Origin: Chondrosia reniformis
Taxonomy: Eukaryota; Porifera; Demospongiae; Chondrillida; Chondrillidae
Direction of reading: 5' to 3'
DNA: 64,000 nucleotides
Assembly (NCBI GenBank): GCA_947172415.1
Contig: OX359199.1
Span: 2,506,001-2,570,000, forward strand
Below, in pieces: positions 1-64,000 of this stretch. The notes below the pieces were generated by a model. The model was not told the DNA's origin. It did no database searches and saw nothing but the letters and a program-made list of their open reading frames with translations. Numbering within the stretch: position 1 is the first letter of the stretch; every line of letters starts with the position of its first letter. The position numbers and the translations under genes were made by a program.

Positions 1-188
1 GTTGAGGGGATCACCTTGAGTTGTGCCTTCTAAGCCTTTGCCGTTAATGTATAGGTACAATTCCTGATTGGTGTTGGTAACAGCAGTTATTAGGGATTTG
101 TATATAGAGGTGTTGGATTTCCAGGGGGCATTCTCTCGGTTGAGTGAGTTAGAGCATTTAACTGGCTCATTATAACTATAAATTTAAC
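1..188 (-). mobile_element. LINE reverse-transcriptase fragment
   Basis: Read on the minus strand, one open frame gives NSLNRENAPW, then a spacer, then YLYINGKGLEGTTQGDPLN running off the left edge. The pair SLNRxNA and EGTTQGDPL is the signature of non-LTR (LINE-type) reverse transcriptases, covering the palm motif just before the catalytic YADD box, which lies outside the window. No stop interrupts the visible ~60 codons, so the copy may be fairly young or continue as a longer ORF to the left. It lies downstream of the first exon at 292-608 on the same strand and is probably inside or beyond that gene's first intron. Confidence 0.75.
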
Positions 189-291
189 TGCTGTTTAGTC
201 ATCTGATGGCAATTGTTTCTAGTAGTTTCAATTGTGACTCGAGATATACAGAAGGAACAAGGCGTTTTGTTAGGGCCTAATTGACACTTAC

Positions 292-608
292 ATGTATCTA
301 TATAAAATAAATTGCTGTATGTGTGCTGCTTCTTCTGAATCTTCAGCATTACCTTCAGATTGGATAGGCATGGCGGTTGGACTAACAACTTCTCTAACGA
401 TCTCTTCTTCCCTCAAAGTCGGCACGGGGAATTCTTCACCTTCTGCACTGGTCTTGTCGCCTTTCTCAAGTGATTCTTGGCTGCTGACATCTTCATCTAG
501 AGTTACTCCTTCATACTCTATCTCTACATCACCAAATTCCTTTTCCAGCTGATCAAAAATATCGTCAATATATCGTCTACCTTGCATTTTGCCGAGCCGT
601 ATCTTCAT
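292..608 (-). CDS. First coding exon of an unrecognised acidic protein (partial)
   Basis: An open frame starts at the ATG at 608 (MKIRLGKMQGRRYIDD; an in-frame ATG at 587 is a possible alternative). It runs 105 codons to a good donor, AT|GTAAGT, at 292/291, leaving phase 2. The stretch is acidic and rich in Glu, Asp and Ser (FDQLEKEFGDVEIEYEGVTL, then GEEFPVPTLREEEI). I see no signal peptide, membrane segment or known domain. The remaining exons lie beyond the left edge. The family is not recognised. That it is coding is supported by frame length, composition and the donor, but not by homology. Confidence 0.5.
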
Positions 609-3444
609 AACACTTCAAGATAATTTAATCAGACAATAAGCTGTAGGGTGATCTTTGTCTAAGGTATTATTGCAGTCATATCTGGTACTCCCGAAAATCC
701 GGCAACTTTTTCTTATGAAAACGTTTTTCATTCATTTTGACAAATTCTTGCAGTCACCTCAAAACATTGTTTTCATGTGAACGGTAACATATAATTGTTT
801 ATAATATGCCAGTGTACTAGTTTCCTGACTTAAGCAGCATGTGGTAAGACTTCATTATTGTTGTTCTACATATATCAGAGAGTACGGTAGTACTCTCTAA
901 ATAGGAATGGCCGGGGAAAAAATGGCCGCCCTATCCAATGTATTAGCAATCAACACCTCATAAATCGCCAACGAAGCGATTTTCGGTTATTTGCAGCGAT
1001 TAATGCACGCTTTCCTAAATGCCAAAACATGTTTCGACGCTCTACACGCTCTATAGCGTTCAAAAAGGGGCTAACTAGGAATAGACCCACTTCCAAAATT
1101 CTTTTTTTCTTCTTCTTCTTCTTCTTCTTTTATTGAATAGACTAGCGCTAATATGCGAACTTATGCGGGCACGTACTAGTTATAAATCGTCATAAATATT
1201 TCGGAACTAGGGAATAGACAGCCCTAAATCTCAATGCGCTCTACAATAAGCATGTTAATTGTGAAGAGTGAAAATTGTGGTCTTCTCGAACGCCATTTTT
1301 TAATTAAGACATCATGGTTTTCGGTATATTTCTCTTGTCTAAGACGTTATTTTGAGATCTTCGCCGAGAAAACTTTCAAATCAATTTAATATTAAGAGGA
1401 AAAAAGGGGGAATACAAGTAAATAAAAAACATTTACAAAAATGATGTTAGAAGTAGTAATGGCAGTGTTCACTAATACATCTGCAAAAAGTATCGAAACA
1501 AGACATTGATTATATGATAAGGCTAATCATACAGAAGTTGCATATACTGAAATTTAAGTAACTTAACCATACACTTCTGTGTTTGGGCGCACCATTCCTA
1601 CTTAAGGTTTAGTGCGCCCAAACACAGAAGTGTATGGTTAAGTTACTTAAATTTCAGTATATATGCAACTTCTGTATGATTAGCCTTATCATATAATCAA
1701 TGTCTTGTTTCGATACTTTTTGCAGATGTATTAGTGAACACTGCCATTACTACTTCTAACATCATTTTTGTAAATGTTTTTTATTTACTTTATATATATA
1801 TACAAAGGATATACAATACAAGCTGTGTATAGGTTATCCTGTTATTTATATATATCTTAGTTTTTTGTAGAACTTAAGCATTTTAAAAGTCCATGCTGGG
1901 ATTACTCAAGTTCTCCAGAGGAAAAAGATCTAACGCATAATATTATGCATGTGTGACACAGAACTGCAAACTAATCTTTGACACTTGAAAGTCACTGAAA
2001 AACTTTCATGTAGAAGCATGCAGCCAAACATTTTGCTATACCTTCGATAGAATTGCCAAACTTGTGTGTTCAGTATGCCCACGTCAGTATTTACCAAATC
2101 GCGATCGAGATAGCATATTCTATCTATGAATGTTCTCATGTTTTGGTGTGAATATTATATAAAAACATCATTCTTTGTGATATTACATGAAGTGAATGGA
2201 TATGGTTCATGATCACATACTCTCAATAGTCATTTGGCTTATTGTATATAGTAAATGACAAATTAAGGTTGTACATGATGGGTTTTACGGGATAGGAAAG
2301 TCAGTAACAGCTGGAATAGAACAGTCTTTGTTTTACACATTCATACTTAGCAATGTAAGGTACAATGTTCTAGTACTGACTTATTGTATGTTTCAGTAGC
2401 ACTTGTTTAGTTATGTTACAAGTACATATTGGTCAGTGTTGAACTAGTTGTGTGTGGGGAGACTATATACTTGCAGTGTTAATAGAATTAAATAGTGTAA
2501 GGCAGGCAATGGCGGCCCTTTAATTTAACACTACTTTGAAAATTTTCCACTAGTTAGATCACCAAAATGATTACTATTCAGAAGGTATGGAAAAGGTCAA
2601 TTGTATTCAGGTGACTATATATTTACACTAAGTGATCATGAACTTTTCAGTGTTGTGCTTAGTTTGGTATTGAAACATGCAAGTTACTAATAAATATTGT
2701 ATGTATCTTAATCTATAATTTTCCCGTATATAAGGAAAACAAGAATAACTTATAGACCATTCATATATAATTGTTACATTCAATTTTGTCAATTAATGTA
2801 AATGCTATCTTTACTTCTCACAGCGTGTTATTCTGTAGAATGAAAAAGATAATGGAATTAAGAGATTTTCTATAGTGGCCATATACAGTGGCCCCGCTTA
2901 ATCGCATATTGCCTTAAAGGAATATACTGCTTATTAGAATGTGGCATATAATTACAGAATCATTTGGTATCTCAGACAATAGAAATTTAATTGGTTAATG
3001 GAATATTCCTTTAAAAGAATATTGGAATACAAATCTTAGAAATATTTCAATAAAATGTGAATTTCATAAACATTGGCAATTTATATTAAGAATTTAACTG
3101 TAACCGACCTGTAAGTTCAACTTAGATAGCAAACGATAAGACAGCGCCTTCCTGAAGCAAAAATGAGCTTAGCTACACGTTTGGTTATACGTATATTAAA
3201 CTTACGTTAGTCACTCGCATACAAACAGAACAAGTCACACTACCAGCAGTGTAAAATGCTTAGACTTTACCTTTGCTGTTAGAATTTATGTCAAAAGCTG
3301 TATACACTTCCTATATACTAAGAGGAAGAGGCTATGAAAAAGGGTCTTGTTTTTTTTTCAATTAGACCGTATGAACTGTTAATTTAGTATACAGTTCCTC
3401 ATAATATTATGCATTTGGAAAAAGTCTATATACATACAATTTTA
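609..3444. other. Intergenic region without a recognisable gene
   Basis: About 2.8 kb between the first exon of the left-hand gene and the 3' end of the FN3 gene. It holds a TTC/CTT microsatellite near 1103-1130 and the large hairpin at 1416-1790. Short open frames here (for example around 1930-2139) have no domain, no convincing splice sites and no family likeness. A missed terminal exon of the FN3 gene cannot be excluded. Confidence 0.6.
1416..1790. repeat. Near-perfect 375-bp inverted repeat (hairpin element)
   Basis: Left arm 1416-1592 and right arm 1612-1790 are reverse complements over about 177 bp. The one obvious difference is a 2-bp length change in a TATA stretch. The spacer is about 19 bp. 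The arm inner ends read TGGGCGCAC / GTGCGCCCA. No clear target-site duplication is visible. The high arm identity implies a young foldback element or very recent copying. A partly matching piece (CTTCTGTGCGATTAGCCTTA) occurs near 27723, so the sequence belongs to a dispersed family. Confidence 0.9.
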
Positions 3445-6400
3445 TTACCTTGGTGTTTTTACTGAAATCACAGTGTTGGAACCTATTCCAGAAGTAGATT
3501 CAGCATTCAAGAACACCTCATACATCATCCCAGGTGTTAGATTGGTAATGTTGTAGAATGGAATACTTTCAGCTGACTGTCTATATGTAGCTACTCTATG
3601 ACCATTCTTGAAAACATTCAAGTTGTATCTTGTTATAGGTTCCTCACTAAAAACATGTGCTGGTTGCCATAATATAACACAGTGATCAACTGCTGTTGTA
3701 ATACCAACCAAAGCAGGAGCCTCTACACAAATATATGTACAGAAATAAGATTCAAGAAATGACAATGTTCTGTATAGTTATATAGCCCAGAGGCAGTGGC
3801 GGATCTAGGGGGGGTTCCAGCATGGAACCCCCCTCAATTTCTATTCTAAACTTGAGAAAAAGGAAGTTTTTATCTTCATTTGCAGAATAAACTAAAAATG
3901 AATACTCATCGAATAAACAACTTGGCAAGTTTTATAACTACATAACTACCTGGTGTCCGTTGACAGTTCAGGTTTATGTCTTCTCACTTCCCGAATCCAT
4001 CTATCTACTTCAATCTGAGACTACTACAGTACCTGTACTTGTAGAGCGCCTAGTGTCTCGGCCCCCATTTTTATTCGCTAACAAAAACACGAACGATACG
4101 TATATAATGCGACCCTCGTAATTATCTTGGTAATGCCAGCTGCATCTTGAACTTCATGTGCTTTTAGATTCAAACAAAATGGATGGAACGGAAAAGACAA
4201 AAAGATCCTTCGATCATACGCAGAATTAGGTCTTTCTTCACCAATCAGCGGAAGGATAATGGTTAGCTTTGTTCAAATAGCTACAGCTAGCTAGCTAGCT
4301 ATCTTGCCATTGAACATATATAAGACTCCTGTTTGATGATGCTTCCTCCCAGATGATCCAGACAATGTCAGTGGGCAAAGCGGGACAGAACAACTATCAA
4401 AGCAGGAATCTGAACCAGAATTCATACAAGTAGGTGAACAGCTGAGCATGGAACTAGTGGAACCTGGAGGATCTGAAGAACAAATGAATTGCAGTGGTGA
4501 TGTGCTTATACAAGATTGGGACATTGGTAAACTCATCCATTCTAACGTGAAATTGAACGACCTAAGCAGAAAAAAAGTCTATGGTATTCTGACTTGTGAG
4601 CCCCCTATGGCTACATCTGCATACCCCCGTACTCATCAGTCTGAGTCAGAATCATTTCGCCAATTTCAACCAAGCAATTTCCATGGTTACACTACAGCAA
4701 GTTTGAAGATGGTGCTTTTTGTCGGGCATGTGCAATTTTTGCTCCCAGTTCAATTAGGGGACAGGCTCTTGGGCAATTTGTAACACATCCTTTCAAGATG
4801 GGGATAAAGGGTTTGGAGAAAATTAGAGAGCATGTCACATTGGAATATCACATGACAGCAACCACAAAAATGCAAGAGTTCAAGTCTGCATACGAGAATC
4901 CATCAAGAGCTATTGATACAATATTCGACAAGGAATCAGGATTTATGACAATCAAATTGTTGTTGAGTCTCTTTTGAGAATCGTGATGCTCTGTGGAAAC
5001 AGGGTTTTGCTCTCCATGGTCATAGAGATGACAAAGTTAATTCAGACTGGCAGTCAAAAAAATATTGATAGTAATACACCCTATCTGCATGTGTTAGTGG
5101 CAATTATTCTGTTAATCGAATGTTTCGATCATGTTATTCGAACATGCAAAATCAGTTTTCTTCAAAGGAGCATTTGGTTGGTCGCGTAGAACATGTCTTG
5201 GAAGAAAAACCAAGTTTTAATCGAGTGGATGGATAAGTTTGTTGCTCGTCTTCCAGCGTCTTGTCTAGGTACTCTGCTGAAGGCCGCACTGGTCTGCAGT
5301 GGTCTTGTAGTCCACCTCCCTTGATCCAGCTAAGATCCGTCAGGTCACCGTGCAATGCTTAATGGATATGTTGTCTTTCCTCAGCTCCTTCACGATGGAC
5401 GTCTTGCTGCCATAGTCGAATGATTTGTTAGTGGGCGTAGGCACTCAAACACGGAGCAAAATGTACCGTAAAGGTACAATTGTATGTGTGTGAAAATTTA
5501 TGTGAATTTGGAAAATTTGGCCTCTAAACAAATTTATGCGCTTCTTATTTTTGCGTTTTTGTCTATCAAGATTAAACAACATCTTTTATTATTGACTGAC
5601 TGCCGCTACATTTCCATTCTCAGAAGCATATCTCCCTATGGCAGCTCTCTGTTCAGCGGTAAACAACGTGTAAGCCTTACGCGTTCTCGGCTGGTTTGCT
5701 TGTAGTCTGTGTTGTACCTTGCGTAGAACGGCTACATTTGCTGACTGTGTCACAACATCTCCGAGCTGTGTTTCTCTGGCTGTTGGCAAAGAATTCGCAG
5801 GTTGCATGGAAGTAACGAAACAAAGCCATCATTCACTGCGCTAACGTACGTATGTACGTGTGAAAATCAGCTGCAAATATGATCACATACTTTTATGCCA
5901 TACTAATACAGTGCGAATAGAAATTTATGCGCCCAGGAATTGACTCGCATAATTCGCATAAATAAAACTCAGGCATACAATTGTCACTTTACGGTATATA
6001 ATACTACATGCATAAAAGTGTAATACATATAATTATGTACAAAAATAGACAAATGACCCTCATTTGGGCTCATCAGTGTGGTATACTTCAATGATGGTGA
6101 GTTGGATGACTGTCTCCACTTATTAATCCACCACAAGTGAAAAGCTTCACTGGTCAATTTAATAGGACTTCGGTCCCCCAGCCAAGATTAGACTTCCGTC
6201 ACTTGGCTGGTTGGCTTAATACTTTCCAGTGATTACTTTTTGCTTATCCTCATAGCCTTTGCACAGGCCAAGTGCAATTAACTCCCTTTATTCAGCGTAT
6301 ATACATATATATACATGTGTAGGTTCAAAAAATGCTCAATTTAAAGTTAAACTTCACGTACATGTATAAACCTTGAGTAATACTAAATTTTGCACCAATT

Positions 6401-9400
6401 CCAGAGAATTATGTTTATTTTACATGTACATACCTGGTACATTTGGCAGTACAATCCTTTGATCACTTTCCATGGAAACACTTGAATTAGCAAAGCCAAA
6501 ATTGTTTCCTGCGTAAACTCTCACACAATATGTATTCCCGGGTTCCAAGCTGTTTGCAATGAATCTTTGGCTAGATACTGTCCAGCTGTAGTTTTCTGTT
6601 CCACATTCATAGTCATCGCTAATTACCACTTTGTAAAAGGTTATGCCAAAATGAGAGTTAATGTGTCTGTAAGATGGATCCTCCCATGAAACTTGGATTG
6701 ATGTTGAATTAACAACTTTTAGTTGGACATTTTGTACAGGACCAGATGGAACTATATACAAATAAGATAACAAAATTAAAGCCTGTGACAAGTCCAACGG
6801 ATTTCTAAATCACAACACAAATATATAGGATCTATTAGGTATTAAAGTAACATTTATCACTAGTTCAAGTGTGAAATATTAAGTTTACAACACCCCAGAT
6901 ATCACCCGGTTGCCCTGGTAACGTGATATATGTTCCATATACATAACACATACAATTTAATGATAAATATTTATTATGCTCATAATGCATGGATAATTAT
7001 TATATACATTTATATTATTATTATTATTATTATTATTGATTGATTTAAGTGCCTCATGTGCAGTTGCACACTAGGGCTAAATTTGCCCAATGCAGCACTA
7101 TATACCATAAACATTGACACCAGTATATGCATATACACACAGAAACAGTTCTGATTATCACCCCATACAACAGACAGTTATATATGTCTGACAGTGTCTA
7201 TACATCTTCCTCTTAGTCCACTACGTAGCCCCAAACCAGCTCTTTAATCTTTCCAGTCTCCAATAATCATGGTGCCATAGTGATTCCACCTCCACCAATA
7301 ACTTTTCTGAGCTGTTAGGCTCAAACCACCATATATATTTACCGTTCCTTCTCTTGAAAAGTCTTTCTACTTTTACCCCCCTTGCTTTGTCAGTACCAAT
7401 GCAGACACCAATTTCTTTTTGGACCTGATTTACATTTATTAGCCTGCCTGTCCCCCACAACTTCCTAATTCCCTTCTTTCTTCTTTTGCCCTCTGCTGAA
7501 TTCAAAGTGCCAGCAGTCAATACCATTTCCACTTCAGAATCTTTACCAACAAAAGTTCCTTGTTTCTTCATCTCAGTGCTTGTGCTCTCCAGTTTGCCAA
7601 TTAGAGTTCTAATTTCCACACATCTCTCTTCAGTCCTTTGTGTTAATTCACCGATTCTAACTGCCATTTCCTCCTGTAAAGAGCTAAGACTTTCCTGCAC
7701 TTCTGCAGTCGCTTTGCAACTGACCTCGACTCTGTCTAAAAGGGCTTGCCACCGCATCAAAATGTTGGTCGAGCAAAAGAAGCAAAGGAAGTGCACGTCA
7801 TCCTTAGCGACAACCACCTGAGCCACTCGGTAGCAAGAAGGATGCGACCAGCACGTGCAGCCCTCGCAACAAACCCAGTCTCTCTTGTCCCTAGCTGCTG
7901 ACTCTCTGTTCTTCCCGCAAATACGGTTAATAACGTCCGTTTTGCACGGAGTTTTTGCCGACTCTCCCTCCTGCCTTACAACTGCGCTTCCCGTAAAACT
8001 CCCTCTGCGCCTTGGCGTGGGTGTCTCAAGCGCTCCCAAAGCACCTTTATCTAGCAAATTTGCCTGTCTTGCATAATTTACTGGCATTTTACCACCGCAA
8101 CAAATCGACTACTTCTTCTCCAAACGTATCCTAGCAACATATATATGTCTTACATCAACTATGTATGTATATATATACTACATATATACAGTATACCAAA
8201 ATGGCATGAAGCATAAATAAAAAAAATGTTCATATTATGTATAGCTGTGTTGGTGGACTACTTGCTAAATTGCAAATCACTGCAATTAGCATATATTGTT
8301 ACTCAGAGTTTTCCTTCACAATATATATTACGTATATATGTACTCACAAATTGACAGCTGAAGTTAGCAACCACCAAAATATATTATATTTATCATTAAT
8401 TCTAGCCTTATATACATATACGGTATATATTATATATATAACATTTAAACTATTCCTGTACCTGTCCCTTTGGTTGAGGTATAAGAATATCTAGCAGGCC
8501 CTGCTGCAAAGTAGTTAACTACTGTTACTGCTGCTTTGTAGTAACATGATTCTTCCAAATTTGAAAACTTTATCATCCTAGAGCTGCCATTAATGTACTT
8601 AGTTTCCTTAAAGGGTAGTCGGTGATTCAGTGATTGGACTGTTACAATGAAATGAGAAATGTCACAGTTAATTACTGTAGGTGCTTCAAATAGGACTTTA
8701 AAAGAAGTTGATGTTCTCTCTGTAAACTGGATATATCTAGGCTGACCTGGTATACCTACAGATATTTGTATAATATATATTGTGGTGGAATTGATAATAA
8801 AACATCTTTTGCCAGTACAATTTGCAGCTAACCTGGAATACAGCAAACTTCAGCTGTCTTTTTTCTGCAGTTTGAATTGGGCAGTAAAAGAATCTGTTCG
8901 TTTCTATCTGTAAATATTGTCTCTAGAATGGTAATATTAACCTTGTACATTATTCTGTATGCTACTCCTGGGGTCATCACAGGTATACAAAGGGTGTTAA
9001 ATCCTGAAGTTGATTTCAACTGTAGTGACTTAGTAATCAAGTCAGCACTGCCGGTTAATTTAGTGACTACTATTTGAAGATTTTCTGCACTAAGGTTAAC
9101 TCTTGTTTCATGATGAGAGTAGTTATAATTAGAGATTGAATACGATAATGAGATTGCTTGGCATCCGGATGATGATGGATTAATAATGACTGTAATATAT
9201 AGAGAGATAAAGATAACATGAATGTTGCTGGTCCGGTTATTGATTTTTTAGAATGAAAGATTTCCTTTAGAATACTGTCATTGTACTACATGCACGGTAC
9301 ATGTGTTGAACACTTTTAAGCAAACATGTATTATGTATTACGAAGAATACATAGCATGATCCCACGATTCTATACTATATATATACAGGGACTTGTAACC

Positions 9401-10376
9401 AAGAAGGAGACAAAGATTCCCATGGTCACTGAAGAAGGGTGTCATTCCCAGAACCAACTTTCTGGTTCAGTGGAGAAGAAGAAGAAGAAGACTCTATAGA
9501 TCTTGCATCTTCATCCAAAGCTCTAACTAGATTAAGTTCCCATATAACCTTTTACTCCAGAAATTGTAGCATATATATTATATAGAACAAGGTGTTTTAA
9601 ATTATTCATGAGCATGTATATACATATATATGCTTTTTAATGGATCATCCTAATTTTTTGTGTTCTGTTTATATATTATATTTATATAATTAGCTAATGT
9701 CTATATACATAAATATATATATTCTTAAGAGAGAATGAACACATCATTATTTTGAAATATACAGAAAATCAAGTGATGTGTTGTAATATATCTGTCTTAC
9801 CATAGGGTTGAAAAGAGAATTCATATCTCTTACTGTATTGTCCCCACCCCTGAGCTGTTCTGGCCTTTATTCTAATGTACTGTGTATTTCCCATGTAATT
9901 TTTCTCAAAAGAAACTGACAAAAAAGTCATACTACCAGTTGTTACAAAGTACTTTATGTTTGAACCTGCTTGATATTCCAAAGTATAACCTAAGACGTTG
10001 TCCATACCAGATGATTCCCACAAAATGTGCAGAGTTCTAAACAAGGGAACTATAGCTAACACCTTTGGTATCAGAGGAACTACAATTTAAAAGAAAAGTT
10101 GTACTTTTATAAATATTTATATACAACACATAAACATGAAATTAAAACATTTTTAACAGCCAGGTTTCAAAGGGTGCTCCAGTATATATGCACCAACAGA
10201 TTAATTTCATAGGTTTCAAATTAGTTTTCATGAAACTGCCACGTTTTTAAAGTAAGAATGTATGTATATAAAGGCAGACATGGGCAGATGATATGAAACC
10301 TAAAATTTGATATATTTAAACTCATATATATACGTATATATATACCTGTACGTATGTTGTTCATATAACATGATCA

Positions 10377-10417
<41 letters not shown>

Positions 10418-13400
10418 GTTTATTACTCACTTGAAGAGTTGGTAAGAAATGTAACAGTTCCAGCATTAAGTCCAATAGCTATTCCTATGCTATTTCTTGC
10501 TAGGATTCTAACCATATACAAATTGCTGTGTTTTAAATTTAATAGGGTATAACTTGTAATATTGGGCAAATCTATGACAAGTCCATCGTTGATAATAATC
10601 CCGTAGCCTGTTGGTCCGTCTCTGTGGTTAATATCAGTCTCTGTAGGAGGCAACCAAGTGATAGTAGCAGATGTAGAAGACAGGTTTGATACCTGTATAT
10701 TCTGAGGAGGTCCACTTGGAACTATATAGCAAACATTGTATGTAATGTACATACTATTTTGTAGCTATGTGCAATATGTATGAATTATAAATATACCGTA
10801 TAGCGGGAAAATTTGGCAGGTAATATATTCCCGATATTTTAGCATTTGGCGAGTTTTATATTTGGCGGATTGCCTCGTAACTATGATGCAATCGTTGGCA
10901 TAATTTTTTAAATGGACGACGGTACCGTTACGTTCAAAATCGATAGCTGCTTTTGCGAATTTGGCGAAGAATTAAATTTGGCGAACTTTAAATTACTCGC
11001 CTAATCGCCAAATGTAAGTCCTCGCCATATTTCCCACTATACGGTAGCTGTAAGAGATCTATATAGAAATTGCAATCAGATAAAAGGAACTTTCCACATA
11101 CTTAACAATTCTGTTAATTATCATCATTGAACTCTGGATATTACCCCTACCCACTCATGTCCCCTAAGGAATGCAATGAGCAAATGGACAGAACCGAAGT
11201 TCGTTTGATGGGAACCAGAGCCACTCAAAAAATGGTTGAGCCATAGACAGCTGTTTCATCCTTATTAGGACTCATCCGTATGGTATACGATGGAAGTTTT
11301 GAGTGGCTAATCTGCTATTATATAGGTACTCCCAAAAGCAAAAACTTGTGGTTTCCTTATCAGCATATAAGGGGTGCAGCCAAAAGTGTGACTGACCACT
11401 AATACGAAAAAATAGGGGAACTTAAAGATCTACAGCCAATCTTAGAGCATTAATATCATCACTAAATTCTGGATATTAATAATCCCCCTATATAATCCTA
11501 ATAAGGACAAAACAGCTGTATATGGCTCGACCATCTTTTTGAATGGCTAGGGGGAGACTCTGGTTCCCATCAAACAAATTTCGGTTCCGCCCATTTGCTC
11601 ATTGCACTCCTCAGTGGACATGAGTGGGTAGGGGTAATATCCAGTGTTTTCATATTACCAGAATTGGAGAACTTTAAGATCTAAATCTGATCTTAAAGCA
11701 TTGATATCATCATCACTAAACATATTCAAAATGAATTTGGATAAGGTGAAACTTCACTTGAATAATTTTGTTTCCTTTGGCACTGTTGGCACATCATATA
11801 TATATATGTATAAAACTTCATGGCCAGTGTCCAATAAGTGTATTGTGTATAAATATAGTTATTTAATGTGGACGTCCCTAGCTTGAATAGGATTAAAGAA
11901 CGTAATTGTATATACACGTATACGTAAGGATTCACAGAAGATCAAGATAAAGAAAAAGACAAAGACTCCCAGGATCACTGATGAAGGGTGGAATTCCCAG
12001 AAACGGCTGTCTGACCCAGTGGAGAAGAAGATGAAAGAAGGGAAAAGAAGGAAGAAAAGACTCCTGTGTCTTCATCTAAAGCTCTCTTTAGGTTTAGTTC
12101 CCCTATAGGCTCTTTTTACAGAATAGGCATATAGCATGTAGGAAAATGGTATCTTAGATTTTTCATGTGGTTATTAAGTCTTCTATATATACATGTATGT
12201 ATTAGATGATAGGGATTTTTTCTAATTGAGTCAAAGTTATCATCTACATCTTCAAGTCTTTTGATTTTTTATCTTTTGAACCTTTTGAGCGTCAGGATAC
12301 TCAAAAAATTCAAATAATGAATTACCGAAAAGGTAAGTTTGCAACAGTTAGAAAAAAATATTATAGCTATCATTTTACATTCTGTATATTATAGGGTAGT
12401 GAAACCTGTGGTATGTGTATTACATATTATATATACAATAGAGAGAGGGAAGAAGAGGCACTTTAACATGCAGGACAACAAACATAAACATGATGAAAGA
12501 CAAAATTAATTTCTGCATGATATGAAAAGACTCACTTCCTGGTGGGGTTCTAGGGTTCGGACTTGCAAAAACAGCTGGAGATCTTTTACCACTTTCCACA
12601 GCAACCACTGCAACTTTATAAATTACATCCGGTATAAAATTAGAATGACTAAATATTTTTCCAGATATAGTCTTTATCAATACTTGCTGGTGGAAGAGAT
12701 TTTGAGATGTGTATGTCACTTCATATGTTGGTCTTTCTCTGAGATCATTAACAATAACCAGGATACGACGAGAAGAAGTGGGCATTGCACTCACAGATTG
12801 AGGAGGCTCTGCATTTAATGCAAATTGAAAGTGTGAATGGACCATACATTACAAAATTGTGTAACAACAAATGTTTCAACAATTCTATAGATTATAAGAC
12901 ATATAAAACTCTACATAAATACTTATAAAGGTAACCAATTTTAACATATATATAGTGCGGCCTGGTAGCCTTAAATGGCGAGGGCTTAATGCGCCCAGGA
13001 AGTCGGGCTATGTACCTGGGCGGACGGGCTGGTAGCCTTAAGTGGCGATGGTTTATATGTGTCCAGGTATAGCCCTGTGCCCCCTAACCAGAATTGGTTG
13101 GCATTTATCTATGCCTTAATGTACATACATGCATGAGCACTTTAATAATATTAATAATAATAATAATAATACCCATTTAGGTATAAATAAAAGGAATTTC
13201 AATTTATTGTTTCTATAATTTAACAAATGGAACAGTAAAAACTACCTAAAAACTTGTTAGAGCTTGCATTTAAAACAGCTCTTGTGATATATGAAAGAGT
13301 TAATTATTATTGGTGGTTAAACCACTAAATAGCCACCAGTGGGATGATTCCTGGTAACTAAAGCGTTATCTTCCTCTTGTGATACGTGCATGCAAGTGAG

Positions 13401-13527
13401 ATTGAAAACTTGCATGCAGCTGTTTATTATACCTTACTGTTCGGAACTCACCAACTGTTTCAATTGCCAACATTGTGTCTAGGATCAGCAAAATAATAGC
13501 GGTTCTTAACATAACTTCTAGCTGCAT
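3445..13527 (-). CDS. Secreted tandem fibronectin type III protein
   Basis: Exons in transcript order: 13527-13452, 12808-12536, 10721-10431, 10079-9801, 9189-8833, 8755-8462, 6751-6434, 3722-3445; 721 aa. Exon 1 is a signal peptide starting MQLEVMLRTAIILLILDTML (an in-frame ATG at 13599 would add 24 residues). Exons 2, 3, 4, 6, 7 and 8 each encode one FN3 domain, shown by the conserved W in strand B (ITWLPP, VSWEDP), the P near each start and the late Y/N-x-G. Exon 5 (119 aa, NxS/T-rich) is not a clear FN3. Every internal intron is phase 1. The last exon reads KTPR then TAA, and the stop overlaps an AATAAA signal. AG|GTAATA at 3449/3448 could alternatively be a donor to a missed membrane exon. 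Likely an extracellular adhesion or matrix protein; ligand unknown. Confidence 0.83.
3793..5130 (+). mobile_element. Degraded hAT-like DNA transposon (ZMYM/DUF4371-type transposase)
   Basis: The left terminus at 3793 starts CAGTGGCGGATCTAGG, the usual look of hAT ends; no matching right end was found. A transposase gene follows: exon 1 from ATG 4183 (MERKRQ...IRRIRSFF) to 4261, intron to 4352, then DDPDNVSGQ onward. Family landmarks are WLHYSKFEDGAFCRACAIFA (from 4684), THPFKM and ALHGHRDDK (near 5012). These landmarks lie in different frames, with at least three frame breaks and no complete catalytic region, so the copy is dead. It sits in the 2.7-kb intron between the last two FN3 exons, on the opposite strand to that gene. 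Confidence 0.7.
5466..5994 (-). mobile_element. Short pogo-like DNA transposon with transposase N-terminal fragment
   Basis: The ends are inverted repeats of about 21 bp: CCGTAAAGGTACAATTGTATG on the left and the complement of CATACAATTGTCACTTTACGG on the right. Each is flanked by TA (5464-5465 and 5995-5996), the target duplication of Tc1/mariner/pogo elements. Inside, on the minus strand (5589-5807), an ORF reads RKAYTLFTAEQRAAIGRYAS, resembling the N-terminal helix-turn-helix of pogo-type transposases. The catalytic DDE part is missing, so the 529-bp copy is an internally deleted, non-autonomous derivative. Subterminal AATTTATG motifs recur near both ends. Confidence 0.72.
6036..6290. repeat. 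Dispersed foldback repeat, family with copy at 29515-29740
   Basis: The core TTTGGGCTCATCAGTGTGGT and the following ACTTCAA-GATGGTGAG-TTGGATGACT stretch recur in the same orientation at 29630-29680. The nearby GGACTTCGGTCCCCCAGCCA (6167) matches, inverted, TTGGCTGGGGGACCAAAGTC at 29519. A third partial relative with AAGTCCTATTAA lies near 59342. No coding capacity is seen. This copy sits in an FN3-gene intron. Confidence 0.6.
7013..8090 (-). mobile_element. LINE ORF1-like PHD-finger protein with LINE 3' tail
   Basis: A 288-codon open frame (8087-7221, minus) starts MPVNYARQANLLDKG. It carries a PHD-type zinc cluster (WVCCEGCTCWSHPSC, then FLCFFC), a coiled-coil stretch (VQESLSSLQEEMAVRIGELT) and a basic C-terminal part. 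PHD plus coiled coil is the layout of ORF1 proteins of CR1/L2-type LINEs. Downstream on the same strand, TAGTGTGCAACTGCACATGA and an (AAT)n run at 7013-7037 look like a LINE 3' end with a microsatellite tail. No reverse transcriptase lies between, so the copy lacks ORF2. It is in an FN3-gene intron on the same strand. A domesticated host gene is possible but less likely. Confidence 0.65.
9391..9560. repeat. Dispersed repeat, degenerate relative of the 11935-12130 hammerhead-like copy
   Basis: Matches 11935-12130 over roughly 150 bp: both contain CAAAGA-TCCCA-GGTCACTGA, then AAGGGTG, ATTCCCAGAA, a C-rich spacer and CAGTGGAGAAGAAG, then CTTCATC-AAAGCTCT. In this copy the hammerhead box reads CTGAAGA instead of CTGATGA and the second box is GAACC, so it should not cleave. 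It is in the FN3 intron 9190-9800. Confidence 0.6.
10381..10414. repeat. (TA)n microsatellite
   Basis: An uninterrupted TA run of about 30 bp directly beside the donor of the FN3 exon ending at 10431. It is the longest pure TA run in the window. Confidence 0.9.
10796..11044. mobile_element. TA-flanked MITE (mariner/pogo-type)
   Basis: The left end CCGTATAGCGGGAAAATTTG and right end (complement of CATATTTCCCACTATACGG) form terminal inverted repeats of about 25 bp. Both are flanked by TA at 10794-10795 and 11045-11046. The 249-bp body repeats ATTTGGCGA-like motifs in both orientations and has no ORF. The CCGTA terminus is shared with the element at 5466-5994, suggesting mobilisation by related transposases. 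Confidence 0.8.
11136..11642. repeat. 507-bp foldback element, family member also near 46605-46800
   Basis: The arms 11136-11270 and 11496-11642 are imperfect reverse complements; the outer ends read GGATATTACCCCTACCCACT and its complement. Both arms contain ATGAGCAAATGG, GATGGGAACCAGAG and GAGCCATA-ACAGCTGTTT. Just outside, 11660-11720 repeats part of the loop (AACTTAAAGATCTA-TCTTA-AGCATT) as a direct repeat. A third, more divergent single-arm copy with ATGAGCAATGG and AAACAGCTATCTATGGCTTG lies upstream of the glycine-rich gene. Confidence 0.75.
11970..12019 (+). ncRNA. Candidate type I hammerhead ribozyme
   Basis: The invariant boxes are in order: CTGATGA at 11978-11984 and GAAAC at 12000-12004. 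Between them AGGGTGGAATTCCCA folds as GGG/CCC with an A-A closing mismatch (helix II). Helix III is tiny, as in Penelope/retrozyme-type hammerheads: AC (12003-12004) pairs with GT (12009-12010) around a GGCT loop. The cleavage triplet is GTC ending at 12011. Helix I pairs GGATCA (11972-11977) with TGACCC (12012-12017), five of six pairs. All required core bases are present. It sits within an FN3 intron on the strand opposite to the gene. Activity is not shown. Confidence 0.6.
12957..13075. repeat. Imperfect direct duplication of about 55 bp
   Basis: GGCCTGGTAGCCTTAAATGG (12959) and GGGCTGGTAGCCTTAAGTGG (13027) each start a unit that continues GCGA-GG-TTA and ends in CCAGG. The function is unknown. 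It lies in intron 1 of the FN3 gene. Confidence 0.6.
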
Positions 13528-13617
13528 TCCAGAAACAAAGTTCTTATTTTCATGGTTTGAATCCTGTTTATATACCATTGGGAACCCAGCTAACCGCATG
13601 CATTCCCTTCGTTTAAA
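13528..13617. promoter_or_regulatory. Bidirectional promoter between FN3 gene and YAE1
   Basis: The FN3 gene ATG (13527, minus) and the YAE1 ATG (13618, plus) are only 90 bp apart and divergent. Any promoter elements must overlap each other and the 5' UTRs. No TATA box at a sensible distance is obvious. If translation of the FN3 protein starts at 13599 instead, the gap falls to 18 bp. Confidence 0.6.
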
Positions 13618-14924
13618 ATGGCGGATGTCTGGGACGAAGATGATTTGGATTCTGACCTAACTATCGCGAAACTGGATAGGAAAAGAACAGATGAAGCCAT
13701 CTACAAGGTGAAGATATAGTTTCTCGACTTTTTCTGTAGGTCTATGGGTACATCTCACATGAATTTAGGCCATTTCTACCAATATAAGACTACAAATAAC
13801 GTATAAACCAAAGATAACGTAGTGCTATATCTTCTCCAATTATTGAATTAGCAGTAAACATTCATGTTGAGGAATAAATCAGACACTTTACAGCTTATTG
13901 CTCCATAAGTAGAGAAAATATCAAAACATGACTATCATGTAGTATTATCCACAGTCCACAATATTCTATAGGGATAAACTATCTATCGATCCTTGTTTAT
14001 TTTTGTATTTCTCTTCACTTTCAATTATGTAGGCAGGCTTTAGAGAAGGATCCTATGACAGTCAAAGAGAAGGGTTTGACAAGGGACGTATCTGCGGTGT
14101 AAGAGCTGCTCTATTGGAGGGCTTGGCAATAGGTGTGTCGAAGGGACTTGAAATGTGAGCATGAATAATCTTAAATATTTCCTGTATATGTAATTAACAT
14201 AGATATGAGGGTTAAGGAAACATGTGAATATCATAACACTTAGTGCAAGAGCTTGAGAACATTCTAATAATGTGTGTGCGTGTGGACTTATCAGTAAGAC
14301 ATATGACTGTGATAATTTGAGCACCTTGATCATATCCTTATCTACTGCCACGCCTAACCACAATCAGAACTGGGCGACTTCATTGCTTAGCAAATAACTT
14401 GGGCACCTTGTCACTCAAGACACCTTACACTGTATATAGTGTACCCAGAATCCCCAAAAGGCTATCTCCATAGAAGTGTGTCTTCCTTGCCTTGTATTGA
14501 CTTTAGGTGTGTTCTTGCAACTACAATTTACTCTAACAAGTTTGGTTAAACAGACTTATATGCTTATGTTTATTCGGTTATTAGAAGAAAATCTGAGAAT
14601 CAGAGAATTGGCTACCACATTCCGTTACTTCCATATATTATTATTTTGTGTGTAGATTTTATGGTATCTATGATCTCAGATGCATGTTATTAGATAAATC
14701 ATTTGTTTGTTTTTAGAGGGGAAAAATTAGTTGAAGGCGAATTCAAAGGAGACATTAATACTGCAACCATGTGGCCTGATGTGGATTTGGATGATAAACT
14801 GGAAAAGGTCAAACAAGAACTGTCTGCTGATCAAACTAAGATATTTAATTGTAGTGACAATAATTTAACAGTTAAAGATTTACTTCATCACCCAGCCCAT
14901 TTAAATCTTAAGAAAGCTGATTAG
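13618..14924 (+). CDS. YAE1: YAE1-like protein (Yae1 domain-containing)
   Basis: Exons 13618-13707, 14033-14154 and 14717-14924; 139 aa, phases consistent, stop TAG. Exon 2 carries the family's glycine-spaced repeat GFREGSYDSQREGFDKGRIC followed by ALLEGLAIGVSKG, the Yae1 deca-GX3 motif. An acidic N-terminus (MADVWDEDDLDSD) precedes it, which also fits YAE1. Known family role: with LTO1 it is an adaptor that recruits the cytosolic iron-sulfur assembly targeting complex to the ABC protein ABCE1/Rli1. The C-terminal third (WPDVDLDDKLEKVKQELSAD) is not diagnostic. The start codon is the first ATG after the shared promoter. Sure of the family, less so of the exact partner. Confidence 0.85.
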
Positions 14925-15107
14925 TAGATCCTGTGGCTTAACTGAAAGGTCACATCTACGCATGTTGTAAAATGGAAAATTAACGCAATAGCTCTTCCCT
15001 TATTTCTGCATAATTGCGTCATATTGTGAAATATAAGTGATATATCACTTGCATGAGCAAAACGACCTGGTCACGTCGCCAGTTTACTAGACATCCGGTT
15101 AACAGAA

Positions 15108-18100
15108 ATGGAATATTCTTGGAGTTCTCTCCACAGCGCTTCTACTCTCATCATTGTGCTAATTATATTAGTTTTGGCATACCTGTGGTATAGGTTAGTA
15201 AGGATGCTCCATGGTTATGTGGTCGTAATTGAGTATCTCTACATGTAGCTCACTAGTATGTATGATCAGTTTAATTTATTTTGTTTCATCTGACCAGTTG
15301 TAGATATGAACAGGTACTAGACTAATGTGTAACTTGTAGTTGGTTAAAAGAAAATTGTAGTCCAACGCGAAAAGGTGTATAACATACATTATTTGTAGAA
15401 TATAATTTTTATAGACATACTTCGTTGTCCCTGTCCGAGATTTCACCCATACCTTTTTTCCTTCTTTTAACCTACTCGCACTCTCTGCGTAGATACACGA
15501 ACAATAATTACTGTTCGTGTATCTATGCTCTCTGTAAATTGATTGAATTACATTGAAGTGTGGTCTTTCAAAAGGGATCATATATTGCCTATATTGTACA
15601 AACTTACTTAAATTTATAAAGTCTATGATTATAGTGACAAGTATACGGCAGAAATTATTTAATCTATATTGTATATTCTCTGTAGCTACGCTTACGCACC
15701 TTACCAAATCTTCAAGCGGCATGGCATTCCAGGACCTACTCCTACCTTACTAGATGGCTACACTAAGGAGTACTCTACTTTTGTAAGCAATCCACATTTC
15801 ACTTGATACATACTGGACACTGTATATATGTTACATAGTGGTATGTTTATACTGTGTGCTATTATGTAATAAAGGAATATGGTGCATTCAAAGTCACTCT
15901 CTTGTTCAGGGTCCCAATAAATATGAAAAGCACCTAATTGAGAAATATGGATCAGTTTGTGGGTATGTGGCAATAACACAAGTTGCCTAGGAAAGCATTA
16001 AATAATAGTATTTGAAATGAAAGGATTATGGAGGATAATCAGTGATCAGTGAAGGCAGGTTCTTGACTCATGCATGTAGAGTTCTGGACTAGACTGAATG
16101 AAGCAAGGAAAAGCTATGCACAATTAAAAAGAGAAAGCACAAGTTAGAGGATCATGGAGAACAGATTACATCAACGTCTTTCTTCCTCTGGGTCTTTTCC
16201 CTTTCCAGCTGTCCTTCCAATACTTCTTTCAGCATACTATTTCCTTTCAATATATGCCACACCCAGTTCTTCTGTCTCCTGTTTATCATTTCCATGAGCT
16301 TTTGTTCTTCTAGCACCATCATCAAGACCTCTTCATTGTCTTCACTAATTAATGTCCGATTTAGCTGGTCTAGATCATGGATACCATTTGGAGATTGATC
16401 TTTGTAATTAATTATCTGAAATTAACTAGATGAACTCCACACTGTTCTGTTTGTTCTAAGTACAACTTTACATGCAGATGCTCTAACCTTATTAGCTTCG
16501 TGTTATTAGCTCTGCTTGTCTACTGTTGTATAGGTTTTATTCAGGAACTAAACCATTTGTTATCATATCAGATTTGGAAATGTTAAAGGAAGTCTTTGTA
16601 AAGCAATTTGACAATTTTGTAAACAGAGATGTATGTCAATTTTAATTTTCACTATATGTATTGTTTAATCCAAATGATATTTCAATTACTAAACAGGCCT
16701 TTCCAGCATTATTGCGTAAGGACCGTAGCAGCAAAGTCAGAGGGATTCTTCAAGCTAGAGATGACACTTGGAGAAGAGCAAGGACCACTTTGACTCCTAC
16801 CTTTAGTGCTCTTAAAATGAAGCAGGTTTGTTACAGGCAAAGCCTATGAAGAGAGTTAGCAACATACGTAACAAGTAAGTGCATGGTTACATATTCTGAC
16901 TTTAATATATTACAGATGGAGCCACTCATTGCAGAGAGTGTAGGGAGACTGGTGGGTATTATTGGGAAACATGCAGGAGGTGATAATAGTGTTGATGTAC
17001 ATAAGTAAGTACAAGGTTATGCACACTGACTGTGTTCACAAAGTTGCATGAAGTGATATGCTACTTTAGAATGTTTGGTAAATATACAATGGAAGTGATT
17101 CTGACAAGTGCTTTTGGAAGATATAAAGATATACAGAATGCAACTGAGGATGACAGTTTAACCGTAGCTGCTGCATCCATATTTGGTAGTGCAAAGGATG
17201 GCTCTTTTTTGGATGCAATGGTTTTACGCAAGTGGTTATGTAAGTCCACTCAATGAAGCATCTCATGCAAGCATCGTCATGAATAAACTGTTTAATGTGC
17301 CACCATTAATATATAGTCACAAATTTTGGTATATCATCTTAATCATCCACCTTACACATATATATAACCAGATCAGGTGGTGATATACCGTATATCAGGA
17401 TTTAAATACGTAGGTCTAAAGAAGGCAAGATAGTGAGATTGTCTACTTGCCCATTCTTTTTTCTATGGAACACCAAATGCGACAAAACCTAGGGCACACG
17501 CGAGACAAATGGATTGACGGAAATCGATTTTCAAATATTGATTTCTACATGAATTGTTTGCGGCAAATCGTGATCGTTTTTCAAAAATTGATGCAACAAA
17601 ATCTCTCCAGTCGAGCAGCCATTTTGCATTGAACATGTGACTAGCTCACAGAACTCTACCAAAAATATGGGGAAATGGCTATTCGGACTAACGACATTGA
17701 GGAAGGTGTTGTGCGCTATGTAAAAGAGGTATTGGAGATTATTTTGGATGTCTACCCCAGCTGTGAAGTGAACACTCTGGAAGACCTACTGAAATTGACT
17801 GAAAACGCCCTAAATGTCTTCATTTTGGCAGTTGATGACGCGGTGACTACTCCAGTCTTTTCATCTTTGAGGTTGTTAGTTCAACTGATGGCGGAAGACA
17901 GAGATAGTAGACATCATTTTAACTTTGGTGGTAGACCGAGGATATCTCTGGTGAAGGACCAGCTGGAATATTTGATAGAACAAGGTTTCAGGCTCAGTGA
18001 TATCATTAATATGTTCAATTGTTCCAGAAGAACCCTGCAGAGGCGTATGAATGAGTATGGTATTTCATCTAACAGTTATAGTCTTATGAATGACTCGGAA

Positions 18101-21100
18101 CTCGATAGAATTGTGAAGGAGATCACTGTTCTCTCTCCTCAATGTGGTGAAAAGATTGTGAATGGATGTTTGCGATCAGGAGGGATTCATATACAGAGAG
18201 AAAGAATCAGGGCATCCTTACGAAGAGTGGACCCTTCAGGTGTTTTGTCATGTTGCAGATCTGTTTTGCACTACTGTGTTTATTGCGTACCATCTGCAAA
18301 TGCCTTGTGGCATATCGACGGTTACCACAAGTTAATTCACTGGAGGATTGTGGTTCACAGGGGAATTGACAGATTTAGCAGGCTCATAATGTACCTCAAG
18401 GCTGCTACAAATAATCGTGCTGATACTGTGCTCAATGCTTTTTTGGGGGCAGCTGAGAAGTACGGGCTACAGTCTGAATGGACCGAGGTGGAGAAAACGT
18501 TAAGGTTGTTGATTTCATACTACAGCATCCAGAATGTGGCGCACAACGGCACAGTGCAATCACTGGTAGCAGCTAGTACCCACAATCAATGTATCGAGTG
18601 TTTATGGAGGGATCTATTCAGTGGTTGTATTTCTTTCTCCTATTATTTTTTTACTATTGGACGAATTACAGCTTGTGAATGTCATGAACAAATTGCAGCT
18701 TGTGAATGTCAATGATCCACAGGACCTCTATGCATTGCACTTTGTTTTTCTACCTATGATTCAGCACCATCTGTATATGTTCAGGACAGGATACTGTGGA
18801 GGTGTGTTTAGAATTATATTTGTAACATTATTTATGCAGCGATGTTACCAAGTCCGTTTGCTAAGGAAATGAAGGACTCTGAAAGCCATCAGAGTAATTC
18901 AAGTTAAAAAAACTTGTGGGGTTGCCACCCCCGCACTCAAATTGCTTGACCACTTTGTGTGGCTTATTATATTCGCAATCCTAATGATTCTTGGTGCTTA
19001 AATATCCTTAAAATTACATCCATCTGCTAATAGTGTTGCTTTTTTAAATACATGCTATCAGCTACGATTCTGTGTGTACTAGCCTTGTATCCTTGGAGTG
19101 AGTTTCTTCTGCACTTTTTGGCCAGAAGAAGCACCGCTGCTAAGGGATGGGACTACCTTCATAATGCTTCCATGCAATTGGTAAAGCAGCGTCGAGAACA
19201 AGGCAATAGCAATCAGGTTAGTGGTCATCAAAAGCATTGTATGTAGAGTGAATAACCTACAGCTAATGCATGGCTCTCCCTTAGTGATTTCTACATGTCA
19301 TATGTTCCATCATCATATTATTTGATACTGTGTAGAATAGAATAGAATAGTATATATAGAATGCAGTATAGTACAGTATATATAGAATTCCCTACATTGT
19401 ATGGATTATTAACTCAATTGTATTTACAGATGATTGGAATTTGTTGCTTATCTCAAAAAGTGTTCAACTTAATGGGCTCTTATTATATTGTCTCAATTAA
19501 TATGTCTCATAATATACTTGCATGTTGCAATGATTATTGTAGTGTTATGTTTTCATTAAATTTGTTTTGTTTTGATTTTACTGCAAGTTTCTCTTCCTCA
19601 TCTGCATGTGTTTCCTTTCTCTTTATGTTAGAGACGTGACCTGTTGCAGTTGATGCTTGAGGCTCATAAGGAGGATGTCACTGGGAGGGAGAAAGGATTG
19701 AGTGACGAAGAGATAGTCACGCATGGAGTAATATTCCTTCTGGCTGGCTATGAAACAACCAGTAATGCACTTGCCTATTGTGCTTACCTACTGGCCCTCC
19801 ACCCAAACATTCAGGAGAAGTTGATTGAAAAAATTACAGATTATCTCAAAGAGAATCCAGTATGCTATATTGATATTGGCAACTTTTATATATGTTGTTA
19901 TTGGTGTTGGCTTGACATAGCTTGTATGTTTGTATTGGTGTTGGCTTGACATAACTTGTATGTTTGTATTGGTGTTGGCTTGACATAGCTTGTATGTTTG
20001 TATTGGTGTTGGCTTGACATAGCTTGTGTGTTTGTATTGGTGTTGGCTTGACATAGCTTGTAGGTTTATATTGGTGTTGGCTTGAGGTGTTTGTAGGTTT
20101 AGATTGGTATTGGCTTGACATAGCTTGTATGTTTATATTGGTGTTGGCTTGAGGTGTTTGTAGGTTTATATTGGTGTTGGCTTGACATAGCTTGTAGGTT
20201 TATATTGGTATTGGCTTGACATAGCTTGTATGTTTGTATTGGTGTTGGCTTGACATAGCTTGTACGTTTATATTGGTGTTGGCTTGACATAGCTTGTACG
20301 TTTATATTGGTGTTGGCTTGACATAGCTTGTATGTTTGTATTGGTGTTGGCTTGACATAGCTTGTAGGTTTATATTGGTGTTGGCTTGACATAGCTTGTA
20401 CGTTTATATTGGTGTTGGCTTGACATAGCTTGTATGTTTATATTGGTGTTAGCTTGACATAGCTTGTACGTTTGTATTGGTGTTGGCTTGACATAGCTTA
20501 TATTGGTGTTGGCAACTTGTATATATGTTGTTATTGGTGTTGGCTTGACATAGCTTGTAGGTTTATATTGGTATTGGCTTGACATAGCTTGTATGTTTAT
20601 ATTGGTGTTGGCTTGAGGTGTTTGTATGTTTATATTGGTGTTGGCTTGACATAGCTTGTAGGTTTATATTGGTGTTGGCTTGACATAGCTTGTATGTTTA
20701 TATTGGTGTTGGCTTGACATAGATTGTATGTTTATATTGGTGTTGGCTTGAGGTAGCTTGTACGTTTGTATTGGTGTTGGCTTGACATAGCTTATATTGG
20801 TGTTGGCTTGACATAGCTTATATTGGTGTTGGCTTGACATAGCTTGTACTTTTGTATTGGTGTTGGCTTGACATAGCTTATATTGGTGTTGGCTTGACAT
20901 AGCTTATATTGGTGTTGGCTTGACATACCTTGTACTTTTGTATTGGTGTTGGCTTGACATAGCTTATATTGGTGTTGGCTTGACATAGCTTATATTGGTG
21001 TTGGCTTGACATAGCTTATATTGGTGTTGGCTTGACATAGCTTATATTGGTGTTGGCTTGACATACGTAGCTTGTATGCTACATTATTAAAATTACACCA

Positions 21101-22962
21101 GACACTTCTGCAATTTTATTAATCCTAACTCTGTCAGTACATGCCATCACCTCATCCAAAGCTCTATAGGTTTCCGCAAGCAACAAGCCCATTTTATTTA
21201 GTTTTCCTTAGCCTCATATTGATATCAACCATGTTCAGGGCTGCATGCAGAACTTTGGCCCAGGGGAGGGAGGGGGGCTAAATGAAAAATTTTAAACTTT
21301 AGGGGGGGGGGGGGGGGGGGCAATTGTATATAATATTAAGCTGTATATTAACTTCCCAAAAGTCTAGGGGGGATTAATCCTGGGGGAGGACAAATGCCCC
21401 CCCATGTAGTCCTGATGTCCATTAGGAAAATAGTGCTGTTGATTATTCATATGTGCCCTGCTAATTAGAAATGGTTCACTGTCTCTCTGATTCTATTTTA
21501 TACATTTTCACATCTCATGGAATATATGTCTTATCATTTCTGACACAGAATGGTTCAATGTATGATGCAGCTCAGAATATTGAGTATCTGGATATGGTTC
21601 TGAATGAAACTCTCAGGATTTATCCACCAGCACCAAGGTGTGTACATGTCTTTCGCTGTAGTTCTCTGAAGTATCAATCAATCACTCAATTTACTTTATT
21701 CCCCCTTATGGGAGATAGTTCATGTAGGTTTTATATTGAAATACAGTGTAACTTTTCCAAACCAGACCCTTAGTAAACCGGAACTCCCTTTAAATAATTT
21801 GTATAGTCCAGATTTGCAACATACCATCAAAACATTTCAGTTAACTAGAATCTCTGAATTTCAAAAGCCAAACAGTAGTTCTACTGCCATAAGGTGTTTA
21901 CACTTGTAAAAAGTACTCGATATACCAAACAAATTGTGAATCCCATTCAAGGTTTTATACATGAGAAAAAATGAAAAGAGATACGATATGATGGAAGTTT
22001 TTTTAATGAGACATACGTATATACGTTAGGTTGGCAATTTGTGAAGTTTGAGAGACAAGGAATAACATTCATATCACATACCTAATTTGTTTTCCTTGTG
22101 GCTTGAAATAATACTTTTCTTCTATGTTTTATAGCATACCATAGCATAGGTAAGTAAACTTCTGTGGCTCTTGTATGGTTTTGGTTGCATGTGGTGTACG
22201 TTAGATGGTATATACTTACAGAAGTGGCTACTGTTGCATGGAAGGTTTCTAGCTTTTTTATCTTATAGAGTTGGAAGAGAGGCTTCTGTAGATATTCAAA
22301 TCAAAGGCTACACCATTCCAAAAAAATGCACTGTCCTGATACCAATTCATTATCTTCACCATAATCCTGAGTACTGGCCAGAACCAGAAAAATTTAACCC
22401 AGAGAGGTAATCACTGATCTTTATATGTACTTATGTCATTGTTTTCTTTTAGTGTACAGTGCTGAATATATTTGTTGTTTTATTGTGTTGCAGATTCTCT
22501 TCTGAATCAAAGAAGGGAAGAGATCCAATTTGTTTCTTACCCTTTGGAATGGGTCCTCGAAACTGCATTGGCATGAGATTTGCCTTATTGGAGGCTAAAA
22601 TGGCACTCATCAGCATCTTGAAGGAGTATCAGTTTGTCAGAGCCCCAGATACAGAAGTCAGTATATATGTAGTTGTGAATTTGCACCTGTTACTGCAACA
22701 TAACATACTATTTCTGTACATGAAGTAATAAGGGGTACTTGTTGCGTCCATAATGAATTGGTTACAATTTGAGCATCAGCAACACTTATGATTAATCAAT
22801 GTATTAGGACATTTCAACCCATAGGTCTTCCTCAGCAATAGATGTTATGATGCTCAAGTTTATTTTTGTACATATACTAACCTGCAGGTACCTTTGCAAA
22901 CTGCTGTTGGCATCACAATGTCTCCAAAGAATGGACTGTTTGTCAAGTTTAGAAAGCACTAA
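15108..22962 (+). CDS. Microsomal cytochrome P450 (clan 3-like)
   Basis: Thirteen exons: 15108-15193, 15686-15782, 15910-15962, 16534-16630, 16697-16825, 16916-17004, 17070-17239, 19062-19216, 19632-19859, 21549-21637, 22269-22406, 22494-22656, 22888-22962; 522 aa, all phases consistent. An N-terminal membrane anchor (STLIIVLIILVLAYLWY) leads to a proline hinge HGIPGPTPT. The I-helix oxygen-activation motif is AGYETT (330-335), the K-helix ExxR is ETLR (388-391), the PERF-type motif is FNPER, and the haem loop FGMGPRNCIG has Cys468 as thiolate ligand. Every residue expected for a functional enzyme is present. AGYETT and the HGIPGP hinge resemble CYP3/CYP5-type enzymes. Endoplasmic reticulum monooxygenase; substrate unknown. 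Introns 3, 7 and 9 carry a LINE fragment, an integrase fossil and a minisatellite. Confidence 0.93.
16152..16425 (-). mobile_element. LINE reverse-transcriptase C-terminal remnant
   Basis: The minus-strand frame reads NRRQKNWVWHILKGNSMLKE followed by VLEGQLEREKTQRKKDVD and a stop. The W-x-x-H-I-L-K-G ... EG-EG-K pattern is the end of LINE reverse transcriptases (usually WxGHxxRM...EGrxxGkRxxGRP). The ~90 visible codons are open, but the catalytic part is absent, so this is a 5'-truncated copy. It lies in intron 3 of the P450 gene, opposite strand. Confidence 0.65.
17675..18715 (+). mobile_element. Integrase-bearing element (rve-type core), fossil
   Basis: A 346-codon ORF in P450 intron 7, same strand. 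It has an N-terminal helix-turn-helix region (LSDIINMFNCSRRTLQRRMN) and a DDE-type integrase core beginning ALWHIDGYHKLIHWRIVVH and ending near NQCIECLWRDLFSG. The family is the integrase-core group common in marine invertebrates and fish. Whether its carrier is a Ginger-like element or an LTR relative is not decided. No terminal repeats were recognised and no other element gene lies beside it. It looks broken, with perhaps one to three breaks. Age seems moderate, since most of the reading frame survives. Confidence 0.65.
19890..21075. repeat. Minisatellite with 34-bp and 24-bp unit types in P450 intron 9
   Basis: About 35 copies of a unit beginning TTGGTGTTGGCTTGACATAG. In the first two thirds the unit is mainly 34 bp (adding CTTGTATGTTTATA). 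Toward the right it shortens to 24 bp (adding CTTA). Variant units with GAGGTGTTTG are interspersed. It lies between the acceptor-proximal part and the donor of intron 9 and is transcribed with the P450 pre-mRNA. Minus-strand open frames through it (QANTNI-like repeats) are a by-product of the period and not genes. Confidence 0.95.
21236..21414. mobile_element. Short G-rich inverted-repeat element
   Basis: The left end CAGGGCTGCATG and right end (complement of CATGTAGTCCTG) are imperfect inverted repeats. The flanks ATGTT and ATGTC are similar but not identical. The body is G-rich and includes a run of about 18 G near 21303. It resembles the 49163-49548 element in layout (CAGGGC end, G/C-run interior). 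It is in P450 intron 9 just after the minisatellite. Confidence 0.45.
22726..22862. repeat. Foldback repeat A (CTGATGA/GAAAC-type core, decayed)
   Basis: The outer segment AAGGGGTACTTGTTGCGTCC, the arm TTGAGCATCA pairing with TGATGCTCAA, and the central CATTTCAACCCATAGGTCTT CCTCAG belong to the family described at 24476-24634. Here the boxes have decayed to CTGAGGA and GAAAT on the minus strand. It fills most of P450 intron 12. Confidence 0.65.
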
Positions 22963-23464
22963 ACATTATCCTTGCACACAGCAGCAATGGGGAATACGTA
23001 CAGGTTTTCATTATATATATATATATATAACTGTTAATATTTTTTGAAAAAGTACGTAGTTATGTAAGATTCCATGGTAATTGTTCGAGTTTCAATTTAT
23101 AGCACTGTTGATCCATATGAATATTATGAGACAGAGAGTGCATGTAATGTGAGTCAACAGCTACACCTTGTCAAAACTGAGTGGCCTTAATTACAGAAAA
23201 TATATAGATATATAGATATAATACGGGTTCATACTCAACTATTATAACACTTAATTTAAACGTCAATACATCGTTTTACAAATGGTGGCGTTTAGGAAGC
23301 TTTAGTTACAAATCTTTTCTGTCGCTATTTATAATGTTCAGAACACTTAAGCGTCCTCAATCGTTAAGATACACTGTAGTATTAAATATATATGTAGATT
23401 CAGCAAAAAACAAATGTCACAAACAAATTACCATGCATGCATAATTTGTTACTTTGTAATTCAT
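22963..23464. other. Convergent 3' intergenic region
   Basis: Five hundred bases between the stop of the P450 gene (plus) and the stop of the Ntn-hydrolase gene (minus). A short TA-rich run lies near 23014-23030. No gene, repeat family or clear poly(A) signal was identified. Confidence 0.6.
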
Positions 23465-26400
23465 CTACTGTTTCTCATTGAAGAGGTTAGCCACATCTAA
23501 CTGGACAAATGACCTAAGAAGTTAAACAAGTTCTAATGTTAAAGTTACAAAATAAGCAAATATACTAATTAACCTCCAGTGAATAGCTGGTACATATACA
23601 TACGTATGTATGTCTATTTAGAGCCCAATTAGACAATGAATTAGGAGGAGTGAACTTCAATTTATAAAATAATGATGGTTTAACATTAAATCCATGAGCA
23701 AAGGGTTGGTGGTCCCTTTTGTGTTGAGCAACTTTCATCTTCAGTTTCCTTATAAAACTGTTACGTCACAAATTCACATAAATTTGAAACTCTCTTGAAA
23801 TTATATACACACTCCATAATTGGTAATCTCTACCTAAGATTATATGCTCTGCTTGTGCACTATACATGTAGGGTATCATACGAATGCATGGTGCAAAATC
23901 TTACAACCATCTTAAACACATGTACATACGGATACATTATTACAGCATTACAGTATTACAGCAAGATTACAGTATTTGAGATAATTATAAATTTAAATAC
24001 AAAGGCCTTACCGGTCATAAGCATGTGTAGGACCAGATTCACTGTCCCCTCTGGCATTGGCTACATACAACTTCATCTCATAGAAGTCGTAAACAGCTAT
24101 ATGTAGATCACCAGTCTGAACTATAGAAACAACATCACGGATAGTGTTCTGTGCAGTTATATTCCCATGGTACTTCATTAGTTGTCTAGCCAAGACTTCA
24201 TTATAGGATGGACACAACCAGTCCATTCCCCAGTATACAACATCCTTGATGTGAGGATGCCAAGAAGCTTCAGGTCGAAGGTCAGACCACACAAAAAAGT
24301 CAGCTACACTTGCAGAATATTCAATTCCATTGAATGCATTGTTCTATGATGCGAGGGATAACAAGAAAAGGATCAGAGGCTTGAGTGTATACAATACAGT
24401 CAATAGTGACTACATGTAAATGAATCAAGGGAGTTAATTGGAGCACAGATACATAAGTGCCGTATATCAGGAATCCAGTGATAGGGAGTATTTGTTGCAA
24501 TCATAATAGGATACTGAGATTTATTGAGCAACTGCAACATAAATTCTTTTAAAAACAGAACGTTTCAACCCAGAGGTCTTCATCAGCAATAGCATATTGC
24601 AGTTGCTCAATAAATCTCAGTATCCTATCGGGAATCCAATACAAGGGTAATAGATTGCAGTTTATACAAATCACAGGTGTAAGTAAACATCCTGGTTAAA
24701 AGAATGCGAGATGAAGCTTAAGGTGTACGAACTAGTATACGGAATTACTGAGGTGTAAAATCAATGTACATCAAAAGATAGTGGATGTGGGCAAAATTGC
24801 AATCTAGCATTATAGGTATACTGTATGTACAAAATCTACGTACATGACTGGAGTTGAAACTCTATATGAAGAAGTGCATAATCGCTGGAAGATATGCCTA
24901 CCAGCCAAGTGAACGGAGCCTTAACTAGTCTGGTAGACATCATACCTTCCAATGATTACTCACATACATGTAACCACTTACCTTTCCATCACCAACACCT
25001 AAAATTAAATCACAAGTTCTGTGAGCTTGAGAAATCCTTTCTCTTGCATCATTTAAGGAATTGTCAAACTGGAGTATATCACGCAGCAAATACTAGAATA
25101 GGTAAAGTAGAGTAAAAATGTTTTGGTCAACCATTTAATGCACACCAAATGTCATAAGAACATGTTCTTTCAGCTATTGCTATAAAGCTGTTGAACAGAA
25201 AATAACTTAAATACAGGTCTACGTACTGTATTGCCAAAAGATTATAAACAATTCAACATTTTCCTTAGATTCACAAAAATAGCAAAGCATGAGTAGTGCT
25301 TAAGAAATAAGGGCTTGGCTATAATCATACAGTGAATGGAACTCCAAAGCGTGATTCCTTTCCAAAAGTGTCATCAGGAAAGGTCACTCCTATTTCACTG
25401 ATAGCCAACTGCTGGGAGGACAGCCCTGTTATTGAGCCAATCCAACCTGTCCATCCAATATTCGCAAAGGCATGCCCAGTAGAGTTTGGATGGTATACTG
25501 TTATTTGTGGATAGTTTTTGAAGGGTCCTATACAATCAATACAAAAGCAATCAATATATACAATACTTCGGAATATTTGTACTTACCATCAACATCCCAG
25601 TCCAGTGCTCTGAGTTGCAATAAGTGACCACTATTAGTTGCAGTAGCATTAGCTCCAAACATGGAACACGAACCTTTCCTACGTATATATTAAAGAGGTT
25701 ACACAAAGTCTCCATTTACGCACATTGGAGAATCATTAATTTGAAGACTGCACCTTTTTAAAGTTTTTTTAACATTTATGGCTATTTACGTAGAAGGTTT
25801 CTCCTTGTCCTAAGTGGCTTTGAATTAATGAGACTCCACCATTGACAATTCACAGCACTCCCCAAACTCCTTGATACAAACAACACTCACTCCCCAAACC
25901 CTTTGAAAAAAGACACTAGTACTCCCCATTTACAGGAAGAGCAATTGAAACACAGTATACTGTTTGTAATATAGCTACAATGGGACTCTATTTAGGGATT
26001 CAGATACATGTATTAACTTACGTTAGTTCTCCTATCATATGAATCCTTTCAATTCTTTTATAATCAGCTCCACTGGCAGCACTCAAACCTCTCATTTCGT
26101 CTTCAAAGTAGCTGCCTGAATATCTTTTTGTAGCGAGGATCTCTAGGTCTAGAGCTACATCCAGACTGCCAGAACAGAATAAGAGTATGTTAATCATTAC
26201 AATTGCTAAAGATCTTATCTTCCTCACCCAAAATTAGAGACATCTTCAAGAAACCATTTTGGGAATATGTCAATGGTTTTATTGATAGCCTGTTCCTGTA
26301 ATTATGCATGAGACAATAAGTGTATAGAATGATGATTACTTGTGGTTTGATTATCATTTTGATTATTCACAGTGGTTAAATCAAGTGGCTGAATAACTGA

Positions 26401-27493
26401 AGAACACAGTCTTCAAACTTTAGAGTATCAGTTCATTTGGGTCAATAACCTTCAAGGAATAATGATTAATGGTTACTATACTTACTACTTGTACTTCGAT
26501 GTATAACCACACGTCATCCATAAAGGCCTTAGCCTGTTCTCTCATCAGTTCACCATGAGCATAACCCATGTCATAGGATGTCCCTATGAGGTGAGACAGT
26601 CGGAGTGGTAGCTTACAAGCCAAATTTATATGTTTACTACTACTACAGATACAACACTGCATTACTGAAGCATGACAGGCTATAAAGTTATAATGTCTTC
26701 TATTTTTTACAAGCAAGAAATATATTTGATAGCAGTATGATAGAATGAAAAAGTGTGAATAATGAGACAGATACATTTTTTTTATTATTAATACACTTTT
26801 CCAAACAATGTGGTACAAAATGCATACAACTGATAAACCTCGGTCACAGGGGTAATAAAATCATGTAGTAATTTAATGTCCTGGCAAGGTTATAATGTTT
26901 AATATGGAATGAAATGATTTGAGAGAGTTAGAATAGGTTAACTCTTGACCGATTGTTAATGTGCATAGTGGAATAATCACCGCATGGGTTTAGCTCCATA
27001 CTGAAATAGTGGCTACATGTAGATTAATCTAGGAGTGATTACTACTGAGCTGGACAAACCATTGGAAGTTTAACTTTAACTATTGATTACATAGATCTTC
27101 TAATATGGATGATCATTAACACCAAACTCGCACCTATGTAATGATCAAAACTCCAAGCATTACTTCATGACCTTACCCCATACATGAACGATGTGAATGA
27201 GGTCATCAGCCGATCCAACTGTGTAATGTTTCCCATTTTTAACTGCTTTAATGAATTTCGGAGGATCAGTATAAATTGGTCTCTCATTTGGCTTGGCATT
27301 CGGATCAGGCTAAGAGAGGCAACATTAAAATCAAAACTCCTTGTGCGCTGTCAGGTTCAGCAGTCACCTCATGCAGGGCTACCAAAAAAACTATTTATTA
27401 TCTTATTAATATCTATACCTTTCCGCCACAGTAAGCTCCAAATGCGGGAGCACTAAGAAAGAATAGCATAAAGAGAACAAAGTTCGTCTGCAT
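23465..27493 (-). CDS. dcd1-like Ntn hydrolase (peptidase C45 / acid-ceramidase-like family)
   Basis: Ten exons: 27493-27419, 27309-27177, 26583-26486, 26295-26228, 26165-26022, 25678-25587, 25527-25331, 25092-24982, 24343-24012, 23513-23465; 432 aa, phases exact. Signal peptide MQTNFVLFMLFFLSAPAFGA. Family landmarks: VHVWGTSYDMGYAHGELM, RIERIHMIGELT, then KGSCSMFGANATATNSGHLL, where Cys177 is the expected nucleophile exposed by self-cleavage. LRALDWDVDGPF, GWTGWIGSITGLSS and the terminus SFVQLDVANLFNEKQ follow. Resembles Dictyostelium dcd1A/B-type proteins and is likely a lysosomal or secreted amidohydrolase; the substrate (ceramide-like or other N-acyl amide) is inferred. The start is shared-promoter proximal, 61 bp from the divergent gene. 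Confidence 0.85.
24476..24634. repeat. Foldback repeat B with intact CTGATGA and GAAAC boxes
   Basis: The arms 24509-24537 and 24597-24625 are perfect 29-bp complements (GGATACTGAGATTTATTGAG...). Outside is GGGAGTATTTGTTGCAATCA. The loop, read on the minus strand, holds CTGATGA (24586-24580), a small hairpin GACC-TCTG-GGTT, and GAAAC (24566-24562). Related copies lie at 22726, 29240, 56120, 60529 and 60724. It is in an intron of the Ntn-hydrolase gene. Confidence 0.8.
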
Positions 27494-27554
27494 ATTCCTG
27501 GAAGGTAATTTTCACGTGACTTTGTATAATGGAGGGTGGGCATTTAAGATCAAG
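27494..27554. promoter_or_regulatory. Bidirectional promoter, Ntn hydrolase / BORCS7-like
   Basis: The divergent start codons at 27493 (minus) and 27555 (plus) leave 61 bp, which must hold both 5' UTRs and promoter signals. No TATA box is evident. The sequence is not obviously GC-rich. Confidence 0.6.
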
Positions 27555-28814
27555 ATGGCTACCAAGCCCAGCCAAAACCTCAAAGATAGATTAAATTCCT
27601 CCTTAAAGGGCGACATAGAGCAGTTAGGTAACGTAGCAAGAGACATGTGCACTTCATCAGAGGCTCACCAGGTAAGGTATCTTGTGCAAGTCTAGTTAGC
27701 CCCTAATTGTGTCACTTACACTACTTCTGTGCGATTAGCCTTATCACATCTTTTTTCATCAGATCTGCCACCCCAACAATTTTGAAACGTTTCTAGTAAA
27801 CTTGTATAAACCCAGTGTATTAGATGAATCGTATGACTGAAGTCTATAAGACAGTGCTTACAAATATGCTTGTTTATTACTTTTTAAAGGTGTTAATGAA
27901 GTCTGCAAGGAAAATGGCAGCTTCAGAAACTACATATGAACATACACTTCAGGTATGCATATCAAGAGAGGCTGCATTTCTAAGAAAAGTATGATTACCT
28001 TAAATATATATATAGCATAACAATTTCCATTACTATGCTTAAACTGTTATAATAAGCAAAGATCCTTTTGTGGTGGTGGATTACCCCACCTAGTCAAATT
28101 ATAATGAGCCAATTAAAGATAATATAATGAGCTAATTAAAGATGGAAATCAGTGTCCCTGCTTACCACTCATGAAATGATGATAAGCTAGTTATGGACAC
28201 ATGACACATTTTATCCTCATTTGTACTGCTTATGATAGATGAACCTATAGATGTTAGGCATGCATTATAGTTATTATCTGTATATAGGAGAATATAAGAT
28301 ATGATGCATGCATACATGCAAGACCTAGGTATATAGCCAATCTTACAGTCCGCAATGCATATGTGTATCTATCTGTTTTATTAGACATTATTATGCACCC
28401 TAAACCCTCTAATTTGAAAGACGAAGGAAAATTTTTGTTCATTTAAAACAAATCTTTTGAGTAAATTCTTTTAGAGAAATCTATTGTGATGAACTATTTC
28501 CTGTATTTTGTGAAATGTAGTCCTTACATCAGTCTGAAGAAACGGTGCAGAAATTGACTGCCCAGTTAGTTCTTTGAAACATATGTATGTATGTCTTTAT
28601 GTTAACTGATATACAGTGACTAATATATTCTTATTCATTTTAGGGCCAACATAATTGCTCAGAGGTTTGTAAAAACTACTCTATTACGTACTTAACAATG
28701 CTATCGAAATGGGTATGTTGGCATATCTTTATCTTGAGAAAACCTTCTCTTTGCAGTATAGAGGAAACAGAAAAAGTAGCAAATGTATTCAAGGAATTGT
28801 TTCCTACAGTGTAA
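27555..28814 (+). CDS. Small coiled-coil protein, BORCS7-like (tentative)
   Basis: Five exons: 27555-27671, 27890-27952, 28521-28564, 28644-28664 (21 nt) and 28757-28814; 100 aa, phases exact, stop TAA. The protein starts MATKPSQNLKDRLNSSLKGD and is almost entirely helical, with SARKMAASETTYEHTLQSL and a C-terminal EETEKVANVFKEL. Length and pattern (short N-terminus, SSE..., (S/A)AR-M, long helix, final hydrophobic L) resemble BORC subunit 7 (about 105 aa), part of the lysosome-positioning BORC complex. That match is from memory of the family pattern and is weak; other small coiled-coil complex subunits (mediator, BLOC-1) are possible. The gene structure itself is well supported. Confidence 0.6.
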
Positions 28815-29239
28815 CAGACAATTACATAAAGTAGTTTTATAAGATTTTCAATATTATTATATAGACAAACACAGTAACTGTAATGAAATTTTATATGTAT
28901 ATTACACTGATGTCCATCACTGCATTTAAGATTTAAATACATATGTATATGTAAAGTATGTAATGTATGCGTCAGCTAGATAGCTGTTGGTAAATAATAG
29001 ATATCCTAGTATATAAAAGGCATGCAGCATACATATATATGTATGTATTTATTGTCTCTCACAGGGGAATACTAACTTTCATTAATTGGTTTCATAAATA
29101 ATCAAAATAGATCATAACGTGAAGAGATAGATCTTACAAGTGAGAACAAGCTCAGCGAGAGGTTCAGGATATACGTACATATATACGTACTACGCTTTAA
29201 TAGCCTTTTCTATATTTACTAGGTAATGCAGTTTGTATT

Positions 29240-29350
29240 TATCTTTGGATGGTCCATCCTTCGAATTCGACTCTTAGAGCTTATAGAGACGAGTTTTGTT
29301 GTTAGACTTTAGTCAGACGTTTCAACCCTGGGAGTCTTCTTTAGTCATCC
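29240..29350. repeat. Partial foldback repeat C
   Basis: TATCTTTGGATGGTCCATCC and the following CTTCGAATTCGACTC...TAGAGACGAGTTTT align with the left arm of the 60529-60707 element. The central GACGTTTCAACCCTGGGAGT CTTC motif follows. The second arm is missing, so this is a broken or half copy. Confidence 0.65.
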
Positions 29351-29514
29351 AAAAGATATGTTTGACGCAGTCAAAAGGAATCCTCAATTTATACAGCTTT
29401 CATTCATTTGATGGAGGTTGTCATATGTTATGTTATACTATTAGAAAGATAAACAAGTAATCATTGGAAATGTATTGTACCAAAACAACCAAGTGATCAT
29501 GTACCGATGACTAT

Positions 29515-29740
29515 ATCTTGGCTGGGGGACCAAAGTCCTATTAAATTGGTCACCAGTGATTGATCACCTCCCAGTCATCCAAGAAGGAAAACATTCATCA
29601 AAGAACCAGAAACAACTGTTTTGCCCTCCTTTGGGCTCATCAGTATGGTACACTTCAAAGATGGTGAGTTTGGATGACTACCCTCACTTTTATATTAATT
29701 CACCAAAAGGGAAACACTTGTGCTTTCATATTAAGTGAAG
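29515..29740. repeat. Dispersed foldback repeat, copy of the 6036-6290 family
   Basis: Shares TTTGGGCTCATCAGTATGGT and GATGGTGAGTTTGGATGACT with 6063-6113 in the same orientation. The flanking TTGGCTGGGGGACCAAAGTC matches that copy in inverted orientation. No coding capacity. Confidence 0.6.
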
Positions 29741-30284
29741 GTAGAGGCTACAGTCTAGGTTAGACTGAGCACTCATACCAGCTTGGGTTTACAGTCACTA
29801 AATCAGTTTTAAAAATTTACTTTAGAGCTAGGCGGTTGATTGCATAAACACAGTATCACAATAATAGTAGAGACTCCACTGAAAGGTGAAGAAGTGAAAA
29901 ACCAGGGAAATTTGTCCCCTCTCCCCTCCTGCATGCCCCTCCCTCTGCCTTTTGGGACCAGGTATAGTACAATAACACACCAAACAACCCCAGTATGGTT
30001 CATAGAACTTAAAAAGCCTCTTCAGCATTGAATTGCTTGAAAATACTTACCTCATAAATTGTAAATGTAATTTAAATGTCCAAAGGGCAGAATGCCACTA
30101 TTGTCCTTGTGCAATACTCTTTTATGCCACTTATGAAGTAGAAAACAAACTGTATTGCAATTGTATAAGTGATTCATAAAACAATTAACCTAAAAGTTAT
30201 TTTGTAAGTCCTTAATCTTGATTCCCTGTTGCCTATTGTACTTTGTAAGCCTAGAAACATATTACATATATACGTAGTTAAGTT

Positions 30285-33200
30285 TCATGAAATAATGACA
30301 TGGGAAAAATCAATGTGTACCTTCCTTTGGGCTTGGAGTCTTGCATAAACAAATTGTGGTGACACTGGATTTTTCAGGTATCTTCCGCTACCTTTAACAA
30401 CTCTTATGGTGTCATGATGAACAACAACTCTTCCATTGCAAATCACCACCTCTGGTACACCATGGCAGACCATACCTAATGAGTTTCCAAAAGTATACAT
30501 AAATAGACCATTCACCACTAACAGGTATATAAATAATTAAAGTGACAATCAAATCACAATTGCAAGTAATAATCATTTTGAAGATCATGAAGAAAAAATA
30601 AAGAAGCAATTAGTGAATTAAATCCAGGACAGCTGGTTCTGATCACCAATACTCTGCCACTGAGCTACAATTGCCACAGCAATGCTCCATTTATGTTTCC
30701 CTTCTTTATATTATCTACAACTTAGTATTAGTATCAATTAGTGGTGATCCATTTATCGATCAGAACACGCTTAATAATCAAAGGCACACAAAATAACAGT
30801 TGTATTTGCCATTAATTCTGTATTTCCATGTATACTGACAATTCAACACACCTTCAAAAACATTGAAGTTACAAGCCATATGATGGGTTTGTGATGAAAT
30901 TGTGCGTACAACACTGCTGTTCCAAACTACAATATCCGCATCTGCACCAACAGCTATAACACCCTATAATAAGAGTTATTATATAATGATTAACTGCATC
31001 ATCATAAGAATATATATGAAAAATCAATTTCAATGGAAACCTTTTGAGGGTACAGGCCAAATATTTTGGCAGCTGTAGTACTGGTGACAGCAACAAAGCG
31101 ACAAGGATCCATCTTGCCAGACTCCACACCAAGCTCCCACAGCACAGCCATTCTCTCTTCAACACCATTAACACCATGAGGAATATCACGAAAGTCATCC
31201 CTTCCTGCAGCTAATCTTTGTTCAATTGTAAAGGTCACATGATCGCTTCCAATGAGCTGCAAGTTATCACTTAAATACAGAGTCTACTTAAACACTCATA
31301 AAACACAGCTTTTATTCTATAAATTTCTTTAAGCTTAGAATTTGTAAAATAACTTGCTTAATAGTATTCACTAACCATGCCAAATAGTCAAGGAGTTTCA
31401 CTCTGGTGTCTTTATGAGGTGATATCCGAGGGCCAGACAAGTGACTCACTGCAAACTCCCAATCCTCATTCCAATAAGCTTGCCCATCAACAGCAATAGC
31501 AGAGATCATCCCTTCACCATAGACAGGATCACCTAACCAACCCATTAGGTAGGCATAGTAACAGAAGTAGCAGCAAATAGAAGTGGCCGTGCAACAGTAG
31601 TGATGGAATCTTTTGATTTAGCAGTACTGAATTAATATTAATTTGAAGACAATTTTAGGCTGAAATGTGCATATCTGCTAACTAAATCATTGGCATTGAT
31701 CCTCTAAACAAAAATCCTTGTAAAAAGAGGAAATGCTCACTTGGAGTATGAAAACACAAGGTATACGAGTGTGAATACATACATATGGGTTTTTGGTTAT
31801 CAGCTTATTCTTAATTTTGTATATACGCAGTACAAGAGAGGAAATATGAATGGAGCGCATTGCTGTGGCAATTTTAGCTCAGTGGCAGAGAATTGATGGT
31901 CATAACCAGCTGTTCTGCATAAATTTAATTGCTTCTTTCATGTTTTCCCTCGTAGAGAATGATTAATTTTGGTTTGATTATCACTTTGATTGTGTGTTAC
32001 AGTAGGAATTAATATACGTACCTTTCATTCTGGCAGTCTTTATGATATCAGCTGCTTCACCTCCAGTTACATGGACTACATAAAGGGGACAATCTACTTG
32101 CTTTGCAATGGTAATAGCTCTAAGAGTAGCTTCTGACTCCACCTCCTCCGGACGAGCCATCGCATAAGCCTCAGGACCGTTAATACCCTTGTTAAATAGT
32201 TCTTCCTCGTTCTAATTAAATTATTCACAAATTGAAAGCAAGATAAAACACAAACACACGTATACTCTTCAGTATTGTCAGGAAGTATTTCTGGTCAATG
32301 TATAGTACTTTTTGGGTTGGTTGTCCAGAGCAGACGTTGCAATCGGTAACTCACAACTATAACATTAGAACAAACTTTCATTAGAATGACGTCACCATAC
32401 ATGCATACATAACCTTTTATAATTACAGATTGCAATGTCCGTTCTTGACAACGGACCCAAAAGGTACTGTACTATAATTATACTGGTACCAGAGTTGACA
32501 TTACCTTCATAATTAAGGTACCATTCTCTGCATGGACCATGGCAATGGCTTTTAAGTCTCTGGTTTGTTTGAAAATATTGTACATATCTTCATCAGTCAC
32601 CATAATCGATTTGTACGACATAAACACTTTAAAGGAATTCACTCCTACAGTGTAAAAATGGTTACAACATGAGCCAAAGCAGTAGCTAAGGAATAAATTC
32701 TCTGACCCTCTTGTTCAACTAGTTGCTTCATTTCCAATGCCACTTTCTCATTCCATTCTTTTACAACAACATGGAGACTAAAATCGCAGCAGGACCTTTC
32801 TTCTGCCCAACCCTTCCAAGTCTTAAATGAGTCAACCAGAGATTCTTTCAGAGGAAACACAAAATCCACTAAATACACAAATTAACAATCATCAATCCAA
32901 ACCACACAGCAAGGAAATATTATCTACACCAAATTTTAACATACGTACTTATCATAGTTGTCCCTCCGGCTAAAGCTGCCCTTGTTCCAGTAAAAAAATC
33001 ATCAGAAGATACTATACCTCTTGTTGGAAGCTGCAAATGGACGTGTGGATCTATACCTCCAGGAATCACATAGCGCCCTGTTGCATCAATGATGGTCACA
33101 TCAGGGGGTACCTCTGCAATCTCCTTACCAATTGATCTTACAAGTGAGCAAAAAGTAATTTATAAATTTTAGAAAATGTATATCCAGGCAAGAAAGTTAG

Positions 33201-33678
33201 GACCTACTGATTTACCTTACTATGCCATCGATACAGAGTATATCGGCCTCAAATGCCCTGTCTTCATTGACAACAGTGCCAGCTTTTATTAGAAGTTTTG
33301 CCTAAATTTCAAATAGAAATAGCATACCATTTAATTGCTGCGTCAAACATACACAATAACCTTCCAAAACATTAAACAGTTGTTACGTGCATCTAAGGTA
33401 AAACTGTACGGTCAAATCTAGCCTACACTGCGAGCTATATCTACTACTGACATTTTCCATATTGTAACAAAGGCCACTAGATCGTGGTCAATTAGAGGTT
33501 GTCGCCTTTTATGTGTAGATAGATTTGCGATCGATTACCCAAGATCAACATATTGCTTATTGTATGTTTACCATTCTACATAGCCTATGTCGGTCATATA
33601 TACATACACCATCTGTCAAAAGAAGGGTGTGTAGCTATATACATAAAATCTTCTACAAGTTATACATGTTCTCACCAT
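30285..33678 (-). CDS. DPYS: Dihydropyrimidinase
   Basis: Exons: 33678-33676 (ATG only), 33301-33216, 33136-32949, 32868-32707, 32644-32505, 32211-32022, 31532-31354, 31256-31041, 30963-30852, 30475-30285; 488 aa, phases exact. Cyclic amidohydrolase that opens dihydrouracil and dihydrothymine rings, second step of pyrimidine catabolism, cytosolic tetramer. Metal-site residues are all seen: HVH (61, 63) in [12 protein letters not shown], carbamylated Lys152 in NSFKVFM, His184 in MVHAENG, His240 in YVVHVTG, Asp321 in IGSDHVTF. The human enzyme is about 520 aa. In [17 protein letters not shown] the exon-7 donor (CAA|GTTATT) was chosen for phase; a stronger-looking GTTAGT at 31375 breaks phase. 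Last-exon end [12 protein letters not shown] is readthrough to TGA; AAG|GTACAC could instead be a donor. CRMP-type proteins lack the metal residues. Confidence 0.92.
30601..30690 (-). repeat. tRNA-derived SINE copy
   Basis: The minus strand reads GCAATTGTAGCTCAGTGGCA then GAGTATTGGTGATCAGAACC, matching a tRNA box A (TAGCTCAGTGG) and anticodon arm. A decayed box B (CTGGATTTAATTC) follows. The anticodon loop GATCAGA lacks U33, so it is not a working tRNA. It lies in a DPYS intron; a sister copy sits at 31851. Confidence 0.65.
31851..31939 (+). repeat. tRNA-derived SINE copy (opposite orientation)
   Basis: GCTGTGGCAATTTTAGCTCA then GTGGCAGAGAATTGATGGTC parallels the copy at 30601-30690 over about 85 bp, including the TTGCTTCTTT tail. 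It is in a different DPYS intron and inverted relative to the first copy. Confidence 0.65.
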
Positions 33679-34204
33679 CTATTGACAGATAGGATGTTAA
33701 TCATCTGGTAGAAGACCTGGAGAGAGAAAACACAGGTAATTGGCCCATATAGTACTGATACTCTGACTGCTCTCTGAATCAATAAAAATGTAATAACCCA
33801 CAAAAATCACTCACTCAAAGAGTCCTGGAAATGACAGCATGCAAAAATCTATCTCCTGCTTAGCTACACACCATATTTTAAAACCCCAATGGACTAACCA
33901 ATTCTTGTAAAGGTACATGCTAAGATTTACTACATGAGATGTGATCTTACAGTCCATCTTCTATAAAGTAATGTTTTCTCTGGAGGTCAACTTGCTAGAA
34001 TAGGTCAATCCCGTTTAGTCATTGCTGACTTTGTTTAATAGCACATATTTTCCGTAGTTACCATGTTTCCGAAGCTTACAGTTAATGTATATTCGTCCCT
34101 TATATACATTTTGGTCAAGAACTATGGGACACTCTATTTGTACCAAATTCAGTAAATCTTTAACTACTCACTATTTGAGCTATAATGCAGCCTTAATGAT
34201 AAAA
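33679..34204. promoter_or_regulatory. Divergent intergenic region between DPYS and CARD-type gene
   Basis: Five hundred and twenty-five bases separate the probable DPYS start codon (minus) from the CARD-gene ATG (plus). It must hold both promoters. Upstream in-frame ATGs for the plus-strand gene exist at 34085 and 34127. No specific element was identified. Confidence 0.5.
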
Positions 34205-35481
34205 ATGGCGTATTCTTCCAATTTCAGGAATTTCCTAGGAGAGAGGAGAGTTGATTGGGAGAATAATTTTCCTTTGAATGATGTCATTACCCAAATTCAA
34301 GCAGATGGTTACTTAAGCACATACCAATACGAAGAGCTGATTTCAATTTCTAATTATAATGAAAGAAGAAGAAAATTTTTGACTCTCTTTTTGGAAAAAG
34401 ATGAACCAGCTCTCACGTACCTCTTCAATCTAGTAAGTGGTCTGCGAGGATATTCCCATTTATTACCATCAGTGCAACCGGACTGTGAAATCAGCAAATC
34501 GTCGACAAGTGAGTAATCGTGAGTGTTTGTTAGTTCACTAAAAATTAACCATCCGCGGCTGCTCGGTATAAGCTGCATGGATAAATCAATACCTTCTGCT
34601 ATTGATCCATTAATTCCATTAATTCGTAGCCTACTATTCTTACTATCAGTATGACCAATTGTTTAGTCAATTAAGCGTTTGCTTAGTGTGATTATGAAGA
34701 TAACATACTACATGCAAAAGGTGCAGTTATGGCAGCCCAGCTGGACAGCCTGGAGTCCCTAACCATGCATTCATATGCCTGTAGGAGGCAGATTAATAAG
34801 TGCTCCCCTGGAGTCCCCTAACCATGCATTCATATGGCCTGTAGAAGCCTGATTAATTAGTGCTCCCCTGGAGTCCCCTAACCATGCATTCATATGGCCT
34901 GTAGAAGCCTGATTAATTAGTGCTCCCCTGGAGTCCCCTAACCATATATTCATATCCCCAAGTACAGTATTACTGTATTAATGACATGACTGACAGTTTT
35001 TCAAATAAATACACAACGCCAATCTGTATTATCCATATTTAATTTCCATAAACACAATCAAATATGTATTTCCTGTGCGCTTTGATTTGAGACTAATCTG
35101 GAAAACAAGACATTTGTACAATACTTGCTTTATATTCATGTTGTTTCTGCTTTATTTTCATTGTTAGAGAATTGTGACGTGTCCAGTGAAATACGTGCAT
35201 TTTTAGATGAAGTCCATGATCATTGGAAGGATAATTGCAATATGCTCATCATTTACACTACTCTTAAAGCAAATGGCTCACTAACCTTAGAAGAATTCCA
35301 GGAAATGGGTAGCTGTTCGATTAGTGTGAAAGCCAATAAGACGCTATGGGCCATATACTACGAAGATCCTAGTGTTTCAAAATTGGAGGGTTTATCAAAG
35401 GCTCTTAGAAAAGAGAAAAGTCAAAGTAACAATCAAATACTAGCAGACAAGATTGAAAGGTTTCTTAAGCAAATTACCTAA
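34205..35481 (+). CDS. Protein with two CARD-like death-fold domains
   Basis: Exons 34205-34508 and 35168-35481; 205 aa, phase 1 intron, stop TAA. The start MAYSSNFRNF is preferred because the domain begins at once; in-frame upstream ATGs at 34085 and 34127 would add up to 40 residues. Residues ~5-75 (FRNFLGERRVDWENNF, DVITQIQADGYLSTYQYEEL, FLTLFLEKDEPALTYLFNLV) follow the six-helix CARD pattern. Residues ~105-203 (IRAFLDEVHDHW, LKANGSLTLEEFQEM, LSKALRKEKSQS) look like a second, more divergent death fold. No enzymatic domain, so a signalling adaptor is likely. Neighbouring the ANK-death-domain gene supports a death-fold theme. The intron holds a 60-bp tandem repeat. Confidence 0.68.
34748..34955. 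repeat. Tandem repeat, ~60-bp unit, about 3.5 copies
   Basis: Units begin CCTGGAGTCCCCTAACCATG and continue through CATTCATATGGCCTGTAGAA to ATTAGTGCTC. The middle two copies are identical and the outer ones are diverged. It sits in the single intron of the CARD-type gene. The 60-bp period keeps a spurious frame open on the minus strand. Confidence 0.9.
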
Positions 35482-36697
35482 TATTTTTTTAAGTTTGTGA
35501 TACATTGCAAAGTATGAACCTAGTTACACAATGTACAATGGGTTACAGGTTATTAACAATAATTGCACTTTCGATATTTTTCTAGCCGTCTACTTGTATA
35601 TATTATATATACACATTTTGCAATTTATAGTATTATACTTGAATACGTGTATTTATAACTGTACATTGCTGTTTAAAGTTCTGTTTGTAATTTGTTTACT
35701 CTCAATATAGTGTGGGTTTAAAAACGTTTTGTGAAGTTATATTTGCATTATAAGCTGGGTTGGGTGTATTTTCATAGAATAATAATATATAAGATGCATA
35801 TTACATGCCTTCCGACTGGATCCCCTTAAAGCAGGAAACCTCAAAAAGGAAACTTTAAGCATCAGTTTGACTGTACTTGTGTGCATGTGATTTCTCTACC
35901 TAATTTATTATAAGCTGGATTATAGGTAGGTTATGTAATATATATATATATATATATATGTGCAGTGTATTTGGAAATTAGCAGACATTACTACACTTTT
36001 GTACATACCTACTTGATGAAGCCCCTCCACCACACTAGCTCCTGCCCCTCCATGCACTACACTAGCTCCTGACCCTCCATGCACTACACTAGCTCCTGAC
36101 CCTCCACCACACTAGCTCCTGCCCCTCCACCACACTAGCTCCTGCCCCTCCACCACACTAGCTCCTGCCCCTCCACCACACTAGCTCCTGCCCCTCCACC
36201 ACACTAGCTCCTGCCCCTCCACCACACTAGCTCCTGCCCCTCCACCACACTAGCTCCTGCCCCTCCACCACACTAGCTCCTGCCCCTCCACCACACTAGC
36301 TCCTGCCCCTCCACCACACTAGCTCCTGCCCCTCCACCACACTAGCTCCTGCCCCTCCACCACACTAGCTCCTTCCCCTCCTTCACACATGTGTAATGCC
36401 TGCCCCTCCATGCACCACACACAGTTCCTGACCCTCCACCACACTAGCTCCTAACCCTCCACCACTCCCTCAGTCCTTTTATTAGCTATGTCAGAAACTA
36501 TACTTCTGTAGTTCTTTCTTCTAAGCCATACGCTATAACTATAGTTGTATTTGAAATGTGAATAAGCACTGTGTACACGTATGTACAAATGTCTAAATGA
36601 GTTATACATAAATACAATGAATGCAAATTTTATAAACTCAAAATATTAGTTTTTGGTTTGCAGTGATCTAAAACATAATGAAGGATACTTAATACAT
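35482..36697. other. Convergent 3' region of the two death-fold genes
   Basis: The 3' ends of the CARD-type gene (plus) and the ANK-death gene (minus) face each other here. The left part is AT-rich with a TA run near 35938-35958. The right part holds the 23-bp minisatellite at 36010-36475. No gene seen. Confidence 0.65.
36010..36475. repeat. Pyrimidine-rich minisatellite, 23-bp unit
   Basis: About a dozen near-identical units CACACTAGCTCCTGCCCCTC CAC run from about 36097 to 36375, flanked by diverged units on both sides. One strand is strongly C/T-rich. It lies 220 bp beyond the stop of the ANK-death gene. Confidence 0.95.
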
Positions 36698-39600
36698 TCA
36701 GTTAACAGATATCAGTTCTTCAGCCAATGGTATGTTATCAGAATCTGAGATGGCTTTCACAACTGTGTTCCAAGTTCTTGGAAGATCTCCAGTGCCGTGG
36801 TCCAAATTGAGCCATTCATGAAACATCTTCAAGCAGCAGTGCACCATACCATGACTCTGAAGGCATTCCCTCTTAATGATGGCTATTTTTTTATCGCTAA
36901 TTTTGAGATATGTACCTACCCTTTCCCAATCTAGAGCTACTTCGTATACCACCTTTGTATGTAAAGTGGCCATTTGATTTGATGAAATGGGGTCATCAGG
37001 CAGAGGTTGGTCATCTAAGTAGGCTATAAGGTTATCATGTGCCGTTTTATTATAGCTTTGAAGTAAAGCAGTTTTAACCATGTCCCAAGTTCTTTTCTCC
37101 TTCCCTGTGTCTTGTTCTTTTTTGATCCATCTTTCAAACACTGCACTGCAACATTTCTCAATATTTTTGGGGTAGTTTTTTTGTAGTCTTTCCAACACAC
37201 TAAATTTCACCCCAAGACATAATGCAAAGTTCATCCATTTAGCAGCGACATATGGATTAATGTATCTGTTAAAAACTCTCATATTTGGAATATTTGGCTG
37301 GGGTTGGGTTTTGACAATGTCCACTTTACTGCTCAATAATTCCTTTATTTCAAAGGTAACCTCTGTCCTATAGATGGCATCAATCAGTGTCTTCCATGTT
37401 GGATTTGATTTGACGTTTAGCCATTTTATTAGCATATCTGCTGCCTTGTCTCTGCTGGAAAGACTTACATTATCACGCAAGGTCTCTATGTAGTCTGCCT
37501 CTAGCTTTAGTTGTCTAGCTACTGTGAGCCATATATCTTTAATCTCAGGAGCAACTATGCGCATTAAGAGATCTTCTGAAGGCTCCTCTGTTTTATAATC
37601 TTCCTCATTGTTGACTTGAAGGCCTAGGGCATTCTTTAACTTCATCCCAATTTGTTGTATAATTTGCTTTTTCTCTGCTACATCTGATAAGCTACGTACT
37701 TCTAGAGACTTCTGGTAAATTGTATCCAAAAGATTAACATGTGACTTAGAGAGTTTTTCTGATAATAACTCTCTATCGGTTATGGTAAATAGTTGCCTCT
37801 GTCCACCGGCTCTAAGAATAGCCCAAGCAGCTTTCTCTAGACCTAGGCTTACTGCCAGATCAAGTGGTGTACGGCCATCTGGTAGTATATCATGAACAAT
37901 GCCCTGGTCAATCTGTAATGCCTTTTCAATAAAGGTGTAATGGTTTTTGAAGACAATATCATTTCTCACTTCCTTACTTCTAGCAGCATTTATAACATCC
38001 ATTCTCTTCAATATATCAAGGCAGACATGGAGCGGTGTAAGTGCAGTCACTGATATGACATATGTAGGTGCATTTGGTGTGTATTTAGCAAAAAGACTTT
38101 GCACATTACTATACTTTCTCAGCTCTAACTTAGAATTCGGATAGATATCAATTGCAGTGCTATCGCCAGATATAGCTGCCATGCGTATGAAGGAGTGTTC
38201 AAGCTCTTCATGGGAACAGCTACATAAATGACATAAATAGGATAAAAAAATTTTCATGTCGGTGGACACTTCATGCAGATCAAGTTTGTTGAATAGGACC
38301 AAACGGGGAAGTGTCTCCATGGAAACAATGCTACGAATTTTTTCAGAGGATAAGGCACCAGCCTCAGCAATCTCACCCACACACCAGTTTGCAAATTCTT
38401 TAACCCAGCTTTGAAATTCATCCTTGTTGGCTTTCAAGGGAGGCTGCAAGCCAGTCAACATATCAAAATATTTTGAATCATCTTTAATTTTAGGTAGTAA
38501 AGTTTTACAACTGTCCTTACTGCTTCCAAGAGTTGCATAATGTAGAGGGGAATACCCTTCAGTTGTAGCTTGATTGGCTGGGACACCAGCTCTTACAAGG
38601 TGTTCAACAATATTTGCGAACCCTTCGTAAGCGGCTTGGTGAAGAGCACCTCCATAACCCTTAGTGAGCCAGAGCACATTGGCCCCTTTCTCTATCAGGT
38701 ACAAAACTATGTTTTCATGGCCAGTAAAAGCTGCTCTCATTAGTGGTGTAAAGCCTTCGTTGTCTGTTGAATTTACATTTGTTCTAAGTGAAATTAATGC
38801 TTTGCAAGCACTAAGTGAACCATACCATGCTGCAAAGTGTAGAGGAGTCCATTTTTCTACACTTTCCAGGTTGACAGGACAGTTCTTATCAACCAGGCAT
38901 TTTATGATGTGACAATGCCCTTCACTAGCAGCTTGATGTATGGCACCACCATATTTCTTTGTCACCCAAGTCATATTTGCACCATTCTCTAGCAGAAATA
39001 GCACAATACCATCATGTCCACTTTGTGAGGCTCTCATTAGTGGAGTATATCCCTGGTTGTCTGCAATATTTACTTTGGCTCTGTAGGACACTAGCACTCT
39101 GCATGCATTTAAACTACCAAAACTACTTGCAAAATGTAGAGGTGTGCATTTGTCAACACTTCTTAAATCAACTGGGCAACCATTCTGAATCAAACACTTA
39201 ATCACTGAACATAGCCCACTACTTGCAGCCTGGTGAATAGCACTCCCCCATGGCCCCCAACTCGTAAGCATTACTCTCTTACCAATCAGAAGCTGTATGA
39301 CGTCTTCATGTCTACCATCATAAGCTCTCATTAATGGTGTGAATTTTGCATTATCTACTACATTTATATCGGCACCAAGAGAAAGTAAAGTCTTACATGC
39401 ATTCAGTCTGCCACTTGAAGAAGCTAAATGTAAAGGAGTCCATTTTTCCAGATTTTTTAAATTAACCGGGCATTTATTATCGACCAAACATTTTATAATA
39501 TCCCAATGATTTTCAATAGCAGCTTGATGTATGGCACCACCGTAACCCTCTGTCAACCATGTTACATTGGCTCCATGCTCTATCAACAGCAGCACAATAT

Positions 39601-40489
39601 CCTTATGCCCAGTCATTGATGCTCTAATCAGAGCTGTGAGGCCTTTATTATCTGTTGCATTGACATCAGCCTGAAGGGCAATTAACTTTTTGCATAGTAA
39701 ATAAAATCCCTTAAATGAAGCAAAATGCAAGGGTGTATAGCCATTCTTTTCTTTAGTATTTACACTAATACCGGCTTTAACAAGTAATTCTAAAGAATTT
39801 ATGTTTCCTCTAACAGCAACTAGATGTATGTTTCCACTGTCAGAATCTCTTTTATTTTCTTCTCTCAGTTTTTTTAATGCAAAAATGGATTCCTCCATTT
39901 CTTTTCTTATAGCCCAATCAGTTGGTGTAGATCCATTTTCGTCCTTAAGATCAGGGGGACAACCACTTTTCACTAATAAATTAATCATTTCAATCATACC
40001 CAGCTCAGCTGCATGATGAAGAGCTGAGCTACTATCACTGCAAAGGGTAACATCTGCACCAAGGAATATCAGACGCTTAGCCAAATCACAATTACTATTA
40101 ATTACACAATAATGCAATGGTGTATTATCAATCCCATCTAGTGCATTCAGATTGGCACCCATATTATGAAGTGCCAGGGTGGCTTCTGTGTTACCTAGCA
40201 TTACTGCTATATGCAATGGTGTCACACCTGGAAATTTTGAGTCTAGACGTGTACAAATGTCTACTGCAGCTCCATTACTAGCTAACAGTGTTATCATAGA
40301 AGTATCATTGTTATGAGCAGCATGGTGCAGTGGTGTGAAAGTGGAATCATCAAAACAATTTACGCTTGCTCCTTCTTTAATTAGAGATGCTGCTTTGTCA
40401 GTATTACCACTCACAACTGCTTCTATTAAATCCCTTGAGGATTTGTAGCTATTCGTCTCATTTTCCAACTGGTTACCATACAACTCCAT
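36698..40489 (-). CDS. Ankyrin-repeat protein with three C-terminal death domains
   Basis: One uninterrupted 1263-codon exon from ATG 40489 (MELYGNQLEN). Residues ~15-675 hold about 20 ankyrin repeats (TPLHxAAxxG pattern). From ~251 to 645 they form four copies of a three-repeat block of ~99 residues (TPLHFAS-GSLNACK; TPLMRA-GHE-IVL; GAIHQAA-IIKCLVD). A helical linker follows; a lone ankyrin-like unit GRTPLDLAVSLGLEKA is near 872. Three death domains then lie at ~975-1053, ~1075-1158 and ~1176-1260, each with the hallmark W in TWKTLIDAI, TWDMVKTAL and TWNTVVKAI. A likely scaffold in death-domain signalling; partners unknown. A TTACAG acceptor just upstream of the ATG suggests a 5'-UTR intron. 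Lack of coding introns is unusual among its neighbours. Confidence 0.95.
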   Translation of the reverse strand: MELYGNQLENETNSYKSSRDLIEAVVSGNTDKAASLIKEGASVNCFDDSTFTPLHHAAHNNDTSMITLLASNGAAVDICTRLDSKFPGVTPLHIAVMLGNTEATLALHNMGANLNALDGIDNTPLHYCVINSNCDLAKRLIFLGADVTLCSDSSSALHHAAELGMIEMINLLVKSGCPPDLKDENGSTPTDWAIRKEMEESIFALKKLREENKRDSDSGNIHLVAVRGNINSLELLVKAGISVNTKEKNGYTPLHFASFKGFYLLCKKLIALQADVNATDNKGLTALIRASMTGHKDIVLLLIEHGANVTWLTEGYGGAIHQAAIENHWDIIKCLVDNKCPVNLKNLEKWTPLHLASSSGRLNACKTLLSLGADINVVDNAKFTPLMRAYDGRHEDVIQLLIGKRVMLTSWGPWGSAIHQAASSGLCSVIKCLIQNGCPVDLRSVDKCTPLHFASSFGSLNACRVLVSYRAKVNIADNQGYTPLMRASQSGHDGIVLFLLENGANMTWVTKKYGGAIHQAASEGHCHIIKCLVDKNCPVNLESVEKWTPLHFAAWYGSLSACKALISLRTNVNSTDNEGFTPLMRAAFTGHENIVLYLIEKGANVLWLTKGYGGALHQAAYEGFANIVEHLVRAGVPANQATTEGYSPLHYATLGSSKDSCKTLLPKIKDDSKYFDMLTGLQPPLKANKDEFQSWVKEFANWCVGEIAEAGALSSEKIRSIVSMETLPRLVLFNKLDLHEVSTDMKIFLSYLCHLCSCSHEELEHSFIRMAAISGDSTAIDIYPNSKLELRKYSNVQSLFAKYTPNAPTYVISVTALTPLHVCLDILKRMDVINAARSKEVRNDIVFKNHYTFIEKALQIDQGIVHDILPDGRTPLDLAVSLGLEKAAWAILRAGGQRQLFTITDRELLSEKLSKSHVNLLDTIYQKSLEVRSLSDVAEKKQIIQQIGMKLKNALGLQVNNEEDYKTEEPSEDLLMRIVAPEIKDIWLTVARQLKLEADYIETLRDNVSLSSRDKAADMLIKWLNVKSNPTWKTLIDAIYRTEVTFEIKELLSSKVDIVKTQPQPNIPNMRVFNRYINPYVAAKWMNFALCLGVKFSVLERLQKNYPKNIEKCCSAVFERWIKKEQDTGKEKRTWDMVKTALLQSYNKTAHDNLIAYLDDQPLPDDPISSNQMATLHTKVVYEVALDWERVGTYLKISDKKIAIIKRECLQSHGMVHCCLKMFHEWLNLDHGTGDLPRTWNTVVKAISDSDNIPLAEELISVN

Positions 40490-42641
40490 TCTTTTGACTG
40501 TAATACAGTTCTATTTTTGATTCACGGCTTGAATTCTGCTGACCCTGGTACTATAATAACATAAAAGAAATATAAGTGGATGTATAAAAGATATCATATG
40601 GAATTGATCATACAGTACAGTCCTCTTAAAGAAAATCTTCTAAAATTGAAATTTAGCCTTATTCAGTCTCTAAGTCCCTCTTTACTGGCAATATTATTTC
40701 CAATGGCAAAAACAGTTTTTTCAAAGGGGTGAGTGAAAAGCTCTCAAAGTTACTACCAATAAAGGATAGCATGGACAGTATATATGGGATTGAAACCTGG
40801 AGGAGGATATATACATATATTCATAATATATTAATTGTTGCAATAATTCAGGATGTCAATCATATTATTCGATTTAAAGGAATATTCAAATTTTCTCTTT
40901 GTTATTAGTGCACCCAAAGATTCAAATTAGCTGGACTATACACCGTATATTATATGAACATACAAAATATTGTGTAGTGTATAATATATCATATGGAACA
41001 CACATATTATTAAGAAAATGTGCAGGATAAGATAAGTGTGTTTGCAAGTGTAACTTACTGATCTAAAAGTGTCCTCTACAGTAGAGTAAAAGACTTAGTA
41101 CTATGGAGAGAGTGGGTGAACGTATACGTATCTGTAGTTCATAGACTCCACCTAATAGACTAATCACATAAAGCTTAGTTCCTGGGCTAAGGGTACATAT
41201 ATATGTAGCATGAAGCCATAAAACATACAGGAATGATTTTTGTAAGGCTTAATATAAACATGATGGTAGTACACACAATGTTTCATAACATTAGCTGCCC
41301 TTTTGCATACTTTAGATTTAATTAACTGATCAAATCAATCATACCTCTTTATATCCCTGTTCGATATTTGCTTCAATTAATTACTCATAATATTACTATG
41401 CAATGATACCGAATTAATCCTACGTACTATATAATTTTCTCACAGTGAGTTTAGATCTTAATTAGTGAGTGTATATATATAGTATATTGTAACTTGCACT
41501 GTATATAGTACTATCTATATGGGGATGCATAGTAATATATATATATCTCCACTAAGAATCCGTACACTTAAGAATTTCTTAACTTAAGTGTTAGTCTAAC
41601 TACCAATGGAATGAATGGAATGTAATGACATTAATATAATAATGCACATTGTGTGTTTCCAAAAAAGGTTGAAATCCCTCCTCTATATATATAATAAATT
41701 GTAAGTCTCCATATAAGTATATGTTTCAAAATTACATATTCTTTTTTCAACCAATTATTATCATCCCATACAGTATGCTCAACACATTTTTAATTACATT
41801 TTTGTAGATACGTATATCTGATGAGGGTATATACAAGATTTTTCTCCTTCTCCTTCTCTTCTACTCCTTTTTAGCATAATTTTATTTCATCCATGAATTC
41901 AATGATGTTGTTGGTAATTGGTAGTATGCATGGGCTGGTATCAGCAGTGACCATTTTTTGGAAGGTACTTCAGCTCATAAAGCCTATACCCTTGATTGCT
42001 TGTTCCTTTTAAGCAATATACGTAGTATGTATATAGCTGTGTTACACACATTCCTATTTGACTATATACTGTATGATTATTTATATTAGAAGTACTTACT
42101 TCCACTTGTTGCATGCATAACTCATTTATGAGTTATATATATACATGCTACTTATATAATGTATTATGGAAATCAGTAGACATTAATTCATTTTTGAATA
42201 TAAACTGCATGGTACGTAATATTGATTATTTGAAGTGAATTAATCAATATGCATGTGTATTACAAATCATACTATATAACCAGTCAAGTTTAATAACATA
42301 AGCTACTATACCTAGTTATTATATAGGCAACTAAACTGAACTAAGTTACTGTATTAATTAGTTTGTCTTGACAGCTTACAGTTAAATCCTGTAGAAATAT
42401 ATAAGATGTAGAAACACTGATTATTAGACGGCCCATTAATAGGCACTGAGTTTTTCATATCATATTGTTATAAAAAAACAGGTATTACCTATTTTACAAT
42501 ATCCACCTTACAGTTTTTAGTTATTTATCATTACACATGTACTTTTCATGTGTATAGCATTGCCTACAGTCTTTGTTGTTCATGTAAATGAATGCATAAT
42601 TTACATACCTTACTATTATACTGTTTTCCAACTGTGATTCT
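40490..42641. other. AT-rich intergenic region
   Basis: Two kilobases between the ANK-death gene start and the 3' end of the glycine-rich gene. It probably holds the promoter and a 5'-UTR exon of the ANK-death gene. Sequence is simple and AT-rich, with many TATATA tracts. No coding exon or repeat family was recognised. Confidence 0.6.
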
Positions 42642-45600
42642 TTAAGGGAAGAGGTCCCAGTGGTTATCAGAAGCCTTGTATTGATGTGGACGATGCCACC
42701 TCTGACTGTCTTGGAGTACAGAGAGTCTTGGTAGTGGTTCAACCTTCTTGAAATTTATACCAGATTTTACCAAAAGTTTCTCCATGTGAGTTACCAACTT
42801 TTCAATTTCCTCAATTCCCTTTCTGATATCAGGAAGATTTATGTGCTTTTTCCGTCCTTTCAACTCCTTTCTGATGAGCTTCAGTCCTTGTGTAACAAGG
42901 TCAGGGATCTTTTGATAAGTTGAGGAATGAGTCTCAAAGTCATTGACAAACTGGGTCATTCTGCTGGTGGACATTTGACAGCCATAGACCTCATCTGCCA
43001 CCTCAACTGAGAGACCTACCATAGCTAGACTGGAGCAGTCCATGTGATAGCCATTTGGTAACCAAAACTGCAAAGGATTCCTTTCAATACTGGACCTGAT
43101 TAGTGCTAATTTCTTTTGCAAGGGAATGCCACATATTACTGAAAGACAAACTTGCCCAAAATTGCTTGCTAGTGGAACCTCTTGAGACTGAACATCCAAG
43201 CAGCTGTCATCTGACCCCATATCCACCACACTGCCATCTCCAGAACCATCTATAACAAAAAATTTGCAGGACCTTTTTATTGAAATTCTCCTTAAATCAA
43301 CTTTTCCATAAGAGTAGCGAAAGAAACCCTTGGCTGGTTGGATTTTAACATTGCGAGTCAGTACTACTACTGCATTTGATTTTACTTCTTTTTCCAAAGA
43401 CTTAACCTTTTTCTTTTCCCACTCCAAATATGGAGTCTTCTTGGTGGGATTGGATAGATGCCTACCAGAGTATTCCCCATCAGGAATGTCTAGAGGAGGT
43501 TTGGCCTGTGCAATGTGTCGCAAAACAGGTAAGTCATTTTCTCCTTGACCTTGTTTGGGTAGGTAAAGGATCATGCCAGAATCAAGGTCCTTGTAGGTTT
43601 CTTCCAAAAGGTCCAGACCAGTAAAATGGCAAGCCATGTCAAAAGGCTGTAGCAACTGCAGATTGCAAAGTGGATATACAATCAATTTCCCTGTATAGCG
43701 CCCAACCCATGTTATGCCATGCCGTTGTTGAGTTGCCTTATCCACAGATAAACCATTGTGGCGATCTGTATCCCAGAAGTCTACAGTAACATTGAGGTTT
43801 TGAAATAGCATCTGCCAAAAGATGAAGGCCTTTCGATTAATACCTGAATGTGTGATCATCAGTATGTCTGCTGGAGGTTCCTGCGGAACATAAAATGGTG
43901 AAACTCTGATCTTTTCAAAGTTGTACTCAATTAGTTTGTCCCTTAGGTAAAGGTCAGCTTGCCAAAGCAATCTGTCAAACAGTTCCCCCTTGGTACAGAC
44001 TTGAACAGCTATTTCTATGGAAATTGTTGACTTTTTTGGAATCATATCTATCTCAATGGTCATGCTGTTGGGAACTTTTGGATCATAAGCAACTAAATAG
44101 GCAGGATTTTCACTATTTTTATCACCATTTCCCCATCCAACTGGGATCAGACGGGAGTCAAGGTGGATCCTCATTGACACCTTCCTTCCTGATGCAGCAG
44201 CTTGTCCATAAGGTAAAAGGGAAATATTTTTAACTCCAACTGTCAAGATGGTTATTTCGCCTCTACCAGCATTCTCATTGCACTTAAGAAAGGCTAGTTG
44301 GACTGGATACTGAACAGTCAGAGTTTTGGTTATGAAAGCCTCCTCAAATGGCCTTCCCAACAGTTCTACTCTAGTTTGAAATTTGGCAGAACCCTTGAAA
44401 GGTCCTGGAGCATTTGGAGGTGGTTGGTCAAATATCCGACCTCGATAAACGGTCGGAATTGCTACCTTCTTTTTAGACCCAACTTCAGGCATTTCAAACT
44501 TAATTGGTTTAAAATTGATGGAATGGCTAGAAGGTATAAAAGCTAAAGCCCCTGGTGGTAGTGATAAACTACCGGTATTGCTTGCAAACATTTTAGAAAC
44601 AATTATCTCTCCATTAGGCTCAAATATGCCATTGTTATACCCACTACTGATTAGGAAGTCCTTATGTATGGTGGCATTGTATCTTGAGCCACCTTCTTGA
44701 GCAGTGTGACCATCAGACTTCAACAAAACCCACCAAATACCTCCATTCTTTGCCTTCTTTCCATCAATGCCATTCTCTCCCTTACTACCTCCTCTACCAC
44801 CATGACCTTGACGTCCTGGATTACCAGGTCGTCCAGGACTTATGACACGTTTCTCATAAACAACATTTCCATGCATTTTCGTTGTAACTTTCCCTGGCCC
44901 ACCAGATCCACCGTTTCCTCCTCTGCCACCATATCCACCTGTGCCACCCTTGCCACCTTTTCCACCCTTACCTGGTGTGCCAGATCTACAGTCTACTTCA
45001 ACAAGCATGAGCAGTTTAGAATCATAAGTCTGAAAAAGACATCTACCACCAGGTCCAGAGTTGCCAGCTTTACCGCCTGCTCCCCCATTGCCCCCGTCAC
45101 CCCCATTTCCACCATTCCCACCGTTACCACCTGGCATACCTTCGCTACCATGGCATCCATTACTCCCATTGCCACCGTTGCCACCATCGCCACCATTACC
45201 GGCCTTTCCACCGTTGCCCCCATCACCCCCTCTGCAATTAACAAATAGTACTGATTCAGCTTCATTTCCACCAAGGTTTGCAGATATTTGGCAAGTCCCC
45301 TTAACTTGAAGCACATTACTATCACCCGATATGACTAGATTTACATCGCTTGCATCAGTTCCATCCTGACCTGGTTGCCCATTTTCACCATTGCCTCCAT
45401 TTTGACCTTTTTTACCATGGTTTCCATTATTTCCAAAAAAGGGAGTAGATCCATTTGATCCGTTACATCCTGGGTTGCCATCTACACCATCTGCACCATG
45501 CTGACCTGACACACCATAGGCTTGAAATACAAACCCATGATGCTTTTTGTAAGCTCTTTTTGCAGCATACTCTGGAAGTGATGCATCATCAGTGGCTTTG

Positions 45601-47265
45601 GCTGGAATGTTTGGCTCACAATGACGATCCCTAAATAAATGTTTTTGTTGTGCAACTACCTTATGAGGCTTCTTGGGAAGACGTGGATCCTTCAGAAAGG
45701 TAATCCTTTTTTCATGATCGATAAAGTATCGAATATTCTTATGCGGATCCCATAATGCCTGAATATGGGTGTCTAGACCAATCTCGTCTCCATAGCCAAT
45801 GCTAATTGGATAAAACACAGGTGGTCCATATGGAGGCAAAAAGGTGTCGTGGTTAGGCCTTCTAGACACCTTGGGATAGGATGCTGAAGATTCAAACTGA
45901 GGCAAAAGACTTGAAGTACCCACCTGGGACTCTTCCATATGTGAATGTGAGTCTTGAGAATAGAATGCTTTTGGAAGCAATTTTGAAGTGCTCTCATAAA
46001 TGGGAATGGTTTGATTTATATTTTGTGTTTCAGGGGTCTCAGTGGTGCAGGTGTCACCATTGTCGACGTCATTATTATTCTCTTGTTGTAGTTGCATTTC
46101 ATTGGTACTTGGATGTATTTCATCCCACAACCCCAAATGGGCTTCCATTGGGCTTGAAGAACAGTTTTCTGATTGCTTGGTGAATATTCCAGAACCTCTT
46201 CCCCCTAGACTAGCCATAAACTTGCGCATCTGTACAATATCTACAGCTTTGAGCCTTTTCTTCTCTGATAGTTTTTTCCCTTTTAAAATTTTGAATGCCA
46301 AGAATTCATCATCTTTAGGATTACAGCTCACTGGTTCAATACTAATACTAGTATCAGTGAGTGTTTGCATTGTTTTCTTTATTTTCCCATGTTTTTGAAG
46401 CTTATGGGGATTTCCATGGGTGCCTATATAAAGGAAGCAATATATTATTATCACAATTATATTTGTATACGCAAGTATCACACTTGCATACGTCTGTTCC
46501 TGCATTGCTATAGGCTCTATATATAGCTAAACTCCATAGCATATTGTGTATCTTCATTACTTGATCATGATTCTTTTACCTCATCCACTCAGGAGCCTGA
46601 GGCATACAATGAGCAATGGTTGTAACCAAAGTTCAATTGATAGGAACAGTAGTCTCCCTTAGTCACTCAAATTATGGGGATATCAAATTTAAAGCCTTAA
46701 GATTGGCTTCAACTCCTTAATTTACTATAATTTGTTGTCAGCTGGATGAAACAGCTATCTATGGCTTGAATATCATTTTGAGTAGCTCCTATATATCAAG
46801 AGAACTTCATTTCAACCCATTGCTAACCTTTCTTGCAATATCTATCCTCAGGTGACTTGGGTCAGTGAGGTGAAATCTTGAGTTAATTAATTATACGGAT
46901 ATCAATGCTTTAAAAAGATTTTGAAGTCCCCTATTTTTATGTAATTACGCATTACCGACTAACTGAATTGCTGTCCAGTATTGTATATAGGAACATGAAA
47001 CACGAACACTTTATATTATATGGCTATAGCTAGTCTATATCTATGTATACGCATATAGAGTTAAATGCAGTTTCAACACACCTAAATCTATGCTAAACTT
47101 CCGAGCTGGTTTCCATCTTTTTAGAATTTTTGACCTATGCTGAAATGTTCCTTGAAACTCTTGAATTTCTCCTTCAAGCAAAGTTGGGGATTGCTGGAGA
47201 GGCAGCTGTTCTACTGGTTTTTGGATATGAAACGGTGGAGGTTCATTAACTTGGGACTGAGCCAT
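42642..47265 (-). CDS. Large glycine-rich protein with WW-like motif
   Basis: Exon 1 47265-47082 ([20 protein letters not shown]), exon 2 46423-42642; 1321 aa, phase 1 intron. A low-complexity N-terminus leads to a WW-like motif at ~284-310 ([24 protein letters not shown]), where the second Trp is replaced. Residues ~365-625 are Gly-rich ([17 protein letters not shown] and [13 protein letters not shown]), interrupted by two short beta-type segments. The ~700-residue C-terminal region has predicted beta-rich parts and a Rossmann-like stretch ([12 protein letters not shown]...[10 protein letters not shown]). No signal peptide, so probably intracellular and not a true collagen. Similar Gly-rich/DUF7932-type proteins occur in other marine invertebrates, as I recall. 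Function unknown. The extreme C-terminus after a possible AAG|GTATGT at 42608 is uncertain. Confidence 0.85.
46605..46800. repeat. Divergent single-arm copy of the 11136-11642 repeat
   Basis: ATGAGCAATGG-GTAACC-AAGTT, GATAGGAACAGTAGTCTCCC and GAAACAGCTATCTATGGCTTG follow the arm order of the 11.1-11.6 kb foldback. It lies in the single intron of the glycine-rich gene. Confidence 0.5.
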
Positions 47266-48865
47266 AGCTTTTTTAATGGCCTGTTTAATTACTGCCTAGA
47301 TCTCAGAGTGGTGTCAGTACAGTGTGATGTCAGTACTGACTGGTAATGTGGTCTAGAACTGTCGAAGATTTTGAGGACCTGCATAAATGTAGAGAGGAGC
47401 CTTCAAATCTTAAAAAAATGGATCAATACAGGAGTGTGACCATTTCTAGATCTTTAGTTGTAATATATATGGTTGACCATTCTGTCACAGAAGTGACCTA
47501 ACTAGTAGCAGTTGCTTCTGTAACCTTGCTGGAACCAGAGGTACTATATGAGCAGTGTTTTACTTCTGATCCCTTCATGATTTGGTTATAGAATCAGTTT
47601 TAACTCTTATAAAGAGATGCATGAAAACTGCTTATTGTGGACTAGCAGCAGGTAAGACGTACATACGTACATATGATGAGTATAACTAACTGTTATCAGC
47701 TGGGAAATATATTCAAGTTATTCTGTCTGCTGAAATTTTTCTAAGAACCTTGAGGATCTCAGAAAATCAGGACCTTATATATATATATGCATAATCCTGA
47801 AGATATTTAGATCACCCTAATTTCTGTGGCTATTCCAGGAATAGACTTCTCTACCATGGCCATATATGGAAAGGCTAGCTAGGGTGGGACAAGTTGCAGA
47901 ATGATATTTTGTCTGCTGTTATACAAATTATGCCACCCACTTTATGGAATATATACTTCCTGTTATTCTTATATACTAAGTTGTAACTGTCAGCTACCTA
48001 CTGTCAGTGAAAAGTTGCACAATGCAGAACTGCAAGTGAACTACATTATACATATAGTACTCCATAATATAACAATCCATTATTAATATATTGCTTAATT
48101 ACATACATACAATGTCACATGTTGTATGTACTGTAAGGAGATCAACAGCTATTCTCTGATTGTGATACTGGGGCCAGGTGCACATGTATACTATACATAG
48201 CTAGCCATTAATTATTTTGTGCTGTATATACATGCAATATTGTGATATCTTTTTGCATTACATATATATATGTAACTTCACATCTCTCTTATTATATCTG
48301 TAAGATATTGAATATAGGGTAGCCATGTTTTTCGTGCCATCACTTTTATACAGAAGAATAGCTACATGCATATTAGCATGATCAACTATATGTCTTAATT
48401 TTATACAAATTCATTATGTACAATGCTTGGGAAACACCACCTTTCCTGGAATAGCCACTGTATAAATGTTGACATAGGAGGTCACAGGTGCTGTATACTC
48501 AGTACAAAATACCAATAATGGCTCCTCCTACATTGTGTAAAGGTCAAATACTAGGTCATATATACAAGGTTAGCTATGCACATCGCATCACTCCAGACAA
48601 ATGAACTGTGAAGATGCAAAATACAGTATATAGCAATTCAATCCATATATGTATACATGTACGTATATATAAGTGACAATAGTTTGAACACACAAGGATA
48701 AATGAATTATGGAGTATAAAAATGTTCTGGAGTGAAACAGCAGTGTCAGTATGAAACCTTAGATCATGCTATTAACAATACCAGTATATATTACAAAGAT
48801 TTCCTTATAAAATATAAGTGTAGAGCTATGCATCTTGTTTGTACGTCTTGCATGCAATGCTTTAT
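47266..48865. other. Intergenic region, glycine-rich gene promoter side
   Basis: About 1.6 kb between the start of the glycine-rich gene and the 3' end of the cordon-bleu-like gene, both minus strand. AT-rich, with several short ATATAT tracts and one (TACG)n patch. No coding exon or recognised repeat. Confidence 0.6.
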
Positions 48866-51800
48866 TCAACTCCAGCTTAAATTAGCATCTTCATCATCTT
48901 GAGCAGAGAGTCCTACAGTGTATACAGATTAACTTCAATCACAATTATATAATTCTAGTCTGGCAAGCCAGACCTTACATGTGCTATACATAAAATAATA
49001 TCTGGCTAACTAATATTTAAGATCTGTGCTATACATAGATTAGACAAAACCTCAATGTGGACATAAGGTTTGGCTTCCCAGAATGGAACATAATTAAAAG
49101 GAGGCCTGCGAAATAAGTTTCAATTTTGTACCATTTGTTGAGTGTTCTAACATTTAACCATTCAGGGCCGTACCTAGCTATGGGGCAGGGGTAGCAACTG
49201 CCCCCCCAGAGAAACTGGCTTAAGAGTATAATGAAATACTATTTGTGTTCATAGCAGCTAGCTACTGAGCTATCATGGACTTACCTGCCCCAATGAGCTG
49301 CTTCAGTCGAGGTTTCGCTCAACCGACATCCAGCTACCGGGTATATACGTACGCACAAGTACCGCTGTTCACTGTTCTAAATAATGCACACTTTTAGCTA
49401 TGCATAATTTATGCGCATACGCATGCAGGGTACACGACCGCCACTGCATGACTCAACAATCTCGAACAATCTCAACAATAATATTAATCTGTTAGACAGT
49501 TTTCCTCCTGGTTGCCCCCCCTTGCAAAAAAAGTTATGTACGGCCCTGCCATTAACCACAGTACCTTTTGTGTTGTTTAAGGAGGCTTCACTGCACCTCT
49601 TAAAAATAAACCCACCAGAATGTGAAGCAGAACTACATATTTTACTTACTGCTTGTTTCTAGTTGTCCTCTGCGATCTTTCATTGCTGTATACAATACCT
49701 GTTCCATTTCACAGCTTCGTCTATTGGGATTATCCTGCTTTAGCATGGCTATAGGATCATGGACCTACACAAGAATATTATACACCTTTCATTTAGATAA
49801 TGCTAGTTCATAATGGTACTACTGGGGAGATTCATAAGTGGAGAAAATCCATAGTTCATAAAAATCCACCTTTAGGTGTACTACAATAGATATTACTTGA
49901 CACAAGAACCCTTTGGATAGTCTAAATGTGAATGAGATCACTCTCCAAACAGAACAAGCCTAAATTCTACTATAGTAAGCAAAGAAGAGTAACCTTCTAT
50001 TATACACACCTTCTTTAGAATATTCATTGGGTTTGTATCCTTAACTTCAGCCATGACTCTGTTAAAGTCATCTTCTACATCTTGCATTCTGTCACTTCTC
50101 AGTCTAGAACTTTCGGAGACACTCCTTGATGGAACAGGGGGGTCTTGTGAAGGAACATCAGGTGGAGGAGGTGTTTCGGTCATAGGGGAATGAAACTGGC
50201 CCACTCTGTCAACCATTTGGGGCTGAACCATTACAGGTTGTTGCATTAGCTGCTGCTTTTGGATGGATTCTACAGATTGTAAGGATGATCCAGCCATTTG
50301 TGGCTGAGGGACAGCGGCAGAGGGAACCTGAAGAGGTACCTGTCCACTAGAGTACATGGGTGCCATGGCAACCGGAAATGTTGCTGTTTCGACTGGATTA
50401 GGCATTGGAGCACTTCCTATAGCCTGATATTGTTGCAATAGCTGTAATTGTTGTTGTAACTGCAGCACTTGCTGCTGTAACATTTGCTGCTGCGCTATCA
50501 TGGTTTGCGGGTCCTGATTCGGCAGTGACATCATACCTTGAGGCACTTGAGCGGCAGCTACCTGTGGTGTCATATTTTGTGGTTGGATTGGAACAGTAGG
50601 GTTTACTGCTGGTGAGCTGGTAGGTTGTTGACTTGGTGGAGCTGGGCCCTGCTTGGCTCTCATTTCAGCTTCAACTTCCATTGTTTTTATTTTTTCTTGC
50701 CTCCTTTTAAGCTTCTCAATGAGCTCCATTTCCCCGTCTTCTTCACTAGTTTTCTTCACAAATGATCTTTGTACTTTTGGTGATCCATGATCACTACGAA
50801 TTGGCTTTTTGGACACAGGAGGAGGTGGAGAATTCTTGACCTTAGTAGGAGTGAACACTTTAGACAGGCTTGGAAGATTGATAGATGGTGGATTTGCTGG
50901 GGGTTCAGTTGGAATTGGTGGGGGAACAGTTATCAGATTGGTATTTTGACCACCATCCTGTACACTTTCGATTTCAGGAGCATCTTGAGATTGTGTTCCC
51001 CCTTTTTGTATTTTCCCCTCCCTTTGATTCTCGGCAATGGCTTCTGCAATTGTTTCAGTTTCATTAGTAGAGAGGAGGTCTTGAAGATTTGAAATCACAT
51101 TAATCAAGCTTCCATGTACACTGACTCGGTTGTCCTTTGCTTCTTCTGAGGATGACTTCTCTGTTCTTCGAAGAGGAACATTTTCCCTATTAGTTGTGGC
51201 TGCAATCTTGGGAGAGTCTTCATCACTTTCAGGAGGAGAACATGATGGAAGAGGTGGCTTTGGTGCCTCAAATTCATCAGGTGGAGGAAGAAAGTAACCT
51301 TGGGAATCTTGACGGGAAGCATCTGGTGACACCAGTGGTGGAGGTTGAGATTTTTCATTGGGGGAATTGTTTCCTTTTGGACTATCATTTACTTTCTTGC
51401 AAGTTTCTGGAGACACATTACTAGAATTCTGGTGAGCTTCCCCTTCTGATCCCGGCTGCTGTGGCAAGTCCAAATCAACAGCATGAGTATCCTCAGAAAA
51501 ACTTGTGGTCACTAATTCATTTAAGGCGATATCACCCAGTCTAGCAGGTTCTTCAGCTAGTATGGTGCCATTTTCAATATTTTCTTCAGGTCCTAACAAT
51601 CCATCTGGGAGTACTTCACTTTCCTGATGAACCTCATAGCTTGTACGAGGGGATAAACCAAGAATATGATGCGTACTGGTATCTGCTTCATCACTTGAAT
51701 TTTGATCTTCTGGATGGCAATCGATGGAGTCATCCTTACTGCTATCCTCATTGTCCAACTTCTTGCTGTGGTCATCTTCTATATTTTGGGTCTTTTTTCT

Positions 51801-54800
51801 TGATGCAGCTGAGTTCGGAGGAGGAGGTGGAATTTCAAACTTTAAAGGAACTTTTGGTGAATCCTTTGATTTCCCAGGTGATGGATAAACAAGAAGAAGT
51901 TTCCTTCCATCCTCAGCTTGAACAATGCTATTTAGTCTCTGTGATCTTGGACTAGTATCGCTACTACTAGTGGTGGATCTAAATGAGGAGGAATGTGAAC
52001 CAAGTTTTGGGGATGTGTCCTCAGATTTTGGCTTATTTACCCTCCTCGGTGTAGGTTTTGGTGACTTGGCCTTCCTTGCAGTAATGGGGGAGGACCGCGG
52101 CTTGGCCATGGGTAGTACTAGAGGTGCATGAGAAGGAGACGAATCATGGTTCCCTCTAGTTTCTGGTAATCGTTCCTGTCGTAAAAGTCTGGAATTAACA
52201 TTGACAGAACTGTCCTCATCAGGAAATGATTTGAGATGCTGATCAGCCTCGGCAATTATACTATTAAAGTAAGCATCCACATCATCCATTGAATCAAAAA
52301 AGGGAGCTGGACTTGAATCTTTTTCAAAAGAAGTCGATGGGTTCATTCTACTTTCTATTGTCAAAGTTACATCTTTTTCATCATTAGGGTGGGGAGGTTT
52401 CGTATTAGGATTGGAGGAAGCGCTACTTGCCCTCAGATTTTCCATTGAACCACTTCCTGGAACTTTAATTGCATCTGCACTGAGTTGTTTGCGATTACTC
52501 CTTGGAGGAGGTGGGGCGTGTCTTTTGGGTTTACCCTTAGTAAGAGTGTCCCCTTCTGATATTGACGCTGCTTTGCTAAGTACCTTCCCTGAGGCTCCTC
52601 CATCAGTAGCTTCAGTAGGCTGGTCATCCTTGTGTGTTTGCTCTGGCTGCAGAGAAGATTCTCTAGACTCTTGATCTGAAGGGCTTGTGCTCTTTGGCTC
52701 CAACCTCTTTCCAGCCATACCAGCAAGAGGAATACCTTTCTGTGCAGGGTTGACCTTCTTTGGAGGAGGGGGAGCAGATCTCTTAGGCTAAAAGGAAAAT
52801 TTAGATATATACATAGACGTAGCTACAGTAACTGCTTTTAAATATGCACATGATTAGTGTACATGTTGCTGAAATTTTGATGCAATACAACACAAACACC
52901 AACTCCTAACCTTTTTCTCTTGCTTCTGAGTGACACCAGAATCCGTTTCTTCCACTCCATTAGTGTGTTTAGAACTTTCCATATTGCTTTGCTTTGAACT
53001 CACTAAACAAAAAAGGTCACAGCTAGATATGTATATATATACTGTACGTATGTACGGACGTACATACAGAGAATGTACACATAATATGTATATACAAATG
53101 TAGAACTAGATGTACGTACGTATGTATTTACGTACGTATATAAACTTTATATTGCATATCTTATACGTAAGTGCAAAATATGTATTTACATACAGTAGTG
53201 ATTAAAAGTGCTTGTTAACCATTAATTTTGTGTCTTATTGTATAGTGTAGTGTTCTAGTGTATAAAAGTACACGTAAGAGTAATACGAGTATACGTGTTA
53301 GTGCATACTACATTTGTATAGACGATACGTATGCACACAAAAACACTACTACATTAAACAGAAGGCCATCTATATAATGCGTTTAATTACTCTGCACTAT
53401 TTGATGCATCCTCTTAAATACGTAGAACAAACTACACATGGGAGCTTGAGAAATCTATACAATCCATTTTAAGAAGTCAATCTTTAATATATTGAATAGG
53501 GCACCCATCTTTTTACTTCATCCCGACTTTGAGAGTACTCACTGAATAATAAGTAAAGCACGTGCAAACATGTCTATTTTTATACCTTTGATTTCTTCCA
53601 GTTCAACCATCCAAACATCAAGTTGGGAGATTGTTTTATCAATGTCTCTCTCTCCTTCGATTTTGGAACTAAACTTCAGTCTATATACATCTGTGGGTAA
53701 TCCTTTCTTTTCACAAATGTAAGAATACAGGTCTCTCAGTTTTCTTTGCTCTTTTATCTGTATGTAAGTCTCAAGACCACTGGGCAGCTTGACTGTCAAG
53801 ATACGGCTCTACAAAATAACGTAACACAAGCCATTAAGCAGTATTCCAGCTTAAACAATGGAAATTATTATTAACAGCCTATAAATATAAGAATAACAAT
53901 TAAAGTCCTACGAATATGCACAGAATTGACAGTATTTAAAGAGATCAGTGTTACATAAGTACGTATATCTTAAAGTCCCCTTTTTCATTGTAGTAGTCAG
54001 ATACACTATGGCTGCTCCTTTTAACATCTAAAGACTGACAGACAGGTCATGCCTTTAATTACACCTTGTAGTAATAGCCAGCTAGTAGGTACCTAACAAG
54101 AGGTGGGCACTATTGCAGTGCACAGCAACATTTGTATCCAGCTAATGAGGTATCCATTTAAAGATGTTCTTACTATTAAAATGTGCTAATATATATTGAT
54201 ACTTAAATCAGAAGACATTATATAATACTTACAAGGGGAGGGGATATTTATTCAGTTAAAATAAATTGTAGATCTGCATAGAGCTAAACAATGGCACAAC
54301 AGTACTATTATATAAATGGCAATATCAATGAAAATGTAGAAGCAGGGAGTAACAAAACAGTAGTACATGCCATGAAATGATGCAATAATGCTTACAGTTC
54401 CTTCTGCATATGTTCTTCTGGGAATTTTAACAATGTACACTTCATCAATATTCAGAGAAGATACTGTAAGTGTAGGCTTCACTGCAGCTTTGTATTTTCC
54501 ATGGTTAATACGGACCTCATGGCAGTCTGGATCCAGTCTTCGTCGTGCAGCAATTAGAATAAAGAGGCCATGAACTGTGATTCTGCAGTAATAATCCACA
54601 AATAAAAAATAGTAATGTACTGCTTTGTATACATACATACGTACGTACGTATGTATGCATATGAATGCCTACACAATATATGTATGTAAACAGAAGTGTT
54701 GTCATATGTACGTGAGATGCTTAATAGATTTCAGGGTTCCTTTTAGAAAACATCACAAGAGCGGCCAACTAAATATTGAGGGGGAAACCTATGTATGTAG

Positions 54801-57800
54801 TTTAGTATGTTTGTTTGCAATTAAAAATTGTCAATTTGATTTTCTTCAAGGACAAAACATTTTCAGAGTGGGGAGGTGTCCCTAAACCCAATCAGTTTGA
54901 CCATTCATACATACGTATATCCTTTGGAGTGTAAAAGCAGTGAATATGACGCAAACCAGTCAGCATCAATACAAAAAGTAAGTAGCCCATAAGGTACACA
55001 TTCTCACAGGCTACACAGAGATAGAGGCTGACTATACATGGGTAAAAGGGCATCCATTTTGAACAAACTCTTAAAACATCAAGAGAAGTAAGGAAGACCA
55101 CCAAAAAGAAAGAAGATACGAACAATAAGACACAGATGATAAGGTAGTGAAGAGTGTAGGAATGATATATTAGCTATTGTGTATTTCAACAATTTTACCT
55201 TTAGGCAATATTTCTGATGATTATGTGTAAGGTCTATGTATATCATTAAGCATAGAAGTCTTTTAGTCAGCAACCAAAGAAGAGCAGAAATCTGAAGTTG
55301 TGATATCTCAACTTGCTTTGATGCACAATGTACAAAATGTATTGTAATGATGAAATAACACAAGTAATGAAAGCAGTAAATGAAGCAGAAATATTATCTC
55401 AATTATGTTAATATTGTTTAATTTTGACCGCCAACTGACATTTCTCAAATCTAAACTAAGGTGAATACGTACATCAAAGGGGGCAGATTTAGTACAAAAG
55501 TTACGTATCTTTTGCAATAGATGCATACGGTATACTGAAATGTGTATATACGTAGTACAGAGTAGGTACATTAAAATGATATGAATCAGTGTTTGTTGTG
55601 TTTCATGGTCATAGAAAATAGATGACAAAAGACCTTCAGCAACACCAGTTAATAGGAGTTTCCACCCGGAATGTACATTGGAATACTTTTCAGCCACTCT
55701 CTCACTCACTTTGTGATGTGTGTGTGTACAGAGTAAGTGGACTCACCCTCCTGGTACTACCACCTTAGTACTCTGGTTATCCGGCAAATGAGCCTTTACA
55801 ACCACTTCCTCGGATACTGGTTTGGTATGCTGTACATACAGAAATAAATAACACCATATATTCCTATTCCTTTCCAAGTCGCATGTTTAACCATTGGAAT
55901 ATGATAACAACCAACCACACCTTGCAGTGTGGTATACGTATGTACATACATATGAAGTAATTGTCAAGTTTTTATATTTATTTGAGAATAGAACCAAAGC
56001 ACAGTCAGGGTCTAATATGATTATTTTATCATAGATACCATACATATATATATATTAATAATGAAAGTAAATGTGCAGTCAGTGTTTCGTTTCAAAGGCA
56101 AATTATGTACCTACTGTACCATGAGAATAAAGCCTTGTTGAGCATCATTAACATGAATTTACTAATTCTGGACGCCTCAAGCCGGAGGTCTTCATCAGCA
56201 ATATATGAGAATTAGTAAATTCTGACGCTCAATAAGACTTTATTCTCATAATGATCGCAACAAGCACTCCTTATTCCTTCTACTATACCATAGATGCTTT
56301 AGTGAACAAATAGTACAAGAAATATAAATGTGAGTAAGTACGTACGTAGTACCACTTTCCTACTTGTGTTTCTCTTATTTTATGTAGCACATGCATATTT
56401 ATTTGCTATAATGGGAAATCCATTAACAGGAACCTTTTACAATAATGTTTATTCCATTTCCTAGAAAACCAAAACACAGCCACCTTACGTAACGAACAAT
56501 GTATTTGATTATATTCTTTAGCCATTACTTGACAACTTCCTAATTAATCAGAAGGATGAACAACAGTTCCAAATACAAAGTATACATTACACTGTAATCA
56601 TTATCCTATAGTAGCTGTAGTGGAAGTAGTGACTAGAATGAATGGTATGCATTTACATCGCTACTTACTAAAGAAACAAAATTAATGCAGTGAAGCAATG
56701 ATATACAATACACACTACATACGTACATACAGTACATCATATACGTACACACACGTGCCACACACATGTAGACACACACATGTAGACACACACATGCCAC
56801 ACACATATAGACACACACTTGTCACACACACATAGACACACACTTGTCACACACATATAGACACACACTTGTCACACAAATATAGACACACACATGCCAC
56901 ACACATATAGACACACACTTGTCACACAAATATAGACATACACTTGTCACACAAATATAGACACACACATGCCACACACATATAGACACACATTTGTCAC
57001 ACAAATATAGACATACACTTGTCACACAAATATAGACACACACATGCCACACACATATAGACACACACTTGTCACACAAATATAGACATACACTTGTCAC
57101 ACAAATATAGACACACATATGCCACACACATATAGACACACACATATAGACACACACTTGTCACACACATATAGACACACACATGCCACACACATATGCC
57201 ACACACTTGTCACACACATATAGACACACACATGCCACACACATACAGACATACACATGCCACACACATATGCCACACACTTGTCACACACACACATCCA
57301 CACTCACACACAGATCAAGGGGTTATTTGGTGTACTTTTGAGAGCACATGCTATATGACATTCAAGTACGTACAGTATCAGTCAAAACAAGCAGATGGTC
57401 AGACCAAATATATGTCTCTGGAGGACTTTCTCCCCCAAACCAATTTACCACAAATATTAAAACATTACTTAACCATCCTACGTAGGTAGGTACATTACAT
57501 GGGATTCTCACCATTAACAGAATACAACCACACACATGCTAACTTAGGCAAATACTACAAACTTGTACATTCTATTAAAGGTAGTTAATTAGGTGAAACA
57601 GAATGTACATAAGGAACCCTACAGTCATATTGCATTAGGAGGAGCTATTCAACATTAAATTTACAACACCATTACACAGTCTCTTTCACTTTAATGCTTC
57701 AGAGTGTAGTGTGGTAAGAAAATGTCCACTCAATACTTTACTTCATACAAACATCTTGTAAAATGGTGTCACTGCCAGCACAACAAAAACCTGAGGTCAG

Positions 57801-60800
57801 CCTCTCAACTAGCTACATGTATGTACATATGTACGTACGTACAGCCCAAGACAGAATAAGACCCTGATCACTTGGCTGATTTTGCAATTTATTCCAATGA
57901 TCATCCGTATCATACGTACGTAGGTACCTCTGTATATGGCCTAATTTTCAATCTAGTCCATATACATACATACGTACATACCTATGTGTACGTATCTACG
58001 CACATATATGTAATTGCTATGTATGTACGTATGTGAGTATCTAGGCAACTGAATAATTGGTGTAAGAAAAAAGTATTAATAAACAAAAGAACATAATGTG
58101 ATAAGCTATACTATCTGCATACGAGTAATTCTCTTGGATCAGTCTGTTAATTAAATCAACACCAAGAGACTGGAGTTTGTGAGAAACGATATAGTTTGTC
58201 TTTCAAGTGTAATTGCATTAGGATTGATTTTAATTTTGACAATCCCAGAGACATAAGATCAATTACCTTTTCCTGCCCACAGCTGCTAAGCCTTAATTAA
58301 TGGGGTTGAACCCACAATATCAATTAATGATAGATTGAGAGGAATTTGTATGTTTATATCATAATGTGATATCATTGCCATTACTAGGCTTTGACTTACC
58401 AAGTTCTTCATGTCAACTTCCAAATTATGTCTTATATCCTTTAAGAGATTTTCAAGCTAAAACATAAGTAGATTCATAGAAAATTAGTACATATACGTAT
58501 ATGTATATACGTATGTACAGACGTACGTATTGTATATACGTATGTACATACATCTTCAAGTGTAAACACGTACGTAGCTTTACCATTACTCTTTCTCTCT
58601 CAGAATAAGTAAAAACTCGAAAAAAATGATTACAAATATGTAAAATGTACAGAAACCTACATACATATGTACGTACATGCATACCAACTGTTTAAATTAT
58701 AATGCTAAGTCTTCCTAAGACTACGTATAAACCTTAGTATATGCAAATACACATACGTACCTACGTACATACATACATAAGATACATTACAAATATGCAT
58801 GTACGTACATATATACGTATGTATTATAAAGCATACGTATTTATACATACATACGTTGGTGGGTAGGTACAGACGTACATATAGTTTACATATGGTAAGG
58901 TTAATAGGCTGAGAGATGCGCATCAAACAATATCACAAAAAGATCCATTTTTGATGTTTATAAGGTTTATTTGTTTAAAGAACAAATTTTCATCATTCAA
59001 TGTTTATGTAATGTACAGTAGATACAGCTCACTATATTCAGTTTCAAATTGTCACAACATCAAATTGGTTACAAATGTGACACTTCTGATTACAGCACAC
59101 ACTAACATATGTAATATGCTATAGAACTATACTAAAAACATAATTTCCATTGGATGATCTAAATTGTACCATTTTTTAAGGATAGTCATACATATTAACA
59201 AATATTTACCCATGTACGTATGTACGTATGCATTTATGTACATACTGTAGGTATGATAGGATATGTATGTCAAACCACTGGGAGATATTATACCAGACCA
59301 AGCAAATGACCGAAGTCTTATTTTGGTTTGAGGACTAAATTAAGTCCTATTAATGGCAACCAGTGATCATGGTATGTATGTACGTACATACGTACATGAG
59401 TGTGGCTACCTAACAAAGGTAATGCATCTATGAAAGACAACACACAAGCTACGTACGTATGTATGAGTGTGGCTGCTTAAAGAGGTAATGCATCTATGAA
59501 AGACAGAAGCACAAAAGCTACGTACACACGACTCACCTGCTGGGCCAGTGCTGGTGTCTGACATCGAAAGCTATGTAAATCAGGCTGTGTGTATTCATTG
59601 ACCTGGAGCTGCCATTGAACAAGATCATCCTTTAAACGAACCCTTAAGCTGGTGTTCAAGCACTGATAAAGATGCTTTGTACATGAGAAGAGAAAGAGAT
59701 ACTTTCATAAGAGTAGGAAAAGTACAAATCACTCTAAAAAGTGCACACTTTATACTCTAAAGTATCAGTTTGGGGAAGGATAACAAAAACAGCTACGTAC
59801 AATACAGAACCTGAACATGTGACAGGTTCATTCATAAATAGAGCCAATGCTCCTGTATTAGATATAACCCAAAGAAAGAAATAGTGCCAAATATATTTCT
59901 GTTAAAATATACCTATATACGTACATGTATAAAACTGAATACTTAAAAGTGAATATACAATACAACTCACATCCTAGTTTAGTCAACAAAATGCTGACCG
60001 TCAATGGGTAACTTTATGACTATAGACAACCATGCACAGTTGGAGACACATTATCATCATATTATGTAAATATGTATGTGCAGCACAAGTTACATTAAGT
60101 AGGCAATCTAGTTTAAATAGATGTTTGCCATTAAGAATTGGCAATTTGATTTGTGCCTCCTTAAAGAAATCCTGTGATATATGTAGTATGTAAGCAGGGT
60201 AATAAATAATGTAGTCAATATTCACCTATACCTACTTTACCTACCTACGTATACCTACGTACATACGTACCTCTTCCATTTTAGTTGAGTACACTTTTAA
60301 AAAGTAAGTGAGAGACGGCTGCTTCTTTTGCTGAAACACTTTCATTTGTACATTAGCCCCCACCTGGGTCCAGCTCTTATTGGATCCTCGGAACAACTTG
60401 CCAGTTAGCTCACCAACTACTTCGAGATTTGATGAGTTATCAACTGCTTCTTGTCCCCCAGAAGAGCCATGGCTATGAAAAGAACATATACATGATAGAA
60501 TAAGGATTTCTTCTAACTGCGTCGAACTTATCTTTGGAAAGGGTCATCTTTCGACTTTGGGAGGGTCTAGAGACGCAGTTTTTTTATTCTTCCTTCTGCC
60601 AAACGTTTCGACCCTGGGGGTTTTCTTCAGTGACACAGAAAGAAGAATAAAAAAACTGCGTCTCCAGACGCTCCCAAAGTCGAAAGATGATCCTTTCCAA
60701 AGATAACATATACATGATTAGGCATGAGATACTGAGATTATTGAGCAACAGCAACATGAATTCTTTAGATAGAACGCTTCCACCCCAAGGTCTTCATCAG

Positions 60801-62543
60801 CAATATGAACCTTGAGACTTGGAGTTGCCTAAAGAAGTCATGTTGCTGTTGGTCGATAATTTCAGTATCTCATTGTGATCACAACAAATACTCCCTATCA
60901 TTTCATGATTGGGTATTATATATATATTTAAATATTATTTGATCCTTTTCATTAGCAGGCACACAACCTGGCCATGTTCCAGATTGCAATTTACACAGCT
61001 AAGGGTATTCCTACATTTACTGGTAAGCCACAAACATTAGGTCTTAGGCAGTAACCACAAAGGTGACCAATTATTTTGAGAAGAAGCAGAAGAGGATTTA
61101 TATCGAGAGTTTGCCCTCTTTCATCAACAAATGATTAAAGACTACATCACTTATAAAGATGTTAATGCATAAACAAGTTATAAAGAGTGTTTTATACAGT
61201 ACTAGTTATAGTATTTAAATTCACACCACTGACTAATTAAGAGTAAGACAGTTGTCAATAACAGTATCAATTTTCACATTTAAGGTGACACCCAAAAAGT
61301 TAATGTGAGTGTGGTATTCATAAATAGGAGCTAAGACACATCTAAGAAGATGAGCTAAATGTTAGCTCATAAGTTCTTCATGCCATATATTTATATCTGA
61401 AGTAACAGGAGCCAAAAGTTTGTGAGATGAATTTAAACTTTCTTGTAACAGGTAGAAAATTAGGATGTGATATGAATGCATTAAAAACCAATTTGAGAAT
61501 AAACACATATGAATGTTGGAAGCAGACACAATCCATTTTCTATACCCAATTGTAATGAAACCTTGTTCACACAATATGGCAAGATGCAGATATTAGGTCA
61601 AGCCATAAACATACTTTCCTACACATGGATTAGAGACAATCTTTAGAATTGCAGTCTAACAGATTATGAAATGAATGGAAAATATTAGCAAATAATGATC
61701 TTACACATTAAAACTTTCAGAGTGTACATTTACCAATGAAACAATTATGATCAATGCAACCTCTCAATGCCTATAAGAACTAGCTGTACAGTAATTAGTA
61801 CTGCTACCTACAGTCTGTAGTAAAAAGAATTTAGGTTAAACTCATCGTTTGTTCTCATAACAATAAGGATGGATGGCACTCAGGGTAGACACACATAATC
61901 AAGTATATTCACAAGTTTTCATTTATCAGTGAATGAGTGTCACATAACTCACTAGGTAGGTAATAGGGGGTTATAGGCACAAATTAAGACATTCACTAAT
62001 AGCATATCAACAGGTGTAGAACATGTACGCTCTGACGGTCATCTGGGCAAGCCATGGCTACACACAGACGCCATGTTGCGCTGTCTAAAACAGCCAACAT
62101 TCGTCATTCGATAGAATGGTTAACAACCATACAAAATTAAAGTTTATTGTTCTAAAGTCCTAATGTGTTTACGTCCGTGTTATTGATATCAAGGCGAAAC
62201 GACTTGTTTGTAGGGGTAATCGGACGAATAGAGTACGCGGAAAGGTTTAATCACCATGCAAAACTTCAAAGAGACCGACACGGTTCTCTTGTAAGCTTTA
62301 AACTTAACAGATAAAGCGCGCTTCTAGAACTTTAAACAAACTAATGATTAAAAGTACAAAACTCTCAAAATGAATCATTTTGTATTATGCAAAACTAAAA
62401 CTTCCTACAAGGTCCGTAACAAAGGGGCGACCACACACACACATAGAACAATACTACGTAAAAAGGAGTTTGCCGGATGTAGGATGGCAGGCTCACCTCG
62501 TTTGATGGCGATTAATAGGAGCTCTAACAGCAGTAACAGACAT
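48866..62543 (-). CDS. Cordon-bleu-like actin regulator with N-terminal EVH1-like domain
   Basis: Eleven exons: 62543-62497, 60472-60271, 59662-59537, 58456-58400, 55829-55747, 54582-54396, 53808-53586, 53002-52911, 52787-50010, 49764-49650, 48912-48866; 1318 aa, phases exact. Residues ~28-137 fit an EVH1/PH fold (LTGKLFRGSNKSWTQVGANV, then QPDLHSFRCQTPALAQQLEN LL). Next are two ubiquitin-like units as in cordon-bleu: ITVHGLFILIAARRRLDPDC and LTVKLPSGLETYIQIKEQRK. KRAP-like motifs PKRSAPPPPKK (~340) and KPKRHAPPPPR (~425) follow. A long proline/serine region, a coiled coil (EKLKRRQEKIKTMEVEAEMR) and a Gln-rich stretch lead to a weakly WH2-like end (EQVLYTAMKDRRGQLETS). Likely cytoplasmic actin organiser. 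The stop overlaps AATAAA (TGAATAAA). Confidence 0.8.
49163..49548. mobile_element. Non-autonomous inverted-repeat DNA transposon
   Basis: The left end CAGGGCCGTACCTA and right end (complement of TATGTACGGCCCTG) are inverted. They are flanked by CCATT at 49158-49162 and 49549-49553. The interior next to each end has a C-run (CTGCCCCCCC and TTGCCCCCCC). No ORF of note. A hAT-like origin is possible, although a 5-bp duplication is short for hAT. It sits in the last intron of the cordon-bleu-like gene. Confidence 0.65.
56120..56271. repeat. Foldback repeat D
   Basis: The arms ATGAGAATAAAG-CTTGTTGAGC ... AATTTACTAATTCT and their complements enclose the central CGCCTCAAGCCGGAGGTCTT CATCAG. Minus-strand boxes are CTGATGA and a decayed GAGGC. 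The outer segment ATGATCGCAACAAGCACTCC matches the family at 24476. It is in an intron of the cordon-bleu-like gene. Confidence 0.7.
56730..57312. repeat. (CA)-rich compound minisatellite
   Basis: Repeats of CACACATATAGACACACACT TGT and variants with CACACATGCC, period about 22-24 bp, fill this stretch. Minus-strand open frames (CVYMCVACVCL-like) arise from the repeat and are not genes. Intron of the cordon-bleu-like gene. Confidence 0.9.
60529..60707. repeat. Foldback repeat E
   Basis: The ~67-bp arms 60529-60596 and 60641-60707 are near-perfect complements (TTATCTTTGGAAAGGGTCAT ... GACGCAGTTTTTTTATTCTT). The 44-bp loop contains AAACGTTTCGACCCTGGGGG TTTTCTTCAGTGA. Minus-strand boxes are CTGAAGA and GAAAC. 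Intron 1 of the cordon-bleu-like gene. Confidence 0.85.
60724..60900. repeat. Foldback repeat F
   Basis: The arms GAGATACTGAGATTATTGAG CAACAGCAACATGA and complement (60837-60872) flank a loop with CGCTTCCACCCCAAGGTCTT CATCAG. An outer ATTGTGATCACAACAAATAC TCCC segment matches repeat B. Repeats E and F are only about 17 bp apart. Confidence 0.8.
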
Positions 62544-63267
62544 CGTGAAAAGGTTCTTTTAAAACGCACCAACCACACAAGTTACTCCTTGATCGAGTTG
62601 CTTGCGTCGTCAGTTCGAATCAAGGGGCGTGACGGGAGTAATTAGTGACAAACAGGTAAAAGATGGCTGCCTAATTTAGTGCTAATCTATGAGTCACACA
62701 TTAGCTAGCTGCCGATTGAGGTGTTGTATATAGATGACCAAATTTGGAAGTACATTGGATAACGGTAAGTGGTGATCTTAAATTCAGTAAAAGACATTAA
62801 ACCTAGGTAACTACCCCTGTAACTACCTGGAGTCATTCGAATGTGTTTGTATAACCCAAAAAGCAGAAATGCATTATCGATCGTGTGAAATGTTGATCAA
62901 AGGCGTCATATTGGTATAATTAGCAAATAATCAGCTTTGTACACACATGCAGTGAGCTATAATACGTATACGATTCACCACCTTAATTATCAGATCTTAA
63001 ACTTGCATAAATACCTATTATTTATCAATTATATTTCCATTTTCATTTGTTTATCAATTCATTTTCAAGGCATATATTTAAATATTTGGTATTCAAGACA
63101 GCTCAATCAAGCTCATGTTATATATCTATAATATATTATAAATGTATCATAATTATATATAAATAATGTATACTTAACATGTATAGAATGTATATTTACA
63201 GACATCCAAACAACAACAGATAAACAACATGAGGTCCTCAAGAACAAGACACTAGTATGTTAGATTA
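62544..63267. promoter_or_regulatory. Upstream region of the cordon-bleu-like gene
   Basis: About 720 bp between its start codon and the stop of the next minus-strand gene. The first ~110 bp is less AT-rich than the rest (CGTCACGCCCCTTGATTCGA on the minus strand) and is the likely core promoter/5' UTR. The distal part is AT-rich. No specific site identified. Confidence 0.45.
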
Positions 63268-63847
63268 TTAATTTGATTTTTCCAATTGTGATTGATTATT
63301 AATATTGCTGCTCTGGGAAGGTCCTTCAGATAATCTCTTCATTAGTTCTGCCAATTGCTCCTTCTCTTGTAGAGTTAATGTGTTCAAGATTGCCTTCTGG
63401 TCATTCTGAGCTGCTAAGAGCTCCTGATGATTCGAGGGCTGGCTCTGCTGCAGTTCTGCAATAACCTTTGACACTCTAAGTAAGTCTGCTAGTCTGTTAG
63501 TCATCTGAGGAAATAGGTGTACCATTTCTGGTTGACTAGCTGCTGGTTGTGGAGAAGGCTTCTTAGCCGTATGCTCATCCAATGACTTCAATATTCCTGT
63601 CTTCATTGGAGGGCTGGGAGGCATAGGTATGCTAATAGATGGCTTCTGATCCATTTGAACTTGTTGAGTAATTTTAACAGTTTCCAGTGAAGGAAGACTT
63701 TGACTGGAACCTCTTCGAACATCCTTCAGCAAAGGAGCAGGAGGCAGTTCCTTCCGTGGCTTCTTGGCATCCCCAGCTACAGCTTCTTCCTTCTTCTTCT
63801 TTTGTTTCTTGGACCACATCTCATGACAATCTTGCTCCTTTGGCAGA
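63268..63847 (-). CDS. Terminal exon of an unrecognised gene (partial at right edge)
   Basis: A frame enters from an acceptor TTATGTAG at 63848 (phase 2) and runs 193 codons to TAA at 63268. It reads LPKEQDCHEMWSKKQKKKKE, then basic/proline-rich stretches with KELPPAPLLKDV and PPSPPMKTGILKSLDEH, then a helical Gln-rich tail (AELQQSQPSNHQELLAAQND). An internal ATG (MWSKK) opens the stretch but is unlikely to be the start, since the frame is open upstream to a good acceptor. It looks like the C-terminal tail of a scaffold or adaptor. The upstream exons lie beyond the window. Confidence 0.6.
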
Positions 63848-64000
63848 CTACATAATTTGGTTACCAGAGAATTCAGGCAGAAAACATAAGTATTTGATTG
63901 TTATTTAGTATTAAGAAAAAACTTTATTTTACTTTATATAGTATAAACTTTCAAAATGAGTGTCATTAAGGAACCTATGCAAAGGAATAACATATGTAGG

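Follow-up and report, generated by a model that had tools for sequence, protein, structure and literature searches.

A candidate type I hammerhead ribozyme with a non-canonical helix II in the terminal repeats of a Naiad-like Penelope element from the sponge Chondrosia reniformis

The window, a stretch of 64,000 nucleotides of Chondrosia reniformis DNA, contains a fibronectin-III gene on its minus strand. Minus-strand frames match the Pfam family fn3 at about 10426–10721 (E 4.7e-10) and at 8448–8849 (E 4.3e-8), and a frame near 12536–12848 gives a further fn3 match below the cut-off (E 0.019). An intron of this gene (10722–12535) contains two hammerhead repeats, which belong to different families; a third, decayed repeat starting at 9401 lies outside the intron. 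A MITE-like short element at 10794–11046, located between two hammerhead repeats, carries imperfect 36-nt terminal inverted repeats that are 72% complementary. The features are as follows.

9401..9610, plus strand: old decayed copy of the pLTR found at 11926..12168, core lost (CTGAAGA, GAACC), 71% identical
10722..12535, minus strand: intron of the fibronectin-III gene with GTGAGT donor and TATATAG acceptor, ends placed by eye
11130..11648, no strand: retrozyme-like element with inverted repeats, its hammerhead of another family, arms 11130–11220/11558–11648 and 11227–11270/11496–11539
11240..11284, minus strand: decayed canonical type I hammerhead, CGGATGA replacing CTGATGA (RF00163 20.8 bits against a cut-off of 34, E 0.16)
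11926..12168, plus strand: 5'-truncated solo pLTR of a Penelope-like element, corresponding to pLTR positions 40–282 of copy L091 (241/243 identical)
11966..12024, plus strand: hammerhead motif including outer helix I (CTCC/GGAG), read from the sequence and from the comparison of rows
11972..12017, plus strand: type I hammerhead motif with helix I, CTGATGA, helix II with A·A base, GAAA, 2-bp helix III with GGCT loop, and GTC
12011..12012, plus strand: self-cleavage site after GTC, predicted from the sequence

The motif shows the type I order of the core CUGAUGA, GAAA and NUH. A preliminary description had placed all core boxes at 11970–12019 in the order and spacing of a type I hammerhead, with a two-pair helix III and five of six pairs in helix I, and each of these elements was found where it had been claimed. 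Helix I is formed by GGATCA (11972–11977) and TGACCC (12012–12017) with a single A·C mismatch, and is extended by four outer pairs between CTCC (11966–11969) and GGAG (12021–12024), which the preliminary description lacked. The CTGATGA box spans 11978–11984 and the GAAA box 12000–12003. Between them, GGG (11986–11988) and CCC (11996–11998) form the three pairs of helix II, at the base of which A11985 and A11999 (positions 10.1 and 11.1) stay unpaired. Helix III consists of the two pairs AC/GT enclosing GGCT, and the GTC triplet ends at 12011. As previously stated, the motif is situated in an intron, but its strand is opposite to that of the fibronectin-III gene, and consequently the host transcript contains the motif only as its reverse complement. 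The copy at 11926 is a dead-end, 5'-truncated insert, antisense to its host gene.

This copy is 243 bp long, lacks the TATA segment TATATAAGG and, judged by its 241/243 identity to the L091 pLTR, was inserted recently. The degenerate sister copy that had been proposed at 9391–9560 is real and occupies 9401–9610 (158 of 222 columns identical). Likewise, the dispersed nature of the host repeat was confirmed by a search of the Chondrosia reniformis genome (117.4 Mb in 15 contigs, C1, C2 and so on), where the window occupies C11:2506001-2570000; a 201-base query from the repeat gave 1252 first-look candidates, the best 40 of which are all listed as 100% identical over 201 bp. Thirty copies were retrieved, and the 29 that are not the window copy all share a single-base difference from it. 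The core pattern CTGATGA-N(6-34)-GAAAC-N4-GTC matches the genome 2297 times (1140 + 1157) compared with 8 times (5 + 3) for the reversed pattern; as the matches are copies of few repeat families, they represent few independent events. Counted by their flanks alone, at least 2045 copies (1012 + 1033) are present versus 0 for the control, and all listed matches have 0 mismatches even though 3 were allowed. The 3' ends of the copies nearly all coincide at ...GATTTTTCAT; the 5' ends vary, and longer copies extend upstream into a reverse-transcriptase frame.

Full-length relatives bear out the assignment to the Penelope kind made in the preliminary description. The unit in L091 (on C6) consists of a 282-bp pLTR, a GIY-YIG endonuclease, a reverse transcriptase and a second 282-bp pLTR. 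Both pLTRs are 100% identical, in direct orientation, and each contains the motif, which places the two motifs 3496 bp apart. A stop-free copy at C1:4318989-4321736 is bracketed by intact motifs at C1:4318500 and C1:4322001, 3501 bp apart. Moreover, the 150 scored reverse-transcriptase matches include head-to-tail tandem units, with four pairs exactly 3501 bp and one 3502 bp apart. The full unit of about 3.5 kb thus comprises a pLTR, one 997-aa frame in which the GIY-YIG endonuclease precedes the reverse transcriptase, and a pLTR, and it displays the direct pLTRs flanking a coding part and the tandem units by which Penelope-like elements are recognised.

The endonuclease is recognised by Pfam PF01541 above cut-off (E 1.9e-5). 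The reverse transcriptase of copy L002 reaches 27.5 bits with PF00078 (E 3e-6), just below the cut-off of 29.6, and two pieces of L091 searched against Pfam for a reverse transcriptase matched no family; NCBIfam gave only weak reverse-transcriptase matches, far under the cut-off. The motifs GIPMGTDCAP and RYIDD were found by eye in L091, and its putative assignment to the Penelope type rests on these together with the structure of the element. A search for solved relatives by sequence gave none that was convincing for a 564-aa middle piece of L091 (best E 0.38) or a 427-aa reverse-transcriptase piece of L002 (best E 0.066), the best matches being unrelated proteins, and a 133-aa piece had no match among phage records. 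Among the 150 scored reverse-transcriptase matches of 876 candidates, obtained with a C-terminal query, eight lie in stop-free 997-aa frames and one in a 1010-aa frame; one further 997-aa row has a stop inside its match. In 9/9 of the stop-free 997-aa and 1010-aa frames, one of which is the C1 copy bracketed by motifs, a match to the endonuclease query lies 2199 bp further upstream, within a frame of equal length, which makes the endonuclease N-terminal. Between both domains of L091 a CxC motif, PCECHKSPF, was identified by eye. An N-terminal endonuclease followed by a CxC linker is the arrangement of Naiad elements. The genome also holds further GIY-YIG families with about 29–43% identity to this endonuclease (for example at C2:5326137, C6:3935894 and C12:2822700), some of which occur in 550–812-aa frames and inverted pairs and are perhaps further Penelope-like families.

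Apart from the Penelope family, the genome contains canonical hammerheads. The Rfam model RF00163 accounted for 72 matches among the best 73 of 11921 candidates (51 above cut-off, the best with 43.1 bits), and a strict canonical pattern gave 230 versus 0 genome matches. The families seen have GTCC/GGAC or GCCC/GGGC as helix II; the GTCC/GGAC kind resides in direct and inverted repeats of about 354 bp and forms arrays with a spacing of 354–362 bp, for example at C4:3837454-3838563 and C7:2773361-2774115. The element at 11130–11648 was likened to these retrozyme-like loci by its hammerhead segment and inverted arms, and its decayed hammerhead lies about 700 bp from the window motif. The window motif differs from the retrozyme-like motifs in helix I, helix II and loop II. 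The main helix III octamer of the canonical families, the self-complementary ACAGCUGU, is also found in most old Penelope copies, and the octamer of the young Penelope family, ACGGCUGU, is still self-complementary with two G·U pairs.

A 13-bp satellite, CTAGTACATACAA, is present with 3237 + 3234 exact dimers compared with 0 for the reversed sequence; the first 100 listed dimers all fall within C1:3817300-4306591, which is perhaps a centromere. Ten of 30 Penelope loci (L002-L004, L009, L012-L015, L020, L025) are situated in this satellite, as are 9 of 30 RF00163 loci (L050-L054, L056, L058-L060), the latter amounting to only 5 distinct sites. The 30 loci found by the core pattern, 0/30 of which lie in the satellite, all come from C1 0.52–2.38 Mb and for this reason are no fair control, and the satellite words counted were picked after the Penelope flanks had been viewed. 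The common satellite hints at shared targeting of both kinds of loci.

For comparison between copies, 39 older copies were chosen by similarity to the copy at 9401 and not by their core, leaving out the query and a small second fragment; adding both copies from the window and 13 loci found through the core pattern gives 54 rows. Known hammerheads mostly have G–C at positions 10.1–11.1. Here, A·A is found in 52 of the 54 rows and A–T in two, and a base other than the A·A partner at 11.1 occurs in only 13 genome copies with that exact loop and GAAAC-N4-GTC. The A·A mismatch, which had been regarded as the main weakness of the candidate, is therefore present as described, but is a feature of the family rather than a flaw of this copy. 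The covariance search with the type I model suggested at the time did not support the candidate, since RF00163 remained silent at 11970–12019 even at E ≤ 10. Neither the window stretch nor any of the loci L002, L091, L092, L103 and L113 gave a match to the motif family at this threshold, and Rfam at the gathering score found nothing across the window. The minimum-energy fold predicted at the motif is not the hammerhead (z 0.77), which lies 5.9 kcal/mol above the minimum in the young form and 5.4 kcal/mol in the old form. As two canonical hammerhead sequences from the same genome lie 6.6 kcal/mol above their own minima, folding energy does not separate the families and does not decide the matter.

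The whole core is kept in 27 of the 39 older copies and lost in 12. When the majority of the 39 is compared with the window copy, gapped sites excluded, 3 of 46 motif sites are changed compared with 31 of 169 elsewhere (Fisher p 0.067); for the 59-nt version with the outer helix the values are 4 of 59 and 30 of 156 (Fisher p 0.035). Both subfamilies, in their majority forms, retain CTGATGA, GAAA, GTC and the 2-bp helix III. Within helix I, two pairs vary among the 54 rows as T–G, T–A and C–G, and one pair is broken (A·C) in the young subfamily. Conservation spreads slightly past the motif, into AAGACAAAGA and GTGGAGAAGAAG. With p values as marginal as 0.035–0.067, the pattern among copies is consistent with a hammerhead and lends it modest support.

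Considering the number of core matches, the place of the motif in the pLTR and its persistence among copies, a Penelope-like element with N-terminal GIY-YIG endonuclease probably has here an atypical type I hammerhead, which would cut tandem transcripts into unit RNAs. A rather unlikely alternative is a degenerate hammerhead, in which the pLTR stems from an ancestor with an active ribozyme that was silenced by the A·A mismatch, while a different function, such as that of a promoter or a start signal for reverse transcription, maintains the block. Such a history would fit the failure of Rfam to recognise the family at E ≤ 10, the near-constant A·A and the conservation beyond the borders of the motif; in addition, mutations that kill the hammerhead of the Anolis Poseidon element are described, in passages of PMC11167929, as still permitting insertion in vitro. 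Against it stand the core boxes and 2-bp helix III retained in both subfamilies, and an axolotl hammerhead family for which passages of PMC7229834 describe a U·U mismatch at the very base of helix II. The block might instead be conserved as code for a basic peptide, given that a lysine- and arginine-rich open frame runs across the motif (11926–12105, the first 180 bases of the window copy), no stop arises where codons of the young and old forms were compared, and gaps of 6 and 12 nt preserve the frame. This is very improbable, since 12 of the 19 codon changes (gapped codons excluded) are non-synonymous, including 4/4 in the 59-nt block, so that coding does not explain the conservation of the block; moreover, a 1-nt gap near the end breaks the frame, Pfam matches none of it, and in L091 it stops well ahead of the endonuclease.

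We give equally little credence to a chance resemblance within a repeat that was multiplied by copying. The 2000-odd copies do trace to few ancestors and the reversed pattern also finds its 8 matches in the genome, but core, helices, Penelope pLTR position and an AGCT loop that is the main form in the canonical families too are not expected jointly. Least probable of all, and extremely so, is that the repeat in the window is a retrozyme, a non-autonomous hammerhead repeat, even though the same genome harbours tandem repeats of about 354 bp with canonical type I hammerheads and both kinds are found in the same 13-bp satellite. The repeat matches the pLTR of the coding element over its full length, and its motif is unlike the retrozyme-like ones in both helices and the loop named above. 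A non-coding 150–450-bp tandem retrozyme was accordingly rejected as an identification, the repeat being the pLTR of a coding 3.5-kb element, and the retrozyme origin entertained in the preliminary description falls with it, as the local retrozyme-like repeats are other families with a canonical helix II.

If the motif is a hammerhead of the Penelope-like element, transcription would start inside the pLTR, where TATATAAGG lies upstream of the motif, and read-through from the pLTR would yield an RNA with two motifs. Cleavage at GTC could then free a unit RNA of about 3.5 kb holding the whole reading frame, which might be circularised or used as a template. With its self-complementary sequence, the 8-nt helix III would enable a double hammerhead to form between two motifs.

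Minimal type I hammerheads in the pLTRs of Penelope-like elements are said to have been described by Cervera and de la Pena in 2014 and by Lunse et al. in 2017. Craig et al. reportedly stated in the abstract of their 2021 work on Naiad elements with permuted domains that canonical hammerhead motifs are absent. Naiads resemble the sponge element in the N-terminal GIY-YIG domain, the CxC motif between the domains, pLTRs, tandem copies, high copy number and the location of some copies in simple repeats; in contrast to their reported lack of canonical hammerheads, the sponge element appears to have a complete, non-canonical motif. Compared with Penelope hammerheads, the sponge motif differs by its A·A base of helix II. 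According to passages of PMC7761336, Penelope hammerheads share with it the pLTR position, the tandem arrangement, a weak helix III and possibly action as dimers, but most of them are described without helix III, whereas the sponge motif has two pairs and a tetraloop. The nearest tested case is Anolis Poseidon, in which the endonuclease is C-terminal and not N-terminal as in the sponge element, and whose hammerhead, in passages of PMC11167929, cuts only with protein added and is dispensable for insertion in vitro. Passages of PMC7229834 report that amphibian type I hammerheads require dimers for good cutting. The metazoan non-LTR retrozymes treated there likewise have type I hammerheads in repeats, in genomes that also possess Penelope-like elements, but they are short and non-coding, occur in tandem and have canonical hammerheads, and in the sponge such repeats form separate families. 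A non-exhaustive search found, among the titles listed, no earlier report of hammerheads in sponge animals; the words sponge, Porifera and Amphimedon have 0 mentions in the passages of PMC7229834, and sponge has 0 in passages of PMC6155905.

The site is in itself unremarkable, being a dead pLTR fragment; the Penelope element it comes from is Naiad-like and has what reads as a complete, non-canonical hammerhead motif at high copy number. More broadly, it is possible, although we would lean against it, that Naiad-type elements carry hammerheads which were overlooked because descriptors require G–C at 10.1–11.1; the A·A form, at about 2000 sponge copies, occurs beside retrozyme-like repeats that share its octamer and some satellite sites and that may ride on its enzyme. 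If the sponge motif cleaves, the range of working hammerheads would extend to those with an A·A mismatch at the helix II base. Hammerheads would then also reach a branch of Penelope elements not known to have them, placing the ribozyme earlier in Penelope history. Finally, autonomous copies free of stops exist side by side with retrozyme-like repeats in this small sponge genome, so that it could be tested here whether Penelope elements move retrozymes, as has been proposed.
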